NCBI RefSeq assembly: GCF_007997155.1
Contig: NZ_VORT01000008.1
Span: 62,001-126,000, forward strand
From: Aequorivita antarctica
Lineage (GTDB): Bacteria; Bacteroidota; Bacteroidia; Flavobacteriales; Flavobacteriaceae
Reading direction: 5' to 3'
DNA: 64,000 nucleotides
Shown: piece by piece, positions 1-64,000 of the stretch
How the letters are laid out: every line of letters starts with the position of its first letter
Position numbering within the stretch: the stretch's first letter is position 1
Notes under the pieces: model-generated
What the model saw: the letters and a program-made list of their open reading frames with translations, nothing else
Database searches by the model: none
What the model was told of the DNA's origin: nothing
Translations under genes and position numbers: made by a program

Positions 1-464
1 CAATCGTGATGCTTTATAGGATATACATTTATGTCAAAACCCCGAAAACTCACCGCCATTTTTGCGCCAATGGCCTTAGCAACAGTTTCACTACCCAAAG
101 CTTGGGTTGCAAAGCCAAAATGTAGCCAGTCCAGTTTGGCCTTTAATAAATGGGCATTGAGATATATTTTTTTAAAAAGTTGAACTATTCCGGTGCCCTC
201 CTTTCGTTCCAATTTTATATAACGAAGCACGACAAGAAGATAAGGTAGCAATAGCACAAATTCCTTAACAAAATACCAGGCCTGCAAAAATGGGCTACGG
301 CTTACCTTTGGGCTTTCAATTACAGGACAAAGGGTAAAGTCATCCTTTTTGGTTTGGCAATACAAACGTACCTCCATTCCATTTTTCTGTAAACCTTTGA
401 TCTTGGAATTGAAGAAGGTTTCGGAATAACTAGGGGTATTGGATAAAACAATGCCTATGCGCAT
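1..464 (-). CDS. Glycosyltransferase, N-terminal part only (runs off the left edge)
   Basis: An open frame begins with ATG at 464 and stays open to the window edge, giving about 154 codons without a stop. The start reads MRIGIVLSNTPSYSETFF, which is typical of the first strand and loop of the N-terminal Rossmann domain of GT-B (GT4-type) glycosyltransferases. Hydrophobic runs around residues 55-75 and a stretch containing LDWLHFGFATQAL and SFRGFD fit GT4 enzymes that work at the membrane. The donor-binding EX7E region lies outside the window, so donor and linkage cannot be inferred. It is 9 bp downstream of the next GT4 gene and probably in the same operon. Confidence 0.75.
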   Translation of the reverse strand, partial: MRIGIVLSNTPSYSETFFNSKIKGLQKNGMEVRLYCQTKKDDFTLCPVIESPKVSRSPFLQAWYFVKEFVLLLPYLLVVLRYIKLERKEGTGIVQLFKKIYLNAHLLKAKLDWLHFGFATQALGSETVAKAIGAKMAVSFRGFDINVYPIKHHD

Positions 465-473
465 AAATCCTTT

Positions 474-1562
474 TTAATCTATTATTCTTTTATATAGCTT
501 TTGATGTTCGGCAATAAAGATATCGTAATTGAAATTTTCAATTACATAAGTTCTTAGCTCATTTCCCAAATGTATCCTTTCCTGAATTGTCAAAGCCTTA
601 ATCTTAAGAATTTCATTTGCCAAATTTGATTCACTGCCAGCTTTACAGAGCAGGTTTTTAAAATGTTTTAAAACAAAATTAATCCCTGAAATATCAGACC
701 CTAAAACAGGGGTCCCCATACTCATAGCTTCAACTAAAGCCATGGGCATTCCTTCTTTTCTACCTTCATTCAAAGTGGGAATTACATATAAATCTGAAGC
801 TGCAATATAGGGACGAACATCTGTTTTTTTTCCTAAAAAATTCACTTGTCCTTCAATATTCAACTGTTTACATACTGAAATTAAATATTGCCCATATTCA
901 TTTGTATTATCACCTAATACTGTCAATTTTATTGAGGAGTCATCAAGCCTCTTAATAGCCTTTATCAAAACCTCAATACCTTTTACAGGAACCAAATTAG
1001 CAACTGTAATTATATTGAATGTGTCATTGGCACCAAGTTTTTCTGGAAAGAGGTCTGGATTGTAATAGTTTGTATCGATTCCCAAAGGAATGAGTTTTTG
1101 GTTTTTTTTGTTCGGAAAGTAATTGTGCATTTCATCATTGATGGTAATAATAAAATTTGCAAGATAACTACGTATCTTCCAATGTTTGTTACCCCAGCTC
1201 ATCGCCTTTTTGGTATAAATCCATTTTGCCCCTGCCCATCTGGCTGCAAGCACTTCGGTCCAATCACTACTCCAATGCCAGGAATGGACGATGTCATAAT
1301 TATTACTTCTTAAAAAGTTTTTGATGGTTTTAATTCGAAAAAATAAGCTGTTATAAGGACGATACTTTGTTGTTGTTTCCACAATAAGAATTGGTATGCC
1401 CAAACCTTCCATCTCACTAAAAAAAGCGCCGCGATTGCTTGAACAGGCTACCTCCACTTCAAATATTTTTCTATCCAAGCCTTTAACAAGGTCATATACC
1501 ACTTTGCCACTACCAGCAGTATCAAAATTGGGAATGGTATAGAGGATTTTTATTTTAGACAT
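474..1562 (-). CDS. Glycosyltransferase family 4 (GT-B fold)
   Basis: The protein has 362 residues, the normal length for GT4. The N-terminus KILYTIPNF with a following GSGKVVYDL is the acceptor-side nucleotide loop. The second domain begins near residue 180 with NIITVANLVPVKGIEVLIKA, the usual GT4 linker motif. Near the C-terminus EGMPMALVE is the EX7E donor-phosphate motif, followed by AMSMGTPVLGSDISG. By family knowledge it transfers a sugar from a nucleotide donor to a growing lipid-linked saccharide in the cytoplasm. The donor is unknown. It follows the methyltransferase gene by 4 bp, which suggests co-transcription and coupled translation. Confidence 0.9.
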   Translation of the reverse strand: MSKIKILYTIPNFDTAGSGKVVYDLVKGLDRKIFEVEVACSSNRGAFFSEMEGLGIPILIVETTTKYRPYNSLFFRIKTIKNFLRSNNYDIVHSWHWSSDWTEVLAARWAGAKWIYTKKAMSWGNKHWKIRSYLANFIITINDEMHNYFPNKKNQKLIPLGIDTNYYNPDLFPEKLGANDTFNIITVANLVPVKGIEVLIKAIKRLDDSSIKLTVLGDNTNEYGQYLISVCKQLNIEGQVNFLGKKTDVRPYIAASDLYVIPTLNEGRKEGMPMALVEAMSMGTPVLGSDISGINFVLKHFKNLLCKAGSESNLANEILKIKALTIQERIHLGNELRTYVIENFNYDIFIAEHQKLYKRIID

Positions 1563-1566
1563 GAAA

Positions 1567-2271
1567 TTAAACTTTTAAAACACCTATTCCGTACTTATTT
1601 TGGGTATGATTCTGTATAAATTCTATGTATTCGTAATCACCTTTTATTTCATTCCATAACTTATCTACATAACAATTCAAGTTGTGGTGATATTCTGTAT
1701 CCACAATATCATGAAACCCAATTAAGCCTCCAGGTTTTACTAAAGGTTTGTACATTTCAAAATCACTTTTCACACCCTCATAGCGATGGTCACCATCTAT
1801 GAATAAAAAATCAATTTTTTCGCCTTTTAAAACGCTTTTTAATTTTTCCAAAGTCTCAGTTTGATGTGAGTCCCCCAAAATTATCGACACTTTTGCATGC
1901 TTATCATCAGAAACAAAAAACTTCATAAAAGGAATTTTCTGCTTTGGGAAACCTCCTCCATGAATTCCGCCAGGGAGGTCTATAGATATAAGGTGACGCG
2001 GTTTTAAATAACGTGCCCAAATAAAAAAAGAACCACCTTTCTTAGTTCCAATTTCCACTACTACTTTTGGCTCAGCTGCTTTTATATAATCTGCAAAAGC
2101 CCTGAACTCTTCTTTAAATTGATTTAAAGAAATTCTATCATAATACCCACGCCCCACATAACTTCGGGCAAAATCATATATTGAATCAAAATCAGTAAAC
2201 TTAAAGGACTTTTTAAGTTTAATTTTTGAATATTGAAAAGCAAAGTAATCTAGATAATCTCTTTTCTTCAT
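1567..2271 (-). CDS. Class I SAM-dependent methyltransferase (CmcI/Methyltransf_24-like)
   Basis: The protein has 234 residues. VVVEIGTKKGGSFFIWARYL (about residues 70-89) is the glycine-rich SAM-binding loop (motif I). DFLFIDGDHRYEGVKSDFE is the acidic strand plus the IDGDH signature of the cephalosporin-hydroxylase/CmcI and Methyltransf_24 group, and GGLIGFHDI follows. Family members often methylate or otherwise tailor sugar hydroxyls and other small molecules. Here the setting between two glycosyltransferase genes suggests O-methylation of the polysaccharide, which is inference. It is 8 bp downstream of the GT2 gene. The similar protein at 6892-7584 carries IDTDHSYEGT in the same place. 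Confidence 0.8.
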   Translation of the reverse strand: MKKRDYLDYFAFQYSKIKLKKSFKFTDFDSIYDFARSYVGRGYYDRISLNQFKEEFRAFADYIKAAEPKVVVEIGTKKGGSFFIWARYLKPRHLISIDLPGGIHGGGFPKQKIPFMKFFVSDDKHAKVSIILGDSHQTETLEKLKSVLKGEKIDFLFIDGDHRYEGVKSDFEMYKPLVKPGGLIGFHDIVDTEYHHNLNCYVDKLWNEIKGDYEYIEFIQNHTQNKYGIGVLKV

Positions 2272-2279
2272 TTTATTTT

Positions 2280-3185
2280 TTATTTGGCAAAATAGCGCTT
2301 AAATTTTTTCTTTAAATAGGATAGCCAACGATTATCCCCTGGATTAAATAAATAAAACCGAATAAAAGCAATTGGAAATCTATATCGACTTAAATTAGAT
2401 AATTCCATTAAGTGCTGGGTAGTTACTGCATATTGATAATCGCTCTTTGAAACAATATGGGGATATTCATAAGCAAAACTTCGCAGCAGTTCTCTTGTAG
2501 CCGCAAACTGTTTTTTCTTATTAGACGTTACCGAAGCCCTGTTGCTCCTTCTATCCAGACGAACCAAAATCTCCTGCAGCCCATAAATTTTTGATACTAA
2601 TGAAAACCGCAATATATAGGTCCAATCCACGCTAATACTTGGATGATGTTGAGTGAAATACAACCCATTGTCAATATGCACAGATTTTCTGAACATGATA
2701 CAGCTGTTTACTACTTTTATTTGATTGCGATAATTCAATAAAAATAATTCCTTTCCCTCTGGATAGTGCCCCCCGTGTACTAAAATTCCTGGAAACTTAG
2801 AAGTAACTTTCTCTCCACCCCAGAATTCAGCAATACCAGAAACCAAACCAATATCACTTTTGGCGTCGAGCAAATCAACTTCTAATTGTAAGCGGTCGGG
2901 ATAGTAATAGTCGTCCTGCTCCGCTATTGCTATATATTCTCCAGACGCTTGGGAGACCAATCGGTTCATAGTAGGCCCTAATCCAAGGTTTCTTTGATTT
3001 TTCAGAATAATTATACTTTGAAAAACGCTTTTGTAAGCACTCAAAATATCTTGTGAACCATCATTAGTACCATCAATGCAAACAACCAACTCAAAATCCT
3101 GAAAGGTCTGCGCCGCGAGACTTTTTAAAGTAGCCTCCAGCGTTTTCTCACCATTAAATACAGGAAGAATTACAGAAACTTTCAT
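2280..3185 (-). CDS. Glycosyltransferase family 2 (GT-A fold)
   Basis: The protein has 301 residues. KVSVILPVFNGEKTLEATLK is the GT2 N-terminal signature, and VVCIDGTNDGSQDIL is the nucleotide-binding acidic loop. YIAIAEQDDYYYPDRL supplies the metal-binding DXD-like element, here with EQDD where ADDD is more usual. No transmembrane segment is evident, so the enzyme should be cytosolic or peripherally attached. It is 18 bp downstream of the asparagine-synthase-like gene and 8 bp upstream of the methyltransferase gene, so it sits in a tight operon. Donor and acceptor cannot be told from the sequence. Confidence 0.9.
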   Translation of the reverse strand: MKVSVILPVFNGEKTLEATLKSLAAQTFQDFELVVCIDGTNDGSQDILSAYKSVFQSIIILKNQRNLGLGPTMNRLVSQASGEYIAIAEQDDYYYPDRLQLEVDLLDAKSDIGLVSGIAEFWGGEKVTSKFPGILVHGGHYPEGKELFLLNYRNQIKVVNSCIMFRKSVHIDNGLYFTQHHPSISVDWTYILRFSLVSKIYGLQEILVRLDRRSNRASVTSNKKKQFAATRELLRSFAYEYPHIVSKSDYQYAVTTQHLMELSNLSRYRFPIAFIRFYLFNPGDNRWLSYLKKKFKRYFAK

Positions 3186-3203
3186 TTTCTATTTAATGTT
3201 GGT

Positions 3204-4589
3204 TCAATCATTATATTTCTTTTTCCACACTGCCAAGGTAAGCAACATACTTAAAGGATGCGAATAATTTACTTCATCCCCTGTTTTAAAGTTATTATAA
3301 AACTTAGCGAGCAAGGGTTTTGAAATAAACGGATGTAAGTTTTCTGAAAAAAGCCATTGCTGTAGCTTTTCATCATTTTCCATCCCCAAAAACTGAAGTT
3401 CCCAATTTCGTTGAATGTAGGGTTTGCCCAATTTGTTTTTCAGCTCCCTTTTTAATTTATTTCCTATCCGATATGGTAAATTATTTGGCGAAATATTCTT
3501 TTCAAAAGTATATAAATTATATGGCCTATGATCTTGCCAAGTTATTTTGGCCAAAGCAGGGTTTTGCTGTTTTATATAGGCTATCTGCAACTTTCTATCT
3601 GCCAAATATTCCTCTGGAACCGTACAGATAAACTCACACATTCTATCGTCATAATAGGGCAAGCTTATAGGGTGCGCGGCCTCAAAAACTGAAAGGTTCA
3701 CCGAGGTCCAACGCGGGGCCCAATACAGGCTTTTAAAAGCGCGAAGTTTAGCGCTCGGATTTTCTATATCAATTCTATTGAGCAAGTTGACAATTCTATC
3801 GCGCAAATAACTTTCAAAATCACCCGCCAGTTCCCACTCTTGCCAAAGCGCTATGGCGAGCTCCATTCCGCCTTTTTTGACAATTTTCTTAATACTAATT
3901 TCTAACAAATCTTCTTCCGTTGCTCCTTCTGCTGCTCCGCGGTCAAACAGAACATCTCCCCAATGCCCTAGTGAAAAAGTGCCTTCCATGCTTTTTAATT
4001 CTTCAATAACAGCCATTTGGCGCGGGTGGGTAAAATCGGAATAACAATGGTTTATGGAAGCCAATTCTTCCAGTTTTGGCCAAAGATATCCTGATTCGAT
4101 AGTAAACTCCTTAAAATCAAAACCGCAAGTTTTCGCTATTTTTTTTCCAATTCCACTCTCTGAGAAGCCACCCTTAAAAGAATAACTATAAGCTGTAACG
4201 GGGGTTTTCAATTTTGCTAGTGCCACAGCCTGTGTACGGCTGTCCAAACCTCCCGAAAGTGGGAGAATTACTTTTGAATCTTTAAGTTGTTCCGAAATAA
4301 TTTGCTCAAACAAAGTAGTAAATTCTTCCAAAGCCCTCTCAAAACTGATATCCCGCGGACTGTAATGCCATTGGAACCAAGGTTTGCTTTCAATTAAAAA
4401 ACCGCTATCATCAAGAATATTTTCGGAAGCTGCGGGAAGTGCTTTTTTATCTTTCCAATACGTATCGGTATCCAAAAAAAAACCAGTAGCCGTAAAAATG
4501 CAAATGGCTTTTTTGTCCAGTTCGTGAGGAGCTTGGGCCTTTGCGAATTTTTGGTGGGATGGTATTATGGGGGTTTTTACTGTTGGCAT
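3204..4589 (-). CDS. Asparagine synthase-like amidotransferase (PP-loop ATPase domain)
   Basis: The protein has 461 residues. The PP-loop LPLSGGLDSRTQAVAL (about residue 108) matches the AMP-forming SGGxDS motif of asparagine synthase B and beta-lactam synthetase C-terminal domains, and YYDDRMCEF and HPLSMLLTL near the end resemble their helical bundle. It is shorter than AsnB (about 550-630) and has no Cys at residue 2. The first 80-90 residues do not look like a complete glutaminase domain. By family it adenylates a carboxylate for amide formation. In this locus the target may be a uronic acid on the polysaccharide, which is inference. It is the most upstream gene of its operon segment, just past the DUF559 insertion. 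Confidence 0.8.
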   Translation of the reverse strand: MPTVKTPIIPSHQKFAKAQAPHELDKKAICIFTATGFFLDTDTYWKDKKALPAASENILDDSGFLIESKPWFQWHYSPRDISFERALEEFTTLFEQIISEQLKDSKVILPLSGGLDSRTQAVALAKLKTPVTAYSYSFKGGFSESGIGKKIAKTCGFDFKEFTIESGYLWPKLEELASINHCYSDFTHPRQMAVIEELKSMEGTFSLGHWGDVLFDRGAAEGATEEDLLEISIKKIVKKGGMELAIALWQEWELAGDFESYLRDRIVNLLNRIDIENPSAKLRAFKSLYWAPRWTSVNLSVFEAAHPISLPYYDDRMCEFICTVPEEYLADRKLQIAYIKQQNPALAKITWQDHRPYNLYTFEKNISPNNLPYRIGNKLKRELKNKLGKPYIQRNWELQFLGMENDEKLQQWLFSENLHPFISKPLLAKFYNNFKTGDEVNYSHPLSMLLTLAVWKKKYND

Positions 4590-4649
4590 TTGGGTTTTTG
4601 TGTGATTCGTAAAAGTAGTTAATTTTTTAATTGGGAGGTGGGATCATGA

Positions 4650-4817
4650 AACTCCCCGTCCCGCCAAAGCGGGACACCCCTCTTTGAAAGAAAGAGGGGA
4701 GCTTTTGTTTAGTACTAAACAATTTAATTCGGTAAAATGTTGATTTTAGCAAAATCAAAGGCTTCTCCCTTTTTAAAAGGGAGATGTCCGCTAGCGGACA
4801 GAGGGTTTCTTGCCTCT
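4650..4817. repeat. Structured repeat, copy 1 (left of the DUF559 gene)
   Basis: About 168 bp with four hairpins in a row: GTCCCGC/GCGGGAC, CCCCTCTTT/AAAGAGGGG, CTCCCTTTT/AAAAGGGAG and the perfect palindrome TGTCCGCTAGCGGACA. A second copy in the same orientation starts at 5255. The first two hairpins read backwards have the same layout as the last two, so each copy is itself an inverted pair of one unit around an A+T-rich core of about 65 bp, like a MITE. The first hairpin differs in sequence between copies but stays paired. Confidence 0.75.
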
Positions 4818-4867
4818 TAACCCAAGTTTCCTTAAATTTAAAAAAACAATTTTCATAACTAACCACC

Positions 4868-5230
4868 ATGAAAAAACAAATCCACACACTGAAACACCTA
4901 AAAGCTTTCCGTAAGGAACTGCGGGAACGGATGACTCCTGCGGAAGCCTTTTTATGGTCTAAACTAAAAGCAAGGCAATTTGAAGGAAAACGCTTTACCC
5001 GCCAGCATAGTATCGAGAATTTTATAGTGGATTTTTATTGTGCTTCGGAAAAGCTAATTATAGAACTTGACGGCCAAGTACATTTTAACCCAGAAGCACA
5101 GGAATATGATGCCGCAAGAACCGCACGACTGAACGAACTTGGATTTACTGTAATACGGTTTGAAAATAAGGTGGTTTTTGATTTATTGCCTTCGGTGCTG
5201 TTGGAGATTAAAGAGCATTTTAAGGTATAA
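4868..5230 (+). CDS. DUF559 endonuclease-domain protein (PD-(D/E)XK-like)
   Basis: The protein has 120 residues, the full length of the single-domain family. The order RERMTPAEAFLWSKLKARQF, RFTRQHSIENFIVDFYC, KLIIELDGQVH, LGFTVIRFEN is the DUF559/Vsr-like signature. The likely catalytic residues of a PD-(D/E)XK fold are the Asp of IVDFYC and the Glu of IIELDG. It is the only plus-strand gene in 48 kb of minus-strand genes. It lies between two long direct repeats, 50 bp after the first and about 25 bp before the second, and interrupts the EPS operon. This suggests arrival as a mobile cargo rather than a role in polysaccharide synthesis. The target and activity of such orphan proteins are largely unknown. 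Confidence 0.85.
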   Translation: MKKQIHTLKHLKAFRKELRERMTPAEAFLWSKLKARQFEGKRFTRQHSIENFIVDFYCASEKLIIELDGQVHFNPEAQEYDAARTARLNELGFTVIRFENKVVFDLLPSVLLEIKEHFKV

Positions 5231-5254
5231 ATTATAATTTGTGAGGGGTTCATC

Positions 5255-5422
5255 CAACTCCCCGTCAGCGAAGCTGACACCCCCTCTTCTTTTCAAGAGG
5301 GGAGCCTTTGTTTAGAACTATAAAAGTAATTCAGTTAAAATCTTGATTTTAATAATATAAAAAAAGCATCTCCATTTTTAAAAGGGAGATGTCCGCTAGC
5401 GGACAGAGGGTTTAGTGCCTCT
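5255..5422. repeat. Structured repeat, copy 2 (right of the DUF559 gene)
   Basis: Second copy of the 4650-4817 repeat in direct orientation. It has GTCAGC/GCTGAC where copy 1 has GTCCCGC/GCGGGAC, then CCCCTCTT/AAGAGGGG, a CTCC/GGGAG hairpin, and the same TGTCCGCTAGCGGACA palindrome. Its end overlaps the stop codon and last codons of the minus-strand glycosyltransferase at 5412, so the element may supply the current 3' end of that gene. Confidence 0.75.
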
Positions 5423-6593
5423 CTAAAACTTCATAATACAATCCTTCCATCCCCAATAACATCTGCTCTCCATTATGCTGTAACTCAACTTTCTTCCTTG
5501 CAGCCACATGAACTACTTCAATATTGTCTAACGATAAATGGGAGAACGCTTCAATTGCATCAGCCATTGCGTTAGGATCACGATTGGGAACAATCCAACC
5601 ATTCATTTTATCGCTAATCAATTCAGAAATCCCTCCACAATCCGTACTAATTACTGGTAATCCAATAGCCATAGCTTCCACCACTACATTTGGGATTCCT
5701 TCTTCCAGACTCGGCATCAATAGAACAGAAGCTTCACGCATTAATCTGAATACTTCCATCTGTGGCTTTCTCCCTTCAAGTTTCACATAATCCTGAAGTC
5801 CAAGATCATTAACCAAAAACTGTAATTCTTCATCGCCTGCGCCCCCAATAATGGTATAATGAAAATGAACATTTTTTTCTTTTAATACCTTGCAGCAACG
5901 CAGGGCATAATCATAACCTTTTTTCCAATGTGACCTTCCTATTGACAATATATTCAATTGCTTTGAGACTATATAAGCTTGAGAAAAGGATATTTCTTCC
6001 AAAGGTAGGCCTGTATATACTACTTTGTCAATCTTTTTTGACGATCTCCATATTTTATCCCCATTGGCTGAAATAGCGTTGGAAACGGAATGAAAACCAG
6101 CCATTTTGGGATACCATTCCTTTAGATATTTAAAATTAGCTTCATCAACAAACGGCCGTACATTGCTATGGAAACCTCGCTGGCTTAAAACCACTGGAGT
6201 TTCTTGTTTTAATAGTACCTCTTCAAACCAAGGAATAACAGAGGGCCATTGTAAATGTATTATGTCTGGTGAAATGTTTTTAAGGGCCAAGTCTAAGTTT
6301 TGCTGTTGCAATTCTTGGCGTTTTCCCTCTATTAATTTTCTAAGAGTAGGGAACATTAAATTGAATTTCTTCGACTGTAAAAGTTTGCCCAAGGTAGTAA
6401 CTGTAAACTTCAGCTTGCTTTGGTTGCTGCCCAAGGAAACATAGGTTATCTCTGCTACTGGTTGTGATATTTTCTCATTAAATCCAAGAATATAAACTTG
6501 ATGCTTTACAGCCAATCCTTTAACCAACCGATTTATAAAGGGCGTGGTTTTAAAACTACCATCGAAAATTATTATTTTCAGTTTTCTACTCAT
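5412..6593 (-). CDS. Glycosyltransferase family 4 (GT-B fold)
   Basis: The protein has 393 residues. The N-terminus is KIIIFDGSFKTTPFINRLVK. The second domain opens with LNILSIGRSHWKKGYDYALR, and EGIPNVVVE (EX7E) with AMAIGLPVISTDCGG forms the nucleotide-sugar site. Length and domain order are normal for GT4. The last codons and the stop overlap the end of the structured repeat flanking the DUF559 gene, so the terminal residues may be recent. The region just upstream carries a broken gene remnant, so this gene seems to open a new transcription segment or to have lost its former upstream neighbour. Confidence 0.9.
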   Translation of the reverse strand: MSRKLKIIIFDGSFKTTPFINRLVKGLAVKHQVYILGFNEKISQPVAEITYVSLGSNQSKLKFTVTTLGKLLQSKKFNLMFPTLRKLIEGKRQELQQQNLDLALKNISPDIIHLQWPSVIPWFEEVLLKQETPVVLSQRGFHSNVRPFVDEANFKYLKEWYPKMAGFHSVSNAISANGDKIWRSSKKIDKVVYTGLPLEEISFSQAYIVSKQLNILSIGRSHWKKGYDYALRCCKVLKEKNVHFHYTIIGGAGDEELQFLVNDLGLQDYVKLEGRKPQMEVFRLMREASVLLMPSLEEGIPNVVVEAMAIGLPVISTDCGGISELISDKMNGWIVPNRDPNAMADAIEAFSHLSLDNIEVVHVAARKKVELQHNGEQMLLGMEGLYYEVLERH

Positions 6594-6656
6594 ACTCCCT
6601 AACTAATGAGAAATAATTATTCTTCGATTATTTTTTTGAGGATAATCTATTAGTAT

Positions 6657-6874
6657 TCAATCTTTAAGCAAGGAATCGAGTGTTTTTGAAATGATTTGGA
6701 CTCCTTTATAATTTAAATGTTCATAGTCCTAAACCCATTATCCGGAATTTCAAAATCATTGAAATCCAAGAATGTGACCTCACCAAACTTTGTAGCATAT
6801 GTCCTTAGAAAAAGGGATTCACTTATAACATATTGGGGGCCTTTAAAGCTATTGCAATATTGAAGGCTAAATAG
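6657..6874 (-). pseudogene. Remnant of an SGNH/GDSL-like hydrolase, C-terminal fragment with frameshift
   Basis: The space of about 300 bp between two genes has a minus-strand reading that looks protein-like in two frames joined near 6725. The first part reads SESLFLRTYATKFGEVTFLD followed by FNDFEIPDNGFRT. The second part reads YEHLNYKGVQIISKTLDSLL and ends KD-stop at 6657. A hydrophobic strand, an acidic loop and then a Y/D-xHLN-x-x-G helix is the usual C-terminus of SGNH-type esterase-like proteins, where the His belongs to the catalytic pair. No intact start is present. This is a reading of two frames by eye, so the family call is tentative. Confidence 0.45.
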
Positions 6875-6891
6875 TTACATTTTAATGTGGT

Positions 6892-7584
6892 CTAATCTTG
6901 GTCGGTAATTTTTTTCAACTTCCTTATCGCAAAACTCGGATTATTAAGTTCCATAGTAATATAAATTAACTCCCAATTATATTTTGAACAAAATTCGTAC
7001 ACAGCTTCTATGACACCATATCTTATCATGCCATCCCAATTTGCAATTACATAATCATGTCCTGCTATTATGCCATTATCTTTTACTTTCAATCTATACG
7101 TTTCGAGCTCGTTAAAAGTACCTTCATAGGAATGATCTGTATCAATATAAATCCAATCAAAGTAGTTATCTTCATAAGTTTTTCCTACGTCTGTAGAGTA
7201 ACCAATATCAATTTGAACTTTTCCAGAATCAATCTGGGATTTAAACTTTTCCTCCACATCTCTTTTTTTATTTTGGCTATATCTTTCACTACCCCATAAA
7301 TCAACTAAATGTAACTTCTTTGGTTTGCAATATTTCAAAATTAGTTCGGAAAAATCTCCTTTATCAACTCCTAGTTCGCATACAATCCCTTCTTTAGGTA
7401 AATATTTTAATAATTCCTCCCGATCGGTTAGCAATTTAGTATTATCAATTTTTTCTTGTGATATTGGATATTTAGGTATTTTACTAGACTGAATTTTATG
7501 ACTCGCTTTTAACGAAGACTTGACTTCTCTATAAATCATTAATTTAATCCTATTAGGAATCAGGTTCTTTAATAGTTTTTTCAT
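6892..7584 (-). CDS. Class I SAM-dependent methyltransferase (Methyltransf_24-like)
   Basis: The protein has 230 residues. VCELGVDKGDFSELILKYC is the SAM loop, KLHLVDLWG the following acidic strand, and DWIYIDTDHSYEGTFNELE the IDxDH signature shared with the protein at 1567-2271. NGIIAGHDYV closes the core. The basic N-terminus (KKLLKNLIPNRIKLMIYR) could lie on the membrane surface. Proteins of this type in EPS loci are thought to methylate sugars or sugar precursors, and the acceptor here is unknown. A 152-bp gap of simple A+T-rich sequence separates it from the upstream glycosyltransferase gene. Confidence 0.8.
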   Translation of the reverse strand: MKKLLKNLIPNRIKLMIYREVKSSLKASHKIQSSKIPKYPISQEKIDNTKLLTDREELLKYLPKEGIVCELGVDKGDFSELILKYCKPKKLHLVDLWGSERYSQNKKRDVEEKFKSQIDSGKVQIDIGYSTDVGKTYEDNYFDWIYIDTDHSYEGTFNELETYRLKVKDNGIIAGHDYVIANWDGMIRYGVIEAVYEFCSKYNWELIYITMELNNPSFAIRKLKKITDQD

Positions 7585-7736
7585 TTTTTTTGGTTTGTGT
7601 GCTAAAATATAAAAAAATAGGGTTTTTTGAGCTATTTAAAATCTCTAGAAACTGTTTGTTTCGTTTTGCAAATATTATGGGAATGAAATATAATGTATTC
7701 AAAAAAATCAAAAAAATGAAGGTTCAGTTTTACCTA

Positions 7737-8762
7737 TTAATGAATCAGTTTCTGGTAAAATTGATTTATTTTCTGGGATATCATTTTCCAATCCATATCC
7801 ACACTCCTCTTGCTGGATAGCTTACCAAGCTCATTCAGACGAGGTTGGTCCCGCAATAATGACACAATTTCGTTTATAAAGCTTTCAATATTTCCGATTT
7901 CAAACAAAATACTGGAAGTCTCTTCCAAATAGGTCTCATTCCCTCCCACATCATTTGTAATAATAGGTAATCCACACGCCATGGCTTCCAATAGCGAATT
8001 GCAAGCAGTGCTATCTAGCATTGGTAAGTAAAGAGCTGTAGCTTGTTGGTAAAGATTAAGTAATTCCAAGTCATTCACCTTGGTTAAGATTTCTATGTTT
8101 GGATGCGGAGTTATTTTAGAAACATAGGCAGGATGCAATACTACTTGTACCTTCAAATCCTTAATTTCCTCAACCAGTTTGGGAATAGTCTTGTTAAAGG
8201 TTTCAAAATCCCTTAGATGCTGCCCAACAAACAAGAGAGTATTCTTTTTTCTCAATGAAATATCAGGTTTAAAAAAAGTAGTGTCCACGCCGTGGGGAAT
8301 ATATATCACATTTTCCAAATCAAGCCATTCTTTTAAAAACTCCACTTGATTTGAACCAACAGCTATAGCTCCATCCAACTTTTGCAACGCCTTTGGGTTG
8401 GTTATGATCTCTTTTAATACTTCTGGTGGCTTATGAAAAGTAGCACAGAATTTTGTGTTAGGAAAGCGACGCTTTAAGAAACCCAGATACCGGATATCCC
8501 GTTCCCCATTTAAATAATGAACTACATTTTTTTGTCTATTGTGTTTTTTAAGCAATTGATATAGTTCTATAGTTTTTAATACACTACCAACATTGTATTT
8601 ACCTGCTGTTGTAGAATGAAAGCCCGCTAAAAATTTAGCAACCCGAAACGGAAATTTAGTAGTACCATAAACTACTTGGGCATCAATATAATCCGTCAAT
8701 CTACCATAGCCAGAATTATTGGCGTGATGTTTGGAGCGATGATGGATCAAAAATACATTCAC
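7737..8762 (-). CDS. Glycosyltransferase family 4-like
   Basis: The protein has 341 residues. The N-terminus MNVFLIHHRSKHHANNSGYG is a glycine-containing acceptor-side loop. IPHGVDTTFF and LLFVGQHLRDFETFNK mark the linker and the start of the donor domain, and LEAMACGLPIITNDVGGNE is the donor-site end. The first Glu of the canonical EX7E is replaced by Asp/Ser (DSTACNSLLE), so the phosphate contact differs from its neighbours. It is separated by 2 bp from the upstream gene at 8765, indicating coupled translation. Donor unknown. Confidence 0.85.
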   Translation of the reverse strand: MNVFLIHHRSKHHANNSGYGRLTDYIDAQVVYGTTKFPFRVAKFLAGFHSTTAGKYNVGSVLKTIELYQLLKKHNRQKNVVHYLNGERDIRYLGFLKRRFPNTKFCATFHKPPEVLKEIITNPKALQKLDGAIAVGSNQVEFLKEWLDLENVIYIPHGVDTTFFKPDISLRKKNTLLFVGQHLRDFETFNKTIPKLVEEIKDLKVQVVLHPAYVSKITPHPNIEILTKVNDLELLNLYQQATALYLPMLDSTACNSLLEAMACGLPIITNDVGGNETYLEETSSILFEIGNIESFINEIVSLLRDQPRLNELGKLSSKRSVDMDWKMISQKINQFYQKLIH

Positions 8763-8764
8763 AA

Positions 8765-9904
8765 TTACACAAGCGGTTTGTTCAACATAAGCTCCAAGAT
8801 ACGTTTTGTATTTTGAACGGGGTGAACGTGGGTTTCAAAATAAATGCGGGCGTTTTTTGAAAGACGGGCCGCAAGCAACTCATCTTCCAAAACCATTTTT
8901 ATTTTTTCAATAAGTTCGGTATCGTTATGAAAATAAAGAAGCTCCTTTCCTTCTATAAGAGGTACGGGCAACTCTGTGGTCATGCGCTCAGCGATAATAA
9001 CCTTTCCTTGCGAAAGATATTCCGCCATTTTCCAAGCGGGGGAATTTGCCAAACCACGTGTGTAAATAACTATTTTCGCTTTCTTCATAACATCTAAATA
9101 TTCCTCAGGTGTGGTGGGAACATTGGTAAGGGCATCGCCGTAATTTGAATTTGCAATTTTGGAAGGCACAAAACCACCGAGAAATATATCTGGAAAGTGT
9201 TGCCTTAATAATTTTATAATATTATAGCGCTGCTGGTGAATTTGTTTTACATCTTCATCTTTTTCATGAAGGAAGCACCGGGTTTGGAATAGAATAGAAT
9301 TACCGATAAAAGATTTTTCATATTTCTCAAATCTTCCAATAATTCGGTTCTCTTCAGCCTTTTTTAAATGATTATAAACCGTATTATTCGTTTTTTTTAA
9401 TCTTATAAAAAACAATCTATCAAACTTAATATTTAGAATATAATTTGAAATAACAATCCCCCATTTAAATTTATTTTTTGAAAAGTTATTTTCAGATCGG
9501 ACCCGAAAAGTAAGTCCGAGGGGAAGAACCTTAGTTTTATAATTTTGATTGATAATAGTAATTGGCTCACTTTCAAAATTTCTCTTAAAATAAAAGTCGC
9601 AATTGTTTAATGCGGCTTCTGAAAAATGTTCTGCAAAATCGTATAAATCTGTGGCAAAGGTTATTTTTTTATTTGTTTCATTATCCACCAAAGTATAAAA
9701 GGAAGTTTTGGGATGCGGTCTAGATGTTTTTGTGATATTGCCATACTCGTCTACGGTATGTGTTCCTCTATTCTTTTTTATGTATAGTTGCACCTTAACA
9801 TTTACCAGTCCCATCTTTTCAAGCTCAAAAAAGCCTGTTTGGATATAGGAGGAATGGTTGAGTTCCTGTGGGGTGTGGATAAGTAAAGTGCAAATGGGCT
9901 TCAT
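8765..9904 (-). CDS. Glycosyltransferase-like protein (GT-B C-terminal domain)
   Basis: The protein has 379 residues. Only the C-terminal third is readily recognised: VIYTRGLANSPAWKMAEYLS, KVIIAERMTTELPVPLIEGK and LLYFHNDTELIEKI resemble the Glyco_trans_1_2 donor domain, in which a sugar nucleotide is bound before a helix beginning with KMAEYL. The N-terminal 250 residues have no motif I can name. It is 1 bp away from the upstream GT4 gene and 2 bp from the downstream one, so the three form a tight translational unit. It probably adds one sugar of the repeat unit; the assignment rests on the C-terminus and context. Confidence 0.65.
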   Translation of the reverse strand: MKPICTLLIHTPQELNHSSYIQTGFFELEKMGLVNVKVQLYIKKNRGTHTVDEYGNITKTSRPHPKTSFYTLVDNETNKKITFATDLYDFAEHFSEAALNNCDFYFKRNFESEPITIINQNYKTKVLPLGLTFRVRSENNFSKNKFKWGIVISNYILNIKFDRLFFIRLKKTNNTVYNHLKKAEENRIIGRFEKYEKSFIGNSILFQTRCFLHEKDEDVKQIHQQRYNIIKLLRQHFPDIFLGGFVPSKIANSNYGDALTNVPTTPEEYLDVMKKAKIVIYTRGLANSPAWKMAEYLSQGKVIIAERMTTELPVPLIEGKELLYFHNDTELIEKIKMVLEDELLAARLSKNARIYFETHVHPVQNTKRILELMLNKPLV

Positions 9905-9905
9905 A

Positions 9906-11042
9906 TTACAAATTAACTAAAACTTGTTTTATTAAAGCTTTCATTTTCTCCTCAGTTTGAAGGAGACTCCATTTTTTTTCAACATTGATGCGTGCATTTT
10001 CTTGAAAACGTTGCTGCATTTCAGTAGTCTGAACGTATTCCAATATCCTTTCTGCGTATGTTTCTTTAGTGGTCAATATCCCATTAAGCCTATCTTCAAT
10101 AATCTCATCCGGTCCTCCAGAACCTTTTATAGCGGCCACTGGAGTGCCACAGGCCATGGCTTCTACCATCACCATTCCAAAAGATTCATGGGCGCTAGGC
10201 AGTAACAAAAGGCTAGCTTTTTGATAGAAAGGTACCAATTGCTTTTGTTCCATACTAGCAGCAAATTTTATATTTTTTTCTATTTTCAATTGCTTTGCTA
10301 AAGCTTTTAATTCAGAATAATAAATATCATCACTTACTGGACCTACGATAGTCAGATTTACTTTTTTGTTTTGATGTTTAATGAGATATGCAAGCGATTC
10401 AAGACAAAATTCTATTTGTTTTAAGCGTGAAATGCGACCCACAAATAATAATTCAATTTGCTTTGGGTCTTTCTCTTTAGGTGCAAAAAGTGTTGTATTT
10501 ATACCCAAAGGCATTACTTGAATATTCAAGTTTTTAAATACCTCGTTCTTCGCCAAATGCTTTTTTTGAACTTCAGTATGTACAATAATATGGTGGGCAT
10601 TTTGATAATATGTGGCCGCCTGCAAATCGTCAGAAACATGAATACCTCCTATCATTGCAATGTAAGACTTTTGCATTTTTACCAACATTTTTGCCAACTG
10701 GAAACAGTATGGACTTCCGTGACCAGACATATTGATGATGGTTACATCTGGAGCGTTAAAAAAGGAATTCCAATAATGAAAAAGTGAATATTGCTTCCTC
10801 CATCCGTGTCGTTTTTTTTTAAAAGGCTTTGATATTGGCCAAAAGCGTTTTTTTATATCTTCAATTTTTTTGGTAAAAGGAAGAAGGCTCCCTGTAAAAT
10901 AATCTATAGAAACTTCATACCCTTCCTCCTGTAGTTTTAGCAACGCTTTTTCATGAGGCTTGCTATGCGAAAGGAAAAGATCTTTTTCGGTTAGGCCGAT
11001 TGCTTCGGCTGAGAAAGGATGGAGTAGAGAGATTTTCTTCAA
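9906..11042 (-). CDS. Glycosyltransferase family 4 (GT-B fold)
   Basis: The protein has 378 residues. The second domain opens with IELLFVGRISRLKQIEFCLE, and ESFGMVMVE is a perfect EX7E, followed by AMACGTPVAAIKGSGGPDE. VIPLGINT-like sequence (VMPLGINTTLF) marks the inter-domain linker. TIINMSGHGSPYCFQLAKML in the N-terminal domain fits the acceptor-side Rossmann fold. It is followed after 1 bp by the next glycosyltransferase-like gene. Donor and linkage cannot be deduced. Confidence 0.9.
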   Translation of the reverse strand: MKKISLLHPFSAEAIGLTEKDLFLSHSKPHEKALLKLQEEGYEVSIDYFTGSLLPFTKKIEDIKKRFWPISKPFKKKRHGWRKQYSLFHYWNSFFNAPDVTIINMSGHGSPYCFQLAKMLVKMQKSYIAMIGGIHVSDDLQAATYYQNAHHIIVHTEVQKKHLAKNEVFKNLNIQVMPLGINTTLFAPKEKDPKQIELLFVGRISRLKQIEFCLESLAYLIKHQNKKVNLTIVGPVSDDIYYSELKALAKQLKIEKNIKFAASMEQKQLVPFYQKASLLLLPSAHESFGMVMVEAMACGTPVAAIKGSGGPDEIIEDRLNGILTTKETYAERILEYVQTTEMQQRFQENARINVEKKWSLLQTEEKMKALIKQVLVNL

Positions 11043-11068
11043 TAGGAGTAAGTCTATTTAGTATAAAA

Positions 11069-11863
11069 TTATTTGTTTGCATAAATATATCCAAAATATG
11101 ATTTTCCATCCCATTTTAAAGATGTTTTAAATCCAGCATTGTGCAATTCTTTTAATATTTGTTCATGACTTAAAATTGAATGGTTATCGTGAAATTCAAT
11201 TGCTATTTTGTTTATTTTTTTTAAACCATCCAGCCCCAAAGATTGAATGATCTCTCCTTCCGCTCCTTCACAATCTAATTTTACAAAATCAATTTTATCA
11301 ATACTTAATTTTTCTTTCATACTAGCTAAGGTAACAGACTTTACCTTTAAACTACCTTCTGCATTCTGAGATACATCCTTATACGAAAGCTTATGTCCTC
11401 CTGCAATATTACCTTCAATGAGGATTCTATCTTCATTATCTGAGCCCAATGCGTAATCAAAACATTTGATGTTTTCAATATTGTTTTGATTCACATTATT
11501 CAATAAAATTTTGAAATTTGAAGGATGTGGCTCAAAAGCAAAAACTTGTGTTCCTTTTATTTTAGAAGCATATAATGAAAACACACCTACATTGGCTCCA
11601 ATATCAAATACTACATCTCCTTCTTTTATTTTAACCTCGCCTTGATCGTAAACTTTATTTACAAAAATTTCTTTAAAAATGCTTAAGGTATTATTATTAG
11701 CATTATAAAAATTAAGTCCATTTCGAAGATTTAATGTATTTACCGATTTACCATTGATGGTTCTTTTAATTATACTATCCCAATTATAGAAGTTTTTACG
11801 CAGTAACATTATTTCTTGTATCACGCGCTTAATTCTGTATATACTTTGTTTCGTAGCGTTCAT
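11069..11863 (-). CDS. FkbM-family methyltransferase
   Basis: The protein has 264 residues. GDVVFDIGANVGVFSLYASK is the FkbM SAM loop, VFAFEPHPSNFKILLNNV the acidic strand with its EPxP signature, and IDFVKLDCEGAEGEIIQSL the family's KxDxEGxE motif. KIAIEFHDNH follows. FkbM proteins O-methylate hydroxyls on sugars and natural products, so the likely role is capping or decorating the polysaccharide (inference). It lies 26 bp from the downstream GT4 gene and 45 bp from the acyltransferase gene, consistent with one operon. Confidence 0.85.
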   Translation of the reverse strand: MNATKQSIYRIKRVIQEIMLLRKNFYNWDSIIKRTINGKSVNTLNLRNGLNFYNANNNTLSIFKEIFVNKVYDQGEVKIKEGDVVFDIGANVGVFSLYASKIKGTQVFAFEPHPSNFKILLNNVNQNNIENIKCFDYALGSDNEDRILIEGNIAGGHKLSYKDVSQNAEGSLKVKSVTLASMKEKLSIDKIDFVKLDCEGAEGEIIQSLGLDGLKKINKIAIEFHDNHSILSHEQILKELHNAGFKTSLKWDGKSYFGYIYANK

Positions 11864-11908
11864 TTTTTTTAGATTTAATAGTAATATCTTTTAAATTAAT
11901 TAATATGC

Positions 11909-12919
11909 TTATAAAGTTTTTTTTATTCTTTTCTTTAAATTATCTATTCTTTTATCAATGAATTGAACAACCAAAAAGCATATAATAAATAAAAGAATGA
12001 TGTATAATGGCAAAGCTATAAAGTTGAGTTTTAAATTAGATTTATTAACCCCATAACCAATTAAAGCCACATATAATATAGCAACTAAAAAATGAGACAA
12101 ATAAATAGGATAGCTATACATACCAATATAATAGTCCCATTTTTTCCACTTTTTTGAAAGTTTTAAATGAAAAAGCATATAAACCATAAAAAAAGCTATG
12201 AGCATATTTAAGTATATAGAAAACTCACTCACTGTAGGAGTTAGTAAAGATTTAAAATGGGCATTTAGTAAAAATCCAATATATAATAAAGCGATATATC
12301 CTATATGAACATTACTCAATGGTTTTATTTTGATTAACCAATATAACGATGCTCCCAATGCAAATGGCAAAGAAGATGCAAAAATTGCACTATATCTGTA
12401 AGTTTCTAAATCATAGTAAAGATATGTTCCAATATAATATCCAATACTCAATATTAACCATAATATGGTTCGTTTAGGAGTTTTGGAAATACCAATTGAA
12501 ATTAAAAAATAAAATAAGATTTCATTGGTTAATGCCCAAGCAGCGGGCAGTAAAATTGGATTAAACCTATGTGGCACTATTTTCGGAAAGATCATAGTAA
12601 TATTCGCTAGCCATTCAATAGTAGAATTGGGAATTCCGATTAAAGATTCGCGAGCTGAAATTGCAGGAAACAACATAATTAAGATTATCGTAAAAGCTGC
12701 AAATACCCAATAAATTGGATACAACCTTAAAAACCTATTGGCCCAAAATATCTTAAATCCTTTAAAGGAATATCCATAGGTTTGCTGAATTATCAATGTC
12801 ATCAAAAAACCTGATAAAAGGAAAAAAAATGAAACGGAATAATTCCCAATTGTATAAACATTGAATATGTGCAACAAAACAACATTTAAGGCAAGCAGTG
12901 TTCTTAAAATTCCAAACAT
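11909..12919 (-). CDS. Acyltransferase 3 family membrane protein (OafA-like)
   Basis: The protein has 336 residues and about ten hydrophobic segments. The N-terminal LRTLLALNVVLLHIFNVY carries the conserved catalytic-region His, SFFFLLSGFLMTLI the second signature, and NRFLRLYPIYWVFA the RxxRLYPxYW motif of the acyltransferase 3 family. Members transfer acetyl or other acyl groups to cell-surface sugars at the inner membrane. There is no C-terminal SGNH domain, unlike longer OafA proteins. The start codon overlaps the stop of the upstream DUF6625 gene by 1 bp. The predicted role is O-acylation of the polysaccharide. Confidence 0.9.
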   Translation of the reverse strand: MFGILRTLLALNVVLLHIFNVYTIGNYSVSFFFLLSGFLMTLIIQQTYGYSFKGFKIFWANRFLRLYPIYWVFAAFTIILIMLFPAISARESLIGIPNSTIEWLANITMIFPKIVPHRFNPILLPAAWALTNEILFYFLISIGISKTPKRTILWLILSIGYYIGTYLYYDLETYRYSAIFASSLPFALGASLYWLIKIKPLSNVHIGYIALLYIGFLLNAHFKSLLTPTVSEFSIYLNMLIAFFMVYMLFHLKLSKKWKKWDYYIGMYSYPIYLSHFLVAILYVALIGYGVNKSNLKLNFIALPLYIILLFIICFLVVQFIDKRIDNLKKRIKKTL

Positions 12920-13866
12920 TATTTTATTCGTGCAAGTCTATTAATAACCCTTTTTCTTAAACTCATTATTTTTTTCTCCCACTTAATCCTTCTTACCAAA
13001 ACATAATACCCATTATAAAAATTCTTGATTGCATTCAACCTATGGGAAAAACTTGAATGCGGTTTAAAGTGCATCCCTTTGTAGCTAATGTAAAATTGTT
13101 GAGGTTTGTCTTTATATTTTATTTCACTAAACGTCATTGTCCGCTTCCAGTTTATAAAATGTAAATACATATATTCCTTTTTATTGTTATCAAACAAATC
13201 AATTATTTTTCCTTTTTTGTAAAGCCATCTATCCAAATAATATTCTTGATGAATCTCAGATTCAATTCCCTTTTTTATTAATTCTGAATCCCAGAAAACT
13301 CTATATGGATTTTCATCCTTTCCAATCAAATTTTTTAAATGTTCTGTCAAAACAACCTCGTCAAACCACATAAACTTTGGCATTTCAAATAATGTTTTAT
13401 AATTTGGAATTGATTTATAAAAACTGTTTATTTTTTCTGTATTCCGAAACAAATTAAAATGTCCTGAAATTGCCTCAGGTCTGCTACAAATTATATCAAA
13501 ATTGTTCAAAATTTCTGGAGTCATAAATTTACGAATATCCCCCCATATAATATCCATATCACAAATCCCCCAGAAATCAAAACCCTCTATATATTCATTA
13601 AATATATCTCCATAGGCTGGTTTTAGATCACAAAATTTTCTGGCATTCAAAGGTACATTAGCATCTACCACCAAGTTTATATGTTTATTGAGCTCAACAA
13701 GCGTGGTAGGAACAAAAATAATATTTTCGGGATGGTTCTTAGGGATTTCACAATCTGTAGGGCAAAGCCAGTTGATTGTCGGATTTGTTTTGACTGAACA
13801 AAGGTAGGCATCAAACCAAACGGGCCACTTTCCAAAATACGGGATGATTAAAATTATAGAATGCAC
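12919..13866 (-). CDS. DUF6625-like glycosyltransferase-like protein
   Basis: The protein has 315 residues. The N-terminus IILIIPYFGKWPVWFDAYL, then WLCPTDCEIP and later GFDFWGICDMDIIWGDIRKF, is the pattern I associate with DUF6625. The DMD in the centre looks like a GT-A DXD metal site, and KFMWFDEVVLTEHL and MYLHFINWKR follow where an acceptor site would be. It is therefore probably a GT-A-type transferase in the cytoplasm, though this is inferred from layout and context. The gene shares 1 bp with the acyltransferase gene downstream. Confidence 0.65.
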   Translation of the reverse strand: MHSIILIIPYFGKWPVWFDAYLCSVKTNPTINWLCPTDCEIPKNHPENIIFVPTTLVELNKHINLVVDANVPLNARKFCDLKPAYGDIFNEYIEGFDFWGICDMDIIWGDIRKFMTPEILNNFDIICSRPEAISGHFNLFRNTEKINSFYKSIPNYKTLFEMPKFMWFDEVVLTEHLKNLIGKDENPYRVFWDSELIKKGIESEIHQEYYLDRWLYKKGKIIDLFDNNKKEYMYLHFINWKRTMTFSEIKYKDKPQQFYISYKGMHFKPHSSFSHRLNAIKNFYNGYYVLVRRIKWEKKIMSLRKRVINRLARIK

Positions 13867-13897
13867 TGAGTTCTTAATTTAAAAATAATCTGGTTTA

Positions 13898-14608
13898 TTA
13901 TCTCTTAAAAAGATATTTCAAGCTTTTTAAAATTGATTTTAGAACATCTTTTTTTGAATTTAGATATTGGGGTTTAAAGACTTTCTTTTGATAGAGACTG
14001 GGGTGTATATAGGATAAAATATTTTTTGAATACTCAAACCCACTAAAAGCCTCCTCCCCTTCTTTAACAAAAAGAATCATGTTTTGCCTGTACCACCATA
14101 GTACATTCTCATCATCCCAAAATTCACCTCTCAGGATATCAAAAGCTTGAAATCCTCTATTTTTAAACTTTTCACCCCAATAATTTGGCCATTGCTCATT
14201 TAGATGAAATTGCCCGCCCTGCCCAGGAATAGCAGCTGAAAAAAGAATTATATCGCCATGGCATACAAGGTTATCCACAAATACCTCGGCAGCTGCTTCA
14301 GGAAGATGTTCTGCCACTTCCAAAGAAATTACTATATCAAATTTTCTTTCAAGTTTTAACGCCTTCGTTAAATCATATTTCAGAAATTCATCTTCCCTAA
14401 TCATCGCCTCGCTACTCGGCACTTGAATACCGTCAACACCAAATATTTTTTTTACTCCAAGGCCTTTACAAACTTTCAACCAACTGCCATTACCACATCC
14501 TATGTCCAATACCGATTTAGGATTAACAATTTTAAAGACAAAAGGTAATATTATCCCTGCTGAAGTTGGGTTATGGGTATGTAAGGTATGCTTATAATTA
14601 ATTTTCAT
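13898..14608 (-). CDS. Class I SAM-dependent methyltransferase (Methyltransf_23-like)
   Basis: The protein has 236 residues. SVLDIGCGNGSWLKVCKGL is a textbook SAM-binding loop, IFGVDGIQ the second strand, and FDIVISLEVAEHLPEAAAE the VxxxEVxEH signature of the Methyltransf_11/23 group. LFSAAIPGQGGQFHLNEQWP follows as in similar EPS methyltransferases. It probably methylates a sugar precursor or the chain end. It is separated by 31 bp from the downstream DUF6625-like gene and by 121 bp from the upstream GT2 gene, where I see no strong promoter or terminator. Confidence 0.85.
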   Translation of the reverse strand: MKINYKHTLHTHNPTSAGIILPFVFKIVNPKSVLDIGCGNGSWLKVCKGLGVKKIFGVDGIQVPSSEAMIREDEFLKYDLTKALKLERKFDIVISLEVAEHLPEAAAEVFVDNLVCHGDIILFSAAIPGQGGQFHLNEQWPNYWGEKFKNRGFQAFDILRGEFWDDENVLWWYRQNMILFVKEGEEAFSGFEYSKNILSYIHPSLYQKKVFKPQYLNSKKDVLKSILKSLKYLFKR

Positions 14609-14729
14609 AATAACTGTAAATTGGGCTTGTTTCCTGTAAATCTTCTTTTAGTGATTTAATTACACAACTTTAAAAGCATCATTTTTTTATAGAATTCTCA
14701 CTTCCAAAATATATTCAATAGGATTAATC

Positions 14730-15635
14730 CTATTTAAAGTTGAATACTGATTTTATCATTTTTTTTAAATACTGCTCAAAAGCATGGGGGGTATAATTTC
14801 TCAAATAATATGGTAACAAAAAAAAATAAACCCTAAAGGTAATTTTTTCTTTGTGTTTAATCTCATTTTCAAATTTATGCAAAATCCTAATAGATTGGAT
14901 TTTATTAAAATTGTTCAATTTTTCGGTAATCAAAAATTTATAGAAACTCAAATTGGCCTTTCTTTTTTCAATAGCATATAAGTTGCTTCCTGTAATACTT
15001 TGTGAAGAACATATAACTGTAACAACAGCATCATTAATAGAATATATAGGTTTGTTATCAGAAAATTCAAGCCAAGCCCTGTTGTCTGACTGCCAAGCTA
15101 GTGGATACTCATAAAAGCCAAATTTCTCATATACTTTTCTTGTAAATGCATATTCGGATAACGTACTTATTGCTCGTCCTGTTATACGCCTATAATAGGA
15201 ATCGGAGGCCGTTTCGAATTCAGGGTTGTTTTGAATTTCTGCAGTAATATCTTTATCACTAAAAATATTTTGCCTTGCAAATCTAAGCACGTTAACTTTT
15301 CCCGAAAAATTATTAAGGTGTCTATAAAAAGACGCAATAAGATTTGAACTGAAATAATCATCATCGCCCAGAACCATAATCCATTCTTCGTCTGCTGATA
15401 ATTCTATACACCTTTCCCATTGTTGGGTTAAGGAAATTTTGCCAAGATTGTTCTTAAACCGTTTATATTTTAAATTAAATTTTCCACTAAACTCGGTTAT
15501 TAAATCTTTTGGATTTTCTGGACTCGCATCATCTCCAATATAAACCGTAAATCTCTTATCTGTTTGATTTTCAAGGGAAGAGAGCGTCTTTCTGAAAAAT
15601 GCCTTTTTATAATAAGGAATTACTATTGCTATCAA
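14730..15635 (-). CDS. Glycosyltransferase family 2 (GT-A fold)
   Basis: The protein has 301 residues. MIAIVIPYYKKAFFRKTLSS and TVYIGDDASPENP form the nucleotide-binding half, and WIMVLGDDDYFSSNLIASF provides the DXD-type metal site. The C-terminal 100 residues are basic and helical with an aromatic patch (FFLLPYYLRNY) that may attach to the membrane. Length is normal for the family. It has flanking gaps of about 120 bp on both sides, A+T-rich and without obvious genes. Donor unknown. Confidence 0.9.
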   Translation of the reverse strand: MIAIVIPYYKKAFFRKTLSSLENQTDKRFTVYIGDDASPENPKDLITEFSGKFNLKYKRFKNNLGKISLTQQWERCIELSADEEWIMVLGDDDYFSSNLIASFYRHLNNFSGKVNVLRFARQNIFSDKDITAEIQNNPEFETASDSYYRRITGRAISTLSEYAFTRKVYEKFGFYEYPLAWQSDNRAWLEFSDNKPIYSINDAVVTVICSSQSITGSNLYAIEKRKANLSFYKFLITEKLNNFNKIQSIRILHKFENEIKHKEKITFRVYFFLLPYYLRNYTPHAFEQYLKKMIKSVFNFK

Positions 15636-15757
15636 TTATAAGTTACTTTAGTATGCTTAACAAATGGAAAAATGTATTACCCCCCTTTTTGTTATGCCCA
15701 AAAATAGCAAAAAGAATTGGTGAATTGGATGAAAAATGAGGTGTTTAAAGATGGAAT

Positions 15758-16840
15758 CTAAATATCATCCAAGGCATTTTTAGTCGCTTCCAAATATGCT
15801 CTACCGTATTTAATGCAAGGCTCTAAGTGATTTCCCTCAGCCCATTCGTTCATGGCATTTATAAAAACAAAGTTCTCTTCTTTTGAAAAGGGCTTAAATG
15901 AAGCTACAATATTTTGTAACCAATATTGATAAAGCTCAGGGCTGCTTCCGTGGACTATTATACCGCTTTCTCCTCTTCTCGCTGTATTATCCCAACACGG
16001 TGTAACGCTTCTATACAATTTATAATTTGGTAAATTTCGTTTCAGGGCCCATTCCATTCCAGTTCTAAAATGACGATATTTTTTAGATGTCTTTTTTTTA
16101 AGTTTTAAAAATTTAGCCCACGACTTATGCTTAGTAATATTTTGTTGATAATCACTTATAAGTACGTGAGGAGAAAACTCTACGCTTGCATCCACCCCCA
16201 TGTTTTTGGGGTTTGTTTTGTCGTTTAGGCTTTCTGTTATCATTAGATATAAATCTTTATATCCAAATTCTTTAATAGCAATCTCACGCCATAATTTCAC
16301 GGTTTCTCGAAAATCTGGAAATAAATTGTGCCTGTAAATCATAAACACAGGCTTTTCATCTATTCGAATATAGCGTTCATCAGAAAATACATGTTCACAC
16401 AACCAACGCATATGGGCAATATCATCGTCTTTACTATATTTTTGCTCTATAAGTATCTCTTTGTCCCTACCATCCCAGCGCCTAGTCCAATTCTCATTTG
16501 CCCAACAGAACATAAACGGCATGTCCAAATCCTTTTGATCGAGCATTCCGTCTATCGGTTGATTTAGGAGGCGCTTTCCATTAAACCAATAATGGTAATA
16601 ACAAAAGCCGTGTATTCCATGTTCCTTGGCAAGTTTGGCTTGCTCAGCTCTCGCCTGTGGTAAACGCAAATCGTAAAACCCTAAATCTGTAGGTAAATGG
16701 GGTTGGTAATGCCCCTCGAATAAAGGAGTAGCTTTAGTTACATTTGTCCATTCCGTGAACCCTTTTCCCCACCATAAATCATTCTCAGGTATGGGATGAA
16801 ATTGTGGTAAAACAAAGGCTAGCGGTCTCAATTTATTCAT
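15758..16840 (-). CDS. WbsX-like protein (glycoside hydrolase 99-like domain)
   Basis: The protein has 360 residues. PLAFVLPQFHPIPENDLWWG and GKGFTEWTNVTKATPLF followed by HYQPHLPTDLGFYDL are the N-terminal signature of the WbsX family (Glyco_tran_WbsX), which is related to GH99 endomannosidases. HGFCYYHYWFNGKRLL, FMFCWANENWTRRWDG and the C-terminal FINAMNEWAEGNHLEP carry the conserved acidic residues. WbsX proteins are found in O-antigen and capsule loci. Their activity (transferase or hydrolase) is not settled, so I name only the family. It has no signal peptide, so it acts in the cytoplasm. Confidence 0.85.
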   Translation of the reverse strand: MNKLRPLAFVLPQFHPIPENDLWWGKGFTEWTNVTKATPLFEGHYQPHLPTDLGFYDLRLPQARAEQAKLAKEHGIHGFCYYHYWFNGKRLLNQPIDGMLDQKDLDMPFMFCWANENWTRRWDGRDKEILIEQKYSKDDDIAHMRWLCEHVFSDERYIRIDEKPVFMIYRHNLFPDFRETVKLWREIAIKEFGYKDLYLMITESLNDKTNPKNMGVDASVEFSPHVLISDYQQNITKHKSWAKFLKLKKKTSKKYRHFRTGMEWALKRNLPNYKLYRSVTPCWDNTARRGESGIIVHGSSPELYQYWLQNIVASFKPFSKEENFVFINAMNEWAEGNHLEPCIKYGRAYLEATKNALDDI

Positions 16841-16862
16841 TTATCTTCTTTTTTAAACTTCC

Positions 16863-17687
16863 TCATCTCTTTATTTTATTTAATAAACGTTTCATGAAGT
16901 AATTATACTTCGTCCTAAGTGGATGATATTCTTTTTGAAGTAACTTAACTTTTGAATACTTTCTAAAACTTGGTGAATTTATTAAACTATTAAATAAACT
17001 TATTTTAAAGTATTTTAAAATATTAGCTATAAAATCCTTTTCAAAAAGTTTATCAGACCCATTCGTTGATAAACCTCCTGAGAAAAAATTTGCAATGATA
17101 CTATCGGTATAGTAAAAATCTGTTTTGGACCAACACCGCAAATTAAAATCCCAATCTGAACAAACAGAATAGTTTACATTAAAAAAGCCTATTTCTTCCT
17201 TTATAAATTTACGTTTATAAAAAATAGCTTGATGGCTAATATTTTTATTTAAAATTTTTAAAGTGTCAAACTTACCATCATAAATATCGCCTTCCTTAGC
17301 CCAACCTGTATTTCCTATAATTTTTACATTCCCATAAATAACATTACAACTTAAACCATCTATTAATGTTGCTACTTTACCTAGTGTTGTTGTTTCATAA
17401 AATGTATCATCACTCCCCATAAAATATAGCCAGTCTCCTTTTGCTAATTTTATTCCTTTATTCATAGCATCATAAATTCCTTCATCCTTGGCAGAATGCA
17501 CTATTAAATTTTCCTCTTGTGTTTTATATTCTTGAAGAATCTTAAGGGTGTTATCAGTAGAGGCTCCATCTATGATTAAAATTTCTACATTTTTAAAGGA
17601 TTGGCTAAGGATACTGTTTAAGGCTTCTTTTATGGTCTCCTCGCAGTTATAAGTTGGTATTACAATGGTTGTTAAATAGTTTTTCAT
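16863..17687 (-). CDS. Glycosyltransferase family 2 (GT-A fold)
   Basis: The protein has 274 residues. TTIVIPTYNCEETIKEALNS and ILIIDGASTDNTLKILQEY are the GT2 N-terminal signature in its WcaA/WcaE-like form, and WLYFMGSDDTFYETT gives the SDD metal site. CSDWDFNLRCW matches the acceptor-side motif (SDxDFxLR) of this subgroup. It is followed by the WbsX-like gene after 22 bp and preceded by fcl, 47 bp away. It therefore probably belongs to the unit that uses GDP-fucose, but the donor is not proven. Confidence 0.9.
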   Translation of the reverse strand: MKNYLTTIVIPTYNCEETIKEALNSILSQSFKNVEILIIDGASTDNTLKILQEYKTQEENLIVHSAKDEGIYDAMNKGIKLAKGDWLYFMGSDDTFYETTTLGKVATLIDGLSCNVIYGNVKIIGNTGWAKEGDIYDGKFDTLKILNKNISHQAIFYKRKFIKEEIGFFNVNYSVCSDWDFNLRCWSKTDFYYTDSIIANFFSGGLSTNGSDKLFEKDFIANILKYFKISLFNSLINSPSFRKYSKVKLLQKEYHPLRTKYNYFMKRLLNKIKR

Positions 17688-17734
17688 GGAATTTTAATAA
17701 AAATAGCAGGGATGTTTTTTTAAGAATTAACCAT

Positions 17735-18658
17735 TTACGATAAGAACTTTTGGGTGTATACTTTATGTATACCCTCTTCTAGACTTATACTATATTTCCA
17801 TCCTAAATTACTTAACTTTTGAACATCCATTAATTTTCTGGGAGTTCCATCTGGTTGATCGGTATTCCAAGTAACCTCTCCCGTATAGCCAACAATTTTT
17901 TGAATTAAAGCTACCAATTCTTTTATTGAAAGGTCTATTCCCGTTCCAATGTTTAGGAATTCAGTTCCATCATAATTTTGCATTAAAAAATAACACGCAT
18001 CTGCCAAATCATCTACATGTAAAAACTCTCTTTTGGGGGTTCCAGTGCCCCAAACCTCAACAAAGGGTAGGTTCTTTTCCTTAGCTTCATGAAATTTTCG
18101 AAGCAAAGCGGGTAATACATGTGAATTTTGCAAATCGTAATTATCATTTGGCCCGTATAAATTGGTGGGCATTACCGATATAAAATTACATCCGTATTGC
18201 TTGTTATAATTCTCACAAAGCTTGATGCCCGCAATTTTTGCAATGGCGTATGGCTCATTGGTATATTCTAATTTCCCCGTAAGCAAATAGTCTTCTTTTA
18301 GCGGTTGGGGAGCTAATTTTGGATAAATACAAGAGGAACCCAAAAACAGTAATTTCTTAACTTTATGGGTATAACTTGAGTGTATTACATTGTTTTGTAT
18401 CATTAAATTATCATACAAAAAATCGGCTCGAAAGGTATTATTAGCATGGATGCCACCTACTTTTGCCGCTGCTAAAAAAACATAATCAGGTCTTTCTAAC
18501 TTAAAAAAAGAATCAACATCGTTTTGGTTTCGCAAATCCAAATCCGTTGAAGTTCTCAAAACAAAGTTGGTATACCCTTCCTCCTTAAGTTTCCTTAGAA
18601 TAGCAGCCCCTACCATTCCTCTATGGCCCGCAATGTATATTTTAGAATCTTTTTTCAT
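17735..18658 (-). CDS. fcl: GDP-L-fucose synthase
   Basis: The protein has 307 residues, the normal length. [19 protein letters not shown] is the NADP-binding loop with the family's GHxGMVG form. [20 protein letters not shown] is the GDP-fucose-synthase signature, [20 protein letters not shown] carries the catalytic Ser and Cys, and [18 protein letters not shown] is the YxxxK pair. [10 protein letters not shown] and [16 protein letters not shown] follow. It performs the 3,5-epimerisation and 4-reduction of GDP-4-keto-6-deoxymannose to GDP-L-fucose in the cytoplasm, using the product of gmd, which is the next gene upstream (128 bp away, with a heptad repeat between them). Confidence 0.96.
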
Positions 18659-18752
18659 TTCTTGCTCGTGAGAACGGTTATCTCTTAAAATTATCTTTTC
18701 TTTATGAGATTCCCTCTTTTAGTCGGAATGACATTTTTATTTATTTAACTAA

Positions 18753-18779
18753 TCACTATTCACTATTCACTATTCACTA
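18753..18779. repeat. Heptad tandem repeat (TCACTAT)
   Basis: Three full copies of TCACTAT plus TCACTA, exact period 7, in the fcl-gmd gap and 8 bp from the gmd stop codon. It is one of several intergenic arrays in this window that share the period but not the sequence. Confidence 0.85.
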
Positions 18780-18786
18780 AATAAAA

Positions 18787-19899
18787 TTATTCATTATATT
18801 TCAACGTATCGTGTCCTCCTTCTTGTAAATACTTTTCCTTTTTAAAAAGTTTTAAATCTGCCTCCATCATTTCGGCAACCAATTGCGGCAATGTATATTT
18901 TGGAGTCCAATTCAGCTTTTCTTTACACTTTGTAGCATCGCCTATCAATAAATCAACTTCGGTGGGTCGATGATACTTTGGATCTACCTTAACTACTACC
19001 TTTCCTTTTGGCAATTGATATTCCGGATTACTACAGGAAACAACGGTTCCAATTTCATTTTCTTCCTTACCGCTAAAATTTAAGGTCACCCCCACTTCGC
19101 CAAACGCCATTTGCACAAATTCGCGTACGGAAGTAGTTTTTCCTGTGGCAATTACATAATCATCGGGTTTATCTTGCTGGAGCATCAGCCACATGGCTTC
19201 TACATAGTCCTTGGCATGGCCCCAATCTCGTCTTGCATTTAGGTTGCCAAGGTATATCGTATCCTGCATGCCCATCACAATTTTTGCTGTGGCACGGGTA
19301 ATTTTTCGGGTTACAAAAGTTTCGCCACGCAAGGGCGATTCGTGGTTAAACAAAATACCGTTACAGGCATACATATTATAAGCCTCTCTATAATTTACCG
19401 TAATCCAATACCCATACAGTTTTGCCACTCCATAGGGGCTTCGTGGATAAAAAGGTGTTTTCTCGGTCTGTGGTACTTGCTGCACAAGGCCGTAAAGCTC
19501 TGATGTTGAAGCTTGGTATATTTTCGTTTTCTGTGTTAGCCCTAGCAAACGCACAGCTTCCAATATTCGCAAGGTACCCAAACCATCCACATTTGCAGTA
19601 TACTCAGGCGTATCGAAACTAACTTTAACATGTGACATTGCCCCAAGGTTGTAGATTTCATCAGGCTGTACTTCTTGGATGATACGCGTTAGGTTCATCG
19701 CGTCGCTCAAATCGCCATAATGCAGTTTAAAGCGGATATTCTTTTCGTGGGGGTCTTGGTATAAATGGTCAATTCTAGTGGTGTTAAAGGAGGAAGCCCG
19801 TCTTTTTATTCCGTGAACCTCATAGCCTTTTGACAATAACAATTCAGCCAAATAAGCCCCGTCTTGTCCTGTCACTCCTGTGATTAATGCAACTTTCAT
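18787..19899 (-). CDS. gmd: GDP-mannose 4,6-dehydratase
   Basis: The protein has 370 residues. [20 protein letters not shown] is the NADP loop, [18 protein letters not shown] the family signature, and [20 protein letters not shown] the substrate region. STSELYG with [12 protein letters not shown] supplies Thr/Ser-Glu-Tyr-Lys for catalysis, and [11 protein letters not shown] binds GDP-mannose. It converts GDP-D-mannose to GDP-4-keto-6-deoxymannose, the substrate of fcl directly downstream. It is a long-standing landmark for fucose-containing surface polysaccharide. The 179-bp gap upstream may hold a promoter but I see no clear box. Confidence 0.97.
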
Positions 19900-20078
19900 T
19901 TTAGAATTGTTCTTTTGTTAACTCTTTCCTTTTATACTTTAAATACAAATTTTGTTGTTTTCTTTCGTTCCCATTTAATATAAAACAACAATCTTCATAT
20001 TTTATTCATCAATACTAGCAAAATTACTGAACTTATAATTCTTTATAGGCCTAAAGAATTCTATCGCTGTTTTTGCAA

Positions 20079-21212
20079 TTAGCATATAACCGCATTAATA
20101 AAATTATTCTCTAGAGTATTATCAATACTCGGGATTTCAGGGATTTCAAGATTTGGAATATCATTTAACTTATTTTTTAAGTCATTTAGATTCTCATAAA
20201 TTAATATCCCTTTTTTATTAAAATAACTTCTTGCTGCATGACAATTTACTACAATCGGGACCCCGGCTAATTGAAGCTCAAGAATTCTTGTTAAAGCACC
20301 TGTACTTGGCACTTGATATATCAAAGCACATATAGCTCTAGACAATTTATTTTCCAAAATTTTATCTGGTACATTGTCAAAAATTTCAATATTATCAGGC
20401 AACTTTTCATCTTCCTTAGTTAAAAAGGACATATGGAACCCAACAAAATCAAAATTAATGTTATCTATCTTTTCATTTTTAATATATTCTTTTAACTGAA
20501 CTAAACTCTTTAATGTTGGAGGGTTTACTGCACTCCCTAGGACCATTATATGATTAGACAATTTTTCATTCGCTCTTAAATTCCTTATTCTTAGCAAATT
20601 TTGAAACACCAGTTTAGTAGCAAAATATGGTAAAAATTTAACCTCTATATTTTTCAAGAGTAAAGATAATAACCATTGTTCTTCCCTCGAAATAGTAAAT
20701 ATTTCATCGCACCAACTTAAATACTGAATCTCTTCATCTAACCAATAAGGACTTTGTAATGTAGGTTTTTTATATGATTTCTGAGAATAAACTAAAGATT
20801 CGAGATTATGAGGTAATCCGACAACTTTTAACCCAGTTTTTTTTACAATTAGTGGTATATACCAATATTTAGGCCAAGTATATTCCCAGATAAAACTAGA
20901 AATAGTGAAATTTAAGCTGATATCTTTAAGTTGATTTTCTAAGGTATATAAGGTGTAACCTATTAATTGACCCTCTCTTATTTTAGATTTACTTAATTTA
21001 AAACGATTATATTTGATTAATAATCTAATTCCAAAAATTGTATATTTAATTTTATCTATATAAGACTTAGGGGAAGTTAAATTCCATAAATCAAAAATTC
21101 TAATTCCTCCATTTTTTAAAAGTTCATCTATTTGAGCAGTTCTCTTCAGGCCCCCATGACCTCTCTCATTTGGTAAGTACATTGATAACCTTAAAACCGC
21201 CTTTTCTTTCAT
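20079..21212 (-). CDS. Putative GT-B glycosyltransferase
   Basis: The protein has 377 residues. LSMYLPNERGHGGLKRTAQI is an acceptor-side glycine-rich loop. HIMVLGSAVNPPTLKSLVQL and INFDFVGFHMSF look like the start of a donor domain, and LTRILELQLAGVPIVVNCHA stands in the place of the EX7E helix (E-LQLAGVPIVV). The canonical EX7E is not present in full, so the family is inferred from layout and context. This gene begins a notably A+T-rich stretch (about 20-29 kb) in which ATA and TTA codons are common, unlike gmd just downstream. That suggests a different origin. Confidence 0.6.
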   Translation of the reverse strand: MKEKAVLRLSMYLPNERGHGGLKRTAQIDELLKNGGIRIFDLWNLTSPKSYIDKIKYTIFGIRLLIKYNRFKLSKSKIREGQLIGYTLYTLENQLKDISLNFTISSFIWEYTWPKYWYIPLIVKKTGLKVVGLPHNLESLVYSQKSYKKPTLQSPYWLDEEIQYLSWCDEIFTISREEQWLLSLLLKNIEVKFLPYFATKLVFQNLLRIRNLRANEKLSNHIMVLGSAVNPPTLKSLVQLKEYIKNEKIDNINFDFVGFHMSFLTKEDEKLPDNIEIFDNVPDKILENKLSRAICALIYQVPSTGALTRILELQLAGVPIVVNCHAARSYFNKKGILIYENLNDLKNKLNDIPNLEIPEIPSIDNTLENNFINAVIC

Positions 21213-21243
21213 TTATTAAAATATAGTAACCTATTAAAAAAAA

Positions 21244-22230
21244 TTACAATTCAACAATTAAGTTAGTCTTTTCTTTTTTTATGATTTTTTCCATTAAATA
21301 AACATGATACTTTTTCCTGCTTTTAACAGCATTTAATAATTTTCTATTAAATAAAAACCTACACTGTATCTTGTAATAACTCCATGAAAATATTTTTCTT
21401 AATAATGACTCCCCTTTAATCAAGTTCCAAGTTGAAAACAAAAGAATCAGCTCTATTAATGGATTACTTAAAACCTCTAATTTACTCGCTTTTAAGGCCA
21501 AACCCATCAACTCTACTATCACCTTATTATTTTGATGACTAGAATCTATTAAAGTTAATTGATTACTATGGACTCTCCATGTAGCCAGTTCCAAAGGGAT
21601 ATGAACCATATCTACAGAAAGCCCCGCTCTCATCCCCCATTCCAAATCTGCCTGAGGGCCTTTGTCTTCTATAAAATAACCTATTTTATCAAACACTTCT
21701 CTACGGATTAAAACTTGCGTAAAAGAATGTATAATAGTTTGATGTGTAGCATATAAAATTCCAACTAATGGGGCTTTTCTTATATGGTATTTATTAGTTA
21801 AATCTTCAAAATATTTTTGAGCGAAAAATTTACGCCAATCCAATTCTTCTTTCTTTTCAGAATTTTCACCTATTATTTTCAAACAGCAATGAGCAATACT
21901 GCAACTAGGAGCTAAACTAAATCCCTTATGCAGTTCTTCTAAACAATTAGGCGTCATTGAATCATCACTTGTTGCAAAATATATATAATTCCCTTTTGAC
22001 TTTTTTACTCCAATATTCCAGGCATTATAAACTCCTTTTGGAGAAAACTGAAACATTTTAAACCTAGCATCTTTTGACGCAATATTGCATAAGTACTCCC
22101 AAGTACCATCTGTTGATTTTCCATCAATAACTACACATTCCCAATCATCTATTGATTGGTTAAGTATAGTCTCAACCCGTTCTTCTAAAAACTCAATACT
22201 GTTATATGTAGGTAATATTAAACTAATCAT
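21244..22230 (-). CDS. Glycosyltransferase family 2 (GT-A fold)
   Basis: The protein has 328 residues. ISLILPTYNSIEFLEERVET and CVVIDGKSTDGTWEYLC are the nucleotide-binding half, and YIYFATSDDSMTPNCLEEL is the metal site. GPQADLEWGMRAGLSVDMVH takes the place of the SDxxFxLR acceptor motif. Its first codon overlaps the end of the sulfotransferase gene at 22230 by 1 bp. It is A+T-rich like its neighbours. The donor is unknown, and tight coupling to a sulfotransferase suggests the transferred sugar may be sulfated. Confidence 0.88.
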   Translation of the reverse strand: MISLILPTYNSIEFLEERVETILNQSIDDWECVVIDGKSTDGTWEYLCNIASKDARFKMFQFSPKGVYNAWNIGVKKSKGNYIYFATSDDSMTPNCLEELHKGFSLAPSCSIAHCCLKIIGENSEKKEELDWRKFFAQKYFEDLTNKYHIRKAPLVGILYATHQTIIHSFTQVLIRREVFDKIGYFIEDKGPQADLEWGMRAGLSVDMVHIPLELATWRVHSNQLTLIDSSHQNNKVIVELMGLALKASKLEVLSNPLIELILLFSTWNLIKGESLLRKIFSWSYYKIQCRFLFNRKLLNAVKSRKKYHVYLMEKIIKKEKTNLIVEL

Positions 22231-23120
22231 TAAACAAAAGGGATATTACTATTAACAGAATACCTTTTAATCTCAAAAACATCTAATATTTCTTGTGCAA
22301 TACTTAAATCTTCTATAGTATAACCTTCTCTCCAATTGCTCAATAAATTGTACTTATTACCCAGTTTTATATCATTCAGCGTTCTTTCCTTACTAAAACT
22401 AGAAGACCTTGAAGGTGTTGATAAAACTGATAAAGCTTTATCTTTATTCTTAAATTTTAAATATGAGAATAAGGTATCAATAAATTTTTCGGGGTTTAAT
22501 ATCATATCTTCATAATACAAAATTAAATAGTTCTGCTTTGAATATTTTAAACTATAATGCCATTCCAAGCACCAATTTAATATGGCCCTTCCTAAATAAG
22601 AGCCTTCCTGTGAAATTTTATTTCCAAATTCTAATTGGTCTTTAGACAAATATTTAGAAGACCAATCTTCTGCTTCTAAAAATGGTCTTTCGCATGTTCC
22701 CCATTTATTTTTAACTACAGATAATGCCTGTGAACAAGGGTGACGAAGCATTACAACAGATATAGAAGGAACTAATTCACTTAAAATATCCACCAGTCCT
22801 TGTGCGTTTACAATTTTTAAAATTTGTTTTTTGCAGCGAGGTTTATTAGATAACTTCTGCAAACGTCCATTTCTAATTAACTTTAAGTATCGTTCAACTT
22901 GCTTCTTCTCTAAATCATTAAGTTCAAAAAATTGGCTCATCGCCTTTGCAGGTATATATTCTGCAATAATTTTACCCCTATCAGATTCTGGTTTCCATAA
23001 ATCAAAAGGTTGGTCTATTGAAGCAACTCCATCTTCTGCTTCAAGTATTTGCGCTAAAATTGTAGAACCGCCGCGGCGACTTGCATACTGAAGGATTAAT
23101 TTTTCTTTTTTCCAAAACAT
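22230..23120 (-). CDS. Sulfotransferase-like protein
   Basis: The protein has 296 residues. LQYASRRGGSTILAQILE is the 5'-phosphosulfate-binding loop of PAPS-dependent sulfotransferases in a variant form (RRGGST for PRSGST), and SISVVMLRHPCSQALSVVK is the 3'-phosphate-binding segment (R..P...ALS). YLILYYEDMILNPEKFIDTL is the usual closing motif. It has no signal peptide or membrane anchor, so it acts in the cytoplasm, probably on a lipid-linked or nucleotide-linked saccharide. It is one of four such genes within 6.5 kb and is 5 bp downstream of the next one. Confidence 0.82.
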   Translation of the reverse strand: MFWKKEKLILQYASRRGGSTILAQILEAEDGVASIDQPFDLWKPESDRGKIIAEYIPAKAMSQFFELNDLEKKQVERYLKLIRNGRLQKLSNKPRCKKQILKIVNAQGLVDILSELVPSISVVMLRHPCSQALSVVKNKWGTCERPFLEAEDWSSKYLSKDQLEFGNKISQEGSYLGRAILNWCLEWHYSLKYSKQNYLILYYEDMILNPEKFIDTLFSYLKFKNKDKALSVLSTPSRSSSFSKERTLNDIKLGNKYNLLSNWREGYTIEDLSIAQEILDVFEIKRYSVNSNIPFV

Positions 23121-23125
23121 GAAGC

Positions 23126-24022
23126 TTATTTACGATAAAATAAAGAAAAGAAAAATCTATATACAAAAGGTATTCTATAATTCACACACCATAAAAAACG
23201 CCTAAATAGCAATGTTTGTTTATGACTCCCTACATTATAACCGTATTTTTGCAAAAAATCCTGTCCTAAATAGGACAAATACCCTTTAACTAGATCGTTA
23301 CTTTTTTCATCATCAAAGCTAGTAAATTCTGAACGCTTATGCTCCGAATTAAGCAAATTAGGATCTCCAAAACCTCCTGTAATCTGAGAAGTATTGGCAA
23401 CAAGAAAATCATTTTTAAATTTTACATCTATAAAATCGCAAATCCTGCGAATTTCTGATTCTTTTTTTACCAATAAATCTTCATATTTAACTGCAATAAT
23501 ATTTTTATTTCCGCTATTGTTCATTAAAAATAATTGCATCAACCTAGGAGCCTCTAATAAATCCCGACTGTAATCACCTAACTTTTCTACAGTACCCACA
23601 TTCCACGTTTTAATAATCGATTTTAAAACATCTCCAGGGTTTCTTTTTAAGATTATTATTTTTGCGTTAGGAAAAACAGTCGCTATAAACTCTAATATTT
23701 CATAGTATCTAGGTGTCTTATCCAAAAAGAATTTAGCCTGTTCAACATTTTTAAAATATATTTTTTTTATAAAATTAGACAGCTCTTCATTAAAGAATTC
23801 TTTACCCCCTTTTTTTTGAATAAATTCTTCAAAAGCGGTTTTAAACCATTCATAATTGTAAAAATCTTGTGTGTGTAATTTTTGACTAAATGCAGCAAAA
23901 GGAAATAATAACCAAGGTTCTGAAGTACTCTCAATAGTTACTCCATCTACCAATAAACTTTGTAAATAGGTAGAGCCGCTGCGGGGCTGGGAGATAATGA
24001 ATATTAAATTTTCTTCACTCAT
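23126..24022 (-). CDS. Sulfotransferase
   Basis: The protein has 298 residues. IFIISQPRSGSTYLQSLLV is a canonical 5'-PSB loop, KIIILKRNPGDVLKSIIKTW the 3'-PB region, and IIAVKYEDLLVKKESEIRRI the VxYEDL motif. All three are in the normal order, so it is very likely an active PAPS-dependent sugar sulfotransferase. Its start region overlaps the end of the GT2 gene at 24019 by 4 bp (ATGA-type coupling). No PAPS-synthesis genes lie in the window, so the donor must come from elsewhere. Confidence 0.9.
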   Translation of the reverse strand: MSEENLIFIISQPRSGSTYLQSLLVDGVTIESTSEPWLLFPFAAFSQKLHTQDFYNYEWFKTAFEEFIQKKGGKEFFNEELSNFIKKIYFKNVEQAKFFLDKTPRYYEILEFIATVFPNAKIIILKRNPGDVLKSIIKTWNVGTVEKLGDYSRDLLEAPRLMQLFLMNNSGNKNIIAVKYEDLLVKKESEIRRICDFIDVKFKNDFLVANTSQITGGFGDPNLLNSEHKRSEFTSFDDEKSNDLVKGYLSYLGQDFLQKYGYNVGSHKQTLLFRRFLWCVNYRIPFVYRFFFSLFYRK

Positions 24023-25050
24023 GAAGTAGTGATTTTTCTTTTCAATTTAGACCCAAGCTTTTTCAAATAATAAAAAACAATCCATTTTGAAGAAGCTAAC
24101 TTATGTTGAAAGGGTAATTTCCGTTCAAAGATATCGTAATATAAAACTTTAATAAATGAACGAACCGTAATTGGAAGGTTAGCCGTAATTTTTTTATAGA
24201 ATTTTAATACCGTCTCACTTGCTTCTTTATGATATTTAAAACCATAAAACTTATCGGCATAATCCCAAATTTGAATCCAGTTTTTAAAATGTTGGACTTT
24301 AAATTTCTTCCTGCCCAATTCTTTTAATCCACTCAAGGAAGCTCCTTCCTCCGTGTTTCTATAAACCGCCATAGGCTCATCTATGAACCCAAAATCGCCA
24401 TGCATGCCCAACAAAAAACTTAGAGGTACATCTCCAAAGGCTACTTTATAAAACCATGAAGGAAAAAAGTCTTTGCTTATAATATTTCTAAACATCACTG
24501 TCCTAGTTTTAAGTCTAACTTGGTTAGAAAAAATATTCTCAACATTTGAAGTGCTTTGTGGAAAATATCCATGACCTTTAATAGGCGCTTCTAATTCGAC
24601 GAATCTCCCCCCTTTTTTTATGGCTATATATTGCCAATGATGACATGCCACTAATTGTGGATTGGCTTCTAACATATCCACTTGCTTTTGAAGTTTTAAG
24701 GGGTCTGTCCAGTAATCATCTCCATCTAACAACGCAATATATTTTCCACGACAATTATTTAAAATATCTACAAAATTAAAAAGTCTTCCCTTTTCCTTTC
24801 GTTTTAAGTAGTAACTATCTCCATGGGTTCTTTTTAATATGTTAACAGATAGTTTTTTGTTTATAAAACAATAATTTTTGATTTTATCCAAATTGTTATC
24901 TGAAGAAAAATCGTCACCAATAACTACCTCAAAATTAAAATTAGTCTTTTGTGAATCTATACTTTGTAGTGCCTCCTCTATATATTTTTCGTGATTAAAA
25001 GTCATTAGACGAATACTTACCAATGGAATTTCACTTAACTCCTTATTCAT
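24019..25050 (-). CDS. Glycosyltransferase family 2 (GT-A fold)
   Basis: The chosen start ATG at 25050 sits in the sequence ATGAATAA, where the sulfotransferase stop follows within the overlap. The longer frame from 25080 would overlap that gene by 38 bp and is less likely. The protein then has 343 residues. VSIRLMTFNHEKYIEEALQS and FEVVIGDDFSSDNNL give the nucleotide site, and YIALLDGDDYWTDPLKLQKQ is the metal site with the GDDYW signature typical of this GT2 subgroup. The tail is strongly basic. It is coupled on both sides to sulfotransferase genes. Confidence 0.88.
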   Translation of the reverse strand: MNKELSEIPLVSIRLMTFNHEKYIEEALQSIDSQKTNFNFEVVIGDDFSSDNNLDKIKNYCFINKKLSVNILKRTHGDSYYLKRKEKGRLFNFVDILNNCRGKYIALLDGDDYWTDPLKLQKQVDMLEANPQLVACHHWQYIAIKKGGRFVELEAPIKGHGYFPQSTSNVENIFSNQVRLKTRTVMFRNIISKDFFPSWFYKVAFGDVPLSFLLGMHGDFGFIDEPMAVYRNTEEGASLSGLKELGRKKFKVQHFKNWIQIWDYADKFYGFKYHKEASETVLKFYKKITANLPITVRSFIKVLYYDIFERKLPFQHKLASSKWIVFYYLKKLGSKLKRKITTS

Positions 25051-25924
25051 ATCCAAATTCTTTAAGTCCTTCTTGAGCAATTGTATTAAACACCGCTAAT
25101 TCCTTAACAGATAATAAATCTTTATACTTTCCTATGTTTTTAATATCTGGTTTTTCAAGTGTTTTCTTTTTCCAATCCAAAGTTTCTTGAGGCTCAATTT
25201 TTCGCTTTTTGTTCAACAAATAATATTCAAGCATAGATTCCTCATAAGGAACTTTTAAAAAGTTGGTGATTCTGATACATTCATTCTTAAGATTTTTTAT
25301 AATATCCTCGAAATGAACCCTAATAACTCTTTCTTTATCTATTGTTTTAAAGAAAGAATCTAAAAGCATATTATTAGCACTCCATTCCTCAGCTATTTCC
25401 TCTATATTGTGTGAAAGTTTTGGAGCATAATTACTCGAAAAATGTAATTCTTGCAAAGCCATATAAGAAGTTGCAACATCTCTTCCATCTCTAATAAGAT
25501 GTATAAATTTAGCTTTAGGATAAATTTTATTTAAGAGTATAGTTTTATGAAGATAATAATTGTTTTTGTCACCCCAAACTTTTAAGTCTTTATTGCTTTT
25601 TAAGCCAAAGGAGATGTAAACCAATGCAATTATTTCTGCATAATTCCTTGGATTTTCTTTTTCAATCATTTTAAACAAAAACTCGGAATCTAAATGCCAG
25701 GTTTCTATTTTTTTTGAGGATAAAATATCCTTTACAAATAAATTAATTTTAATTTGATCTCTATTATCACTGGCTTGCCAAGTTTTATATTTTGGGTACC
25801 ACCACTCCATAAAACCACTTTCGGGAGGTACACATAGTTGTGAATGACTCTCGCAAACAATGCGCAACATAGACGATCCGCTGCGAGGATTTGCCAATAT
25901 AAAAAATGGAGATACATTAATCAT
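25043..25924 (-). CDS. Sulfotransferase
   Basis: The protein has 293 residues. FFILANPRSGSSMLRIVCES is the 5'-PSB loop and KFIHLIRDGRDVATSYMALQ the 3'-PB signature with RDGRDVA, which is highly conserved in the family. RVIRVHFEDIIKNLKNECIR corresponds to the VRYEDL motif, and ESMLEYY and a C-terminal LKEFGY resemble other bacterial members. It overlaps the aminotransferase gene upstream by 8 bp (start at 25924, stop of the upstream gene at 25917), indicating translational coupling. Substrate is probably the polysaccharide repeat unit. Confidence 0.92.
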   Translation of the reverse strand: MINVSPFFILANPRSGSSMLRIVCESHSQLCVPPESGFMEWWYPKYKTWQASDNRDQIKINLFVKDILSSKKIETWHLDSEFLFKMIEKENPRNYAEIIALVYISFGLKSNKDLKVWGDKNNYYLHKTILLNKIYPKAKFIHLIRDGRDVATSYMALQELHFSSNYAPKLSHNIEEIAEEWSANNMLLDSFFKTIDKERVIRVHFEDIIKNLKNECIRITNFLKVPYEESMLEYYLLNKKRKIEPQETLDWKKKTLEKPDIKNIGKYKDLLSVKELAVFNTIAQEGLKEFGYE

Positions 25925-26996
25925 TCAATACTTTGTTAACAACTGCAATTATTCTTTTTTGATCCGCTTCAGGCAAATCGTGTGATAAGGGAAGGCACAA
26001 AATTCTTTTAGCAAAACTCTCTGCTATAGGACACCTTTTACCCTTAACATATTCCAGAGTGTTTAGCGATGGATAAAAATAGCGACGTGCCATAATTCCT
26101 TCTTGTTCCAATGCATCTTTTATTTTAATGTTGATTGATTCTGTGGGCGAAATAATTGGAAAATACGAGTAATTCAGAGTCGTATTTTTACGTACCTGCA
26201 ACATTTTTAGCTTCTTGTTATTTTTCAAGGAATCTAAATATATATTAAAGGTTCTCTTTCTAGCATTAATAATAAAGTCTATATGTTTTAACACTGCCAA
26301 CCCCATGGCGGCTTGCAATTCGCTCATTTTTGCATTAATACCAAGTCCATTGAAAACATCTGGTCCAGCATGTCCAAAATTGTGATGGTAATATAGTGTA
26401 TCGTAAAGTTCTTGTTTGCAAAAAACAGCTCCTCCTTCTCCAGTATGGAACAATTTAGTAGCGTGAAAACTACAGGTACTCACATCTCCATATTCAAAAA
26501 TGCTTTTGCCTTTATAGGTCACCCCAAAGCAATGTGCTGCATCATAAATAACTTTTAGATTGTGCTTTTGAGCAATTTTCTCAATGGTTTCAACATCACA
26601 AGGATTACCAAAAACGTGGGTTGCTAAAATTCCGGTCGTTCTTGGCGTAATGGCTGCCTCAATTTTACTTTCGTCTATTGTTAAATATTCTGGATCTATA
26701 TCTACAAAAACAGGCGTGCAACCTTCCCAAACAATACTGCTTGTAGTGGCTACATAACTAAATGGTGTGGTAATTATTTCGCCGGTTAGCCCAAGGGCTT
26801 TAATGGCTATTTGAAGTGGCAATGTTCCATTTGTCATTGCAATTATGTTTGGAACGTTTAAAAACGCTTTTAGTTCCGCTTCCAGTTCCTTTACCAAAGT
26901 ACCCCGATTGGTAATCCAACCTGCATCCCAAGCTTTTTTTAGAATAGCAGTATATTCTGATTGGGGTGGCAGAAAAGTCTTGGTAACATTTATCAT
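25917..26996 (-). CDS. DegT/DnrJ/EryC1/StrS family sugar aminotransferase
   Basis: The protein has 359 residues. TNGTLPLQIAIKALGL binds the PLP phosphate, TTPFSYVATTSSIVWEGCTP is the family signature, and VIYDAAHCFG carries Asp152 against the pyridine N. STCSFHATKLFHTGEGGAVF provides the Schiff-base Lys at about residue 181. The C-terminal FYPSLNTLEYVKGKRCPIAE-like substrate loop is also present. The enzyme aminates a keto-sugar nucleotide. The only 4-keto sugar producer seen in the window is Gmd, so GDP-4-keto-6-deoxymannose (giving a perosamine-type sugar) is one possibility, but a donor made elsewhere is equally possible. Confidence 0.92.
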   Translation of the reverse strand: MINVTKTFLPPQSEYTAILKKAWDAGWITNRGTLVKELEAELKAFLNVPNIIAMTNGTLPLQIAIKALGLTGEIITTPFSYVATTSSIVWEGCTPVFVDIDPEYLTIDESKIEAAITPRTTGILATHVFGNPCDVETIEKIAQKHNLKVIYDAAHCFGVTYKGKSIFEYGDVSTCSFHATKLFHTGEGGAVFCKQELYDTLYYHHNFGHAGPDVFNGLGINAKMSELQAAMGLAVLKHIDFIINARKRTFNIYLDSLKNNKKLKMLQVRKNTTLNYSYFPIISPTESINIKIKDALEQEGIMARRYFYPSLNTLEYVKGKRCPIAESFAKRILCLPLSHDLPEADQKRIIAVVNKVLND

Positions 26997-27032
26997 TTTA
27001 TTATATAGTTTTAGGAATCCAAGGACATTTTT

Positions 27033-27902
27033 TTATTTGTAAAAAGCGTGTATTATTTTTTTTAGTCTGCTTTTCACTCTTTGTTTTAAGGGTTTTTTCA
27101 CCAGAGGTTTTGGTTTTTTTAACTGAAAATTATCCATAAAGTGTAATACTTTTTGAAGCTCCTTTATTTTACTTTCTTCTTGAGTGATCTTTAATAAAGA
27201 AGCTATCAATTTAGAGACTTCTTTCTTATTATGATTGTCAAACTTGGAAAAATCATTTAGTAGCCAGGCCCCGTCCTCACCAATATGAAAAGTTAAATGG
27301 GCATCCTTGACAATTTCTAACTTTTCGCTAAATACCATTAAATTTGTGTACATAGCTCTCCCAATAAAATTGGCTCCAATACACGTACTTCCAAATATAA
27401 ATTTGGATAATAAAGCTTTCCTAAAAACAAAACAATCATATCCAGGGTGGGACTGGCCCAGTTCTGCAAACATAATTGCATCGTCTTTCAATGATGCTAC
27501 CACACGCCTATTAATAATTAAACTATCACTACCATCCTGCAACTTGCTATATATATAATCATAGAAAAAAGGCAAAACAGCAATATCTACATTGGTGTAA
27601 ATAATATAATCTGTATTAATCTCTTTTAGAGCATTCAAAATATCGGTAATGAGTGGCAGTTTTCTTTGTTTGGAAAAAGAACCATAATCCATCACACTTC
27701 TCTCCAATGGTTTTAAAATTTCAAATCCAGCTGGAAAAACTGGCGTGTCCTCACTATATCCAATTACATATTGTTTTATGGAATCTTTATAAATAGAGTC
27801 GTTTTTAGCCTTGAGCAAGGTTCTAAAAGTAACAGGTTGCGCTTCATAAAGATCAGAGCTTTTAGTTACTTTTACGGGGTTTATAATATGGGATATATTC
27901 AA
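27033..27902 (-). CDS. Uncharacterised protein, GT-A glycosyltransferase-like
   Basis: The protein has 289 residues and I do not recognise a named family. IPLITDILNALKEI-like sequence (LPLITDILNALKEINTDY) followed by IIYTNVDIAVLPFFYDYIYS has the form of a GT-A fold with a D-x-x-x DXD-like site (NVDIAVL). LIINRRVVASLKDDAIMFAE, HPGYDCFVFRKALLSKF and FHIGEDGAWLLNDF follow as possible acceptor-site segments. The C-terminus is very basic (KPKPLVKKPLKQRVKSRLKK) and may sit on the membrane. It overlaps the sulfotransferase-like gene upstream by 4 bp, so it is part of the operon. Confidence 0.5.
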   Translation of the reverse strand: MNISHIINPVKVTKSSDLYEAQPVTFRTLLKAKNDSIYKDSIKQYVIGYSEDTPVFPAGFEILKPLERSVMDYGSFSKQRKLPLITDILNALKEINTDYIIYTNVDIAVLPFFYDYIYSKLQDGSDSLIINRRVVASLKDDAIMFAELGQSHPGYDCFVFRKALLSKFIFGSTCIGANFIGRAMYTNLMVFSEKLEIVKDAHLTFHIGEDGAWLLNDFSKFDNHNKKEVSKLIASLLKITQEESKIKELQKVLHFMDNFQLKKPKPLVKKPLKQRVKSRLKKIIHAFYK

Positions 27903-28663
27903 GTAAATCTTTTTTTAATTAATTTTAAACGTAATATAAAATACTTCATTAAATCAACCTTGTAACCATTTATTAGTAACCAAGTTCCAACTCCTTTTTC
28001 TATTTTATCAATTTCACTCTGAGACATTTCCATAACATATGAGCCTGGGTAATAATTACCAAAATGGTTAAAATGTATTAAAGTCTTCTTATCTAAAGTG
28101 TACGTTTTTCCATTTTTACCAACAAATTGATCCATTTTATCTTTATCAATGTTCGATATTAATTTATCCCTGGAATACTCCTTCTCTATTTGATTTATAA
28201 CCTCGACATTAGCTTTAATATTTAAAATAGATGCAATTCTGCGACATTCCCTAGGAATATTATTATAAAAATCTTCATATTTTGACATTAGTTTATAAGG
28301 AAGGTTTTTGATAAGATTATAATAATCAACATAGCCTAAAATAAATTTGTTATTTAGGACTAAATTAGAAACCACGTTGTCTTCTTTTTTTGCAATTGAA
28401 ACAATTACATCTCTAACATCCCGATAACAATATATAGCAACAGCCTTTTTATTATTAATTAGTTCAATCATTAGAGGCGAGAGTGAATGAGTCTTAAAAA
28501 CTTTTAATTTTTCATCATTATATCTTTCATAAACTTTGGAGAAATTATCAGTATAGTCATAATCTACAGCATAGCCTGAATTACTTTTCTCCACAAGCTC
28601 TCTAGTAATATTAAATTGCAATGTTGAACCAGATCTTACTGGACCACAACAAAATACCCACAT
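27899..28663 (-). CDS. Sulfotransferase-like protein
   Basis: The protein has 254 residues. WVFCCGPVRSGSTLQFNITR is the phosphosulfate loop (VRSGST), VAIYCYRDVRDVIVSIAKKE the 3'-phosphate segment with RDVRDV, and LMSKYEDFYNNIPRECRRIA the YED motif. It is shorter than its three relatives at 22-26 kb and diverges in the last 80 residues (VGKNGKTYTLDKKTLIHFNH), so the acceptor may differ. It lies 3 bp downstream of the methyltransferase gene and overlaps the following gene. Confidence 0.8.
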   Translation of the reverse strand: MWVFCCGPVRSGSTLQFNITRELVEKSNSGYAVDYDYTDNFSKVYERYNDEKLKVFKTHSLSPLMIELINNKKAVAIYCYRDVRDVIVSIAKKEDNVVSNLVLNNKFILGYVDYYNLIKNLPYKLMSKYEDFYNNIPRECRRIASILNIKANVEVINQIEKEYSRDKLISNIDKDKMDQFVGKNGKTYTLDKKTLIHFNHFGNYYPGSYVMEMSQSEIDKIEKGVGTWLLINGYKVDLMKYFILRLKLIKKRFT

Positions 28664-28666
28664 ATT

Positions 28667-29236
28667 TTACTTATTTCTTTTTAAAAGTGTTTGTCTCCCA
28701 CAATGAATTACATTAAATCCATCTTTTCTCGCCCGAGGAACAATTAAAGTTTGTTTCCAAGGATCAATATGATCAGTGTCATCTATTAATATCATTGATT
28801 CGCTATTCAACTTTTTTCTAGCAAGCAAAAAAGCTTTTAAATAACTTTCAGCTCTAGCAGTCCCAGAAATATCTCCTTCTTTATCTTGCACCCAAAAATC
28901 TAAATACAACAAATCAATTTTACCTTTGAAATTTTTTAAAAATTTCAAACCATCAATTTTTAATGCTTCCACATTTTTATATGCTTGAGTTGCTTCTTTT
29001 ACTTCACTAATATGCTTATCTTCTAAATCCAAACAATATATCTTTTCTGCTGCTGTGTTCTTTGCCCAAACTAAAGCACTATTTCCAGACATTTCTCCTT
29101 GTATCCCCGTTCCAATCTCTATTATTGTTTCACCCTTTATTTCATTAAAAAGCAATGCTGTTCTTTCTAGAGATTGTTTAGGAGATTGTCTATTTTTCCA
29201 AAACCCATTTGTTCCTATTTCAATAATTGATTCCAT
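28667..29236 (-). CDS. Class I SAM-dependent methyltransferase-like protein
   Basis: The protein has 189 residues. ETIIEIGTGIQGEMSGNSAL is a SAM loop with an insertion, AEKIYCLDLEDKHISEVKEA the following acidic strand, and KIDLLYLDFWVQDKEGDISG the central acidic motif. SMILIDDTDHIDPWKQTLIV replaces the usual GGxxxxDD. It is short for the fold but all core strands seem present. Catalytic residues for a particular substrate cannot be identified. It is the first gene after the 86-bp gap downstream of wzt and has tight spacing with the next gene. Confidence 0.65.
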   Translation of the reverse strand: MESIIEIGTNGFWKNRQSPKQSLERTALLFNEIKGETIIEIGTGIQGEMSGNSALVWAKNTAAEKIYCLDLEDKHISEVKEATQAYKNVEALKIDGLKFLKNFKGKIDLLYLDFWVQDKEGDISGTARAESYLKAFLLARKKLNSESMILIDDTDHIDPWKQTLIVPRARKDGFNVIHCGRQTLLKRNK

Positions 29237-29322
29237 TTCAAATCTTTCGTTTATTATAAGTTATTTTTTTAAACAATAATAGTTTTGAATCTTAATATTT
29301 TTGATTCATTTTCACAAATAGA

Positions 29323-30528
29323 TTAATTCACATTCTCAAATTTTACATTTAAAAGAAAAGGTGGCCATATTTCCTCTTCGTATATCATTTGAAAGGATAA
29401 TGCGTTATTTATTCTTAATATGGGTGCTTTACTTTTCATTGTGATAGCAGTAAAGTTTATAGAATAAGTGCCTTTTGACAACTGAATTTTGCGATGGGAT
29501 ATTTCAACCTTTATAAATCCATTTTCTATTTTTAAATCCGAAGATTCTGTGTTTGGCTTAAGCAATGCAACTGGACGTTGTTCTTTATCAGAGATCACAA
29601 TGTAAAACTCAGGTATTTCAATTAAACTCTCTATTTTAAGTTCTATTAATAAAACAAAATCATCTTGCCATTCTAATTGGGGTATGTCGCTTATATAGCC
29701 TCGTACATTTAGCAACTCTATTTTTTGGAGAAGCACTGAGTTATCACTAAATATTACATTTGATTCATTGTTGGCAAAGCGCGTATAATATAAATCGATA
29801 GCTTTTCCCACATTTTCACCTTGAAATTGGGCTTTCCCGTGATCCATCAAAATAATTTTATTGCATATTTTAGATACCATAGGCATTCCATGTGATACAA
29901 AGACAATAGCTGTTTTAGGTAAAATAGTATCTATGGTTTTAAAACATTTTAATACAAAACCCAAATCCCCAACTGCCAATACCTCATCAACAATCAGCAC
30001 ATCGGGTTCCATCTGTGCAGCTACGGCAAAGCCCAGGCGTACCTTCATCCCACTGCTGTAGTTTTGTACGGGCATATCTATAAACTCGCGTATTTCGGCA
30101 AAGTCTATAATCTCTTCTACCTTTTGGTCTATCTCCTTCCGGGTAAAGCCTAAAATAGCACCATTGTTATAGATGTTTTCCCTACCACTCAAAATAGGGT
30201 TAAACCCGGCACCGAGCTCTATCAACGCACCAACTCTGCCTTTGATGGTCACCTTCCCCGCATCTGGGTTAATAAGTCCGTTTAATATTTTAAGTAAGGT
30301 AGATTTCCCAGCCCCGTTATGGCCTATCAGTCCCAAACATTCCCCACGGCGTAGCTCAAAACTAATATCCTTCACCGCCCAAAACTCTTGTGGTCGCAGT
30401 TCCCGCTCATTGCGATTCCCGCTTAACCCACTAGCCAAATCCTTCACCCCATACCACAGGCTGGTCTTAAGGTCTTTGCAGAACTTTTTGGAGAGGTTTT
30501 CTACTTTTAGGAGGACTTCGTTGTTCAT
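29323..30528 (-). CDS. wzt: Polysaccharide ABC exporter, ATP-binding subunit with C-terminal Wzt domain
   Basis: The protein has 401 residues. In the nucleotide-binding domain, GLIGHNGAGKSTLLKILNG is Walker A, YSSGMKVRLGFAVAAQMEPD the signature motif, and DVLIVDEVLAVGDLGF Walker B with the D-loop. FVSHGMPMV is the switch His. After about residue 250 there is a beta-rich C-terminal domain (IELLNVRGYISDIPQLEW onwards) like the Wzt carbohydrate-binding domain, which in O-antigen exporters recognises the chain end. This supports export of a completed chain across the inner membrane with the permease at 31080. The repeat-filled 550-bp gap between them is unusual for an exporter pair. Confidence 0.92.
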   Translation of the reverse strand: MNNEVLLKVENLSKKFCKDLKTSLWYGVKDLASGLSGNRNERELRPQEFWAVKDISFELRRGECLGLIGHNGAGKSTLLKILNGLINPDAGKVTIKGRVGALIELGAGFNPILSGRENIYNNGAILGFTRKEIDQKVEEIIDFAEIREFIDMPVQNYSSGMKVRLGFAVAAQMEPDVLIVDEVLAVGDLGFVLKCFKTIDTILPKTAIVFVSHGMPMVSKICNKIILMDHGKAQFQGENVGKAIDLYYTRFANNESNVIFSDNSVLLQKIELLNVRGYISDIPQLEWQDDFVLLIELKIESLIEIPEFYIVISDKEQRPVALLKPNTESSDLKIENGFIKVEISHRKIQLSKGTYSINFTAITMKSKAPILRINNALSFQMIYEEEIWPPFLLNVKFENVN

Positions 30529-30548
30529 TCTTTATTAGTTGTTTGTTT

Positions 30549-30612
30549 TCAGGTCTTGGTTGTCAGGTCTTGGTTTTCAGGTCTTGGTTGTAAGGTCTTG
30601 GTTGTCAGGTCG
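30549..30612. repeat. 14-bp tandem repeat (2 x 7 period)
   Basis: Four copies of TCAGGTCTTGGTTG (one with a T for the last G, one starting TAAGG) and a partial fifth. The last copy runs straight into GTCAGGTCGAGTG, the outer end of the structured repeat at 30604. The same junction occurs at 32058. Confidence 0.85.
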
Positions 30613-30742
30613 AGTGGATTTGAAGGAGCGATAGCGGATTCAAATTTGTATCGAGACCGGGTTGGCGGGTAGTACTTCTAAGTCGTTCTCGATACTTTTT
30701 TTCCCTTCCGCTGCGCTCCAGGAAAAAAACACTCGAACTGAC
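30604..30742. repeat. Facing pair of structured repeats, empty (MITE-like)
   Basis: Left arm 30604-30657: GTCAGGTCGAGTG, a hairpin with ATTTGAA/TTCAAAT stem and GCGATAGC top, then GTATCGAGAC. Right arm 30684-30742 in the other orientation: GTTCTCGATAC, a TTTTTTTCC/GGAAAAAAA hairpin, then CACTCGAACTGAC. The 26-bp spacer has the same length as the spacer of the pair at 32578-32706, and about half its bases match. No gene lies between the arms. Confidence 0.8.
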
Positions 30743-30951
30743 AATGGGTACATTTTTATTCCACTGCGCTTCACAAAAAACACTCGAACTGACAATGGGT
30801 ACATTTTTATTCCACTGCACTTCGCAAAAAACACTCGAACTGACAATGGCTAAATTTTTCTCTTTGGCTATCGCTTCACAGAAAAACACTCGAACTGACA
30901 ATGGCTACATTTTTATTCCACTGCACTTCACAAAAAAACACTCGAACTGAC
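30730..30951. repeat. Tandem array of repeat ends, period about 51-55 bp
   Basis: CACTCGAACTGAC begins at 30730, 30781, 30832, 30887 and 30939 (steps 51, 51, 55, 52). The sequence between is also conserved (ACATTTTTATTCCACTGC, then an A-tract), so this is a tandem amplification of the right-arm unit and not a CRISPR. The short open frames it contains on both strands are by-products of the repetition. From 30952 to 31031 I see only A+T-rich sequence. Confidence 0.85.
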
Positions 30952-31031
30952 TGTGGTCGCTATTAATTATAGATTCGTTAATTTATTATTAATTAATTTA
31001 TTTGATTTTCTATTTCATTTCACTTTACCGA

Positions 31032-31080
31032 ACGATTCACGATTTACGCTTCACTTCTCACGTCTCACTTTTCACGCAAC
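31032..31080. repeat. Heptad repeat, degenerate (ACNNTTC-like)
   Basis: Seven consecutive 7-mers in exact phase: ACGATTC, ACGATTT, ACGCTTC, ACTTCTC, ACGTCTC, ACTTTTC, ACGCAAC. The array ends at the first base of the wzm stop codon (minus strand). It resembles, in reverse complement, the GTGARAC arrays around 43.26 and 43.66 kb. Confidence 0.8.
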
Positions 31081-31925
31081 TACGCACTCATCCGTTCCAC
31101 CAAAATAGGAATTGAGATTCTATAGAACAACAAAGCAATAAAAAACAGCGGTACACTGCAAGCGATAACTATTAAAAAATAGGTTAAATACATGGGGGGC
31201 ATACCTACGGCTAAGTCGCGGGCGGTTAGTATGATTGGAGTAAAGGGGTTTAGTTCCATAACAGTTTTTATTATACCGGTTTTGGGAATTGCATAAACTA
31301 CTGGGGTAACGTACATTAAAAAACCTAGCCCAAAACCAATTAACTGTCCAATGTCTTTATAGAGCATCCCTAAAGGTGTGATTAACAATCCTAGGGTAGT
31401 TCCAAACAACACCCCCCCTAAAATAGCAAGCGGAAATAGCAACAAGCTCCAATGGAAACCTATACCGTAAAAGAAAATAAACACCAGCAACAGCAAAACT
31501 TTTATGGAACTATTGAACAACAACTTATATACTCCTGAAATTATTATAGCTTCTTTAGGAAAGTTTATTTTAGACATAATGCCCTTGGCGCTATTGGTAC
31601 TACTCATTGGGGAGGTAATAGCATCCTTAATAATAGACCACAGCAAGGTACCCGAAAAGGCATACACTGGATAGGGAATGCCCGTATCAGTAACCCGAAT
31701 GGTTCCTGAACTGTTGAGGAAAATCCAAACAAACGCGGTGGTAAGCGGGGTTACAAACGCCCAAATAATACCGAGATAACTTTGGCGGTACTGTGCTTGG
31801 ATGTCTCGTTTTGCCAGTTGGAATGACAAAAATCGTGAGCTGGCAATGTCTGCCAAGCTCTCTTTCAGCATCTTGCCAATACGGAAATTGTTTTCCTTTT
31901 GATAGACTTTGGTTTCCAGTTCCAT
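31080..31925 (-). CDS. wzm: Polysaccharide ABC exporter, permease subunit
   Basis: The protein has 281 residues. FQLAKRDIQAQYRQSYLGII followed by WAFVTPLTTAFVWIFL is the N-terminal signature of ABC-2 polysaccharide permeases (Wzm/TagG), and about six transmembrane segments follow. The conserved MYVTPVVYAIP with LNPFTPIILTARDLAVG near the C-terminus is also typical. It forms the inner-membrane channel for the ATPase at 29323-30528. It is transcribed first, with a repeat-rich gap of about 550 bp before wzt. Heptad arrays sit on both sides of the gene. Confidence 0.93.
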   Translation of the reverse strand: MELETKVYQKENNFRIGKMLKESLADIASSRFLSFQLAKRDIQAQYRQSYLGIIWAFVTPLTTAFVWIFLNSSGTIRVTDTGIPYPVYAFSGTLLWSIIKDAITSPMSSTNSAKGIMSKINFPKEAIIISGVYKLLFNSSIKVLLLLVFIFFYGIGFHWSLLLFPLAILGGVLFGTTLGLLITPLGMLYKDIGQLIGFGLGFLMYVTPVVYAIPKTGIIKTVMELNPFTPIILTARDLAVGMPPMYLTYFLIVIACSVPLFFIALLFYRISIPILVERMSA

Positions 31926-31988
31926 TTGGTTTGGGGAGGCTTGTTTTTTGTTGGGGCTAAGATAACAATTTTGATTTGAAGATTTCCT

Positions 31989-32058
31989 GATTTGGGATTT
32001 GGGATTTGTTAATTCGGGATTTGGTTGCTGGTTGCTGGTTGTTGGTTGTTGGTTGTTG
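31989..32058. repeat. Heptad repeat changing sequence in phase
   Basis: Ten 7-mers in unbroken phase. GATTTGG occurs twice, then GATTTGT, TAATTCG and GGATTTG, then GTTGCTG twice and GTTGTTG three times. The motif changes along the array while the 7-bp period is kept. It joins directly to GTCAGGTCGAGTG at 32058, the left arm of the GIY-YIG element. Confidence 0.88.
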
Positions 32059-32113
32059 TCAGGTCGAGTGAATTTGAGGGAGGCGATAGCCGAGTTTAAA
32101 TTTGTATCGAGAC
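32058..32113. repeat. Structured repeat, left arm of the GIY-YIG element
   Basis: GTCAGGTCGAGTG, hairpin AATTTGAG...TTTAAATT with inner GGCGATAGCC, then GTATCGAGAC. It ends 1 bp before the GIY-YIG stop codon (32115, minus strand). The facing right arm is at 32452-32510. Confidence 0.8.
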
Positions 32114-32114
32114 C

Positions 32115-32408
32115 CTATTTCTTAAATTTCTTTTTAGCAAGATTCGGCAATAGTTCATATGCTTCATTTATTAAAGCTTCTTTTTTTGCTCGAGACCATT
32201 TCTTGATCTGCTTTTCTGCGGCAATTGCAATTGTTATTTCAGTAAAAGTGCAATAATATGCTAATTCAACAGGCAATCTGGAGGAAGTATAACCGTTTAA
32301 ATGCTTTCTGTGTTGATGATCTTCTAATCGTTGCGTTAAATTGGAAGTAACACCCGTGTAATAAGAACCATCTGAACAGGAAAGGATGTATACGTAATAG
32401 GTTTTCAT
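32115..32408 (-). CDS. Single-domain GIY-YIG nuclease family protein
   Basis: The protein has 97 residues. YYVYILSCSDGSYYTGVTSN is the GIY-YIG core (YVY...YTG), the Arg of NLTQRLEDH is the conserved helix Arg, and AAEKQIKKWSRAKKEALI carries the Glu expected to bind metal. There is no DNA-binding extra domain, as in the small UvrC-N-like orphan proteins common in Bacteroidota. The gene fills the space between two facing structured repeat arms almost completely (1 bp at the stop side, 43 bp at the start side). Two similar arm pairs nearby have no gene. That argues for a mobile cargo, and for no direct role in EPS synthesis. Confidence 0.88.
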   Translation of the reverse strand: MKTYYVYILSCSDGSYYTGVTSNLTQRLEDHQHRKHLNGYTSSRLPVELAYYCTFTEITIAIAAEKQIKKWSRAKKEALINEAYELLPNLAKKKFKK

Positions 32409-32451
32409 ATTATGAAATTATGAAAAAAATTGAAGATTTTCCTGAAAAGCC

Positions 32452-32510
32452 GTTCTCGATACGTTTTTTTCCTTCCGCTTTCGCTACATGAAAAAAACAC
32501 TCGAACTGAC
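32452..32510. repeat. Structured repeat, right arm of the GIY-YIG element
   Basis: GTTCTCGATAC, hairpin TTTTTTTC/GAAAAAAA, then CACTCGAACTGAC, the inverse of the left arm at 32058. A degenerate extra end (ACTCGAAATGA) follows near 32550. The short minus-strand frame over this stretch is a product of the repeats. Confidence 0.8.
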
Positions 32511-32577
32511 ATGAGGTAGATTTTTTTATTTTGCAGTGCTTCCCAAAAAAACTCGAAATGATATTGGGATTATGACT

Positions 32578-32706
32578 GTCAGTTCGAGTGAATTTGAGGG
32601 AGGCGATAGCCGAGCTCAAATTTGTATCGAGACTGGATTGAGGTGTCGTCAGTTAAACACGTTCTCGATACGTCCGCCTCGTGCCTCGGCGAACACTCGA
32701 ACTGAT
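32578..32706. repeat. Facing pair of structured repeats, empty (MITE-like)
   Basis: Left arm 32578-32633 has the full consensus end GTCAGTTCGAGTG, hairpin AATTTGAG/CTCAAATT with inner GGCGATAGCC, and GTATCGAGAC. Right arm 32661-32706 has GTTCTCGATAC, a short GC-rich hairpin (CGCC/GGCG) and CACTCGAACTGAT. The arms are about 27 bp apart with no gene between them. Confidence 0.8.
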
Positions 32707-32721
32707 ATGAGGATATCCTCT

Positions 32722-33549
32722 TTATTCCACGAGATAGGTAAATTCAATATTACATGGTAACCCAATACCTACGTATGCTCTTCCTGTTCCAGAGTTTCCA
32801 TTATCTACAAAATTATCTGAAACAAATAAATCAATTTCAAATCGATAGGTAAAAGGTACACCAGCTACTAAATCTACATATACAATTAGGGATGTATCAT
32901 GCCTAAATTGTTCAAAGTAGGTTCCGCCCGCAATATCATTATTGTGAACAGAATAGGCGTGGGTATAAATTAAATAAGAATCGGGACCCAATGTTATTCT
33001 AAAATACCCTTCTTCTGTAGCCATAGATGTAGCAAAACCTGATTTTGGCACAATTTCACCAGCTCCAAAATTAACATTCGCTTTAATTCTGTAGGTTCCT
33101 GAATACTTGGGAGTAAAGGACGAACCAGCTCCTAAACCTGTTACATCGACATATCCACCACTATTAACAATCCTTTGCCCCAAACCTGATTGTTGTGCAA
33201 CATCTGAATCTTCTCTAATATATTGCGTTGTCCATTTAGATCCGTTCCAGGCATAAAGCCCGGGAAACACATCATTAAGCCCTGTGGTGGTTGTATTTGT
33301 ATTATATACAACGGTTCCGGCTACTAAACTTCCACTCCCATCTGGATTTTGAACAGGAGCCTCAACTTCTGTAGAGGTTAATGCAAAACGTGGGTACACA
33401 ATTCCCGCTGTACTATTTTGCATATCTACTAATCCTTTCGGGGTAGCTGTAGGCGTTCCATTGCTAATAGACACTTGCGCCAAGCTTGACATTGCAATTA
33501 AACAGAAAATTGCAAAGAATATATTTTTTTGTAGGGTAGGTTTTTTCAT
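32722..33549 (-). CDS. Secreted surface protein, family 1 (QVSIS/QVGIGT N-terminus)
   Basis: The protein has 275 residues. A signal peptide covers about residues 1-24 (NIFFAIFCLIAMSSLA). The mature start QVSISNGTPTATPKGLVDMQ with VYPRFALTST is the Bacteroidota surface-protein signature, followed by GTVVYNTNT and GLYAWNGSKW. The C-terminal half is beta-rich and ends in VGIGLPCNIEFTYLVE. It is a paralogue of 33592-34899 and 34926-35753 (same order, same ending). No type IX sorting domain or lipobox is evident. I cannot name a function. The position beside the EPS exporter suggests a role at the cell surface or in the matrix. Confidence 0.7.
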   Translation of the reverse strand: MKKPTLQKNIFFAIFCLIAMSSLAQVSISNGTPTATPKGLVDMQNSTAGIVYPRFALTSTEVEAPVQNPDGSGSLVAGTVVYNTNTTTTGLNDVFPGLYAWNGSKWTTQYIREDSDVAQQSGLGQRIVNSGGYVDVTGLGAGSSFTPKYSGTYRIKANVNFGAGEIVPKSGFATSMATEEGYFRITLGPDSYLIYTHAYSVHNNDIAGGTYFEQFRHDTSLIVYVDLVAGVPFTYRFEIDLFVSDNFVDNGNSGTGRAYVGIGLPCNIEFTYLVE

Positions 33550-33591
33550 GATTTGGGTGATTTTTAAAGTAGGTAAAAAACAACTCTAAAT

Positions 33592-34899
33592 TTATTCTCC
33601 TATATAAGTAAACTCTATTTGACAATCTACTTCATTTCCAACATATCCGCGTCCCTCATCGCTAATTGGACCAGATAGTTCGCTAATCACCACATTATCA
33701 ACCGATGCATAAAACCCTCTACTTGTATTAACATATTCAAAACGAAGGGTGTAGGTTGTGCCAGCAATTACAGTATGAGAACCATTATAGACCCTGTTAT
33801 CAGAAGTATTTACGTGATCGACTAAATAAGGGCCTACTTGCGCTGTACCATCGTGGAGATAAACTCTAAACCTATCATAATTACTAGGCTTTTCCCTGAA
33901 TCTATAATCAAAGCTTATATTCACAGTATTTACCGTGGGCGTAAAACTCATTTGGGCAGTGGCACTTTGCTGGCAGTTGGTATTATCATTAGCATTAATA
34001 TTTAGTGTTTTGCCTGAACATCCACTACATTGATTTGCGGCTGCGCTAGCTACCCAACCAGCAGTGGGACATTCCGGATCTGGGGTGAACGTTTGAACTA
34101 CTGTATAACTTTCAAAATTTTCATTGATTAAATTAACCGAAGTCGGTCCTGTAGAACCATTGCCAAGAAAGCCTAGAGCATCATAGGCATCAAAAGACAA
34201 TGAGAAGGGGTAAGTAGTTCCTGCATTTAGGTTTACATAGGTAGTTTCATAGGATTCTTTCCAAATGCCTTCATAATGCTTTCCACCACCAATATAACTT
34301 GAAAAAGCTGAGAACGCTTTAGTTTCAAATGAATAAGGGGTTCCTCCAAATAAAAACCTAAATTGACCAGTAGCTTGGCTTACAAAAATGCTGCTATTGG
34401 TTTCTGTTCTACCTCCTGCAAAATTAGTTTTAACTTCAATTCTATAAAGACCTGAATATTTTGCAGTAAATGTTTTTGCATCACTAATTCCTAATCCTGG
34501 AACATCTTGATAACCACCTACAAAGTTGGATTCCGTTCTAAGTAAAGCGGTCTGATTGTGCAATGCAGATTGTCTTTTTTTATAGTGAACAACCCATTCA
34601 GAACCGTTCCAAACATAAATACCTGGATAAATATCAGTTATAAGTCCATTGTTTGTTGTATTCGTATTATAGACCACTGTACCTTCTACAATAGGGCCTC
34701 CTTGAGGGTTTACTACAGGAGTTGGATCGTTAGTTGCCAATAAAGCAACATTAGGGTATACCACACCTAGGGTTGAACTGTTAAAATCTATAACCCCTTT
34801 AGGATCTGTTGTATTTATACCTACTTGGGCAAAAGCAATAGTCGATATGAATACTATTGCAATTAAATTAAAACTATAAAATAAGGTAGTTTTTTTCAT
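33592..34899 (-). CDS. Secreted surface protein, family 1, with an inserted jelly-roll-like domain
   Basis: The protein has 435 residues, with a signal peptide of about 24. Residues 25-250 and 414-435 match the 275-residue paralogues on both sides, including VGINTTDPKGVIDF, GTVVYNTNT, GIYVWNGSEW and the ending VGNEVDCQIEFTYIGE. Between them about 160 residues (252-413) are inserted. They contain NENFESY, a Cys-rich QCSGCSG stretch, FDYRFREK, RFRVYLHDG and LRFEYVN, which look like a choice-of-anchor/MAM-type beta-sandwich that often binds sugars. The insertion lies in the loop NGNSGxGRGYVG, where both sides remain in frame. Confidence 0.75.
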   Translation of the reverse strand: MKKTTLFYSFNLIAIVFISTIAFAQVGINTTDPKGVIDFNSSTLGVVYPNVALLATNDPTPVVNPQGGPIVEGTVVYNTNTTNNGLITDIYPGIYVWNGSEWVVHYKKRQSALHNQTALLRTESNFVGGYQDVPGLGISDAKTFTAKYSGLYRIEVKTNFAGGRTETNSSIFVSQATGQFRFLFGGTPYSFETKAFSAFSSYIGGGKHYEGIWKESYETTYVNLNAGTTYPFSLSFDAYDALGFLGNGSTGPTSVNLINENFESYTVVQTFTPDPECPTAGWVASAAANQCSGCSGKTLNINANDNTNCQQSATAQMSFTPTVNTVNISFDYRFREKPSNYDRFRVYLHDGTAQVGPYLVDHVNTSDNRVYNGSHTVIAGTTYTLRFEYVNTSRGFYASVDNVVISELSGPISDEGRGYVGNEVDCQIEFTYIGE

Positions 34900-34925
34900 G
34901 GTTATTAGGGTTAGTCAGTTGATTT

Positions 34926-35753
34926 CTAATCTAGAAAAACAAATTCAACGGTACAAGGAATATCTCCACCTAGCCATCCCATTCCATTACCAGAGTTACC
35001 AGAATTTTCAAAACCGTCTGCAACAGTTTGATCAAAGCTTAAACTAAATGAGTAGGGTGTGTTTGCAACAAGATCTTTGTAAATTACCACCGTAGATTGT
35101 TCCCAAATATCGTAGTATTTAGTACCTCCACCGTGTCTCCCAGACCAAGTATGCGCTGGAATTAATTTATCTACGCCATCAACTGTAAATCTGAAAATGC
35201 CTGACATTACAGCAACATCGATACCAGAACCTGAATCGGTAGCATAACCTCCACCCCAATTTACACTTACTTCTATTTTGTAGGTACCTGTATAAGCTGG
35301 TGTAAACGTACGAGCTATTAGACCTGGAATGTCTTGATAACCTGCTGAAGTAATTGTTCTTAATGCTCCACCACTATTATCTTGTTTAAAAATTTCTGCG
35401 TTTTTTTTCGGAAATTCATTAATCCAATCAATACCATCCCACATATATATACCAGGATAAACACTGTAATTGCCAAAATTAGTAGTTGCCGTATTATATA
35501 CTACGGTTCCAACCGGGAGTGTTCCTGGCAAAGCTACAGGATCTGGATCAACTATAGGGGTAGCTAAATCTGTTCTTGTGAGCGCAACTCTTGGCAAAAC
35601 AAGACCGTATTTATTAGTGCCTGAATCATCATTTAAATCTAATACACCTTCGGGGGTTACTGTTCCAATACCCACTTGGGCATGACTTGTCGAGACGGCA
35701 AAAACCATAACAATACAAGTTATAAGTAATTTAGGGAAGTAATTTAATACCAT
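34926..35753 (-). CDS. Secreted surface protein, family 1
   Basis: The protein has 275 residues. A signal peptide (LLITCIVMVFAVSTSHA) precedes AQVGIGTVTPEGVLDLNDDS and YGLVLPRVALTRTDL. GTVVYNTATTNFGNYSVYPG and IYMWDGIDW match the paralogues, and the protein ends LGGDIPCTVEFVFLD. It seems to be the least altered member, and the first gene of the three-gene set with a 414-bp upstream region that holds promoter-like motifs. Function unknown; likely exported by Sec to the periplasm and then the surface. Confidence 0.7.
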   Translation of the reverse strand: MVLNYFPKLLITCIVMVFAVSTSHAQVGIGTVTPEGVLDLNDDSGTNKYGLVLPRVALTRTDLATPIVDPDPVALPGTLPVGTVVYNTATTNFGNYSVYPGIYMWDGIDWINEFPKKNAEIFKQDNSGGALRTITSAGYQDIPGLIARTFTPAYTGTYKIEVSVNWGGGYATDSGSGIDVAVMSGIFRFTVDGVDKLIPAHTWSGRHGGGTKYYDIWEQSTVVIYKDLVANTPYSFSLSFDQTVADGFENSGNSGNGMGWLGGDIPCTVEFVFLD

Positions 35754-35782
35754 AGTTTGGGGCTTTTATTTCTACAGTTACG

Positions 35783-35799
35783 GAGCAATAATACGTATT
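35783..35799 (-). promoter_or_regulatory. Shared 5' motif GAGCAATAATAC (promoter-like)
   Basis: GAGCAATAATACGTATT lies about 30 bp before the start codon at 35753. Similar sequences precede the genes starting at 38972 (39045) and 41760 (41806). Read on the minus strand it gives TATTATTGCTC, close to a Bacteroidota -7 box region. The role is inferred from recurrence only. Confidence 0.35.
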
Positions 35800-35903
35800 T
35801 TCTCGATATAATGCAAATTTTTACTTTAAACGAACAAATATTTAATAAAAAGCTGTTTAAATGTTAACTTTTTGTAGGATTAATAGAAATTAGGGAGTTA
35901 TTC

Positions 35904-35918
35904 TGTAGGAAATTACTT
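35904..35918. promoter_or_regulatory. Shared upstream box TGTAGGAAATTACTT
   Basis: A 15-mer that recurs with one mismatch at 41936-41950, upstream of another secreted-protein gene. A shorter TGTAGGA also occurs at 35873. The spacing to the start codons is about 150 and 175 bp. It may be a regulator site. The rest of 35754-36113 shows a weak relic of a CACTCGAAC repeat end near 36080 and nothing else I can name. Confidence 0.35.
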
Positions 35919-36111
35919 TATAAAAAGTACCTAACAGCTTTTTCGATTCTTCTTTAGCGTATCGTCTTTAAAAGTTTATAGTCTAAGAAAAGAGTTCCGG
36001 TATCCAAGACTAAAGTGAATCAGATGGTATGGGGGAAGTGAAATTGTATATGAAGAAGCGGCTGCGACTCCACAAAAAATACTCGAACTTATAAAATGAT
36101 GAAATTGTCAA

Positions 36112-36148
36112 TAATAAAAAAACCCTGCGACGCTTTTGGCTTGCAGGG
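36112..36148 (-). terminator. Intrinsic terminator after the 934-residue surface protein gene
   Basis: On the minus strand a CCCTGC/GCAGGG stem is followed by TTTTTTTATT, 20 bp beyond the stop codon at 36168. This separates the three-gene family 1 set from the next gene upstream. Confidence 0.75.
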
Positions 36149-36167
36149 CAGTAGTTTTAAAAAATGA

Positions 36168-38972
36168 TTATTTATTATCTTGTGTCTCTGAAATTTTTGT
36201 TGGGCCTTTTTCACTTTCAGAAGTTTGCTGAGGAACCTCAGAACCTTTTTCTTCGTTCTCTAAAGTGTTTGAACCTTCTTGTTGCAGGGTTTTGGATGAT
36301 ACTTCCATCTCCTGTGCTTTCACATTAGGTACATCTCGCAATACTTTTTCTCCCGAACTTTGCGTACGGCTCTTTTTTAAAGGCGCTGTTAAGTTTTGAT
36401 CTGTTTGAGAATCCAACTTTATAGCTTGTACTGTTTTTGATTGCATTTCCTGAGTAGCAATAGCTGGTTTTGCAACTATAGGAGTTGAAGCATTTCGCAT
36501 TTCGCTAACCTTATTGTTAAATATTCCTTTATCAGCAGACTGGCCATAAGCTTCGGGTGACAAATAACGTCCGCGGTCCGCTCCTTTGTCTATAATCATA
36601 TTGCGAATTTCTGGATTATTCCTTACATAAGGATCGTTTCTTTCAGCAGTAAGGGTCCAAGACACTTTTTTACCAGATACCCCTCCTGCAATTACAAAAC
36701 TACCATTAGTAACTTCTGTTGCAATATACAAATTAGGCATTGCAGCCCCTATAGGCGTAAGTTGATAAGATGCATTTTTGTTAATAGCATCGTAATAATC
36801 TGGTAATTGTACAACTACTTCTCCCGAAGCATCAAAAGTAGCCACACCTCGATAAAGGTTAAGGATTTCATCGGATTCGATATTAAAATGCTTTAAATAT
36901 TTGTTTGCGGGATCTCGCGGATCATCTATGATAAAAGCTTTCGATCCCGCAGCAGAAAAATTTCCTCCAATCATCAGATTTCCTCCTGTGGATGCATCAC
37001 CAGTAATAGCCAAATTGCCTCCTGTGAAAGAAAATCCGTTACCAGCAACATCTGCAGTGGTGGTAATATTTCCCCCAGTAGTAATATCACCAGTAGCATG
37101 AAAATCTCCTGATGAATACACTCCAAATCCCGCTGGATTGGTGGCATGCCCAAAAACGCCTATATTAGCACCTGTTCCTGCAACACCGGCACCATTAGCA
37201 GGTATAGTATACGTTAAACCATTATTACCTAAACCAACTACTCCAATACCATCAGCCACCTGAACTCCTTTCCCATAAATCCCGACAGTATTTCCCGTTC
37301 CCGCCACACCGGAGCCAACTAGCGTTACATTTGCAGTTGTTATATTATTTCCCACGCCAATGAGGCCCGTTCCAGTAGTATTTTCAGCGAATCCTGCGCC
37401 TGCACTTAGATCACCTGCTAAAACTGCACCTGTTCCCGGAAGCGTAGTGATGCCCACATTCTGACCAGAAACTACCAACCCAATACGATTAGCTCCGGAA
37501 CCTGTTATATTCGCTATAATTGCACCAAAACCATCAGTATGGGCGCCTTCAAAAATACCTCCATAAGCTCCATTGCCATACACCCCAATGTTCGTGGATT
37601 CTCCTGCTACACCCATTCCGACACTTCCAACATTTTCTCCATATACACCGATTCCATTAAATGGTAAAAGTCCCTCTGCTCTTCCATGAACACCTATTTG
37701 TGAAAAATAGCCGCTATCTCCAAAAACTCCAGCTTGGTAACCATAACCCACAACACCTAATCCTAGTGGACGTGTAGGCAATCCTCCTATATTATCTCCA
37801 ATTCCAGCAATTCCTTCTCCATCTACAGCGGTAGCGATACTTGTAGCACCAAATGTTCTTCCTGTAATAGCTGCCCCAGTACCTGAGTTTGCAAAACTAT
37901 ATAATGTTGTTCCTCCTCCCAAGGCCCATAAACCATAGCCATTTGTATCTATGTTTAGAAAATATCCTCCTCGTGCATTGGCAGAGGTAGCCCTGCCAGA
38001 AACACCAGTACCAGAAGTAGCTTGACCATAAACTCCTCTACCAGAAGTGACAAGACCAATAACTCCATCTCCGGAAGTAGACTCACCTCTTATACCCTCT
38101 CCAGTAACCGAATTTCCAAAAATGGATCTATTTCCCCCGGCCTCTATAACAGTTAACCGAGTATTGGCTATGGGTGCAATTGTGTTTACAGCTATTTGTC
38201 CATTTGCCAAAATGCGCATTCTTTCAGCGCCAGCCGTAGAAAAACCTAACTGATCAGCGCCTGTACTATAAAACCCAGTATTGGGATCTGCGCTAAAACT
38301 ATAAAATGGCAGTAAGTTTGTCCCCAAGCTATTGGCGTGTACCTGATATGCGTTGGGAATTGTAAAACGCTGAAGCCCGTTTGTTGAAAAGCTTAGCTGA
38401 TCAGCACCTGGACTATAAATCCCAGTATTTACATCTCCAGTCCAAGAATAAGTGGGGAGAGCATCTGTACCTAGGTCAAAGGATCGCAACCTTCCTCTAT
38501 TGGCTGCAGCACCACTTGAAATTTCAAAACGGTCCACATTAAAAGTTTTGAATCTTAAAGCAACATTGTCTATTGTCCCTAAAAAATTGGTTCCTGCCGT
38601 AGTTCCAGTATTACCAGTAAGGGTCCAATCACTACTTGGCACAAAGGCCGCTGCAATACGTATCCATTGGCCACCATCGTTATAGTAGTAGCCAGGGGTA
38701 ACATTATCTGGGGGAGTACCAGCCGTGGCGATATTATAGACCGTCATCCCCTCCACGTGTGCCGTTAAGGGGGCAAAGTTATTAGTAGCTGAGAGTGACA
38801 CACGGGGCAAAAGCAATCCACCTACTGTAGTGGAAGCATCTACATCCAGAAGTGCGTTGGCATCGGGGGTTGTTGTCCCAATTCCCACCTGTGCAAAACC
38901 GTTAAAAGAAAAAAGAGAAAATAGGCAGAAAGCTGATAAAACCCCGAGCCTGAAAGAACCAGTACGTCTCAT
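36168..38972 (-). CDS. Large secreted repeat protein (tail-fibre/trimeric adhesin-like)
   Basis: The protein has 934 residues. A signal peptide ends before QVGIGTTTPDANALLDVDAS, with GLLLPRVSL following, the same N-terminal module as the smaller paralogues. Residues about 280-650 are glycine- and valine-rich and degenerate repeats of GxGVxGxGxxxGVxG type, which suggests a beta-helix or trimeric fibre stalk. From about 690, FIIDDPRDPANKYLKHFNIE and VVVQLPDYYDAINKNASYQL form a conserved Bacteroidota domain found near the end of such fibres. The last 120 residues are polar and charged. I infer a surface fibre or adhesin. No type IX sorting domain is visible. Confidence 0.75.
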   Translation of the reverse strand: MRRTGSFRLGVLSAFCLFSLFSFNGFAQVGIGTTTPDANALLDVDASTTVGGLLLPRVSLSATNNFAPLTAHVEGMTVYNIATAGTPPDNVTPGYYYNDGGQWIRIAAAFVPSSDWTLTGNTGTTAGTNFLGTIDNVALRFKTFNVDRFEISSGAAANRGRLRSFDLGTDALPTYSWTGDVNTGIYSPGADQLSFSTNGLQRFTIPNAYQVHANSLGTNLLPFYSFSADPNTGFYSTGADQLGFSTAGAERMRILANGQIAVNTIAPIANTRLTVIEAGGNRSIFGNSVTGEGIRGESTSGDGVIGLVTSGRGVYGQATSGTGVSGRATSANARGGYFLNIDTNGYGLWALGGGTTLYSFANSGTGAAITGRTFGATSIATAVDGEGIAGIGDNIGGLPTRPLGLGVVGYGYQAGVFGDSGYFSQIGVHGRAEGLLPFNGIGVYGENVGSVGMGVAGESTNIGVYGNGAYGGIFEGAHTDGFGAIIANITGSGANRIGLVVSGQNVGITTLPGTGAVLAGDLSAGAGFAENTTGTGLIGVGNNITTANVTLVGSGVAGTGNTVGIYGKGVQVADGIGVVGLGNNGLTYTIPANGAGVAGTGANIGVFGHATNPAGFGVYSSGDFHATGDITTGGNITTTADVAGNGFSFTGGNLAITGDASTGGNLMIGGNFSAAGSKAFIIDDPRDPANKYLKHFNIESDEILNLYRGVATFDASGEVVVQLPDYYDAINKNASYQLTPIGAAMPNLYIATEVTNGSFVIAGGVSGKKVSWTLTAERNDPYVRNNPEIRNMIIDKGADRGRYLSPEAYGQSADKGIFNNKVSEMRNASTPIVAKPAIATQEMQSKTVQAIKLDSQTDQNLTAPLKKSRTQSSGEKVLRDVPNVKAQEMEVSSKTLQQEGSNTLENEEKGSEVPQQTSESEKGPTKISETQDNK

Positions 38973-39334
38973 AACAAATAGCTTTAATTAAAACTAAAGT
39001 GAACTGACTTAGGGCATATCAATAGTAGTGAAAAAAAACAAAAGGAGCAATATAATCACCTGCTTTTTAAAGCGTTAAGAATAAAAATTTATAACATATT
39101 AAAACCTGCGTTGGAATACATATAATTTTGAATTTCTGAATACTATTCTATTATAATTTAAGGTCAACTTCCATTTGGTAAAAGTTTCTGAATGTTGATT
39201 TGCCATTTCATTTTCACGATGAACTTTTAGAAGGGCAAATGAAAATGTCTTCGACAAGCTTTGACTGACATTCAAAATCTAATTGGGCTTAAAGTAAATC
39301 CGAATTTCGCCCAACGGTTAATTATATTAAATAC
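38973..39334. other. Intergenic region, 362 bp
   Basis: It holds the promoter-like motif listed at 39045, a degenerate copy of a dispersed repeat (CTTCGACAAGCTTTGACTGAC, 39250-39270), and a weak hairpin TTGGGC/GCCCAA (39283-39314) downstream of the P-domain gene that could slow transcription. I see no gene. Confidence 0.5.
39045..39063 (-). promoter_or_regulatory. Shared 5' motif GAGCAATATAATCACCTGC
   Basis: About 75 bp before the start codon at 38972. It matches the motif at 41806 (GAACAATAATATAATACCTG) and partly 35783. On the minus strand it reads GATTATATTGCTC, a possible -7 region. Function inferred from recurrence. Confidence 0.35.
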
Positions 39335-40564
39335 TTACTGTTCTATTCGCATAGGAATAAGACTAAAGGTCTCGTTTGAAGCGATTGGATTTTCGATATT
39401 TCCTTTGCGCCAAAGTTGGTAAAAATATACCGTGTTATCTGTCAAACCTATATCCTGAGTTTGATTAAAAGTGTTTACCCAAAAATTGCCAGTACCACTT
39501 GGTGATGCACTGGAATAATTTAAAACCGCTCCTGGAAGTGCAGCAATGGATGTTCCAGCAGAACCGGCAGAAGATGTACTTCGTGTTAATGCAGTAATTA
39601 CCCCATTCAAATCTGTTGGATCTGCAGAATAGGTTGATTTTATAATATTTGCCATATCATTCAAATATGTAATTGAACTCTCTCCTATCAATACCCAGTT
39701 TGCAGGACTAGTACCAGAAATATTTAATGTTGCGGAATTGAAGGTACCTGTATCTGCATTAGTATTGTCATCTCCTATTCTTAAAATCCAATTGCCATTG
39801 GGGTTAAGCCCATTAAAACCTGAAAATGCTGCAATGGTTCCCGTTAGACTTACTGGCGGCCCTGAAGCATTTGCTGTGCCTTCTGGTCTAAAACTATTCG
39901 TAAATGGAGCAGTACCTGCAGTAATATTGTTTAATCCTGAGTCAATAAAAACAGTATTTGTATAGTTGTTCGCCGAACCACCATTATCTGTGGACAATTC
40001 CAAAATTTGTCCAGTAGGGGCCTGTAAAAAAATATCCAAATCATTATCCCTAGTATGCGAAATATTAATTCGTATAGATACAAAAGTGGTATTCCCCACA
40101 ATACCTGTAACCGTGATAGGAACATCAATTGCGCGATTATTAGCTATTGCTGTGCCAGGAGAAGGAGTAACAGCAAATGCAGTAACAGATCCTGCCGTTC
40201 CAGGAATATCAACATCTGGAAGCAATGAATTACCTTGAGCTGTTGGACTACTATTTAGAATGATTGGGCGCCATGAGGTTCCGTTCCAATTATAAAATCC
40301 CTTTTTAAGATTTCCGGAATCTGCAATTAGATAAACCAATTGTCCATTTTGTGCTCCGGCAGTGGCAAGACTGTTAACGCGCGGCGCCAATAAGCCATCT
40401 GTTGCTGTTACCGTACCGTTATTGTTTAGCCCGCGAATATCTATAGATGATTGGGGGTCAGCTGTGTTAATACCCATAACCTGAGCCGTTCCGACATAAG
40501 CAAAAAATAATATTAAGAAGAAAACAGCAGCGTATTTTTTATAAAGAAAGTAAGAATATTTCAT
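39335..40564 (-). CDS. Secreted protein with proprotein-convertase P-domain
   Basis: The protein has 409 residues. A signal peptide (AAVFFLILFFAYVGTAQ) is followed by MGINTADPQSSIDIRG and LLAPRVNSLA. Residues about 135-285 are a P-domain: SIRINISHTRDNDLDIFLQA, PTGQILELSTDNGGSANNY, then FSGFNGLNPNGNWILRIGDD. No protease domain is present, so the P-domain may serve as a binding or stability module. The last 110 residues (SPSGTGNFWVNTFNQTQDIG, FYQLWRKGN) form an unnamed module shared with the next gene. It is a tandem paralogue of 40576-41760, 11 bp away. Confidence 0.82.
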   Translation of the reverse strand: MKYSYFLYKKYAAVFFLILFFAYVGTAQVMGINTADPQSSIDIRGLNNNGTVTATDGLLAPRVNSLATAGAQNGQLVYLIADSGNLKKGFYNWNGTSWRPIILNSSPTAQGNSLLPDVDIPGTAGSVTAFAVTPSPGTAIANNRAIDVPITVTGIVGNTTFVSIRINISHTRDNDLDIFLQAPTGQILELSTDNGGSANNYTNTVFIDSGLNNITAGTAPFTNSFRPEGTANASGPPVSLTGTIAAFSGFNGLNPNGNWILRIGDDNTNADTGTFNSATLNISGTSPANWVLIGESSITYLNDMANIIKSTYSADPTDLNGVITALTRSTSSAGSAGTSIAALPGAVLNYSSASPSGTGNFWVNTFNQTQDIGLTDNTVYFYQLWRKGNIENPIASNETFSLIPMRIEQ

Positions 40565-40575
40565 AGGAAACTGAA

Positions 40576-41760
40576 TTATTGCTGTATGCGCATTGGCACA
40601 ATTGAAAAAGTTTCATTTGAAGCCGTTGGGGTTTCTATGTTGCCTTGACGCCAAAGTTGATAATAATAGGTTGTGTTGTTGGTCAACCCTATATTTCTTG
40701 TTTGATTAAAAGTGTTTACCCATACATTGCCCGTGCCACTAGGCGAGGCACTGGCGTAGTTTAAAATTGTCCCCGGCAAGCTTGCAGCAGATATTCCCGT
40801 TGCAACACTGGCAGTGCTTCGAGTTAAGGCAGTTTTAACACCACTCAAATCAACTGGATCCCCGGAATAAGTGGATTGTACGATAATGGCGGTATCGTCA
40901 AGATAATTTATGGCTACTTCACCAAGTGAAACCCAAGTTGAGGGGGTTGATCCTGAAATACTTAATATTGCAGAATTAAAAATTCCTGCATCAGGAGTGT
41001 AATCATCCCATACTCTCAATGTCCAAGTACCATTTGGATTGAGTCCGTTAAACCCAGCCAATGCAGAAATAGAGGTTGGATAGGCCATGACTCCCTGAGG
41101 TATAAAATTTCCAGTAAAAGGTGCAGTTCCAGTATTAATATTATTTGTAGCTGCATCCATAAAATTGGTATTGGTGTAATTATCCCCACTTCCTCCGTTA
41201 TAGGCACTTAATACCAATATTTGCCCTGTGGGAGCTATCAAATCAATCCATAAATCCCTATCATAGGGATGGGTTAAATTAACAAGGATAGTTACTAAGG
41301 TAGTATTGCCAGAAATTCCGCTTACATTAAACGTTCTATCAACAAACCCACCATCAGGAATACCAATTGAGGTGGAATTTGTAAAACTAGCAATTGGAGG
41401 AGGAATTACAGCATCGGGAGCTACCACACTTTCAGCTAAACCTGAACTACTATATAGAGAAAAAGGTTTCCACGCACTACCGGTCCAGTAATGAAATCCT
41501 TTTTTAAAATTACCTGTATCTGCAATAAGATATACTAATTGCCCATCTTGTGAACCGCCTATTGCTAGACTATTGACCCTAGGTGCCAATATACCATCGG
41601 TAGCTGTTACGGCACCATTATGGTTTACGGCTCGAACATCTAAAGTAGATTCCGGAGTTAATGTCCCAATCCCCACCTGTGCAAAACCATTAAAAGAAAA
41701 AAGAAAAAAAAGGAAGCAAAAAAGAAAAGCCCACCTTTGAGGAGTGTACATATTTTTCAT
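40576..41760 (-). CDS. Secreted protein with proprotein-convertase P-domain (paralogue)
   Basis: The protein has 394 residues. Its signal peptide is followed by QVGIGTLTPESTLDVRAVNH and GILAPRVNSLA. The P-domain reads TILVNLTHPYDRDLWIDLIA, PTGQILVLSAYNGGSGDNY and FNGLNPNGTWTLRVWDD. The C-terminal module (GTGNVWVNTFNQTRNIGL, YYQLWRQGN, IVPMRIQQ at the end) closely matches the downstream paralogue, so the pair arose by tandem duplication. It is probably the first gene of a two-gene unit and has a 500-bp upstream region with several candidate control elements. Confidence 0.82.
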   Translation of the reverse strand: MKNMYTPQRWAFLFCFLFFLFSFNGFAQVGIGTLTPESTLDVRAVNHNGAVTATDGILAPRVNSLAIGGSQDGQLVYLIADTGNFKKGFHYWTGSAWKPFSLYSSSGLAESVVAPDAVIPPPIASFTNSTSIGIPDGGFVDRTFNVSGISGNTTLVTILVNLTHPYDRDLWIDLIAPTGQILVLSAYNGGSGDNYTNTNFMDAATNNINTGTAPFTGNFIPQGVMAYPTSISALAGFNGLNPNGTWTLRVWDDYTPDAGIFNSAILSISGSTPSTWVSLGEVAINYLDDTAIIVQSTYSGDPVDLSGVKTALTRSTASVATGISAASLPGTILNYASASPSGTGNVWVNTFNQTRNIGLTNNTTYYYQLWRQGNIETPTASNETFSIVPMRIQQ

Positions 41761-41805
41761 AGAAAAATGTTAAAATAATAAGGTTATTATTAACTCAAAG
41801 GGGCA

Positions 41806-41826
41806 GAACAATAATATAATACCTGC
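41806..41826 (-). promoter_or_regulatory. Shared 5' motif GAACAATAATATAATACCTG
   Basis: About 50 bp before the start codon at 41760. It is the third occurrence of the motif seen at 35783 and 39045, always in front of a gene for a QVGIGT-type secreted protein. On the minus strand it contains TATTATATTATTG, which resembles a -7 box. Confidence 0.35.
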
Positions 41827-41935
41827 ATAGAAAATGCAAGTTTTATAGCGTATAGTTGGGGTTACGAGGGTTTTGTTGCGAAATGTTCAAAATATCCGTT
41901 AAGATGTTTTTAAAATTCGACAAGCGGATTTTTTA

Positions 41936-41950
41936 TGTAGGAAACTACTT
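41936..41950. promoter_or_regulatory. Shared upstream box TGTAGGAAACTACTT
   Basis: 14 of 15 bases are identical to 35904-35918. Both copies lie between 150 and 180 bp upstream of a secreted-protein gene. Possible activator or repressor site, by inference. Confidence 0.35.
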
Positions 41951-41985
41951 AATTAAAAGTGGTTTAGTCGAAGTACTTTTTAAAC

Positions 41986-42008
41986 TTTAACATTTCGGAA
42001 ATGTTAAA
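41986..42008. promoter_or_regulatory. 23-bp perfect palindrome (operator candidate)
   Basis: TTTAACATTTC-G-GAAATGTTAAA is a perfect 11-bp inverted repeat around one base. A half site (AAATGTTAA) is also found at about 35859 near the other copy of the TGTAGGAAA box. There is no T-tract, so it is less likely a terminator. The remainder of 42009-42261 holds a dispersed repeat (see 42128) and no gene. Confidence 0.45.
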
Positions 42009-42127
42009 ATGTGGAAAAGTTCTGCTAAAAAGGGAGTTTTAGTTGTTGTTAATCGATTGGTAATGTGAGTGGTCGTGGTTCAAGAAAATTACCATAATAT
42101 CTAAAAACTGAAATTAAAGGCACACAT

Positions 42128-42180
42128 CATGAGATTGCTTCGCTGCACTCGCAATGACGTGTTCCGCATAAACAAATCTA
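42128..42180. repeat. Dispersed repeat (GATTGCTTCGCT...CTCGCAATGACG type), copy 1
   Basis: It is about 40/52 identical to 48708-48760. It is followed by TCCTGAATGGAGTCGAAAGG (about 42198-42217), another phrase that recurs widely in Bacteroidota intergenic DNA. Function unknown. Confidence 0.6.
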
Positions 42181-42261
42181 TCATACGAAGCAGCCTATCC
42201 TGAATGGAGTCGAAAGGGAGTTGAACCCCCGAATTAAAGAAGTAACACTTTAACGAATCTG

Positions 42262-43257
42262 CTATACTGAGCCTTTAGAAGCGCCAAAATCTTCCCAAGT
42301 AAGTTTTAAGCCATCCTTTACAGAGAATAAAGGGTTATAACCCAAAAGCTTTCTGGCTTTTTCAATATTAGCAAGGGAGTCGCGCACATCGCCTTTACGG
42401 GTTGGGCCGTAAATGGCCTGTAAGTTTTTACCCGATATGGTTTGTAGCTCATTCCAAAGCGCGTTCAAGCTTATCCTATCGCCATAGGCCACGTTAAAAA
42501 CCTCGTTTACCGCTTCTTCTTTCGCGAAAAGAGCACGCACATTTGCCTGCACGGCATTTTGTACAAAAGTGAAATCGCGGGTCTGCTCGCCATCGCCATG
42601 AATGGTTGGAGCTTTTTCATCTTTTAGTGATTGCATAAATAGTGGAATGACCGCAGCATAAGCACCTGTTGGACTTTGGTTGGGGCCAAACACATTGAAA
42701 TAGCGCAGACCAATGGTTTGGGTGCCGTAAGTTTTGAAAAATACATCGGCATAGAGTTCGTTTACTAACTTGGTGACCGCATACGGAGAAAGCGGTTTTC
42801 CTATAATTCCTTCAACTTTTGGAAGGTTTTGGCTGTCGCCATAGGTAGAGCTGGACGCTGCATACACCAATCGTTTTACGGTTTTGCTTTCCTTTTGGGC
42901 CACAAGCATATTCAGAAAACCCGTAACGTTTACGTCATTGGAGGTAATAGGGTCGTTGATGGAGCGCGGCACAGAGCCCAAAGCGGCTTGATGCGAAACG
43001 TAATCAATACCTTCCATTGCTTTTTTACAGGTTTCCACATCACGTATGTCGCCCTCTATAAATTCAAAGTTGGGATTGTCTTGAAAAGCTTCTATATTTT
43101 TCATAAAGCCCGTTGACAAATTGTCGAGCACACGGACTTTCTTGGCGTTGTTATTCAACAAATACCCAACAAGGTTTGAGCCTATGAAGCCGGCACCACC
43201 AGTGATTAGGAAAGTGTTTTTTGAGAGGTCTGTGGTGTGGTATTTGGGAGATTTCAT
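42262..43257 (-). CDS. UDP-GlcNAc C4-epimerase-like SDR protein (WbpP/TviC type)
   Basis: The protein has 331 residues. FLITGGAGFIGSNLVGYLLN is the NAD loop, VRVLDNLSTGFMKNIEAF the adenosine-site strand, and HQAALGSVPRSINDPITSND the WbpP-group signature. YAASSSTYGDS with LSPYAVTKLVNELY supplies Ser-Tyr-Lys for catalysis, and FTFVQNAVQANVRAL follows. It probably interconverts UDP-GlcNAc and UDP-GalNAc in the cytoplasm, feeding the dehydrogenase at 43737, as in Vi and O6 antigen pathways. A short heptad array starts 2 bp beyond its start codon. Confidence 0.88.
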   Translation of the reverse strand: MKSPKYHTTDLSKNTFLITGGAGFIGSNLVGYLLNNNAKKVRVLDNLSTGFMKNIEAFQDNPNFEFIEGDIRDVETCKKAMEGIDYVSHQAALGSVPRSINDPITSNDVNVTGFLNMLVAQKESKTVKRLVYAASSSTYGDSQNLPKVEGIIGKPLSPYAVTKLVNELYADVFFKTYGTQTIGLRYFNVFGPNQSPTGAYAAVIPLFMQSLKDEKAPTIHGDGEQTRDFTFVQNAVQANVRALFAKEEAVNEVFNVAYGDRISLNALWNELQTISGKNLQAIYGPTRKGDVRDSLANIEKARKLLGYNPLFSVKDGLKLTWEDFGASKGSV

Positions 43258-43259
43258 TA

Positions 43260-43287
43260 GTGAGACGTGATAAGTGAAACGTGAATC
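43260..43287. repeat. Heptad repeat, GTGARAC-like (right of the epimerase start)
   Basis: GTGAGAC, GTGATAA, GTGAAAC, GTGAATC in exact phase. GTGAAACGTGAATCG here matches GTGAAACGGGAATCG at 43663 (14 of 15), in direct orientation, so the two arrays bracket the four-helix-bundle gene. Confidence 0.8.
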
Positions 43288-43295
43288 GCTTATTG

Positions 43296-43646
43296 TTATA
43301 TTTTTTTCTTGATGTAATTTCTATATCCTAAAAGTAGGCGTTTTTGATCGTTGATTAATTCATCTACTTCTTTATCTTGCTCAATGAAACCTAACCTTAT
43401 TGCTATTAAATATTGTGTTTCCAATTCTGATAATGAACCAAGCGCAATATTTAAAAATTGCAATAACTCTTTATTGCAATTTCTTGCACTGCCTTCTGCG
43501 ATATTAGATGAAATTGAAACAGCAGCTCTTCGCATCTGTGAAGTTAAGCCAAAACGTTCTGATTTAGGAAATGAAGCAGTTAGCGAATATATTAATTCTA
43601 CTAAATCCATACTCTTTTTCCAAACATCCAACTCTTTATGATCCAT
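43296..43646 (-). CDS. Four-helix-bundle protein (S23 / 23S rRNA intervening-sequence family)
   Basis: The protein has 116 residues, the usual length. ELDVWKKSMDLVELIYSL, FGLTSQMRRAAVSISSNIAE and GSARNCNKELLQFLNIALGS are the family signature (W..S..L, L..Q.rRaa.SI..NIAEG). Members occur inside 23S rRNA intervening sequences and next to diversity-generating retroelements (Avd), and as scattered orphan genes in EPS loci. I see no rRNA or retroelement here. The gene interrupts the sugar-nucleotide operon and lies between two similar heptad arrays, which suggests that it was inserted as a unit. Molecular role unknown. Confidence 0.9.
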   Translation of the reverse strand: MDHKELDVWKKSMDLVELIYSLTASFPKSERFGLTSQMRRAAVSISSNIAEGSARNCNKELLQFLNIALGSLSELETQYLIAIRLGFIEQDKEVDELINDQKRLLLGYRNYIKKKI

Positions 43647-43662
43647 TATTTTATTCTTAAAA

Positions 43663-43737
43663 GTGAAACGGGAATCGTGAGAAGTGAGACGAATGCTTAT
43701 TAAAAATTCGTCTCACTTTTCACCTCTCACTTCTCAC
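43663..43737. repeat. Heptad arrays in inverted arrangement, with 11-bp hairpin
   Basis: 43663-43690 has GTGAAAC, GGGAATC, GTGAGAA, GTGAGAC. 43710-43737 has GTCTCAC, TTTTCAC, CTCTCAC, TTCTCAC. The two are inverse, and GTGAGACGAAT pairs with ATTCGTCTCAC across an A+T-rich loop. The second array ends at the stop codon of the dehydrogenase at 43737, so the hairpin may serve as its 3' end. Confidence 0.8.
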
Positions 43738-45023
43738 TATAAACATCCATCTACAATTGTTTTTGGGAAAAAAGACTTTACATCAAATATTACAGAAGGG
43801 GATGCTTTGTATTTTTCCAGTTGAAAATCTGAAAATTCTTTATGGCCAACTGCCAATATTATAGCTTCATAATTACTTTTCAGTTGGGATTCTTCGCTCA
43901 ATAAGCGCAATCCGAACTCATTAGAAACATCAGTAACTTTTGCCCAGGGATCATAAACGTCTATATTGAGGTTGTATTTACGCAATTCCCCTATAACGTC
44001 TATTACTTTACTATTTCGAATATCGGGACAGTTTTCCTTAAAGGTAATACCCAAAACAAGCACATGCCCTCCTTTTACCTTACATTCCTTTTGAATCATT
44101 AGTTTAACTACCTCTTGGGCTACATAATTACCCATACCGTCGTTCATCCTTCTTCCTGCCAAAATAATCTCTGGGTTGTAGCCTTCTTCCTGGGCTTTTT
44201 GGGCTAGATAATAAGGATCTACGCCTATGCAATGTCCACCGACCAAACCTGGGGTAAACTTTAAAAAGTTCCATTTAGTACCCGCAGCTTCCAAAACATC
44301 CTGGGTGTCAATATTCAACAATCGGAAGATTTTTGATAGCTCGTTTACAAAGGCAATGTTGATATCGCGCTGCGAATTTTCGATAACCTTCGCCGCTTCA
44401 GCCACTTTTATAGAGGGTGCTAAATGCGTTCCCGCCGTTATGATGGATGCGTAAAGCTCATCAATATATTTTGCTGCTTCAGGCGTGGAACCGGAAGTAA
44501 CTTTTAAAATTTTGGTAACGGTATGCTGCTTATCACCCGGATTGATTCGCTCTGGCGAATAGCCCGCATAGAAGTTTTTATTAAATATGAGTTTTGAGTG
44601 CTCTTCCAAAATAGGCACACAGATATCTTCGGTTACTCCAGGATAAACCGTGGATTCATAGATTACCACATCGCCCTCCTTCAAAATTTTCCCAACCGTC
44701 TCACTTGCTTTTTGAAGTGGGATAAGCACGGGTTGGTTGTATTTATTGGTTGGCGTTGGCACGGTTACGATATACACTGTAGCATTGGCTATTTTTGAAG
44801 CATCGTCCGTAACAGTAAGGCCTGAGTTTTCGGTTTGCTGTAAAGCCTTTTTTAGTTCTTCGGAAGAAAGTTCCAGCGTATTGTCAATTCCTTGCTGCAA
44901 TTGGTGAATGCGTTCAGAATTGATATCGAAACCAATTACTTTATATTTTTCAGCAAAGGCAGCGGCAAGCGGCAAGCCTACATAGCCAAGGCCGATGATT
45001 GCAATTGTGGGATTTTGTTTCAT
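43737..45023 (-). CDS. UDP-HexNAc 6-dehydrogenase (nucleotide sugar dehydrogenase, WbpO/TviB type)
   Basis: The protein has 428 residues. AIIGLGYVGLPLAAAFAEKY is the NAD loop, VPTPTNKYNQPVL the family signature, and VIYESTVYPGVTEDICVPIL the second motif. LVGGHCIGVDPYYLAQKAQE carries the catalytic Cys of four-electron UDP-sugar dehydrogenases. VLGITFKENCPDIRNSK opens the C-terminal UDP-binding domain. The form (YPGVTED, GHCIGVDPYYL) points to UDP-N-acetyl-hexosamine substrates. With the WbpP-like epimerase it would make UDP-GalNAcA or a related uronic acid. It also offers a carboxylate for the asparagine-synthase-like enzyme at 3204. Confidence 0.92.
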   Translation of the reverse strand: MKQNPTIAIIGLGYVGLPLAAAFAEKYKVIGFDINSERIHQLQQGIDNTLELSSEELKKALQQTENSGLTVTDDASKIANATVYIVTVPTPTNKYNQPVLIPLQKASETVGKILKEGDVVIYESTVYPGVTEDICVPILEEHSKLIFNKNFYAGYSPERINPGDKQHTVTKILKVTSGSTPEAAKYIDELYASIITAGTHLAPSIKVAEAAKVIENSQRDINIAFVNELSKIFRLLNIDTQDVLEAAGTKWNFLKFTPGLVGGHCIGVDPYYLAQKAQEEGYNPEIILAGRRMNDGMGNYVAQEVVKLMIQKECKVKGGHVLVLGITFKENCPDIRNSKVIDVIGELRKYNLNIDVYDPWAKVTDVSNEFGLRLLSEESQLKSNYEAIILAVGHKEFSDFQLEKYKASPSVIFDVKSFFPKTIVDGCL

Positions 45024-45290
45024 TAATTAATGCTTATTTCTGTGGATCTTTATGATTTACTGGAGTCTTTTGTCTTAGAAAATTCTATTTTTTTTGTGAA
45101 GACGATTGTCCCTTTGGCGGCAAAATTAAGTGTTTTATCGAAATAATGGATGTTAAATTTGGTTAATAAAACATTCCTCACAGGCTCTACTTCGATAAAC
45201 TCTACTTCAAAAGGCTCAGTATATCGCGTTTGAAGGAAGGGTTTTGATTCGGGCTTAATTCGGGTTTAATTTATGAATATAGTTAGAATC
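45024..45290. other. Intergenic region between the dehydrogenase and wzc
   Basis: A+T-rich with CAAAATTA at 45121, which on the minus strand reads TAATTTTG and could be a -7 box for the dehydrogenase operon, though without a convincing -33 element. CTCTACTTC occurs twice near 45188-45208. I see no gene. Confidence 0.4.
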
Positions 45291-45341
45291 AAAAAGCCCC
45301 CTCTTTGAAGCAATGTGCTGATCGCAGCCGAAGTAAGGGGG
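45291..45341 (-). terminator. Putative terminator after wzc
   Basis: On the minus strand CCCCCTTACTTCGG... pairs with ...CTTCAAAGAGGGGG and is followed by CTTTTTG. The outer CCCCCTCTTTGAAG/AAGGGGG form also resembles the hairpin repeat family at 4650, so it may be a decayed copy serving as a terminator. Confidence 0.5.
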
Positions 45342-45354
45342 TTGGGGGGAGATG

Positions 45355-47823
45355 TTATTTCATCCTCAAAAACTTCTTCACCCTGTCCAAAAGCGTGGGT
45401 AACTTTATTTTTTCGTGATAGCCATTGCCATAGTTTCCGTAAGAACCGTAGCCGTAACCGTAGCCATAGCCATAACCGTAGCCATAGCCTCTGCCCGATT
45501 TCTCAACATAGTCATTTAAAACAATGCTTATGTGTTTCACTTCGCCAGTTTTGTATTTTTCGTTGACAAAGGCTAACATATTTTTATGCGTATAATTATA
45601 ACGGGCCATATAGAGCGTAGCATCCACATGCTTTATAAGTTCTAGAGAATCTGAAACCAATCCCAAGGGAGGAGAGTCGAGGATGATATAGTCATAACGT
45701 TCCTTTAGTCCCTCAATAAGTTCGTCCAGTTTTTCGCTAATCAATAATTCGGAAGGGTTTGGAGGAATTGGGCCGGAAGGGATGACATCCAAATACGCTA
45801 CTTCTGTTTTTTGGATAATGGTGTCAATATCTGCTTCATTGATAAGATAATTAACCACCCCCATTGAATTATTGATATTGAAATCGCCGAATATCTTTGG
45901 TTTTCTTAGGTCAAGACCAACCAAAACAGTTCTTTTCTCACTTAAAGCAAAAACCGAGGCAAGGTTGATGGAGCAGAATGTCTTTCCTTCTCCACTGACG
46001 GAACTGGTAACAAGTACTGTTTTTGCGCCTTCTATACCCTGTTTTTTATAAATGAATTGCAGGCTAGACCGGAGCGCCCTAAAAGCTTCCGCAATTGCAG
46101 ATTTCGGCTTGGTAAGCACCACAAGATTGTTATCTATATAACTTTTTCCAAGAACACCAAGCAATGGAATAGGTGTTATCCGTTCTAAATCCTTAAGATT
46201 ACCGATTTTAGTATCAAAAAACACCCTAAAAAAGACAAACATCAATGGAATGAATAGCCCTAGCAATCCGGCCATCATATAATTTAGTTGTGTATTGGGC
46301 CCTATTTGTCCGCCGCCAGTATCTTTTGCGGGGTCTATGATCATCACATCGCTCACATTGGCAGCTTTTACCAAACCAGCTTCACTGCGTTTTGCCAAAA
46401 ACAGATTGTAAGTGCCTTGACTCAGGTTATAGCGGCGCTCAATTTTTAAAAGGTCCTGTTGTTCTTTTGGGAGTTTACGTATTTCGCCCTCATAACGCCC
46501 AATGTCGCGATTAATGGAGGTGAGCTCTTGGTTTTTCAAGCCTTTTGAAGAACGTATATTTTCCAACAATACTGTTTTAACAGCATCAATCTGCCTGTCA
46601 ATGTCGTTGAAAATGGGAGCGCCTTCTTTAAAGGAATACTGAAGTTTATTTCTTTCCTGTGCAAGGGAAACAATCTTCCCTACCCCACTCACCACGCTAG
46701 CCTCTGAAATACCCGCCACAGATGGCGCAGGAACATCCCTATAATCGGAACGATTAATAAGGTAATCTTGAAGTGTATTATAGTAATTCAGTTCGCGGTT
46801 TACAGATTCTTTCCGCAGGTCCAGTTCGTTCAGTTTCCCATTGATTTCGTTGCCTTCACTTGCCAGGTCGAAAATGGCATTTTTATCTTTGAATTGGTTC
46901 AGCTCGTCTTCTACCGTTGAAAGTTCGACAGATTTTATAGCAAGGCTACTGTCAATAAACTTAATGGTTTTGGTGGCGAAGAGGTTTTTGCGCTCTAGCA
47001 TATCTTCACTTAACACTTCCACAGAAGTATTCAAATAATCCACCAATTGAGCTTTGTTGTTTCCAGTAAGCCTCATCTTTAATACCGAGGAACCTTTGCT
47101 TTCGGGATCAACGCGAATACCCAAATACCGCTTTACAATACCATCATAGTTCCTAAAAATAATATAATAAGGCGTCCCTGGCTTTGATACCACATCTGGG
47201 TTTGGCATAAATGTGCCATTAAAAAAGGGTAACTTTATGTGCTCCCCAATTTTAAAACTTTGCGAAAACTCGCCTGCATCCACAAATTTGGTGCTGTTTT
47301 CCTTGGTATTATAATTTTGTAACCTGATGTTTCTAGCCTCTTCAAATGAAACACTTAAATTGAAGTTAACAGAATCCTTAAAAACAACCTTTATTTGCTG
47401 GTTTAGCATTTGCGGCTTGGTAGTATCCACTTCCACAAAAAATGGGGTTTGCTTATATGCGTTTACTTGTTGGTATTTGCCGTCACGCAGATAATCCATA
47501 TAATACTGCAAGCGCTCCACAACCTTTTCGTTGTGCGAACGCGATTGCAAGGTAATAACGGCTGTATTTACTTTATCTGTTGTGCCTCCCCAGTTAAAGG
47601 TAAGACTAGTATTACTAGTAAAAAAAGGGTTTTGATCGTCCTTGATGGAAACCATATTTTCCATTTGGTAAATGGGTAGTTTGCGGACATTGATATAATA
47701 AGCAATGGAAAAAGCAATGGCCAAAGAAACCAAAAACAACGGCCAATGGCGCAAAAGCTTAAAGAGAAAGCCTTTAAAGTCAAATGTAATTTGGGTTTCG
47801 TTAATTTCGAATTCCTCGTTCAT
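45355..47823 (-). CDS. wzc: Polysaccharide copolymerase with tyrosine autokinase domain
   Basis: The protein has 822 residues. A first transmembrane helix (about 28-47) and a second (LLGLFIPLMFVFFRVFF, about 520-540) enclose a large periplasmic Wzz-type domain with coiled coils. The cytoplasmic BY-kinase has Walker A SSVSGEGKTFCSINLAS, Walker A' VLVGLDLRKPK and Walker B DYIILDSPPLGLVSDSL. The tail has seven GY dipeptides in a row followed by SYGNYGNGY, ten Tyr in all, the usual autophosphorylation cluster. It controls chain length and export together with Wza, whose gene lies 6 bp upstream. Confidence 0.94.
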   Translation of the reverse strand: MNEEFEINETQITFDFKGFLFKLLRHWPLFLVSLAIAFSIAYYINVRKLPIYQMENMVSIKDDQNPFFTSNTSLTFNWGGTTDKVNTAVITLQSRSHNEKVVERLQYYMDYLRDGKYQQVNAYKQTPFFVEVDTTKPQMLNQQIKVVFKDSVNFNLSVSFEEARNIRLQNYNTKENSTKFVDAGEFSQSFKIGEHIKLPFFNGTFMPNPDVVSKPGTPYYIIFRNYDGIVKRYLGIRVDPESKGSSVLKMRLTGNNKAQLVDYLNTSVEVLSEDMLERKNLFATKTIKFIDSSLAIKSVELSTVEDELNQFKDKNAIFDLASEGNEINGKLNELDLRKESVNRELNYYNTLQDYLINRSDYRDVPAPSVAGISEASVVSGVGKIVSLAQERNKLQYSFKEGAPIFNDIDRQIDAVKTVLLENIRSSKGLKNQELTSINRDIGRYEGEIRKLPKEQQDLLKIERRYNLSQGTYNLFLAKRSEAGLVKAANVSDVMIIDPAKDTGGGQIGPNTQLNYMMAGLLGLFIPLMFVFFRVFFDTKIGNLKDLERITPIPLLGVLGKSYIDNNLVVLTKPKSAIAEAFRALRSSLQFIYKKQGIEGAKTVLVTSSVSGEGKTFCSINLASVFALSEKRTVLVGLDLRKPKIFGDFNINNSMGVVNYLINEADIDTIIQKTEVAYLDVIPSGPIPPNPSELLISEKLDELIEGLKERYDYIILDSPPLGLVSDSLELIKHVDATLYMARYNYTHKNMLAFVNEKYKTGEVKHISIVLNDYVEKSGRGYGYGYGYGYGYGYGSYGNYGNGYHEKIKLPTLLDRVKKFLRMK

Positions 47824-47829
47824 AGCTTT

Positions 47830-48624
47830 TTATAATCTTGTGAACAATAAAATGGTGGTTACCAAAGCTGAAGCAACCGTCATGATGGTTGAGAAAGACT
47901 GAAGCCCGGTGGTCCCCGTACCCAAGGATTTTTGTGGCAATGGATTAATCAAAATCAGGTCGTTCGGTTTTACGTAGTAATAGGGCGAATTCATCGCTTC
48001 CAGTTTAGTGAGGTCTATGTGATGCACCTTTTGCCCAGCGGGATATTGACGGATAATGACCACATCGCTACGATCCCCAGTAAGGGAAATATCTCCACTA
48101 TTGGCTATAGCTTCCATAATACTCACTTGGTCTCGATAAATTATTTTAGAACCTGGGCCACCTATTTCACCATTAATGGTATACCGAATTCCTGCCAGTT
48201 TCACAGTAACAAAAACATTTGCCTCTGCTTTAAAATAATCATTTAACAAGCGCTCCTCGAGCTTTTCGCGAACCTCCTCCACCGTGTAGCCCAAAACGTT
48301 CATTTCCCCCAAACTAGGGATGCGGATGTTGCCGTGGTCGTCCACAACAAAACCGTCATAATACAACTTTTCCTCGCCTGTGGCATTGGGATTGGCATCG
48401 CTTATCGGGTTAAAAATACCCACGGTCTCTTGATCCAATGCCTTTACGCGGATGCTCAAAAGATCATTTATTTGAAGTCGGTAGGGTTCCTGCCTTTTTC
48501 GCAAAAGCGCTAAAGTATCTGTGCTGCTAGTGTTTTCCTGCAAATAGGTAAGTTGTTTGGTGGTCACACAAGAAGTGGTGCACACTGCGACAATCAAAAA
48601 CAACAATAGATACGTAAGCTTCAT
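47830..48624 (-). CDS. wza: Polysaccharide export outer-membrane lipoprotein
   Basis: The protein has 264 residues. LLLFLIVAVCTTSC is a lipoprotein signal with the modified Cys at 19. QEPYRLQINDLLSIRVKALD begins the poly_export domain, and VDDHGNIRIPSLGEMNVLGY with TVEEVREKLEERL follows. A SLBB domain (YTINGEIGGPGSKIIYRDQV, SIMEAIANSGDISLTGDRSD) comes next. It ends in a hydrophobic helix (IMTVASALVTTILLF), corresponding to the helix that spans the outer membrane in Wza. It is about 264 residues against 379 in E. coli Wza, normal for Bacteroidota. A well-formed promoter is just upstream, so it is the first gene of the export operon. Confidence 0.93.
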   Translation of the reverse strand: MKLTYLLLFLIVAVCTTSCVTTKQLTYLQENTSSTDTLALLRKRQEPYRLQINDLLSIRVKALDQETVGIFNPISDANPNATGEEKLYYDGFVVDDHGNIRIPSLGEMNVLGYTVEEVREKLEERLLNDYFKAEANVFVTVKLAGIRYTINGEIGGPGSKIIYRDQVSIMEAIANSGDISLTGDRSDVVIIRQYPAGQKVHHIDLTKLEAMNSPYYYVKPNDLILINPLPQKSLGTGTTGLQSFSTIMTVASALVTTILLFTRL

Positions 48625-48646
48625 AAAGGGCAGGGTTGATAATGGA

Positions 48647-48677
48647 CAAATATAAAGTAACGTATTTAATAATGAAA
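48647..48677 (-). promoter_or_regulatory. Promoter of the wza-wzc operon
   Basis: On the minus strand TTTC, 19 bp, TATATTTG: a good match to the Bacteroidota TTTG-N19-TAnnTTTG consensus with one mismatch at -33. The -7 box (48647-48654) is 22 bp before the wza ATG, giving a short leader. Confidence 0.7.
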
Positions 48678-48707
48678 CATATTTTTGATGTAGTTGGAAC
48701 TACAGTT

Positions 48708-48760
48708 CATGGGATTGCTTCACTTCGCTCGCAATGACGTTTTCAAATTAACAAATCTGT
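48708..48760. repeat. Dispersed repeat (GATTGCTTC...CTCGCAATGACG type), copy 2
   Basis: Matches 42128-42180. It is followed by TGAGCTTGTCGAAGTGC (48767-48783), which is inverse to the CTTCGACAAGCTTT phrase at 39250. Both occur in the wza/ABC-F divergent region. Confidence 0.6.
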
Positions 48761-48827
48761 TACATTGAGCTTGTCGAAGTGCCGAATTAGCAAAACTCGA
48801 AGTAGAAAATCCAGAATCAAATAACAG

Positions 48828-48948
48828 ACCCCTTCCGTCAGTTGGATTAGAAATCTGATATTTGATGAAAATATTTCCCAGCTGCCACCTTCCCCTGTAA
48901 TTGTATTCCAGATATTGATTGGAAATTGTTCTAAGGGGAAGGAGCTTT
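48828..48948. repeat. Decayed copy of the DUF559-type hairpin repeat
   Basis: ACCCCTTCCGTCAG, then after 37 extra bases AGCTGCCACCTTCCCCT, then AGGGGAAGGAGCTTTATTG. The order (CC-GTCAGY / RCTGxC-ACC / TTCCCCT...AGGGGAA-GGAGCTTT) follows the left half of the repeats at 4650 and 5255, with a longer first loop. There is no nuclease gene nearby. Confidence 0.5.
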
Positions 48949-49014
48949 ATTGTAAAATCAACAAATCCCAAATTAACGATTCACGAAATAACCAATCCCT
49001 ATTCCCTATTTCAT

Positions 49015-49022
49015 TACTTTTG
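49015..49022 (+). promoter_or_regulatory. -7 box of the ABC-F gene
   Basis: TACTTTTG matches TAnnTTTG and lies 15 bp before the GTG start at 49038, so the transcript has an extremely short leader. No clear -33 box. Confidence 0.55.
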
Positions 49023-49037
49023 CGGAAAATCTAAACC

Positions 49038-50909
49038 GTGAACTACCTTTCAGTTGAAAATTTATCCAAATCCTTCGGGATGCGGGTTTTGTTTGAAAAT
49101 ATTTCCTTCGGAATAAACGAAGGACAAAAAATAGGCTTTGTAGCCAAAAATGGAACTGGGAAAACTTCCCTTTTGAATATAATTGCTGGAAATGATAAGG
49201 CCGATACAGGCAATGTTGTTTTCAGAAAAGGTTTGAAAATTGCCTATTTGCCGCAAGATCCTGATCTGGACCCCAAGCTTACGGTGGAACAGACCATTTT
49301 TTCTTCGGACAATCCGATCCTTAAAATAATTGAAGCCTACGAACACGCCATAGAAAATCCAGACGATTCGGAAGCCTACCATAAAGCGTTCGACGCAATG
49401 GACGCCAACCACGCCTGGGATTTCGAAACACGCTACAAACAGATTCTATTTAAACTGAAAATGGAAGACCTGCATGCAAAGGTTTCCACACTTAGCGGCG
49501 GACAGAAAAAACGTTTGGCTTTGGCAAATGCCTTGTTAACAAAGCCCGATCTGTTGATTATGGATGAGCCTACCAACCATTTAGATCTGGAGATGATCGA
49601 GTGGCTGGAGAACCTTTTCGCCAAAGAAAATTTCACCCTATTTATGGTTACTCACGACCGTTACTTTTTGGAACGTGTATGTAACGAAATTGTGGAATTG
49701 GATGAAGGAATTCTTTACAGTTACAAAGGAAACTACAGCTACTACCTGGAAAAACGCGACGCACGGATAGAAAACGAAGCCACCGAAACAGGAAAAGCCA
49801 AACAGCTATTTAAAAAAGAATTGGATTGGATGCGCCGTCAACCCAAAGCGCGAACCACCAAGAGCAAAAGCCGGATTGACGATTTCCACGAAATAAAGGA
49901 CCGCGCCAGTAAACGTCGCAACGACCATGAAGTTCAATTGGAACTGAATATGGAGCGTATGGGCACCAAGGTTGTGGAGCTTCACAAAATATCAAAATCG
50001 TTTGGGGACAAAGTTTTGCTGGATAAGTTTGAATACAACTTCAACCGTGGCGAACGGGTTGGAATTATCGGAAAAAACGGAACTGGAAAATCTACTTTTT
50101 TGAATATTTTAACCGGAGCATTAAAACCCGATGGTGGAAAAGTTGTTGTGGGTGAAACTGTTCAGTTTGGGTATTACACCCAAACTGGGATCAACATTAA
50201 AGAAGGCCAAAAAGTGATTGATGTAATCCGTGAATACGGGGATTATATTCCGCTGAAAAAGGGACGGCAGATTTCCGCATCACAGCTTTTGGAGCGTTTT
50301 CTTTTCGATCCAAAAAAGCAATATGACTTTGTTGAAAAGTTGAGCGGAGGTGAACTCAAAAGGCTTTATCTGTGTACCGTTTTAATTAAAAATCCAAACT
50401 TCTTGATTCTCGATGAGCCCACGAACGATCTTGATATTGTAACCTTAAATGTTTTGGAAAGCTTCCTTTTAGACTTTCCGGGCTGTCTTCTGGTTGTAAG
50501 CCACGACCGTTATTTTATGGACAAAATTGTGGACCACCTTTTTGTTTTCCGCGGGAATGCTGAAGTGGAGGATTTCCCAGGAAACTATTCAGATTTTAGA
50601 GTTTATGAAGACAGTAATATTCAGGAAAAACGCGAGGCTAGCGAAACAACGACAAAGGTTAAAAAAGACTGGAAGCAAGATTCCAGCCCTGCGAAACTGA
50701 ATTATAACGAGCAAAAGGAATACAACAAACTGGAGAAGGAAATAGCAAATCTTGAAAAAAACCGCGAGGAACTTCAAAATAAATTCGCCACCGAAAACTG
50801 GAACGGTGCTGAAATTGACAAACAATCCATAAAACTTCAGGAGATTATTGATAAGATTGAAACACAAACCGAACGCTGGTTTGAGCTTTCGTCGAAAATG
50901 GGAGAATAA
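49038..50909 (+). CDS. ABC-F family ATPase (Uup/translation-factor type)
   Basis: The protein has 623 residues and begins with GTG. The first ATPase domain has GFVAKNGTGKTSLLNIIAGN (Walker A), LSGGQKKRLALANAL and LLIMDEPTNHLDLEMIEWLE. The second has GIIGKNGTGKSTFLNILTGA, LSGGELKRLYLCTVLI and FLILDEPTNDLDIVTLNVLE. A linker of about 80 residues and a C-terminal coiled coil (about 555-623, YNKLEKEIANLEKNREELQN) match Uup. It has no membrane segment and acts in the cytoplasm, on ribosomes by family knowledge. The first gene of the plus-strand block, unrelated to the EPS locus. Confidence 0.94.
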   Translation: MNYLSVENLSKSFGMRVLFENISFGINEGQKIGFVAKNGTGKTSLLNIIAGNDKADTGNVVFRKGLKIAYLPQDPDLDPKLTVEQTIFSSDNPILKIIEAYEHAIENPDDSEAYHKAFDAMDANHAWDFETRYKQILFKLKMEDLHAKVSTLSGGQKKRLALANALLTKPDLLIMDEPTNHLDLEMIEWLENLFAKENFTLFMVTHDRYFLERVCNEIVELDEGILYSYKGNYSYYLEKRDARIENEATETGKAKQLFKKELDWMRRQPKARTTKSKSRIDDFHEIKDRASKRRNDHEVQLELNMERMGTKVVELHKISKSFGDKVLLDKFEYNFNRGERVGIIGKNGTGKSTFLNILTGALKPDGGKVVVGETVQFGYYTQTGINIKEGQKVIDVIREYGDYIPLKKGRQISASQLLERFLFDPKKQYDFVEKLSGGELKRLYLCTVLIKNPNFLILDEPTNDLDIVTLNVLESFLLDFPGCLLVVSHDRYFMDKIVDHLFVFRGNAEVEDFPGNYSDFRVYEDSNIQEKREASETTTKVKKDWKQDSSPAKLNYNEQKEYNKLEKEIANLEKNREELQNKFATENWNGAEIDKQSIKLQEIIDKIETQTERWFELSSKMGE

Positions 50910-50912
50910 TTT

Positions 50913-50991
50913 TGCTTTAGGCCTTAAGCTATAGGCCACAGGCATTTCATTAATTCGTATTTTAGCTTACAGCCTAAAGCATACAGCCGTA
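50913..50991. repeat. Heptad repeat forming an inverted pair
   Basis: Left: TGCTTTA, GGCCTTA, AGCTATA, GGCCACA, GGCATTT. Right (50964-50991): AGCTTAC, AGCCTAA, AGCATAC, AGCCGTA. GCTTTAGGCCTTAAGCTA and the reverse complement of the right side agree at 16 of 18, so the two sides can pair. It fills the whole gap between the ABC-F stop and the next start codon. Confidence 0.7.
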
Positions 50992-50995
50992 AAAA

Positions 50996-51772
50996 ATGAT
51001 CCATCAATCAAAAAGCTATATAAAATTCCTTCGCCTTTCCAAAAACAAACACGGGGTACACTCCCCTTTTGTGTTTGATTTGGTGACGAAATGCTTTAAC
51101 GATAAAAAGAAATATCCTGAATATCACATTTTAAAAACCTACCGTCAGGCGTTGTTAAAAGATACTTCAATGATTGAAATGAAGGATTTTGGTCAGGGTT
51201 CGCGAGTTTTTAAAGGCAATGCCCGAAAAGTTTCCGCAGTTGTTAAAAACGCGGGGATGCGTAAGAAACGGCAAAAACTACTATTCCGTTTGGCTAAATA
51301 TTTTAAAAGTGAAAACATACTCGAAATGGGCACTTCCCTGGGTTTGGGAACGGTTGCTTTTTCACTTTCGAATGAATTTGCGGCAATACACACCGTGGAG
51401 GGCTGCCCAAATACTTTGCAAAAAGCACAGGAATATTTTGAAAAATTCAACTTGCATAATATTGCAATCCATCAAGAAGTCTTCAACGATTATATTACTC
51501 AAAACGCTTCAGAAAAATACGATCTAATTTTTATTGACGGCGACCACAATGGTGAACGGACACTGGGCTATTTCAATTCATTATTAAAAAATGTGCACAA
51601 TGATTCCGTCATTATTTTTGACGATATTTACTGGAGCAAGGATATGACGGCGGCCTGGCAGAAAATAATTGCAAATGAAAACGTAAGCGTTAGCATAGAC
51701 ACTTTTCAATGGGGAATGGTTTTTTTTAGAAAAGAACAACCGAAGCAGCATTTTGTGATACGGATTGGTTGA
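50996..51772 (+). CDS. SAM-dependent O-methyltransferase-like protein
   Basis: The protein has 258 residues. IKFLRLSKNKHGVHSPFVFD is the N-terminus typical of a small Bacteroidota family. NILEMGTSLGLGTVAFSLSN is the SAM loop, AIHTVEGCPNTLQKAQEYF the acidic strand, and YDLIFIDGDHNGERTLGYFN the IDGDH motif. SVIIFDDIYWSKDMTAAWQK corresponds to the metal-site region of catechol-type O-methyltransferases. Substrate unknown. A heptad array begins immediately after its stop codon. Confidence 0.82.
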   Translation: MIHQSKSYIKFLRLSKNKHGVHSPFVFDLVTKCFNDKKKYPEYHILKTYRQALLKDTSMIEMKDFGQGSRVFKGNARKVSAVVKNAGMRKKRQKLLFRLAKYFKSENILEMGTSLGLGTVAFSLSNEFAAIHTVEGCPNTLQKAQEYFEKFNLHNIAIHQEVFNDYITQNASEKYDLIFIDGDHNGERTLGYFNSLLKNVHNDSVIIFDDIYWSKDMTAAWQKIIANENVSVSIDTFQWGMVFFRKEQPKQHFVIRIG

Positions 51773-51773
51773 T

Positions 51774-51864
51774 GGAAGTACGAAATACGAAATACGAAGT
51801 ACGAAGTACGAAGTTGGAAGTGCGAAATACAAAGTTGGAAGTGCAAAGTTGGAAGTGCAAAGTT
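51774..51864. repeat. Heptad repeat, 13 units
   Basis: Units in exact phase are GGAAGTA, CGAAATA (2), CGAAGTA (2), CGAAGTT, GGAAGTG, CGAAATA, then CAAAGTT and GGAAGTG alternating. The array starts 2 bp after the methyltransferase stop codon. Its last unit (CAAAGTTTAAAATT, 51858) can pair with AATTTTGAACTTTG at 51907-51920. Confidence 0.9.
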
Positions 51865-51943
51865 TAAAATTAATTTTTCGCTAATTCCTTTTCGCTTGTC
51901 GCTTTAAATTTTGAACTTTGAACTTAATTTGTAACAACCCTCG

Positions 51944-51951
51944 TACCTTTG
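51944..51951 (+). promoter_or_regulatory. -7 box of the LolD/MacB-type ATPase gene
   Basis: TACCTTTG matches TAnnTTTG, 30 bp before the ATG at 51982. A TTTG occurs 23 bp upstream (51917), a little far for the -33 element. Confidence 0.5.
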
Positions 51952-51981
51952 CGTCCTATTAAAGCATATTGAAAATCCACT

Positions 51982-52686
51982 ATGAGTTTAGTAATAAAAA
52001 TTCGAAATATCACCAGAGATTTCCCACTCGGGAATGAAATAGTTAAAGTTTTAAAGGGAATTGATTTGGACATTGAGCGCGGCGAATACGTAGCCTTGAT
52101 GGGACCATCTGGTTCCGGTAAATCCACTTTAATGAATCTTTTGGGATGTTTAGACACGCCCACTTCTGGTAGTTATGAACTCAACGGAAGCGACGTCAGC
52201 AATATGACCGATGACGAATTGGCTGAAATCAGAAACAAGGAAATTGGCTTCGTTTTTCAAACTTTTAACCTCCTACCCCGCACTACTGCATTGGAAAATG
52301 TGGCATTGCCTATGATTTATGCAGGCGCTTCAAAAAGCGAACGTACCGAACGCGCCAAACAAGTTCTAACAGATGTTGGCTTGGCAGACAGAATGGACCA
52401 TAAACCCAACCAACTTTCAGGAGGGCAACGACAGCGTGTGGCCGTTGGCAGGGCTTTGGTAAACCATCCTTCTATTATTTTGGCCGATGAGCCTACAGGA
52501 AATTTAGACTCAAAAACTTCGGAAGAAATAATGAACCTTTTTAACGACATCCACAAAGCAGGAAACACCGTAATTGTGGTAACCCACGAAGAAGAAATAG
52601 CCGAACGCGCCCACCGGATTATCCGTCTTAGAGATGGGGTTGTAGAAAGTGATACTAAGAAGGAAGTTGTGAGTCGTAAGTCGTGA
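51982..52686 (+). CDS. ABC transporter ATP-binding protein (LolD/MacB type)
   Basis: The protein has 234 residues. [20 protein letters not shown] is Walker A in the form typical of LolD and Mac[21 protein letters not shown] the Q-loop, and [20 protein letters not shown] the signature. [13 protein letters not shown] is Walker B, and [14 protein letters not shown] carries the switch His. By family it drives lipoprotein release or efflux with a permease partner, which is not next to it. The last residues (VVSRKS) and the stop codon are encoded by the first units of a GTGAGTC heptad array, so the native C-terminus has probably been replaced. Confidence 0.92.
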
Positions 52687-52724
52687 GTCGTGAGTCGTGA
52701 GTCGTGAGTCGTGAGTCGTGAGTC
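52669..52724. repeat. Heptad repeat GTGAGTC, 8 units
   Basis: GTGAGTC, GTAAGTC, then six perfect GTGAGTC, exact period 7. It overlaps the last 18 bases of the ABC ATPase gene and supplies its stop codon. It is the most regular array in the window. Confidence 0.95.
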
Positions 52725-52770
52725 GAAAAATATTCTTTTAATTTCGCATTTCATATTTTACCTTTGAGCT

Positions 52771-52947
52771 ATGAGCCTCGATTTTTCAAACCCCATCATT
52801 TTAATAATTGGCGGAATTCTCCTCTTAGCCATCCTCTATTTTTGGAACAAGCGCAACGCTACCAATCAGCGCCAGCGTAAAACCAAAAATTTCCGAAGCA
52901 GTTATTACGAAAGGAAAAAGGAACGGGAGAAAGAAAGTGGACAGTAA
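52771..52947 (+). CDS. Small single-pass membrane protein (58 residues)
   Basis: ATG at 52771 opens a frame of 58 codons. SLDFSNPIILIIGGILLLAI followed by LYFWNKR is one transmembrane helix (about residues 8-25) with positive residues on the cytoplasmic side. A very basic tail follows (RQRKTKNFRSSYYERKKERE) and ends KESGQ. Similar small proteins are found in this position in related genomes, but I cannot name a family. The stop codon lies inside the first unit of an AGTAGTT heptad array. Confidence 0.7.
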   Translation: MSLDFSNPIILIIGGILLLAILYFWNKRNATNQRQRKTKNFRSSYYERKKEREKESGQ

Positions 52948-52970
52948 GTAGTAGTTAGTAGTTAGTAAAA
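52943..52970. repeat. Heptad repeat AGTAGTT
   Basis: AGTAAGT, AGTAGTT, AGTAGTT, AGTAAAA in phase. It begins on the stop codon of the small membrane protein gene. Confidence 0.75.
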
Positions 52971-53031
52971 ATAAAAAAGTAGTCTTTGAACCTTCGTCTC
53001 TTCTCGAGGTGCTTTTTAAATGTGTTATTCG

Positions 53032-53039
53032 TAAATTTG
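53032..53039 (+). promoter_or_regulatory. -7 box of the cobalamin adenosyltransferase gene
   Basis: TAAATTTG matches TAnnTTTG, 20 bp before the ATG at 53060. It lies inside the longer frame that opens at 53009, which makes the start at 53060 more likely. Confidence 0.6.
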
Positions 53040-53059
53040 CGCAAAATCTCATACCTATA

Positions 53060-53632
53060 ATGAAAATATACACCAAAACCGGTGATACAGGCACCACGGC
53101 ACTTTTCGGCGGGACACGGGTTCCAAAACACAACATACGCATTGAAAGTTATGGTACTGTTGATGAGCTCAATTCACATCTGGGATTGATCCGCACCCAA
53201 GATATAGATATGCGAAGCAAAGAAATATTGTCGCATATTCAAGATAGATTGTTCACCCTTGGAGCCATTTTAGCCACAGACCCTGCAAAGGCAACCTTAA
53301 AAAGCGGCAAGGAACGCCTAAACATCCCAAAAATAGAAGAAGAAGACATTACCCTTTTGGAAACCGAAATGGACAGCATGAATGATGCCTTGTCAGAGAT
53401 GACACATTTCATTTTGCCTGGTGGAAATACTACCGTGTCATATTGTCACATTGCCCGTACTGTCTGTCGCCGTGCAGAACGTCGCGCAACGTTATTAAAT
53501 GAAAATGAACCAATTAACGAGCGGGTACTGATGTACTTAAACCGACTATCTGACTACCTGTTTGTGCTGGCACGAAAGTTGTCCAAAGACCTCAACGCGG
53601 AAGAGACGCAATGGATCCCAAAAAAACTGTAA
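53060..53632 (+). CDS. Cob(I)alamin adenosyltransferase, PduO type
   Basis: The start at 53060 gives 190 residues beginning KIYTKTGDTGTTALFGGTRV, the family's invariant N-terminal ATP-binding segment; the in-frame ATG at 53009 would place the promoter inside the gene. IESYGTVDELNSHLGLIRTQ and FILPGGNTTVSYCHIARTVC followed by RRAERR complete the PduO signature. The enzyme transfers adenosyl from ATP to cob(I)alamin, making coenzyme B12. It stands alone with its own promoter. Confidence 0.95.
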   Translation: MKIYTKTGDTGTTALFGGTRVPKHNIRIESYGTVDELNSHLGLIRTQDIDMRSKEILSHIQDRLFTLGAILATDPAKATLKSGKERLNIPKIEEEDITLLETEMDSMNDALSEMTHFILPGGNTTVSYCHIARTVCRRAERRATLLNENEPINERVLMYLNRLSDYLFVLARKLSKDLNAEETQWIPKKL

Positions 53633-53723
53633 AATCTCTTTTTAAAACAATAATAAAAAGCTCCTAATAATCAGGCGTTTACATAAGTTCTTTAAAATAT
53701 AGCAGAAATAATTTGGATTTTAC

Positions 53724-53753
53724 TTGACTTTTTGATCTAAAAAATTACTTTTG
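53724..53753 (+). promoter_or_regulatory. Promoter of the DUF2795 gene
   Basis: TTG at 53724, 19 bp, then TACTTTTG at 53746-53753: a full match to the Bacteroidota two-box promoter, 24 bp before the start codon. Confidence 0.75.
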
Positions 53754-53777
53754 CAGAAAATTAAAACCTAAAGTGCT

Positions 53778-53999
53778 ATGTACTGGACATTAGAATTAGC
53801 ATCCTATTTAAGCGATGCACCCTGGCCCGCAACTAAAGATGAATTGATTGATTACGCGATCAGGACCGGTGCTCCACTAGAAGTAGTGGAAAACCTTCAG
53901 GCAATCGAAGATGAGGGAGACTCCTATGACTCTATTGAAGAGATCTGGGCAGACTACCCAACAGACGACGATTATCTCTGGAATGAGGATGAATATTAA
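53778..53999 (+). CDS. DUF2795 family small acidic protein
   Basis: The protein has 73 residues. MYWTLELASYLSDAPWPATK and DELIDYAIRTGAPLEVVENL followed by DSYDSIEEIWADYPTDDDYL is the DUF2795 sequence as found across Bacteroidota. It is very acidic (net charge strongly negative), with no signal peptide. It is well expressed by the look of its promoter. Role not established. It is followed by a terminator at 54034. Confidence 0.9.
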   Translation: MYWTLELASYLSDAPWPATKDELIDYAIRTGAPLEVVENLQAIEDEGDSYDSIEEIWADYPTDDDYLWNEDEY

Positions 54000-54033
54000 T
54001 CCCATTATTTTGGGAAACATTTAAAATAATATA

Positions 54034-54061
54034 AAAAGTCTCTTTTACGAGGCTTTTTTTT
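54034..54061 (+). terminator. Intrinsic terminator after the DUF2795 gene
   Basis: AAAGTCTC/GAGGCTTT stem (one G-T pair) followed by eight or more T. Between it and secA (54062-54223) there is a phrase GGTCGAGCGCAGTTGAGAC typical of dispersed Bacteroidota repeats, and no gene. Confidence 0.8.
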
Positions 54062-54223
54062 ATTTAAAAAGTATTGAAAATAAAGTATTGTTCCCCTGTC
54101 TGGTCGAGCGCAGTTGAGACCCCATTGGCGAACGTAAAACAAAATTGACAAAACTGTGCTGCCCGGCAACACTTCAAAATAAGTAAAGACGCATAATTAT
54201 GCGCCACAACAAAATAAATAATC

Positions 54224-57200
54224 ATGGGAATATTAGATAATGTACTAAAAGTTTTTGTAGGCGATAAATCAAAAAAAGATATAGGCGAAATACAGCCACT
54301 AGTAAACGAAGTAAAAAAACACGAAGCAACAATTGAAAAACTCTCCAATGATGAGCTTCGAGCGAAGTCAGATTTCTTCCGAAAAGAAATAAAAGATGCC
54401 CAAAAGGATGTTCAGGATCAAATCGATGCCCTTGAAAAACAATCAGAGGAAGAGCAGGACATCAACAAAAAAGAAGATCACTACAACCAGATAGACAAAC
54501 TGAAGGACGAGCGCTACGAAATTGAAAAAGCGACCCTTACCAAAATACTTCCCGAAGCTTTTGCCGTGATGAAAGAAACGGCAAAACGCTTTAAAAACAA
54601 CGAAACACTTACGGTTACCGCAAGCCCGTTTGACCGTGAAATTTCCGCTAATAAAGACTACGTAACCCTAGAAGACGACAAAGCCATTTGGAAAAATTCA
54701 TGGGATGCCGCTGGAAAACCCATTACTTGGGATATGGTGCACTACGACGTTCAGCTTATTGGTGGGGTTGCACTTCACGAAGGAAAAGTGGCCGAAATGC
54801 ATACGGGGGAAGGAAAAACCTTGGTTGCAACGCTACCAATGTACCTCAACGCCCTAGCTGGAAACGGCGTTCACCTTGTAACTGTGAACGATTATCTTGC
54901 AAAACGTGATAGCGCATGGATGGCACCATTGTTCGAGTTCCACGGTATGACAGTGGACTGTATAGACAATCACCGCCCCAATTCTGCAGAGAGAAGAAAA
55001 GCTTATTTATCTGATATTACTTACGGAACCAACAACGAATTCGGTTTTGATTACTTGCGCGATAACATGGCCCACGCCCCAGACGATCTTGTGCAGCGTC
55101 CGCACCACTACGCTATTGTGGATGAAGTGGATTCGGTTTTAATTGATGATGCCCGTACACCGCTTATTATTTCTGGTCCCGTGCCCGAAGGCGATCGCCA
55201 CGAATTCAACGAACTAAAACCAAAAATCAATAATATCGTTGAGGTTCAGAAAAAATATTTGACTGGCGTTTTAGCGGAAGCAAAAAAACTAATTAAAGAA
55301 GGCGATGCCAAAGAAGGTGGCTTCCAATTGCTACGTGTATACCGTGGGTTGCCAAAAAATAAAGCATTGATAAAATATCTCTCCGAAGAAGGAGTAAAAC
55401 AAATTCTCCAAAAAACGGAAAACCATTACATGAGCGATAACAACCGCGAAATGCCAAAGGTTGATGCCGAGCTTTATTTTGTAATTGAAGAAAAGAACAA
55501 CCAGATAGAACTTACTGATAAGGGTGTAGATTTCTTGTCTGGTGAAGGCGACCCTGATTTCTTCGTAATGCCAGAAATTGGAACCGAAATAGCAGATATT
55601 GAAAAAAAGGGGCTTCCAAAAGAAGAAGAAGTAGCGCAGAAAGAAGAACTTTTCCGTGAATTCTCTGTGAAAAGTGAACGTATTCATACCATGAACCAGC
55701 TTTTGAAAGCTTACACGCTTTTTGAAAAAGACGATCAGTATGTGGTGATGGAAAACAAAGTAATGATTGTTGATGAACAAACCGGCCGTATTATGGACGG
55801 GCGCCGTTACAGCGACGGACTTCACCAAGCAATTGAAGCAAAAGAGGACGTGAAAATCGAAGCCATGACCCAGACTTTTGCTACAATTACACTTCAGAAT
55901 TACTTCCGTATGTACCGCAAACTTTCGGGAATGACGGGTACTGCGGTTACAGAGGCCGGCGAACTTTGGGAAATCTACAAATTGGATGTGGTTGAAATTC
56001 CAACTAACCGCCCCATTGCACGTTTTGACCGCGAAGATAAAATTTATAAGACAAAAAGAGAAAAATACAACGCTGTTGGCGAAGAGGTAGTTGCACTTTC
56101 ACAAGCAGGACGACCTGTTTTGATTGGTACCACTTCCGTGGAAATTTCAGAATTATTAAGCAGGATGTTGAGCATCCGTAACATTCCCCACAACGTATTG
56201 AACGCGAAACTTCACAAACGTGAGGCAGATATTGTTGCCGAAGCAGGAAAGAGCGGAATCGTAACTATAGCAACCAACATGGCGGGTCGTGGTACGGATA
56301 TTAAATTGAGTGAGGAGGTGAAAAAAGCTGGTGGTCTTGCAATTGTAGGTACCGAGCGTCACGATTCACGTCGCGTGGACAGACAGTTGCGCGGACGTAG
56401 TGGTCGTCAAGGAGATCCGGGAAGCTCACAGTTTTATGTTTCTTTGGAAGACAACTTGATGCGTCTTTTCGGAAGTGAGCGAATTGCAAAAATGATGGAC
56501 CGTATGGGCTTGAAGGAAGGCGAAGTGATACAACACAGTATGATTTCAAAATCCATTGAGCGCGCGCAGAAAAAAGTGGAAGAAAACAACTTCGGAATCC
56601 GAAAAAGATTGTTGGAATATGATGACGTAATGAATGCCCAACGTGAGGTAGTTTACAAACGTAGATATCACGCTCTATTTGGCGACCGTCTTCGCGTGGA
56701 TATAGCAAATATGATTTTTGACACTGCCGAAGTAATTGCCGAAAGCAACAAAATGGCGCAGGATTATAAGAACTTTGAATTTGAGCTCATCCGTTTCTTT
56801 TCCATGAGTTCTCCTATTTCTGAAAAGGAGTTTGAGAAAATGGACAGCAAGGAGATTTCTGGAAAAGTTTATAAAGCCGCTTTTCTTCACTATCAGGATA
56901 AAATGGTGAGCAATGCCGAAATGGCCTTTCCCGTAATCAAAAATGTTTACGAAACACAAAAAGATAAGTACAAGCGAATCCTAGTTCCTTTTACCGATGG
57001 TGTAAAAACATTAAACGTAGCTACTGATCTTGAAAAAGCTTACGAAACTGAAGGAAAACAACTGGTAAACGATTTTGAGAAAAACATCACTTTGGCCATT
57101 ATTGACGATGCCTGGAAAACGCATTTAAGAAAAATGGACGAGTTAAAACAATCTGTACAGCTTGCAGTTCACGAGCAGAAAGATCCATTATTGATCTATA

Positions 57201-57583
57201 AGTTTGAAGCTTTTGAACTTTTTAAAGCAATGATTGAAAAAGTGAACAAAGAGGTAATCTCCTTCCTTTTCAAAGGGGAGCTTCCACAGGAAAATCAACA
57301 GCAAATCCAAGAAGCACGAGAGGTTAAACGAAAAGAAAACCTAAGCGAGCAAAAAGACGAAATACCCAATATGGATGAACGCGCCGCACAGTCGCGTGCC
57401 GCTGGTAATACGCAACCGCAAAACCAACAAGTAACGGAAACCATAGTTCGCGACCGTCCAAAAATTAACCGCAACGATAAAGTGACTATTAAACACGTGA
57501 TGAGCGGAGAGAACAAAACGATGAAATTCAAACAAGCCATCCCGATGCTTGACAAAGGCGATTGGGTGCTTGTGGATGAATAA
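54224..57583 (+). CDS. secA: Preprotein translocase ATPase SecA
   Basis: The protein has 1119 residues, long as usual for Bacteroidota. [20 protein letters not shown] is Walker [21 protein letters not shown] and [19 protein letters not shown] are SecA signatures, and [20 protein letters not shown] with [20 protein letters not shown] lie in the second motor domain. An insertion of about 100 residues after the DEVD region is also common in this phylum. The C-terminus ends [17 protein letters not shown] and lacks the zinc-binding CxCxSGxxxxxC(H/C) motif. It pushes preproteins through SecYEG, including the many secreted proteins encoded here. Confidence 0.98.
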
Positions 57584-57606
57584 AAAAATCACAAACTATA
57601 ATACTG

Positions 57607-57642
57607 AAACCCCTTCCTGTACTTGCAAGAGGGGGTTTTTAT
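57607..57642 (+). terminator. Intrinsic terminator after secA
   Basis: AAACCCC.../...GGGGGTTT hairpin followed by T-rich sequence, 24 bp after the secA stop codon. Confidence 0.8.
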
Positions 57643-57733
57643 TTCTATAAACCCCTAATAATGAGGCGTATGTTTATTGCTTTGCTGTTTTTTTTATAAA
57701 TTAGCTTTCTTAACTATCTTAAAATCAACAATC

Positions 57734-58386
57734 ATGAAAAAATTAATTATTTTATTTTCAGCAGCTTCGCTTTGTTTTGTTTCCTGTAAAAATGAAAATA
57801 AAAAAACAACGGAAACTGAAGCGACAATTGTAGCGGATACTACTGTTACTGAAGAGGCAAAAATGATAGAGGAACCCATGGATTCCATTGCTATGCAAAA
57901 GACTTGGGAGGCATATATGACTCCAACTGAACCACACAAAATGATGGCGACCGAGGAAGGCAAATGGAAGGACGAAATGACTTTTTGGATGGGACCTGAT
58001 GCTCCACCGGAAAAAGCAACTGCTACAGAAAACATCAAAATGATTATGGGTGGGCGCTATCAAGTGAGTAATATTACAGGAGAAATGATGGGGATGCCTT
58101 TTGAAGGCCAATCCACACTCGCTTACGACAATGCTACAAAAGAATATATCTCTCTTGGATAGACAATATGGGCACAGGATTAAGTGTAATGCGAGGCAAA
58201 TATGATGAGGCCAGCAAATCTACAACCCTTACAGGCTCCATGGTAGATCCGATGACAGGTAAAGAAAAGCAAATGCGTCAAGTTTATACCATAATAGACG
58301 ATAACACCCGAAAGATGGAAATGTTTGACACCCCTGCTGGAGGGAAAGAAACTAAGAATATGGAAATAATAATGAAGCGAATTTAA
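57734..58386 (+). pseudogene. DUF1579 family lipoprotein gene with a single-base frameshift
   Basis: The frame starts at 57734 (KKLIILFSAASLCFVSCKNE, a lipoprotein signal with Cys at 17). It continues through EAYMTPTEPHKMMATEEGKW and FWMGPDAPPEKATATENIKM to IMGGRYQVSNITGEMMGMPF, all DUF1579-like. At about 58154 the frame breaks after KEYIS. If one base is restored there, the reading continues (T/L)WIDNMGTGLSVMRGKYD and ends NMEIIMKRI at 58386. The expected family sequence is YxSTWIDNMGTG, so this is a one-base deletion and not two genes. It may be a sequencing error or a recent loss. Confidence 0.85.
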
Positions 58387-58411
58387 GTTCTCCAGTATCC
58401 ATAAAAAATTT

Positions 58412-58446
58412 AAATCCCGAGGCAAAAATCTTCGGGATTTCTTTTA
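58412..58446 (+). terminator. Intrinsic terminator after the DUF1579 gene
   Basis: AAATCCCGA/TCGGGATTT perfect 9-bp stem with an 11-base loop, followed by CTTTTATT. Confidence 0.9.
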
Positions 58447-58501
58447 TTCAAAAGAGCTATCTTTAATGAAAATTGCAAAAGAAAAAGATAAAATTTATTT
58501 T

Positions 58502-58978
58502 ATGAAAAAAAAATTTATAGAATTTAAATGGGCCGTGATTTTTACCATCGCTATTCTTTCGTGGATGCTTCTTGAAAAAACCCTTGGCTGGCATGGAGAA
58601 CAGATTGCAGACCATTGGTGGCTAACCTTGTTCTTTGTCCCCTTCGCTATTTTGATGTATTTATTGGAAATGCGCGAAAAAAGAAGAAGGGTCTATGGTA
58701 GGGAAATGTCTTGGTTGCAAGGTTTTCGTTCAGGAGTAATTCTCAGTGTTTTTATAGCCCTACTTTCACCTTTGGCGCAATACATAACGCACAATTACAT
58801 TACACCAGAATACTTCAACAACGTGATAGAATACTCCGTTACCAACGACTTAATGGCGCGCACCAAAGCCAATGACTATTTCAACATAAATAATTATATA
58901 TGGCAATCTGCTTTTGGGGCGCTGGGTTTTGGAATTGTAATGGCGGCAGTTGTAGCTATATTTGTTCGGAAAAAATAG
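58502..58978 (+). CDS. DUF4199 domain membrane protein
   Basis: The start at 58502 gives 158 residues beginning KKKFIEFKWAVIFTIAILSW, preferred to the frame's earlier ATG at 58466, which lies just after the terminator. Four hydrophobic segments occur (about 9-26, 38-56, 77-97 and 135-155). The sequence LEKTLGWHGEQIADHWWLTL and FRSGVILSVFIALLSPLAQY is that of DUF4199 proteins, which are inner-membrane proteins of unknown role in Bacteroidota. It stands alone between terminators. Confidence 0.85.
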   Translation: MKKKFIEFKWAVIFTIAILSWMLLEKTLGWHGEQIADHWWLTLFFVPFAILMYLLEMREKRRRVYGREMSWLQGFRSGVILSVFIALLSPLAQYITHNYITPEYFNNVIEYSVTNDLMARTKANDYFNINNYIWQSAFGALGFGIVMAAVVAIFVRKK

Positions 58979-59142
58979 AAATAAATTTATGTGATGAATT
59001 ATAGGGGTAATTCAGCAATACCCCATCAAAAACCCTTATTTCAGCATGAAAATTAGCTTTGTTTTTTATTTAAAAATAGATTCCTAAATTCTGTCAAAAA
59101 TTTAACTTTATGTATCTTGTGGCATTGATACTTTGTTAAAAC

Positions 59143-60702
59143 ATGCGCTCTATTTTTTATATATGTTCAATGGCTCTAGTGAGCTTGGTTGCTTCTGCTC
59201 AAGACGATGGCGATTATAAGGATATGTTAGCGAATGCCGAAACGGTTCTATATACCCAGCCCGATGAATCCATCAAAATAGCGAACCACGTTCTGCAAAA
59301 TTCAAACAACGCAGATCAACTTATCCAAGCAAACCTGCTTAATACTAATGCTTATTATATAAAAGGCGAATTTGAAAACGCCGTAAATGCAGGAGTTGAA
59401 GCAAAAGTACTCGCAGAGTCAACTGAAAATATACCGATGCAATTAAAGGCAACCCTGGCTTCCATCCCCCTATTAAATCATTTGGGGTTGAATGCAGTTG
59501 CGGAGCGATATTATATAAACACCAATGCTCCTGTTCCCATTCAGAAAGCAGTGGAATCCTCTAATTTTTCCATAGGTGGAAAAGTACTTTTAAATGGCTA
59601 TAAGGAAATGGAGCAAGACAACTGGCAACAAGCTTTGGAATATTTTGGCAAGGCAAATTCCATTTTCGAAAAAATTCCAGATAAAGCCTTGGTAAACGAG
59701 ACCACCGCAATTATGGCAACCCTTTACGCAAAGGTTTACAGCATAGATACCGCCCAAAACCATCTTGAAGCCCTCCTTGAAAACACAGCTGGCGAACACC
59801 CCAATAACTATCTTAAAATGGTAGTGCTGAACCAAATGGGAGCGTTGTTTTTCCTGAAACAGGACTACTCCAAATCTATTGAATCGTACCTAACTGCTTT
59901 GCAAATTGCAGAACTGTTCCAAAACAAAAATTACCAATCCCATATTTCAGAAAACCTGTCTTCCGTTTATTTGGCCCTAAAAGACTCCCCGCAATTTTAT
60001 TCCTATAAAAAAACAGCGCAACAACTAGACGATGAGGCGGAAACAGCGGAAGACCAAGCAATAAACGCCATTTACAATTATGTGAACAACAACCACACAG
60101 CAAAAAGGGACACCCTGAAAAAAACATACACCCGTAATTTATGGATATTTTCAGCTGTATTATTGGTTATTTTTCTAACCTGGTTGCTCCTTCGCTTTCG
60201 CTACCGAAACAGGGCCAGACAATACAACCGTTTTTTAACCTACATTGAAAACAGGCAAAGACCCATAGAAAACCTTCCTATAAAAGAAATTTCAAAAGGC
60301 CTAAACATTCCACAGGAAACGGAAAATGCAATAGTGAGCAAATTGGAACAGTTTGAAAAATCAAAACAGTTTACCAAGCAGGATATGTCCTTAGCGCTAT
60401 TGGCAGCAAATTTTGAGACCAATACAAAATACCTTTCGGAAATTATAAACACTCATAAAGGGAAAAATTTCAACAGTTACATTAACGAGCTCCGCATCAA
60501 TTACATTATAGACAAACTAAAGAGCAATAGAACCTATCTGCAATATAAAATAAGCTATTTGGCCGAAGAGAGCGGCTTTTCTTCCCATAGTAGTTTTGCC
60601 ACTGTTTTCAAGGCGGTTACGGGAATTCCCCCAACCGTTTTTATCGACTTATTGAAAAGCACAAAGAAAACCTCCAAACATATCTATGAAAAAGTGGAAT
60701 AA
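59143..60702 (+). CDS. TPR-containing membrane-anchored AraC-family regulator
   Basis: The protein has 519 residues. A signal-like N-terminus (FYICSMALVSLVASA) is followed by TPR-type helices to about residue 320 (for example DYSKSIESYLTALQIAELFQ), a transmembrane helix at about 330-347 (WIFSAVLLVIFLTWLLLRF), and a cytoplasmic part. The C-terminus has an AraC HTH: NFNSYINELRINYIIDKLKS, ISYLAEESGFSSHSSFATVF, KAVTGIPPTVF. The layout suggests a periplasmic TPR sensor joined to a cytoplasmic DNA-binding domain, a design frequent in Flavobacteriia. It overlaps the next gene by 17 bp. Confidence 0.9.
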   Translation: MRSIFYICSMALVSLVASAQDDGDYKDMLANAETVLYTQPDESIKIANHVLQNSNNADQLIQANLLNTNAYYIKGEFENAVNAGVEAKVLAESTENIPMQLKATLASIPLLNHLGLNAVAERYYINTNAPVPIQKAVESSNFSIGGKVLLNGYKEMEQDNWQQALEYFGKANSIFEKIPDKALVNETTAIMATLYAKVYSIDTAQNHLEALLENTAGEHPNNYLKMVVLNQMGALFFLKQDYSKSIESYLTALQIAELFQNKNYQSHISENLSSVYLALKDSPQFYSYKKTAQQLDDEAETAEDQAINAIYNYVNNNHTAKRDTLKKTYTRNLWIFSAVLLVIFLTWLLLRFRYRNRARQYNRFLTYIENRQRPIENLPIKEISKGLNIPQETENAIVSKLEQFEKSKQFTKQDMSLALLAANFETNTKYLSEIINTHKGKNFNSYINELRINYIIDKLKSNRTYLQYKISYLAEESGFSSHSSFATVFKAVTGIPPTVFIDLLKSTKKTSKHIYEKVE

Positions 60703-61816
60703 ACATAGCGCCCTATTTTTCATGGCAGGATTCTTCTTCTTTGTGCAAATGGTCCATTCGCAAAAGGAGGTGGACAGCATCTTGAAATTAGCCAATAAAC
60801 AGATTTATGAAAATCCGGATGAGGCCATTGTGCTTGCCCAAGAAGCATTGAACAACCCAAAGGTTACCATTCGGAACAAAATAAATGCCCTACTTGCCAT
60901 TTCTACGGCATATTCTTCCAAAAGAGATTATGAAAAGGCTTCGGAATATATCGTTAAAATAAACGAACTCATTCCGAAAATAAACGATGATTTGCAAAAG
61001 ATGAATATCCTAAACCGGATTGCAGCGCATTATCAAGAACTGCAGATTTACGATAAAGCTTTAGAATATCTTGATGAATCACTGGTTTTAATAGAGAAAT
61101 ACCCAAAACAAGATTCCGTGCAAACCTATCTGGGCTATAACTCCATATTGCGCGGATTCATCTACCGCGAACAAACCAACTGCGACATTGCCCTTAAATA
61201 TTTTGACGGTGCCATCAAAGCTTATAACAAGACCATCGCTCGGCAACCCATTATGAATGCCAATCTGAGTATATGTTATTACAACAAAGGAAACTGTCTA
61301 CTATCGCTCAATAAACCTGCACAGGCAAAGGAAAGCTTTCTACAATCCATCGAGCACGCCAAAACTATAGGTGCTAAAAGTTTAATAGCCTTTGGAAAAA
61401 AAGGGCTCGCTGAAACTGAAACTCTAAATGGAAACTATAAAGAAGCCTTATCGCTGCTAACCGATGCCCTTGCAATATCAAGCAATGTGGGCGACCTCAT
61501 TCTAAACCGTGGAATTTATGAAGGTCTTGCCAATAATTACCTCGTCCTCGGCGATTGGGAAAATTACGCACTTTATCAAAAAAAATATATAGCGATAAAA
61601 AAGGCAAACAAAATTTCCGAAAGAAAAACCATCAACCAATCTTTGATAAATTTAACCGAAACCAAGGCGGAAGAAATTGAGCAACTCCGCAGTTATTTCA
61701 GACCCCTTCAAATCATCTTTATAATTGTTATTGGAATTGCACTTTTCTTACTCATCCGCATCGTAATAATTTGGGAAAAGAACTTAAAAAAGTTAGAAAA
61801 CAAGCTGAAAAGTTAG
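60686..61816 (+). CDS. TPR protein with C-terminal transmembrane helix (partner of the AraC regulator, no HTH)
   Basis: The protein has 376 residues. A signal peptide (ALFFMAGFFFFVQMVHSQ) is followed by TPR helices (YEKASEYIVKINELI, IYDKALEYLDESLVLIEKY, CDIALKYFDGAIKAYNK). One transmembrane helix near the C-terminus (IIFIIVIGIALFLLIRIVII) is followed by only about 15 basic residues. The overall plan matches the upstream regulator up to the membrane helix, but the cytoplasmic AraC part is missing. It may be a modulating partner or a truncated duplicate. It overlaps the regulator gene, so the two are co-translated. Confidence 0.8.
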   Translation: MKKWNKHSALFFMAGFFFFVQMVHSQKEVDSILKLANKQIYENPDEAIVLAQEALNNPKVTIRNKINALLAISTAYSSKRDYEKASEYIVKINELIPKINDDLQKMNILNRIAAHYQELQIYDKALEYLDESLVLIEKYPKQDSVQTYLGYNSILRGFIYREQTNCDIALKYFDGAIKAYNKTIARQPIMNANLSICYYNKGNCLLSLNKPAQAKESFLQSIEHAKTIGAKSLIAFGKKGLAETETLNGNYKEALSLLTDALAISSNVGDLILNRGIYEGLANNYLVLGDWENYALYQKKYIAIKKANKISERKTINQSLINLTETKAEEIEQLRSYFRPLQIIFIIVIGIALFLLIRIVIIWEKNLKKLENKLKS

Positions 61817-62008
61817 TTTTCACACTATTTCTTCGGATGGAGAACAAAATCCTCAAAAACTACATAAATATCTGTTATACAGTTGATTAAACTGAATTTA
61901 GCCTTTTAAAATTCACGAAATTCAAAAGGTATCTCCTTTTATTATAGCGTTTACCCACCTACTTTAGCCTTCAGTTAAACCTATACAAATCAATAAAAAT
62001 TTATTACG

Positions 62009-64000
62009 ATGAAAAAAATTATTCTTCTATTAATGGTGTGCGCTTTTGGATTGTGCATCGAAAGTGCTTCCGCACAATTTGTGGTAAAGCCTACTTTTTT
62101 TGAAACCCAGGATGTTTCAAATGACGGTGTCGTTTCAGGATACGAAGCTCAAGCCGGACCATATTCATTATGGACTCCAGAGACCAATACTTTTGAAGAA
62201 ATTGGCGGTACCGCACCTGGTTTAGGTGGAGGTGGGTCAGCAGAATTTTCTGATGACGGAAACCTACTTTCGGGAACAGATAATGTTACCACTACCGTTC
62301 CAGTAGAATGGGAAAAGTTGAATGTTGGTTTCGATTATATCATCAGAGATATTACATTTCCCGGTGGTAGTGATATTATTGCCTATGCCGCAGGCGAATC
62401 ATTGACCTATAATGGCGATGGAATTGTATTGAGAACTGATGATGGTGGCGATTCCTGGACCGAACTTTGGACAGGAGAAGACCAAGGCATTGAAGCCATG
62501 AGCTTTCCTTCACAATGGACTGGCTACGTTGGTGGATGGAACCAATATTTTGCAAAAACAACTGATAGCGGTAATACTTGGACTATACAAACTCCGATTC
62601 CTGATGCGTATATTTATACAGGCATAGAATTTAAGGATGAATCGAATGGCGTTGTTACGGCCCAGACAGATACCGGAATGGCAGTTTATACTACTAATGA
62701 TGGTGGTGCTACTTGGGTAGCAGGTTCAGGACTGGAAGCAATTCCTTATAAATTAACGTATGTTGAAGGTGACACCTACTTCTTAGTTACTAATGCAGGT
62801 CAGATTCAAAAATCTACCGACAATGGTGCAACTTGGACCACCGTATTCACTACTCCTGCAAATGATTTATTGGTTGGAATAGCTTTCAACGATTTAATGA
62901 ACGGAATAGCTACAGCTGATAGTGATGTTTATAGAACTACTGATGGTGGTGTAACTTGGACAGGACAAGAAGTTATTGAAGGAGTAATCTGGCGCGATGC
63001 AGCTTGGTCTGACGCAGATAATGTAGTTCTTGTAGGAACTCCCGAAATTATCGCTGAATCTCAAGACGGCGGTGCAACATGGCCAATAAACAACCTAGGA
63101 ACTACCACTTTTAGCGAAGCACTGTATGACGTTGTTTATACACCAAACGGTACAGGCTATATTGTTGGCGCACATGGGGTAATGTTTCGTAAAGCGAGAG
63201 CAACAAATACATATACAGAACAATCAATGTATAACCTAACTAATGATGAATGGACCTCAATGGGAAGTTTTGGAATTAATGTGGACAGTAGCAGAAGCTC
63301 AGGCTATGATATTTCAGGAGATGGCTCTACCATTGTAGGACTTGCTTATGTAGAAAAAATACCAGGAATATCTGGAACTCCTGCTCATGCCACTGCTTGG
63401 ACAGCTGCAACTGGCCTGATAGATTTAGGAAGTCTTTATACAAGCATCAACCGAAGCACACGTGCAAATGCTGTTAACGGTGATGGAAGTGTTATTGTAG
63501 GCTGGCAAGATTTTAACGGCCCCTGGAAATCGGCTGTATGGAGAAAAGACGCCAATGGTGATTACCTACCAAACGAATATCTACTTTTAGATCCTAATGG
63601 CGATCCAAATGATGAATTTAACCAATTGGGTGAGTGCCAAGCAGTTTCTGCTGATGGTAACTGGATAGCTGGTAATGGAGACTTCGCCAACAACAACGAT
63701 CCTTGGAGATGGAGCGAAGCTACAGGATATGAATCATTAGGTACTTTATATCCTGGAGCTTCAGGAATTGTAACTGGAATGAGTGCTGACGGAAGTAGAA
63801 TAATTGGATTATTTATCATAGATCCTTGGACTCCAAATATTCCTTTCATCTGGACTGAATCAACTGGTATGGTTGAATTTAATTCTTTTGTTACAGATAC
63901 ATTAGGATATACAATGAGCGCTAGTCCAATATGGTCTGCAAATGGATTGTCCGCTAACGGAGAATATATTACAGGTTGGGGTTACGACCCTACTATTGGC
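62009..64000 (+). CDS. Secreted BNR/HAF-repeat protein, 5' part (runs off the right edge)
   Basis: ATG at 62009 opens a frame of 664 codons without a stop to the window end. A signal peptide (IILLLMVCAFGLCIESASAQ) leads into a region with six Asp-box repeats (RTDDGGDSW, KTTDSGNTW, TTNDGGATW, KSTDNGATW, RTTDGGVTW, SQDGGATW), which mark a BNR/YCF48-type beta-propeller. From about residue 390 there are HAF-type repeats (LIDLGSLYTSINRSTRANAV, NGDGSVIVGW, ESLGTLYPG, SADGSRIIG). Such proteins are exported and are often type IX secreted, but the C-terminus is not in the window. Function unknown. Confidence 0.88.
   Translation, partial: MKKIILLLMVCAFGLCIESASAQFVVKPTFFETQDVSNDGVVSGYEAQAGPYSLWTPETNTFEEIGGTAPGLGGGGSAEFSDDGNLLSGTDNVTTTVPVEWEKLNVGFDYIIRDITFPGGSDIIAYAAGESLTYNGDGIVLRTDDGGDSWTELWTGEDQGIEAMSFPSQWTGYVGGWNQYFAKTTDSGNTWTIQTPIPDAYIYTGIEFKDESNGVVTAQTDTGMAVYTTNDGGATWVAGSGLEAIPYKLTYVEGDTYFLVTNAGQIQKSTDNGATWTTVFTTPANDLLVGIAFNDLMNGIATADSDVYRTTDGGVTWTGQEVIEGVIWRDAAWSDADNVVLVGTPEIIAESQDGGATWPINNLGTTTFSEALYDVVYTPNGTGYIVGAHGVMFRKARATNTYTEQSMYNLTNDEWTSMGSFGINVDSSRSSGYDISGDGSTIVGLAYVEKIPGISGTPAHATAWTAATGLIDLGSLYTSINRSTRANAVNGDGSVIVGWQDFNGPWKSAVWRKDANGDYLPNEYLLLDPNGDPNDEFNQLGECQAVSADGNWIAGNGDFANNNDPWRWSEATGYESLGTLYPGASGIVTGMSADGSRIIGLFIIDPWTPNIPFIWTESTGMVEFNSFVTDTLGYTMSASPIWSANGLSANGEYITGWGYDPTIG

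Follow-up and report, generated by a model that had tools for sequence, protein, structure and literature searches.

REP/RAYT systems and REPINs combine a low-copy gene for a nuclease, an HUH Y1 enzyme, with inverted hairpin repeats that flank the gene and carry a GTAG tag, and empty dimers of these repeats are found elsewhere. Ssn proteins, reportedly described in Nature Communications in 2025, are said to be site-specific, single-stranded GIY-YIG nucleases that operate with NTS repeats in Neisseria. The traits reported for Ssn/NTS are cognate repeats around the gene and in many genomic copies, and cutting of single-stranded rather than double-stranded DNA; in Neisseria, Ssn is said to modulate natural transformation, giving control of incoming or recombining DNA. 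In a 2013 survey, CGTC-tagged REPs are said to include Neisseria dRS3, to form dimers that in most families are preferentially heterodimers and in CGTC-1, the dRS3 family, homodimers, and to occur without a dedicated enzyme (PMC3733652). The survey left the heterodimer preference open, and 'GIY' does not occur in its text (PMC3733652). In the titles and abstract openings of the papers listed, no link between GIY-YIG genes and these repeats was found.

The window analyzed here, a stretch of 64,000 nucleotides from Aequorivita antarctica, contains the gene for a 97-aa single-domain GIY-YIG nuclease (32115..32408, minus strand, from the ORF list; Pfam PF01541, E=5.6e-15) between two facing arms, one on its 3' side (32057..32114, plus strand, basal stem type GG/CC) and one on its 5' side (32452..32511, minus strand, basal stem type GT/AC). 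The stop codon adjoins the former arm and the ATG lies 43 bp from the latter, in agreement with the gene-to-arm spacing of 1-43 bp given in an earlier, sequence-only reading. Empty unit 1 consists of a left arm (30603..30658, plus strand, GG/CC) and a right arm (30685..30743, minus strand, GT/AC). Empty unit 2, with a left arm at 32577..32634 on the plus strand and a right arm at 32661..32707 on the minus strand, is decaying: the right arm is tagged TATCA, and the outer basal letters of the left arm are unpaired. All three facing pairs described earlier were recovered as six full arms, with the middle pair enclosing the 97-aa ORF. Four truncated right arms follow one another in tandem over 30744..30952 on the minus strand (repeat families D1, D3 and D4; period 51-55), with heads at 30781, 30832, 30887 and 30939; head and hairpin are present in these, and the tail is missing after TGTA or similar. 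A decayed head (32548..32562, minus strand, repeat family D4) sits between the unit that holds the gene and empty unit 2. The four tandem right-hand half-arms and the decayed head near 32548 were additional to the features noticed earlier, as were a second, basal stem at each arm's outer end and a near-invariant tag ahead of it. Within the 64-kb window, TGTCAGTTCGAGTG was matched 10 times at two or fewer mismatches (0.19 expected) and the 26-base head plus stem three times (0.00 expected), while matches to the nine-base tail by itself are not unusual (12 at one mismatch vs 6.4 expected). The window's own genome holds 11 heads, and because 10 of these are at the nuclease locus, a genome-wide role of the arms in this organism is doubtful.

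As judged by comparison of related loci, the nuclease-arm partnership reaches far beyond the 64-kb window. Among the best 79 of 411 protein matches (GIY-YIG proteins 61-95% identical), an arm head with at most one mismatch was located within 400 bp of the gene at all 79 named loci and heads were present on both sides of it at 66; 488 of the 528 heads in this set fell within 1.5 kb of the gene, corresponding to 2.17 per kb near it vs 0.08 per kb farther away. When 299 family genomes were compared without correction for kinship (arms from related genomes are non-independent), arms were present in 44 of 45 gene carriers vs 79 of 254 others, with median arm counts of 11 and 0, respectively. Individual carriers held from 0 to 63 arms, and in the sole carrier without a standard arm, G068 (59% identity), the core is unchanged and the tag is altered. 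The claim that nuclease and arms belong together, which had been staked on these genes lying next to arms and on arm number following the presence of the gene, was borne out on both points.

Three Pfam families were matched by the 97-aa protein at E≤1; of these, only GIY-YIG reached the cut-off, and none was an HUH/Y1 domain. An NCBIfam search gave no match. Residues Y7, Y17, G19, R27, H31, E65 and N89 are conserved in 99-100% of 80 homologs, and dN/dS values for the nuclease gene against its relatives were 0.03-0.13 where computable. By this comparison, the protein is a conserved, small stand-alone GIY-YIG domain with intact active-site residues, one of the traits reported for the Ssn kind.

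Structure was evaluated in 411 distinct arms from 79 of 80 loci. Each arm combines an unpaired [TC]GTCA tag and a strongly covarying basal stem with a core of GAG...CGA and an apical hairpin that varies. The GTCA letters are kept in 396-408 of the 411 arms, and the letter ahead of them is T 255 times and C 148 times; most arms read TGTC rather than CGTC, in an unpaired tag of the type seen in CGTC-tagged REPs. The outer pair of the basal stem is G-C in 222 of the 411 arms, C-G in 152, A-T in 7 and T-A in 1, and the next pair is T-A in 341, G-C in 34, A-T in 22 and C-G in 2. These two positions are paired in 93% and 97% of arms, vs 47% and 72% in shuffles, and sliding the partners by other amounts left at most 26% paired; the exception is a shift of the second pair that leaves 84% paired, the adjoining letter there being an A as well. 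For the apical stem, the score was 6.08 vs 1.32 when shuffled, and the compensated change previously noticed there (AATTTGAG/CTCAAATT against ATTTGAA/TTCAAAT) is real. The covariation analysis that the sequence-only reading had proposed as a check points to structural selection stronger than was claimed, with the basal stem more striking than the apical one. TCGAGTG and GTATCGAG are prescribed by the strict pattern used to find arms and so cannot count as evidence of conservation; only the apical stem, the outer pairs of the basal stem and the tag were free to vary. Stem mismatches on the tag-first strand were G.T in 81 cases vs A.C in 8 (38 loci vs 2), and the excess held whichever way the arm was turned with respect to the gene (49:5 and 33:3). 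As G.T mismatches are far above A.C, the tag-first strand is the one maintained in foldable form. When the six window arms were folded singly as DNA, z-scores ranged from -0.4 to -4.9, two complements gave -0.8 and -2.1, and the DNA energy model favored the TCGA/TCGA register over the GAG/CGA register; single-arm folding was ranked below the covariation counts.

The two arms of a facing pair are usually unlike each other in basal stem. Basal stems differ in 49/49 facing pairs around genes and in 99/104 empty units, where alike stems would be expected in 35% of facing pairs. The 49 gene pairs came from the looser arm search; a stricter search gave 28 facing gene pairs, of which 28 differ. Gene units and empty units both display the heterodimer preference of most CGTC-tagged REP families. 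An exception is G035, in which basal stems are alike in 6/10 facing pairs and different in 4/10.

Of 24 loci with more distant paralogs (genus and order), none has the long head. A set of 49 paralog loci was compiled, from which the short L018, L023, L173 and L176 were left out and in which L155, with long arms, and the overlaps L171/L181 and L172/L180 are included. A short form, stem-GAG-N4..7-CGA-stem', is present in 27 of these loci and was not found in the other 22, and it occurs at 2.83 per kb near the paralog genes vs 0.11 far from them. On a protein tree of 96 columns and 125 rows with many unresolved forks (L171, L174, L180 and L181 dropped), the arm classes require 7 changes vs 41 when shuffled; by this measure, different nuclease clades tend to go with different, matching arm classes. 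A homolog in Radiobacillus (Bacillota; L224) has no facing repeats of at least 10 bases in its 400-nt flanks. A virus origin was considered and rejected, as neither of two exact arm patterns was matched in viral_contigs and none of the eight viral stretches matching a peptide pattern encodes a relative; for a plasmid origin, likewise rejected, matches in the plasmid collection fell in 28 records, all at <60% identity.

Taken together, we think it probable that the gene encodes an arm-specific, likely single-strand-specific GIY-YIG endonuclease that has the arms as its own recognition sites, and that it belongs, in divergent form, to the Ssn/NTS kind. The protein would read the strand 5'-[TC]GTCA / basal stem / GAG ... 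CGA / basal stem', in which the loop holds a hairpin. It would probably nick close to the unpaired tag whenever this tag-first strand lies exposed, for instance in the lagging strand or after uptake of DNA by the cell. The 81:8 asymmetry is an indirect sign that cutting may prefer single strands. Because the arms are placed as facing pairs, one arm would be shown on each strand. Repair or annealing at the arms after a cut would account for the tandem half-arms, the empty units, and the gain and loss of gene and arms at fixed intergenic sites, where comparison shows presence and absence at corresponding positions; the host may use the system for control of incoming or recombining DNA.

Alternatively, as the sequence-only reading proposed, the locus could be an autonomous transposon with MITE-like derivatives, in which the nuclease moves any DNA between facing arms and the gene unit is the master copy. 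The gene does lie within a facing pair at 49/80 loci, 104 empty facing units were counted around these genes, presence and absence were both seen at two corresponding sites in Aequorivita, and G051 and G281 each have two gene copies ~1 kb apart. However, the gene is single-copy in 39/45 carrier genomes at E≤1e-28, while several copies would be expected of an insertion sequence, and its neighbors are conserved across some genera. The nearest arms face away from the gene at 14/80 loci, 10 of which have a complete unit on each side, and so the gene is not always within a unit. The same junction also exists arm-free, with intergenic DNA too diverged for edges to be defined, and no target-site duplication was established. 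Arms also persist without the gene: 34 of the 79 arm-bearing genomes that lack it have five or more arms, and G216, in which no such gene was found, has 86, the highest count per genome. G107 and G318 hold 18 and 20 arms, respectively, and the GIY-YIG frames found in them were all long, at about 460-600 aa. G035 has 70 heads, many of them similar, and no intact short nuclease gene was found in it, its GIY-YIG frames being two long ones and one broken short frame without nearby arms. The system is thus not a clean autonomous transposon, and we consider that explanation unlikely.

The arms without a gene, up to 86 per genome, would also suit a homing-type passenger, with the nuclease inserted into pre-existing host repeats and the arms owned by something else. 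Against this, all 79 genes examined, which are the 79 best among 411 matches, have arms; different clades of the nuclease tend to go with different, matching arm classes; and the tag is changed where the protein has diverged (G068), making this the least likely of the explanations weighed here. A further possibility is that the arms act as RNA, forming a structured transcript element (leader, terminator or processing site) that is bound or cut by the protein. The arms are intergenic, and the wobble asymmetry suits RNA equally well as single-stranded DNA, but the bias is seen in both orientations around the gene, and a single transcript would therefore hold one of the two arms as its complement. 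Additionally, some empty units are in arrays distant from the gene, and GIY-YIG domains generally act on DNA. An RNA role is accordingly improbable, more so than transposition.

The preferred reading, an arm-specific nuclease, can be set against the described systems. The UPF0213 proteins (PDB 1zg2 and 1ywl) are related small GIY-YIG sequences (E 4.4e-11 and 3.7e-7). As in REP/RAYT, a mostly single-copy nuclease gene lies among hairpin dimers with empty dimers elsewhere, while the enzyme here is GIY-YIG rather than Y1 HUH and the tag [TC]GTCA rather than GTAG; the analogy drawn earlier to that system holds for the layout, and the autonomous element of which it was part is not supported. With the CGTC-tagged REPs, the arms share an unpaired CGTC-type tag at the palindrome end (here [TC]GTCA) and mostly heterodimeric units, and differ in their extra basal stem and core and in more often reading TGTC. 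We tentatively raise the possibility that stand-alone GIY-YIG nucleases are the missing enzymes of CGTC-type REPs, which would constitute a second, HUH/Y1-independent REP system with single-strand hairpin recognition and hetero-pair dispersal. If so, the heterodimer preference would be explained, as unlike arms avoid a perfect palindrome. Three topics that are generally handled separately are joined here: the short hairpin repeats dispersed in Bacteroidota genomes, the CGTC-tagged REPs, which are reported to have no dedicated enzyme, and small stand-alone GIY-YIG proteins. The hetero-pair rule provides a sharp, testable prediction on the survival or spread of such repeats, and because covariation closely outlines the recognition element, specificity is directly testable with oligonucleotides. 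Compact nucleases with readable hairpin targets might also serve as single-strand DNA tools.

The closest likeness is to Ssn/NTS. The Neisseria gonorrhoeae homolog, which we take to be Ssn, is 46.8% identical over 79% of the query, and its gene lies among 16 GTCA-tagged hairpins, presumably NTS. In both organisms, a small single-domain GIY-YIG gene is surrounded by GTCA-tagged hairpins. Compared with the simple hairpin of Neisseria, the arm here has two storeys, with a covarying basal stem, GAG/CGA core and separate apical hairpin; facing arms here differ from each other, and the A. antarctica copies are almost all at the gene (10/11 heads). Given this Neisseria relative among GTCA-tagged repeats, the gene-repeat partnership is probably not new as a kind, and the system most likely works like Ssn/NTS, as a divergent member with an elaborated target.

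Between 30.6 and 32.7 kb, the window, which lies on contig 65 of a 3.84 Mb genome in 66 contigs, carries six full arms arranged as three facing pairs. The middle pair holds, on the minus strand, the 97-aa GIY-YIG gene (32115..32408; ORF list and Pfam), and the head of the arm is matched 10 times in the window, against 0.19 expected by chance. Beside the full arms, four right arms that retain head and hairpin and lack the tail stand in tandem, head to tail, at 30744-30952 (period ∼51-55); a similar array was seen at a second locus (L123). At 30543-30611, tandem 14-base units (TTGGTTGTCAGGTC-like; repeat family D2) continue into the first arm and reproduce its tag and the first letters of its basal stem, as though slippage had copied the arm's 5′ edge. 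By inspection, the adjoining frames resemble the ATPase and permease of an ABC transporter in a polysaccharide cluster.

The GIY-YIG gene and the arms belong together. A single scan of 84,980 species genomes returned 411 protein matches, and the best 79 loci of these 411 (61-95% identical) were used; they come mostly from Flavobacteriaceae, by record title, with Aequorivita as the closest named matches. A head with at most one mismatch lies within 400 bp of the gene at all 79 loci, and on both sides in 66; of 528 heads, 40 are farther than 1.5 kb from the gene. Among 299 genomes of the family, with the gene called at E ≤ 1e-28, 45 carry it and 44 of these carriers have arms (median 11); the 254 genomes without it have a median of 0, with at least one arm in 79 and at least five in 34. 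The carrier without standard arms (G068), whose protein is 59% identical, keeps the core and has TGTCA replaced by GTTGA or GTTGG. Against strict dependence of the arms on the gene count four genomes: G216, with 86 arms, and G035, with 70 heads, in neither of which a search found a close gene, and G107 and G318, where the sole GIY-YIG frames found are ∼460-600 aa long. G035 belongs to another family, and 20 stretches read from it (L225-L244) hold 59 similar full arms; an intact stand-alone GIY-YIG gene was not found there.

The structure of the arm was analysed in 411 distinct arms from 79 of 80 loci. Behind the [TC]GTCA tag, the two outer pairs of the basal stem covary, changing in step: the outermost is G-C in 222 arms, C-G in 152, A-T in 7 and T-A in 1, and the second is T-A in 341, G-C in 34, A-T in 22 and C-G in 2. 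At these two positions, 93% and 97% of the arms have a standard pair, compared to 47% and 72% with partners shuffled; the values are 94% and 97% when one random arm is taken per locus. Comparison with the short arms of distant paralogs suggests that the GAG...CGA core could form tandem G.A pairs. The apical hairpin varies in sequence and keeps its pairing (stem score 6.08 versus 1.32 in shuffles); energy folding of single arms was less telling than covariation. Apical-stem mismatches comprise 81 G.T, 8 A.C and 64 others, and because G.T is in excess on the tag-first strand and becomes A.C on the opposite one, the tag-first strand is the strand kept foldable. The same bias is seen whichever way the arm points with respect to the gene (49:5 and 33:3), which argues against a single transcript as the functional form.

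A further rule concerns how arms are paired. At 49 of 80 loci the arms closest to the gene face one another from either side of it, and their outer two basal letters are unlike in all 49; empty facing units have unlike letters in 99 of 104, where 35% alike would be expected by chance, although the counts for gene pairs and empty units share ancestry. Elsewhere, the nearest arms are directed away from the gene (14 loci, at 10 of which a complete unit stands to either side) or are mixed or missing on one side (17 loci). G035, without an intact gene, breaks the rule, with 6 of 10 facing pairs alike. Purifying selection on the nuclease itself is strong (dN/dS 0.03-0.13 where defined), and the catalytic GIY-YIG residues Y7, Y17, G19, R27, H31, E65 and N89 are kept in 99-100% of 80 homologs, N89 being uncovered in most paralog rows. 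The enzyme would cut the tag-first single strand of the arm near the tag, and subsequent repair would reshape and spread the arms. The host may use it to control incoming DNA, as Neisseria Ssn reportedly does.

The gene's history is of gain and loss with occasional relocation rather than proliferation, and 39 of the 45 carriers have a single copy. A search of 23 Aequorivita genomes matched a glycosyltransferase junction in 18. The 14 junctions viewed (all but those of G001, G003, G013 and G017) hold gene and arms in 4 cases, arms alone in 1 and neither in 9; G002 matches at the glycosyltransferase side only. A different gene occupies the junction in G000, G018 and G022, and the junction is possibly a swap site within the polysaccharide cluster. 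The frames read there (L206, L208, L212) are of ∼300 aa in G000 and G022 and another of ∼180 aa in G018. The window's transporter permease was detected in 6 of 24 genomes, flanked within the 1.5 kb seen by the nuclease gene in 2, arms without the gene in 2 and neither in 2. Permease and glycosyltransferase sites lie ∼20-35 kb apart on one contig in G000, G004, G005, G009 and G012; the same gene therefore sits at one or the other cluster end, species by species. At other locations, gene neighbours are common to different genera. The sole arm found in G000 outside the gene locus (G000:C54:278916-278966; L037, L210) adjoins a decayed second head.

Repeats also accompany more distant homologs. At 27 of 49 paralog loci (26-59% identical), the short form stem-GAG-N4..7-CGA-stem′ occurs within 350 bp of the gene, at 2.83 per kb near the gene versus 0.11 per kb far from it, and GTCA stands at or before the stem in 48 of 93 distinct short arms. 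Repeats of the CTGAGCCTGTCGAAG / TTCGACTGCGCTCAG type, often facing and with covarying stems, were seen beside many paralogous genes (L013-L036, L155-L183). Other GTCA-tagged hairpins lie nearby in 6 of the 21 loci with neither arm form, where GTCA gave 19 matches near and 5 far, and three other tags 4 near and 2-6 far. One of these hairpins, GTCA-TTTCCGCGAAGGCGGAAA, stands beside two of the paralogs (L177, L182) and resembles the Neisseria repeat dRS3. Arm classes track the protein tree, with 7 changes versus 41 when shuffled. Around the Neisseria gonorrhoeae homolog (46.8% identity over 79% of the query) are 16 GTCA-tagged hairpins, e.g. GTCA-TTCCCGCGCAGGCGGGAA. Five other homologs were viewed: facing repeats were present in Methylobacterium, Sinorhizobium and Sphingomonas, the last with one copy within the annotated gene end, and were not found in Planktothrix and Radiobacillus. 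The alphaproteobacterial repeats (L220, L221, L223) are palindromic and of a different family each.

In its passages on CGTC-tagged REPs, a 2013 survey (PMC3733652) describes these short hairpin repeats as apparently without a dedicated transposase, and their heterodimer preference as lacking an obvious explanation. Neither the two-storey arm nor its basal covariation nor the hetero-pair rule appears among the papers that the searches listed, a comparison that does not extend to the Ssn paper. We take the combination of GIY-YIG gene and arms to be a variant of the Ssn/NTS kind, the nuclease and repeat system already known from Neisseria.
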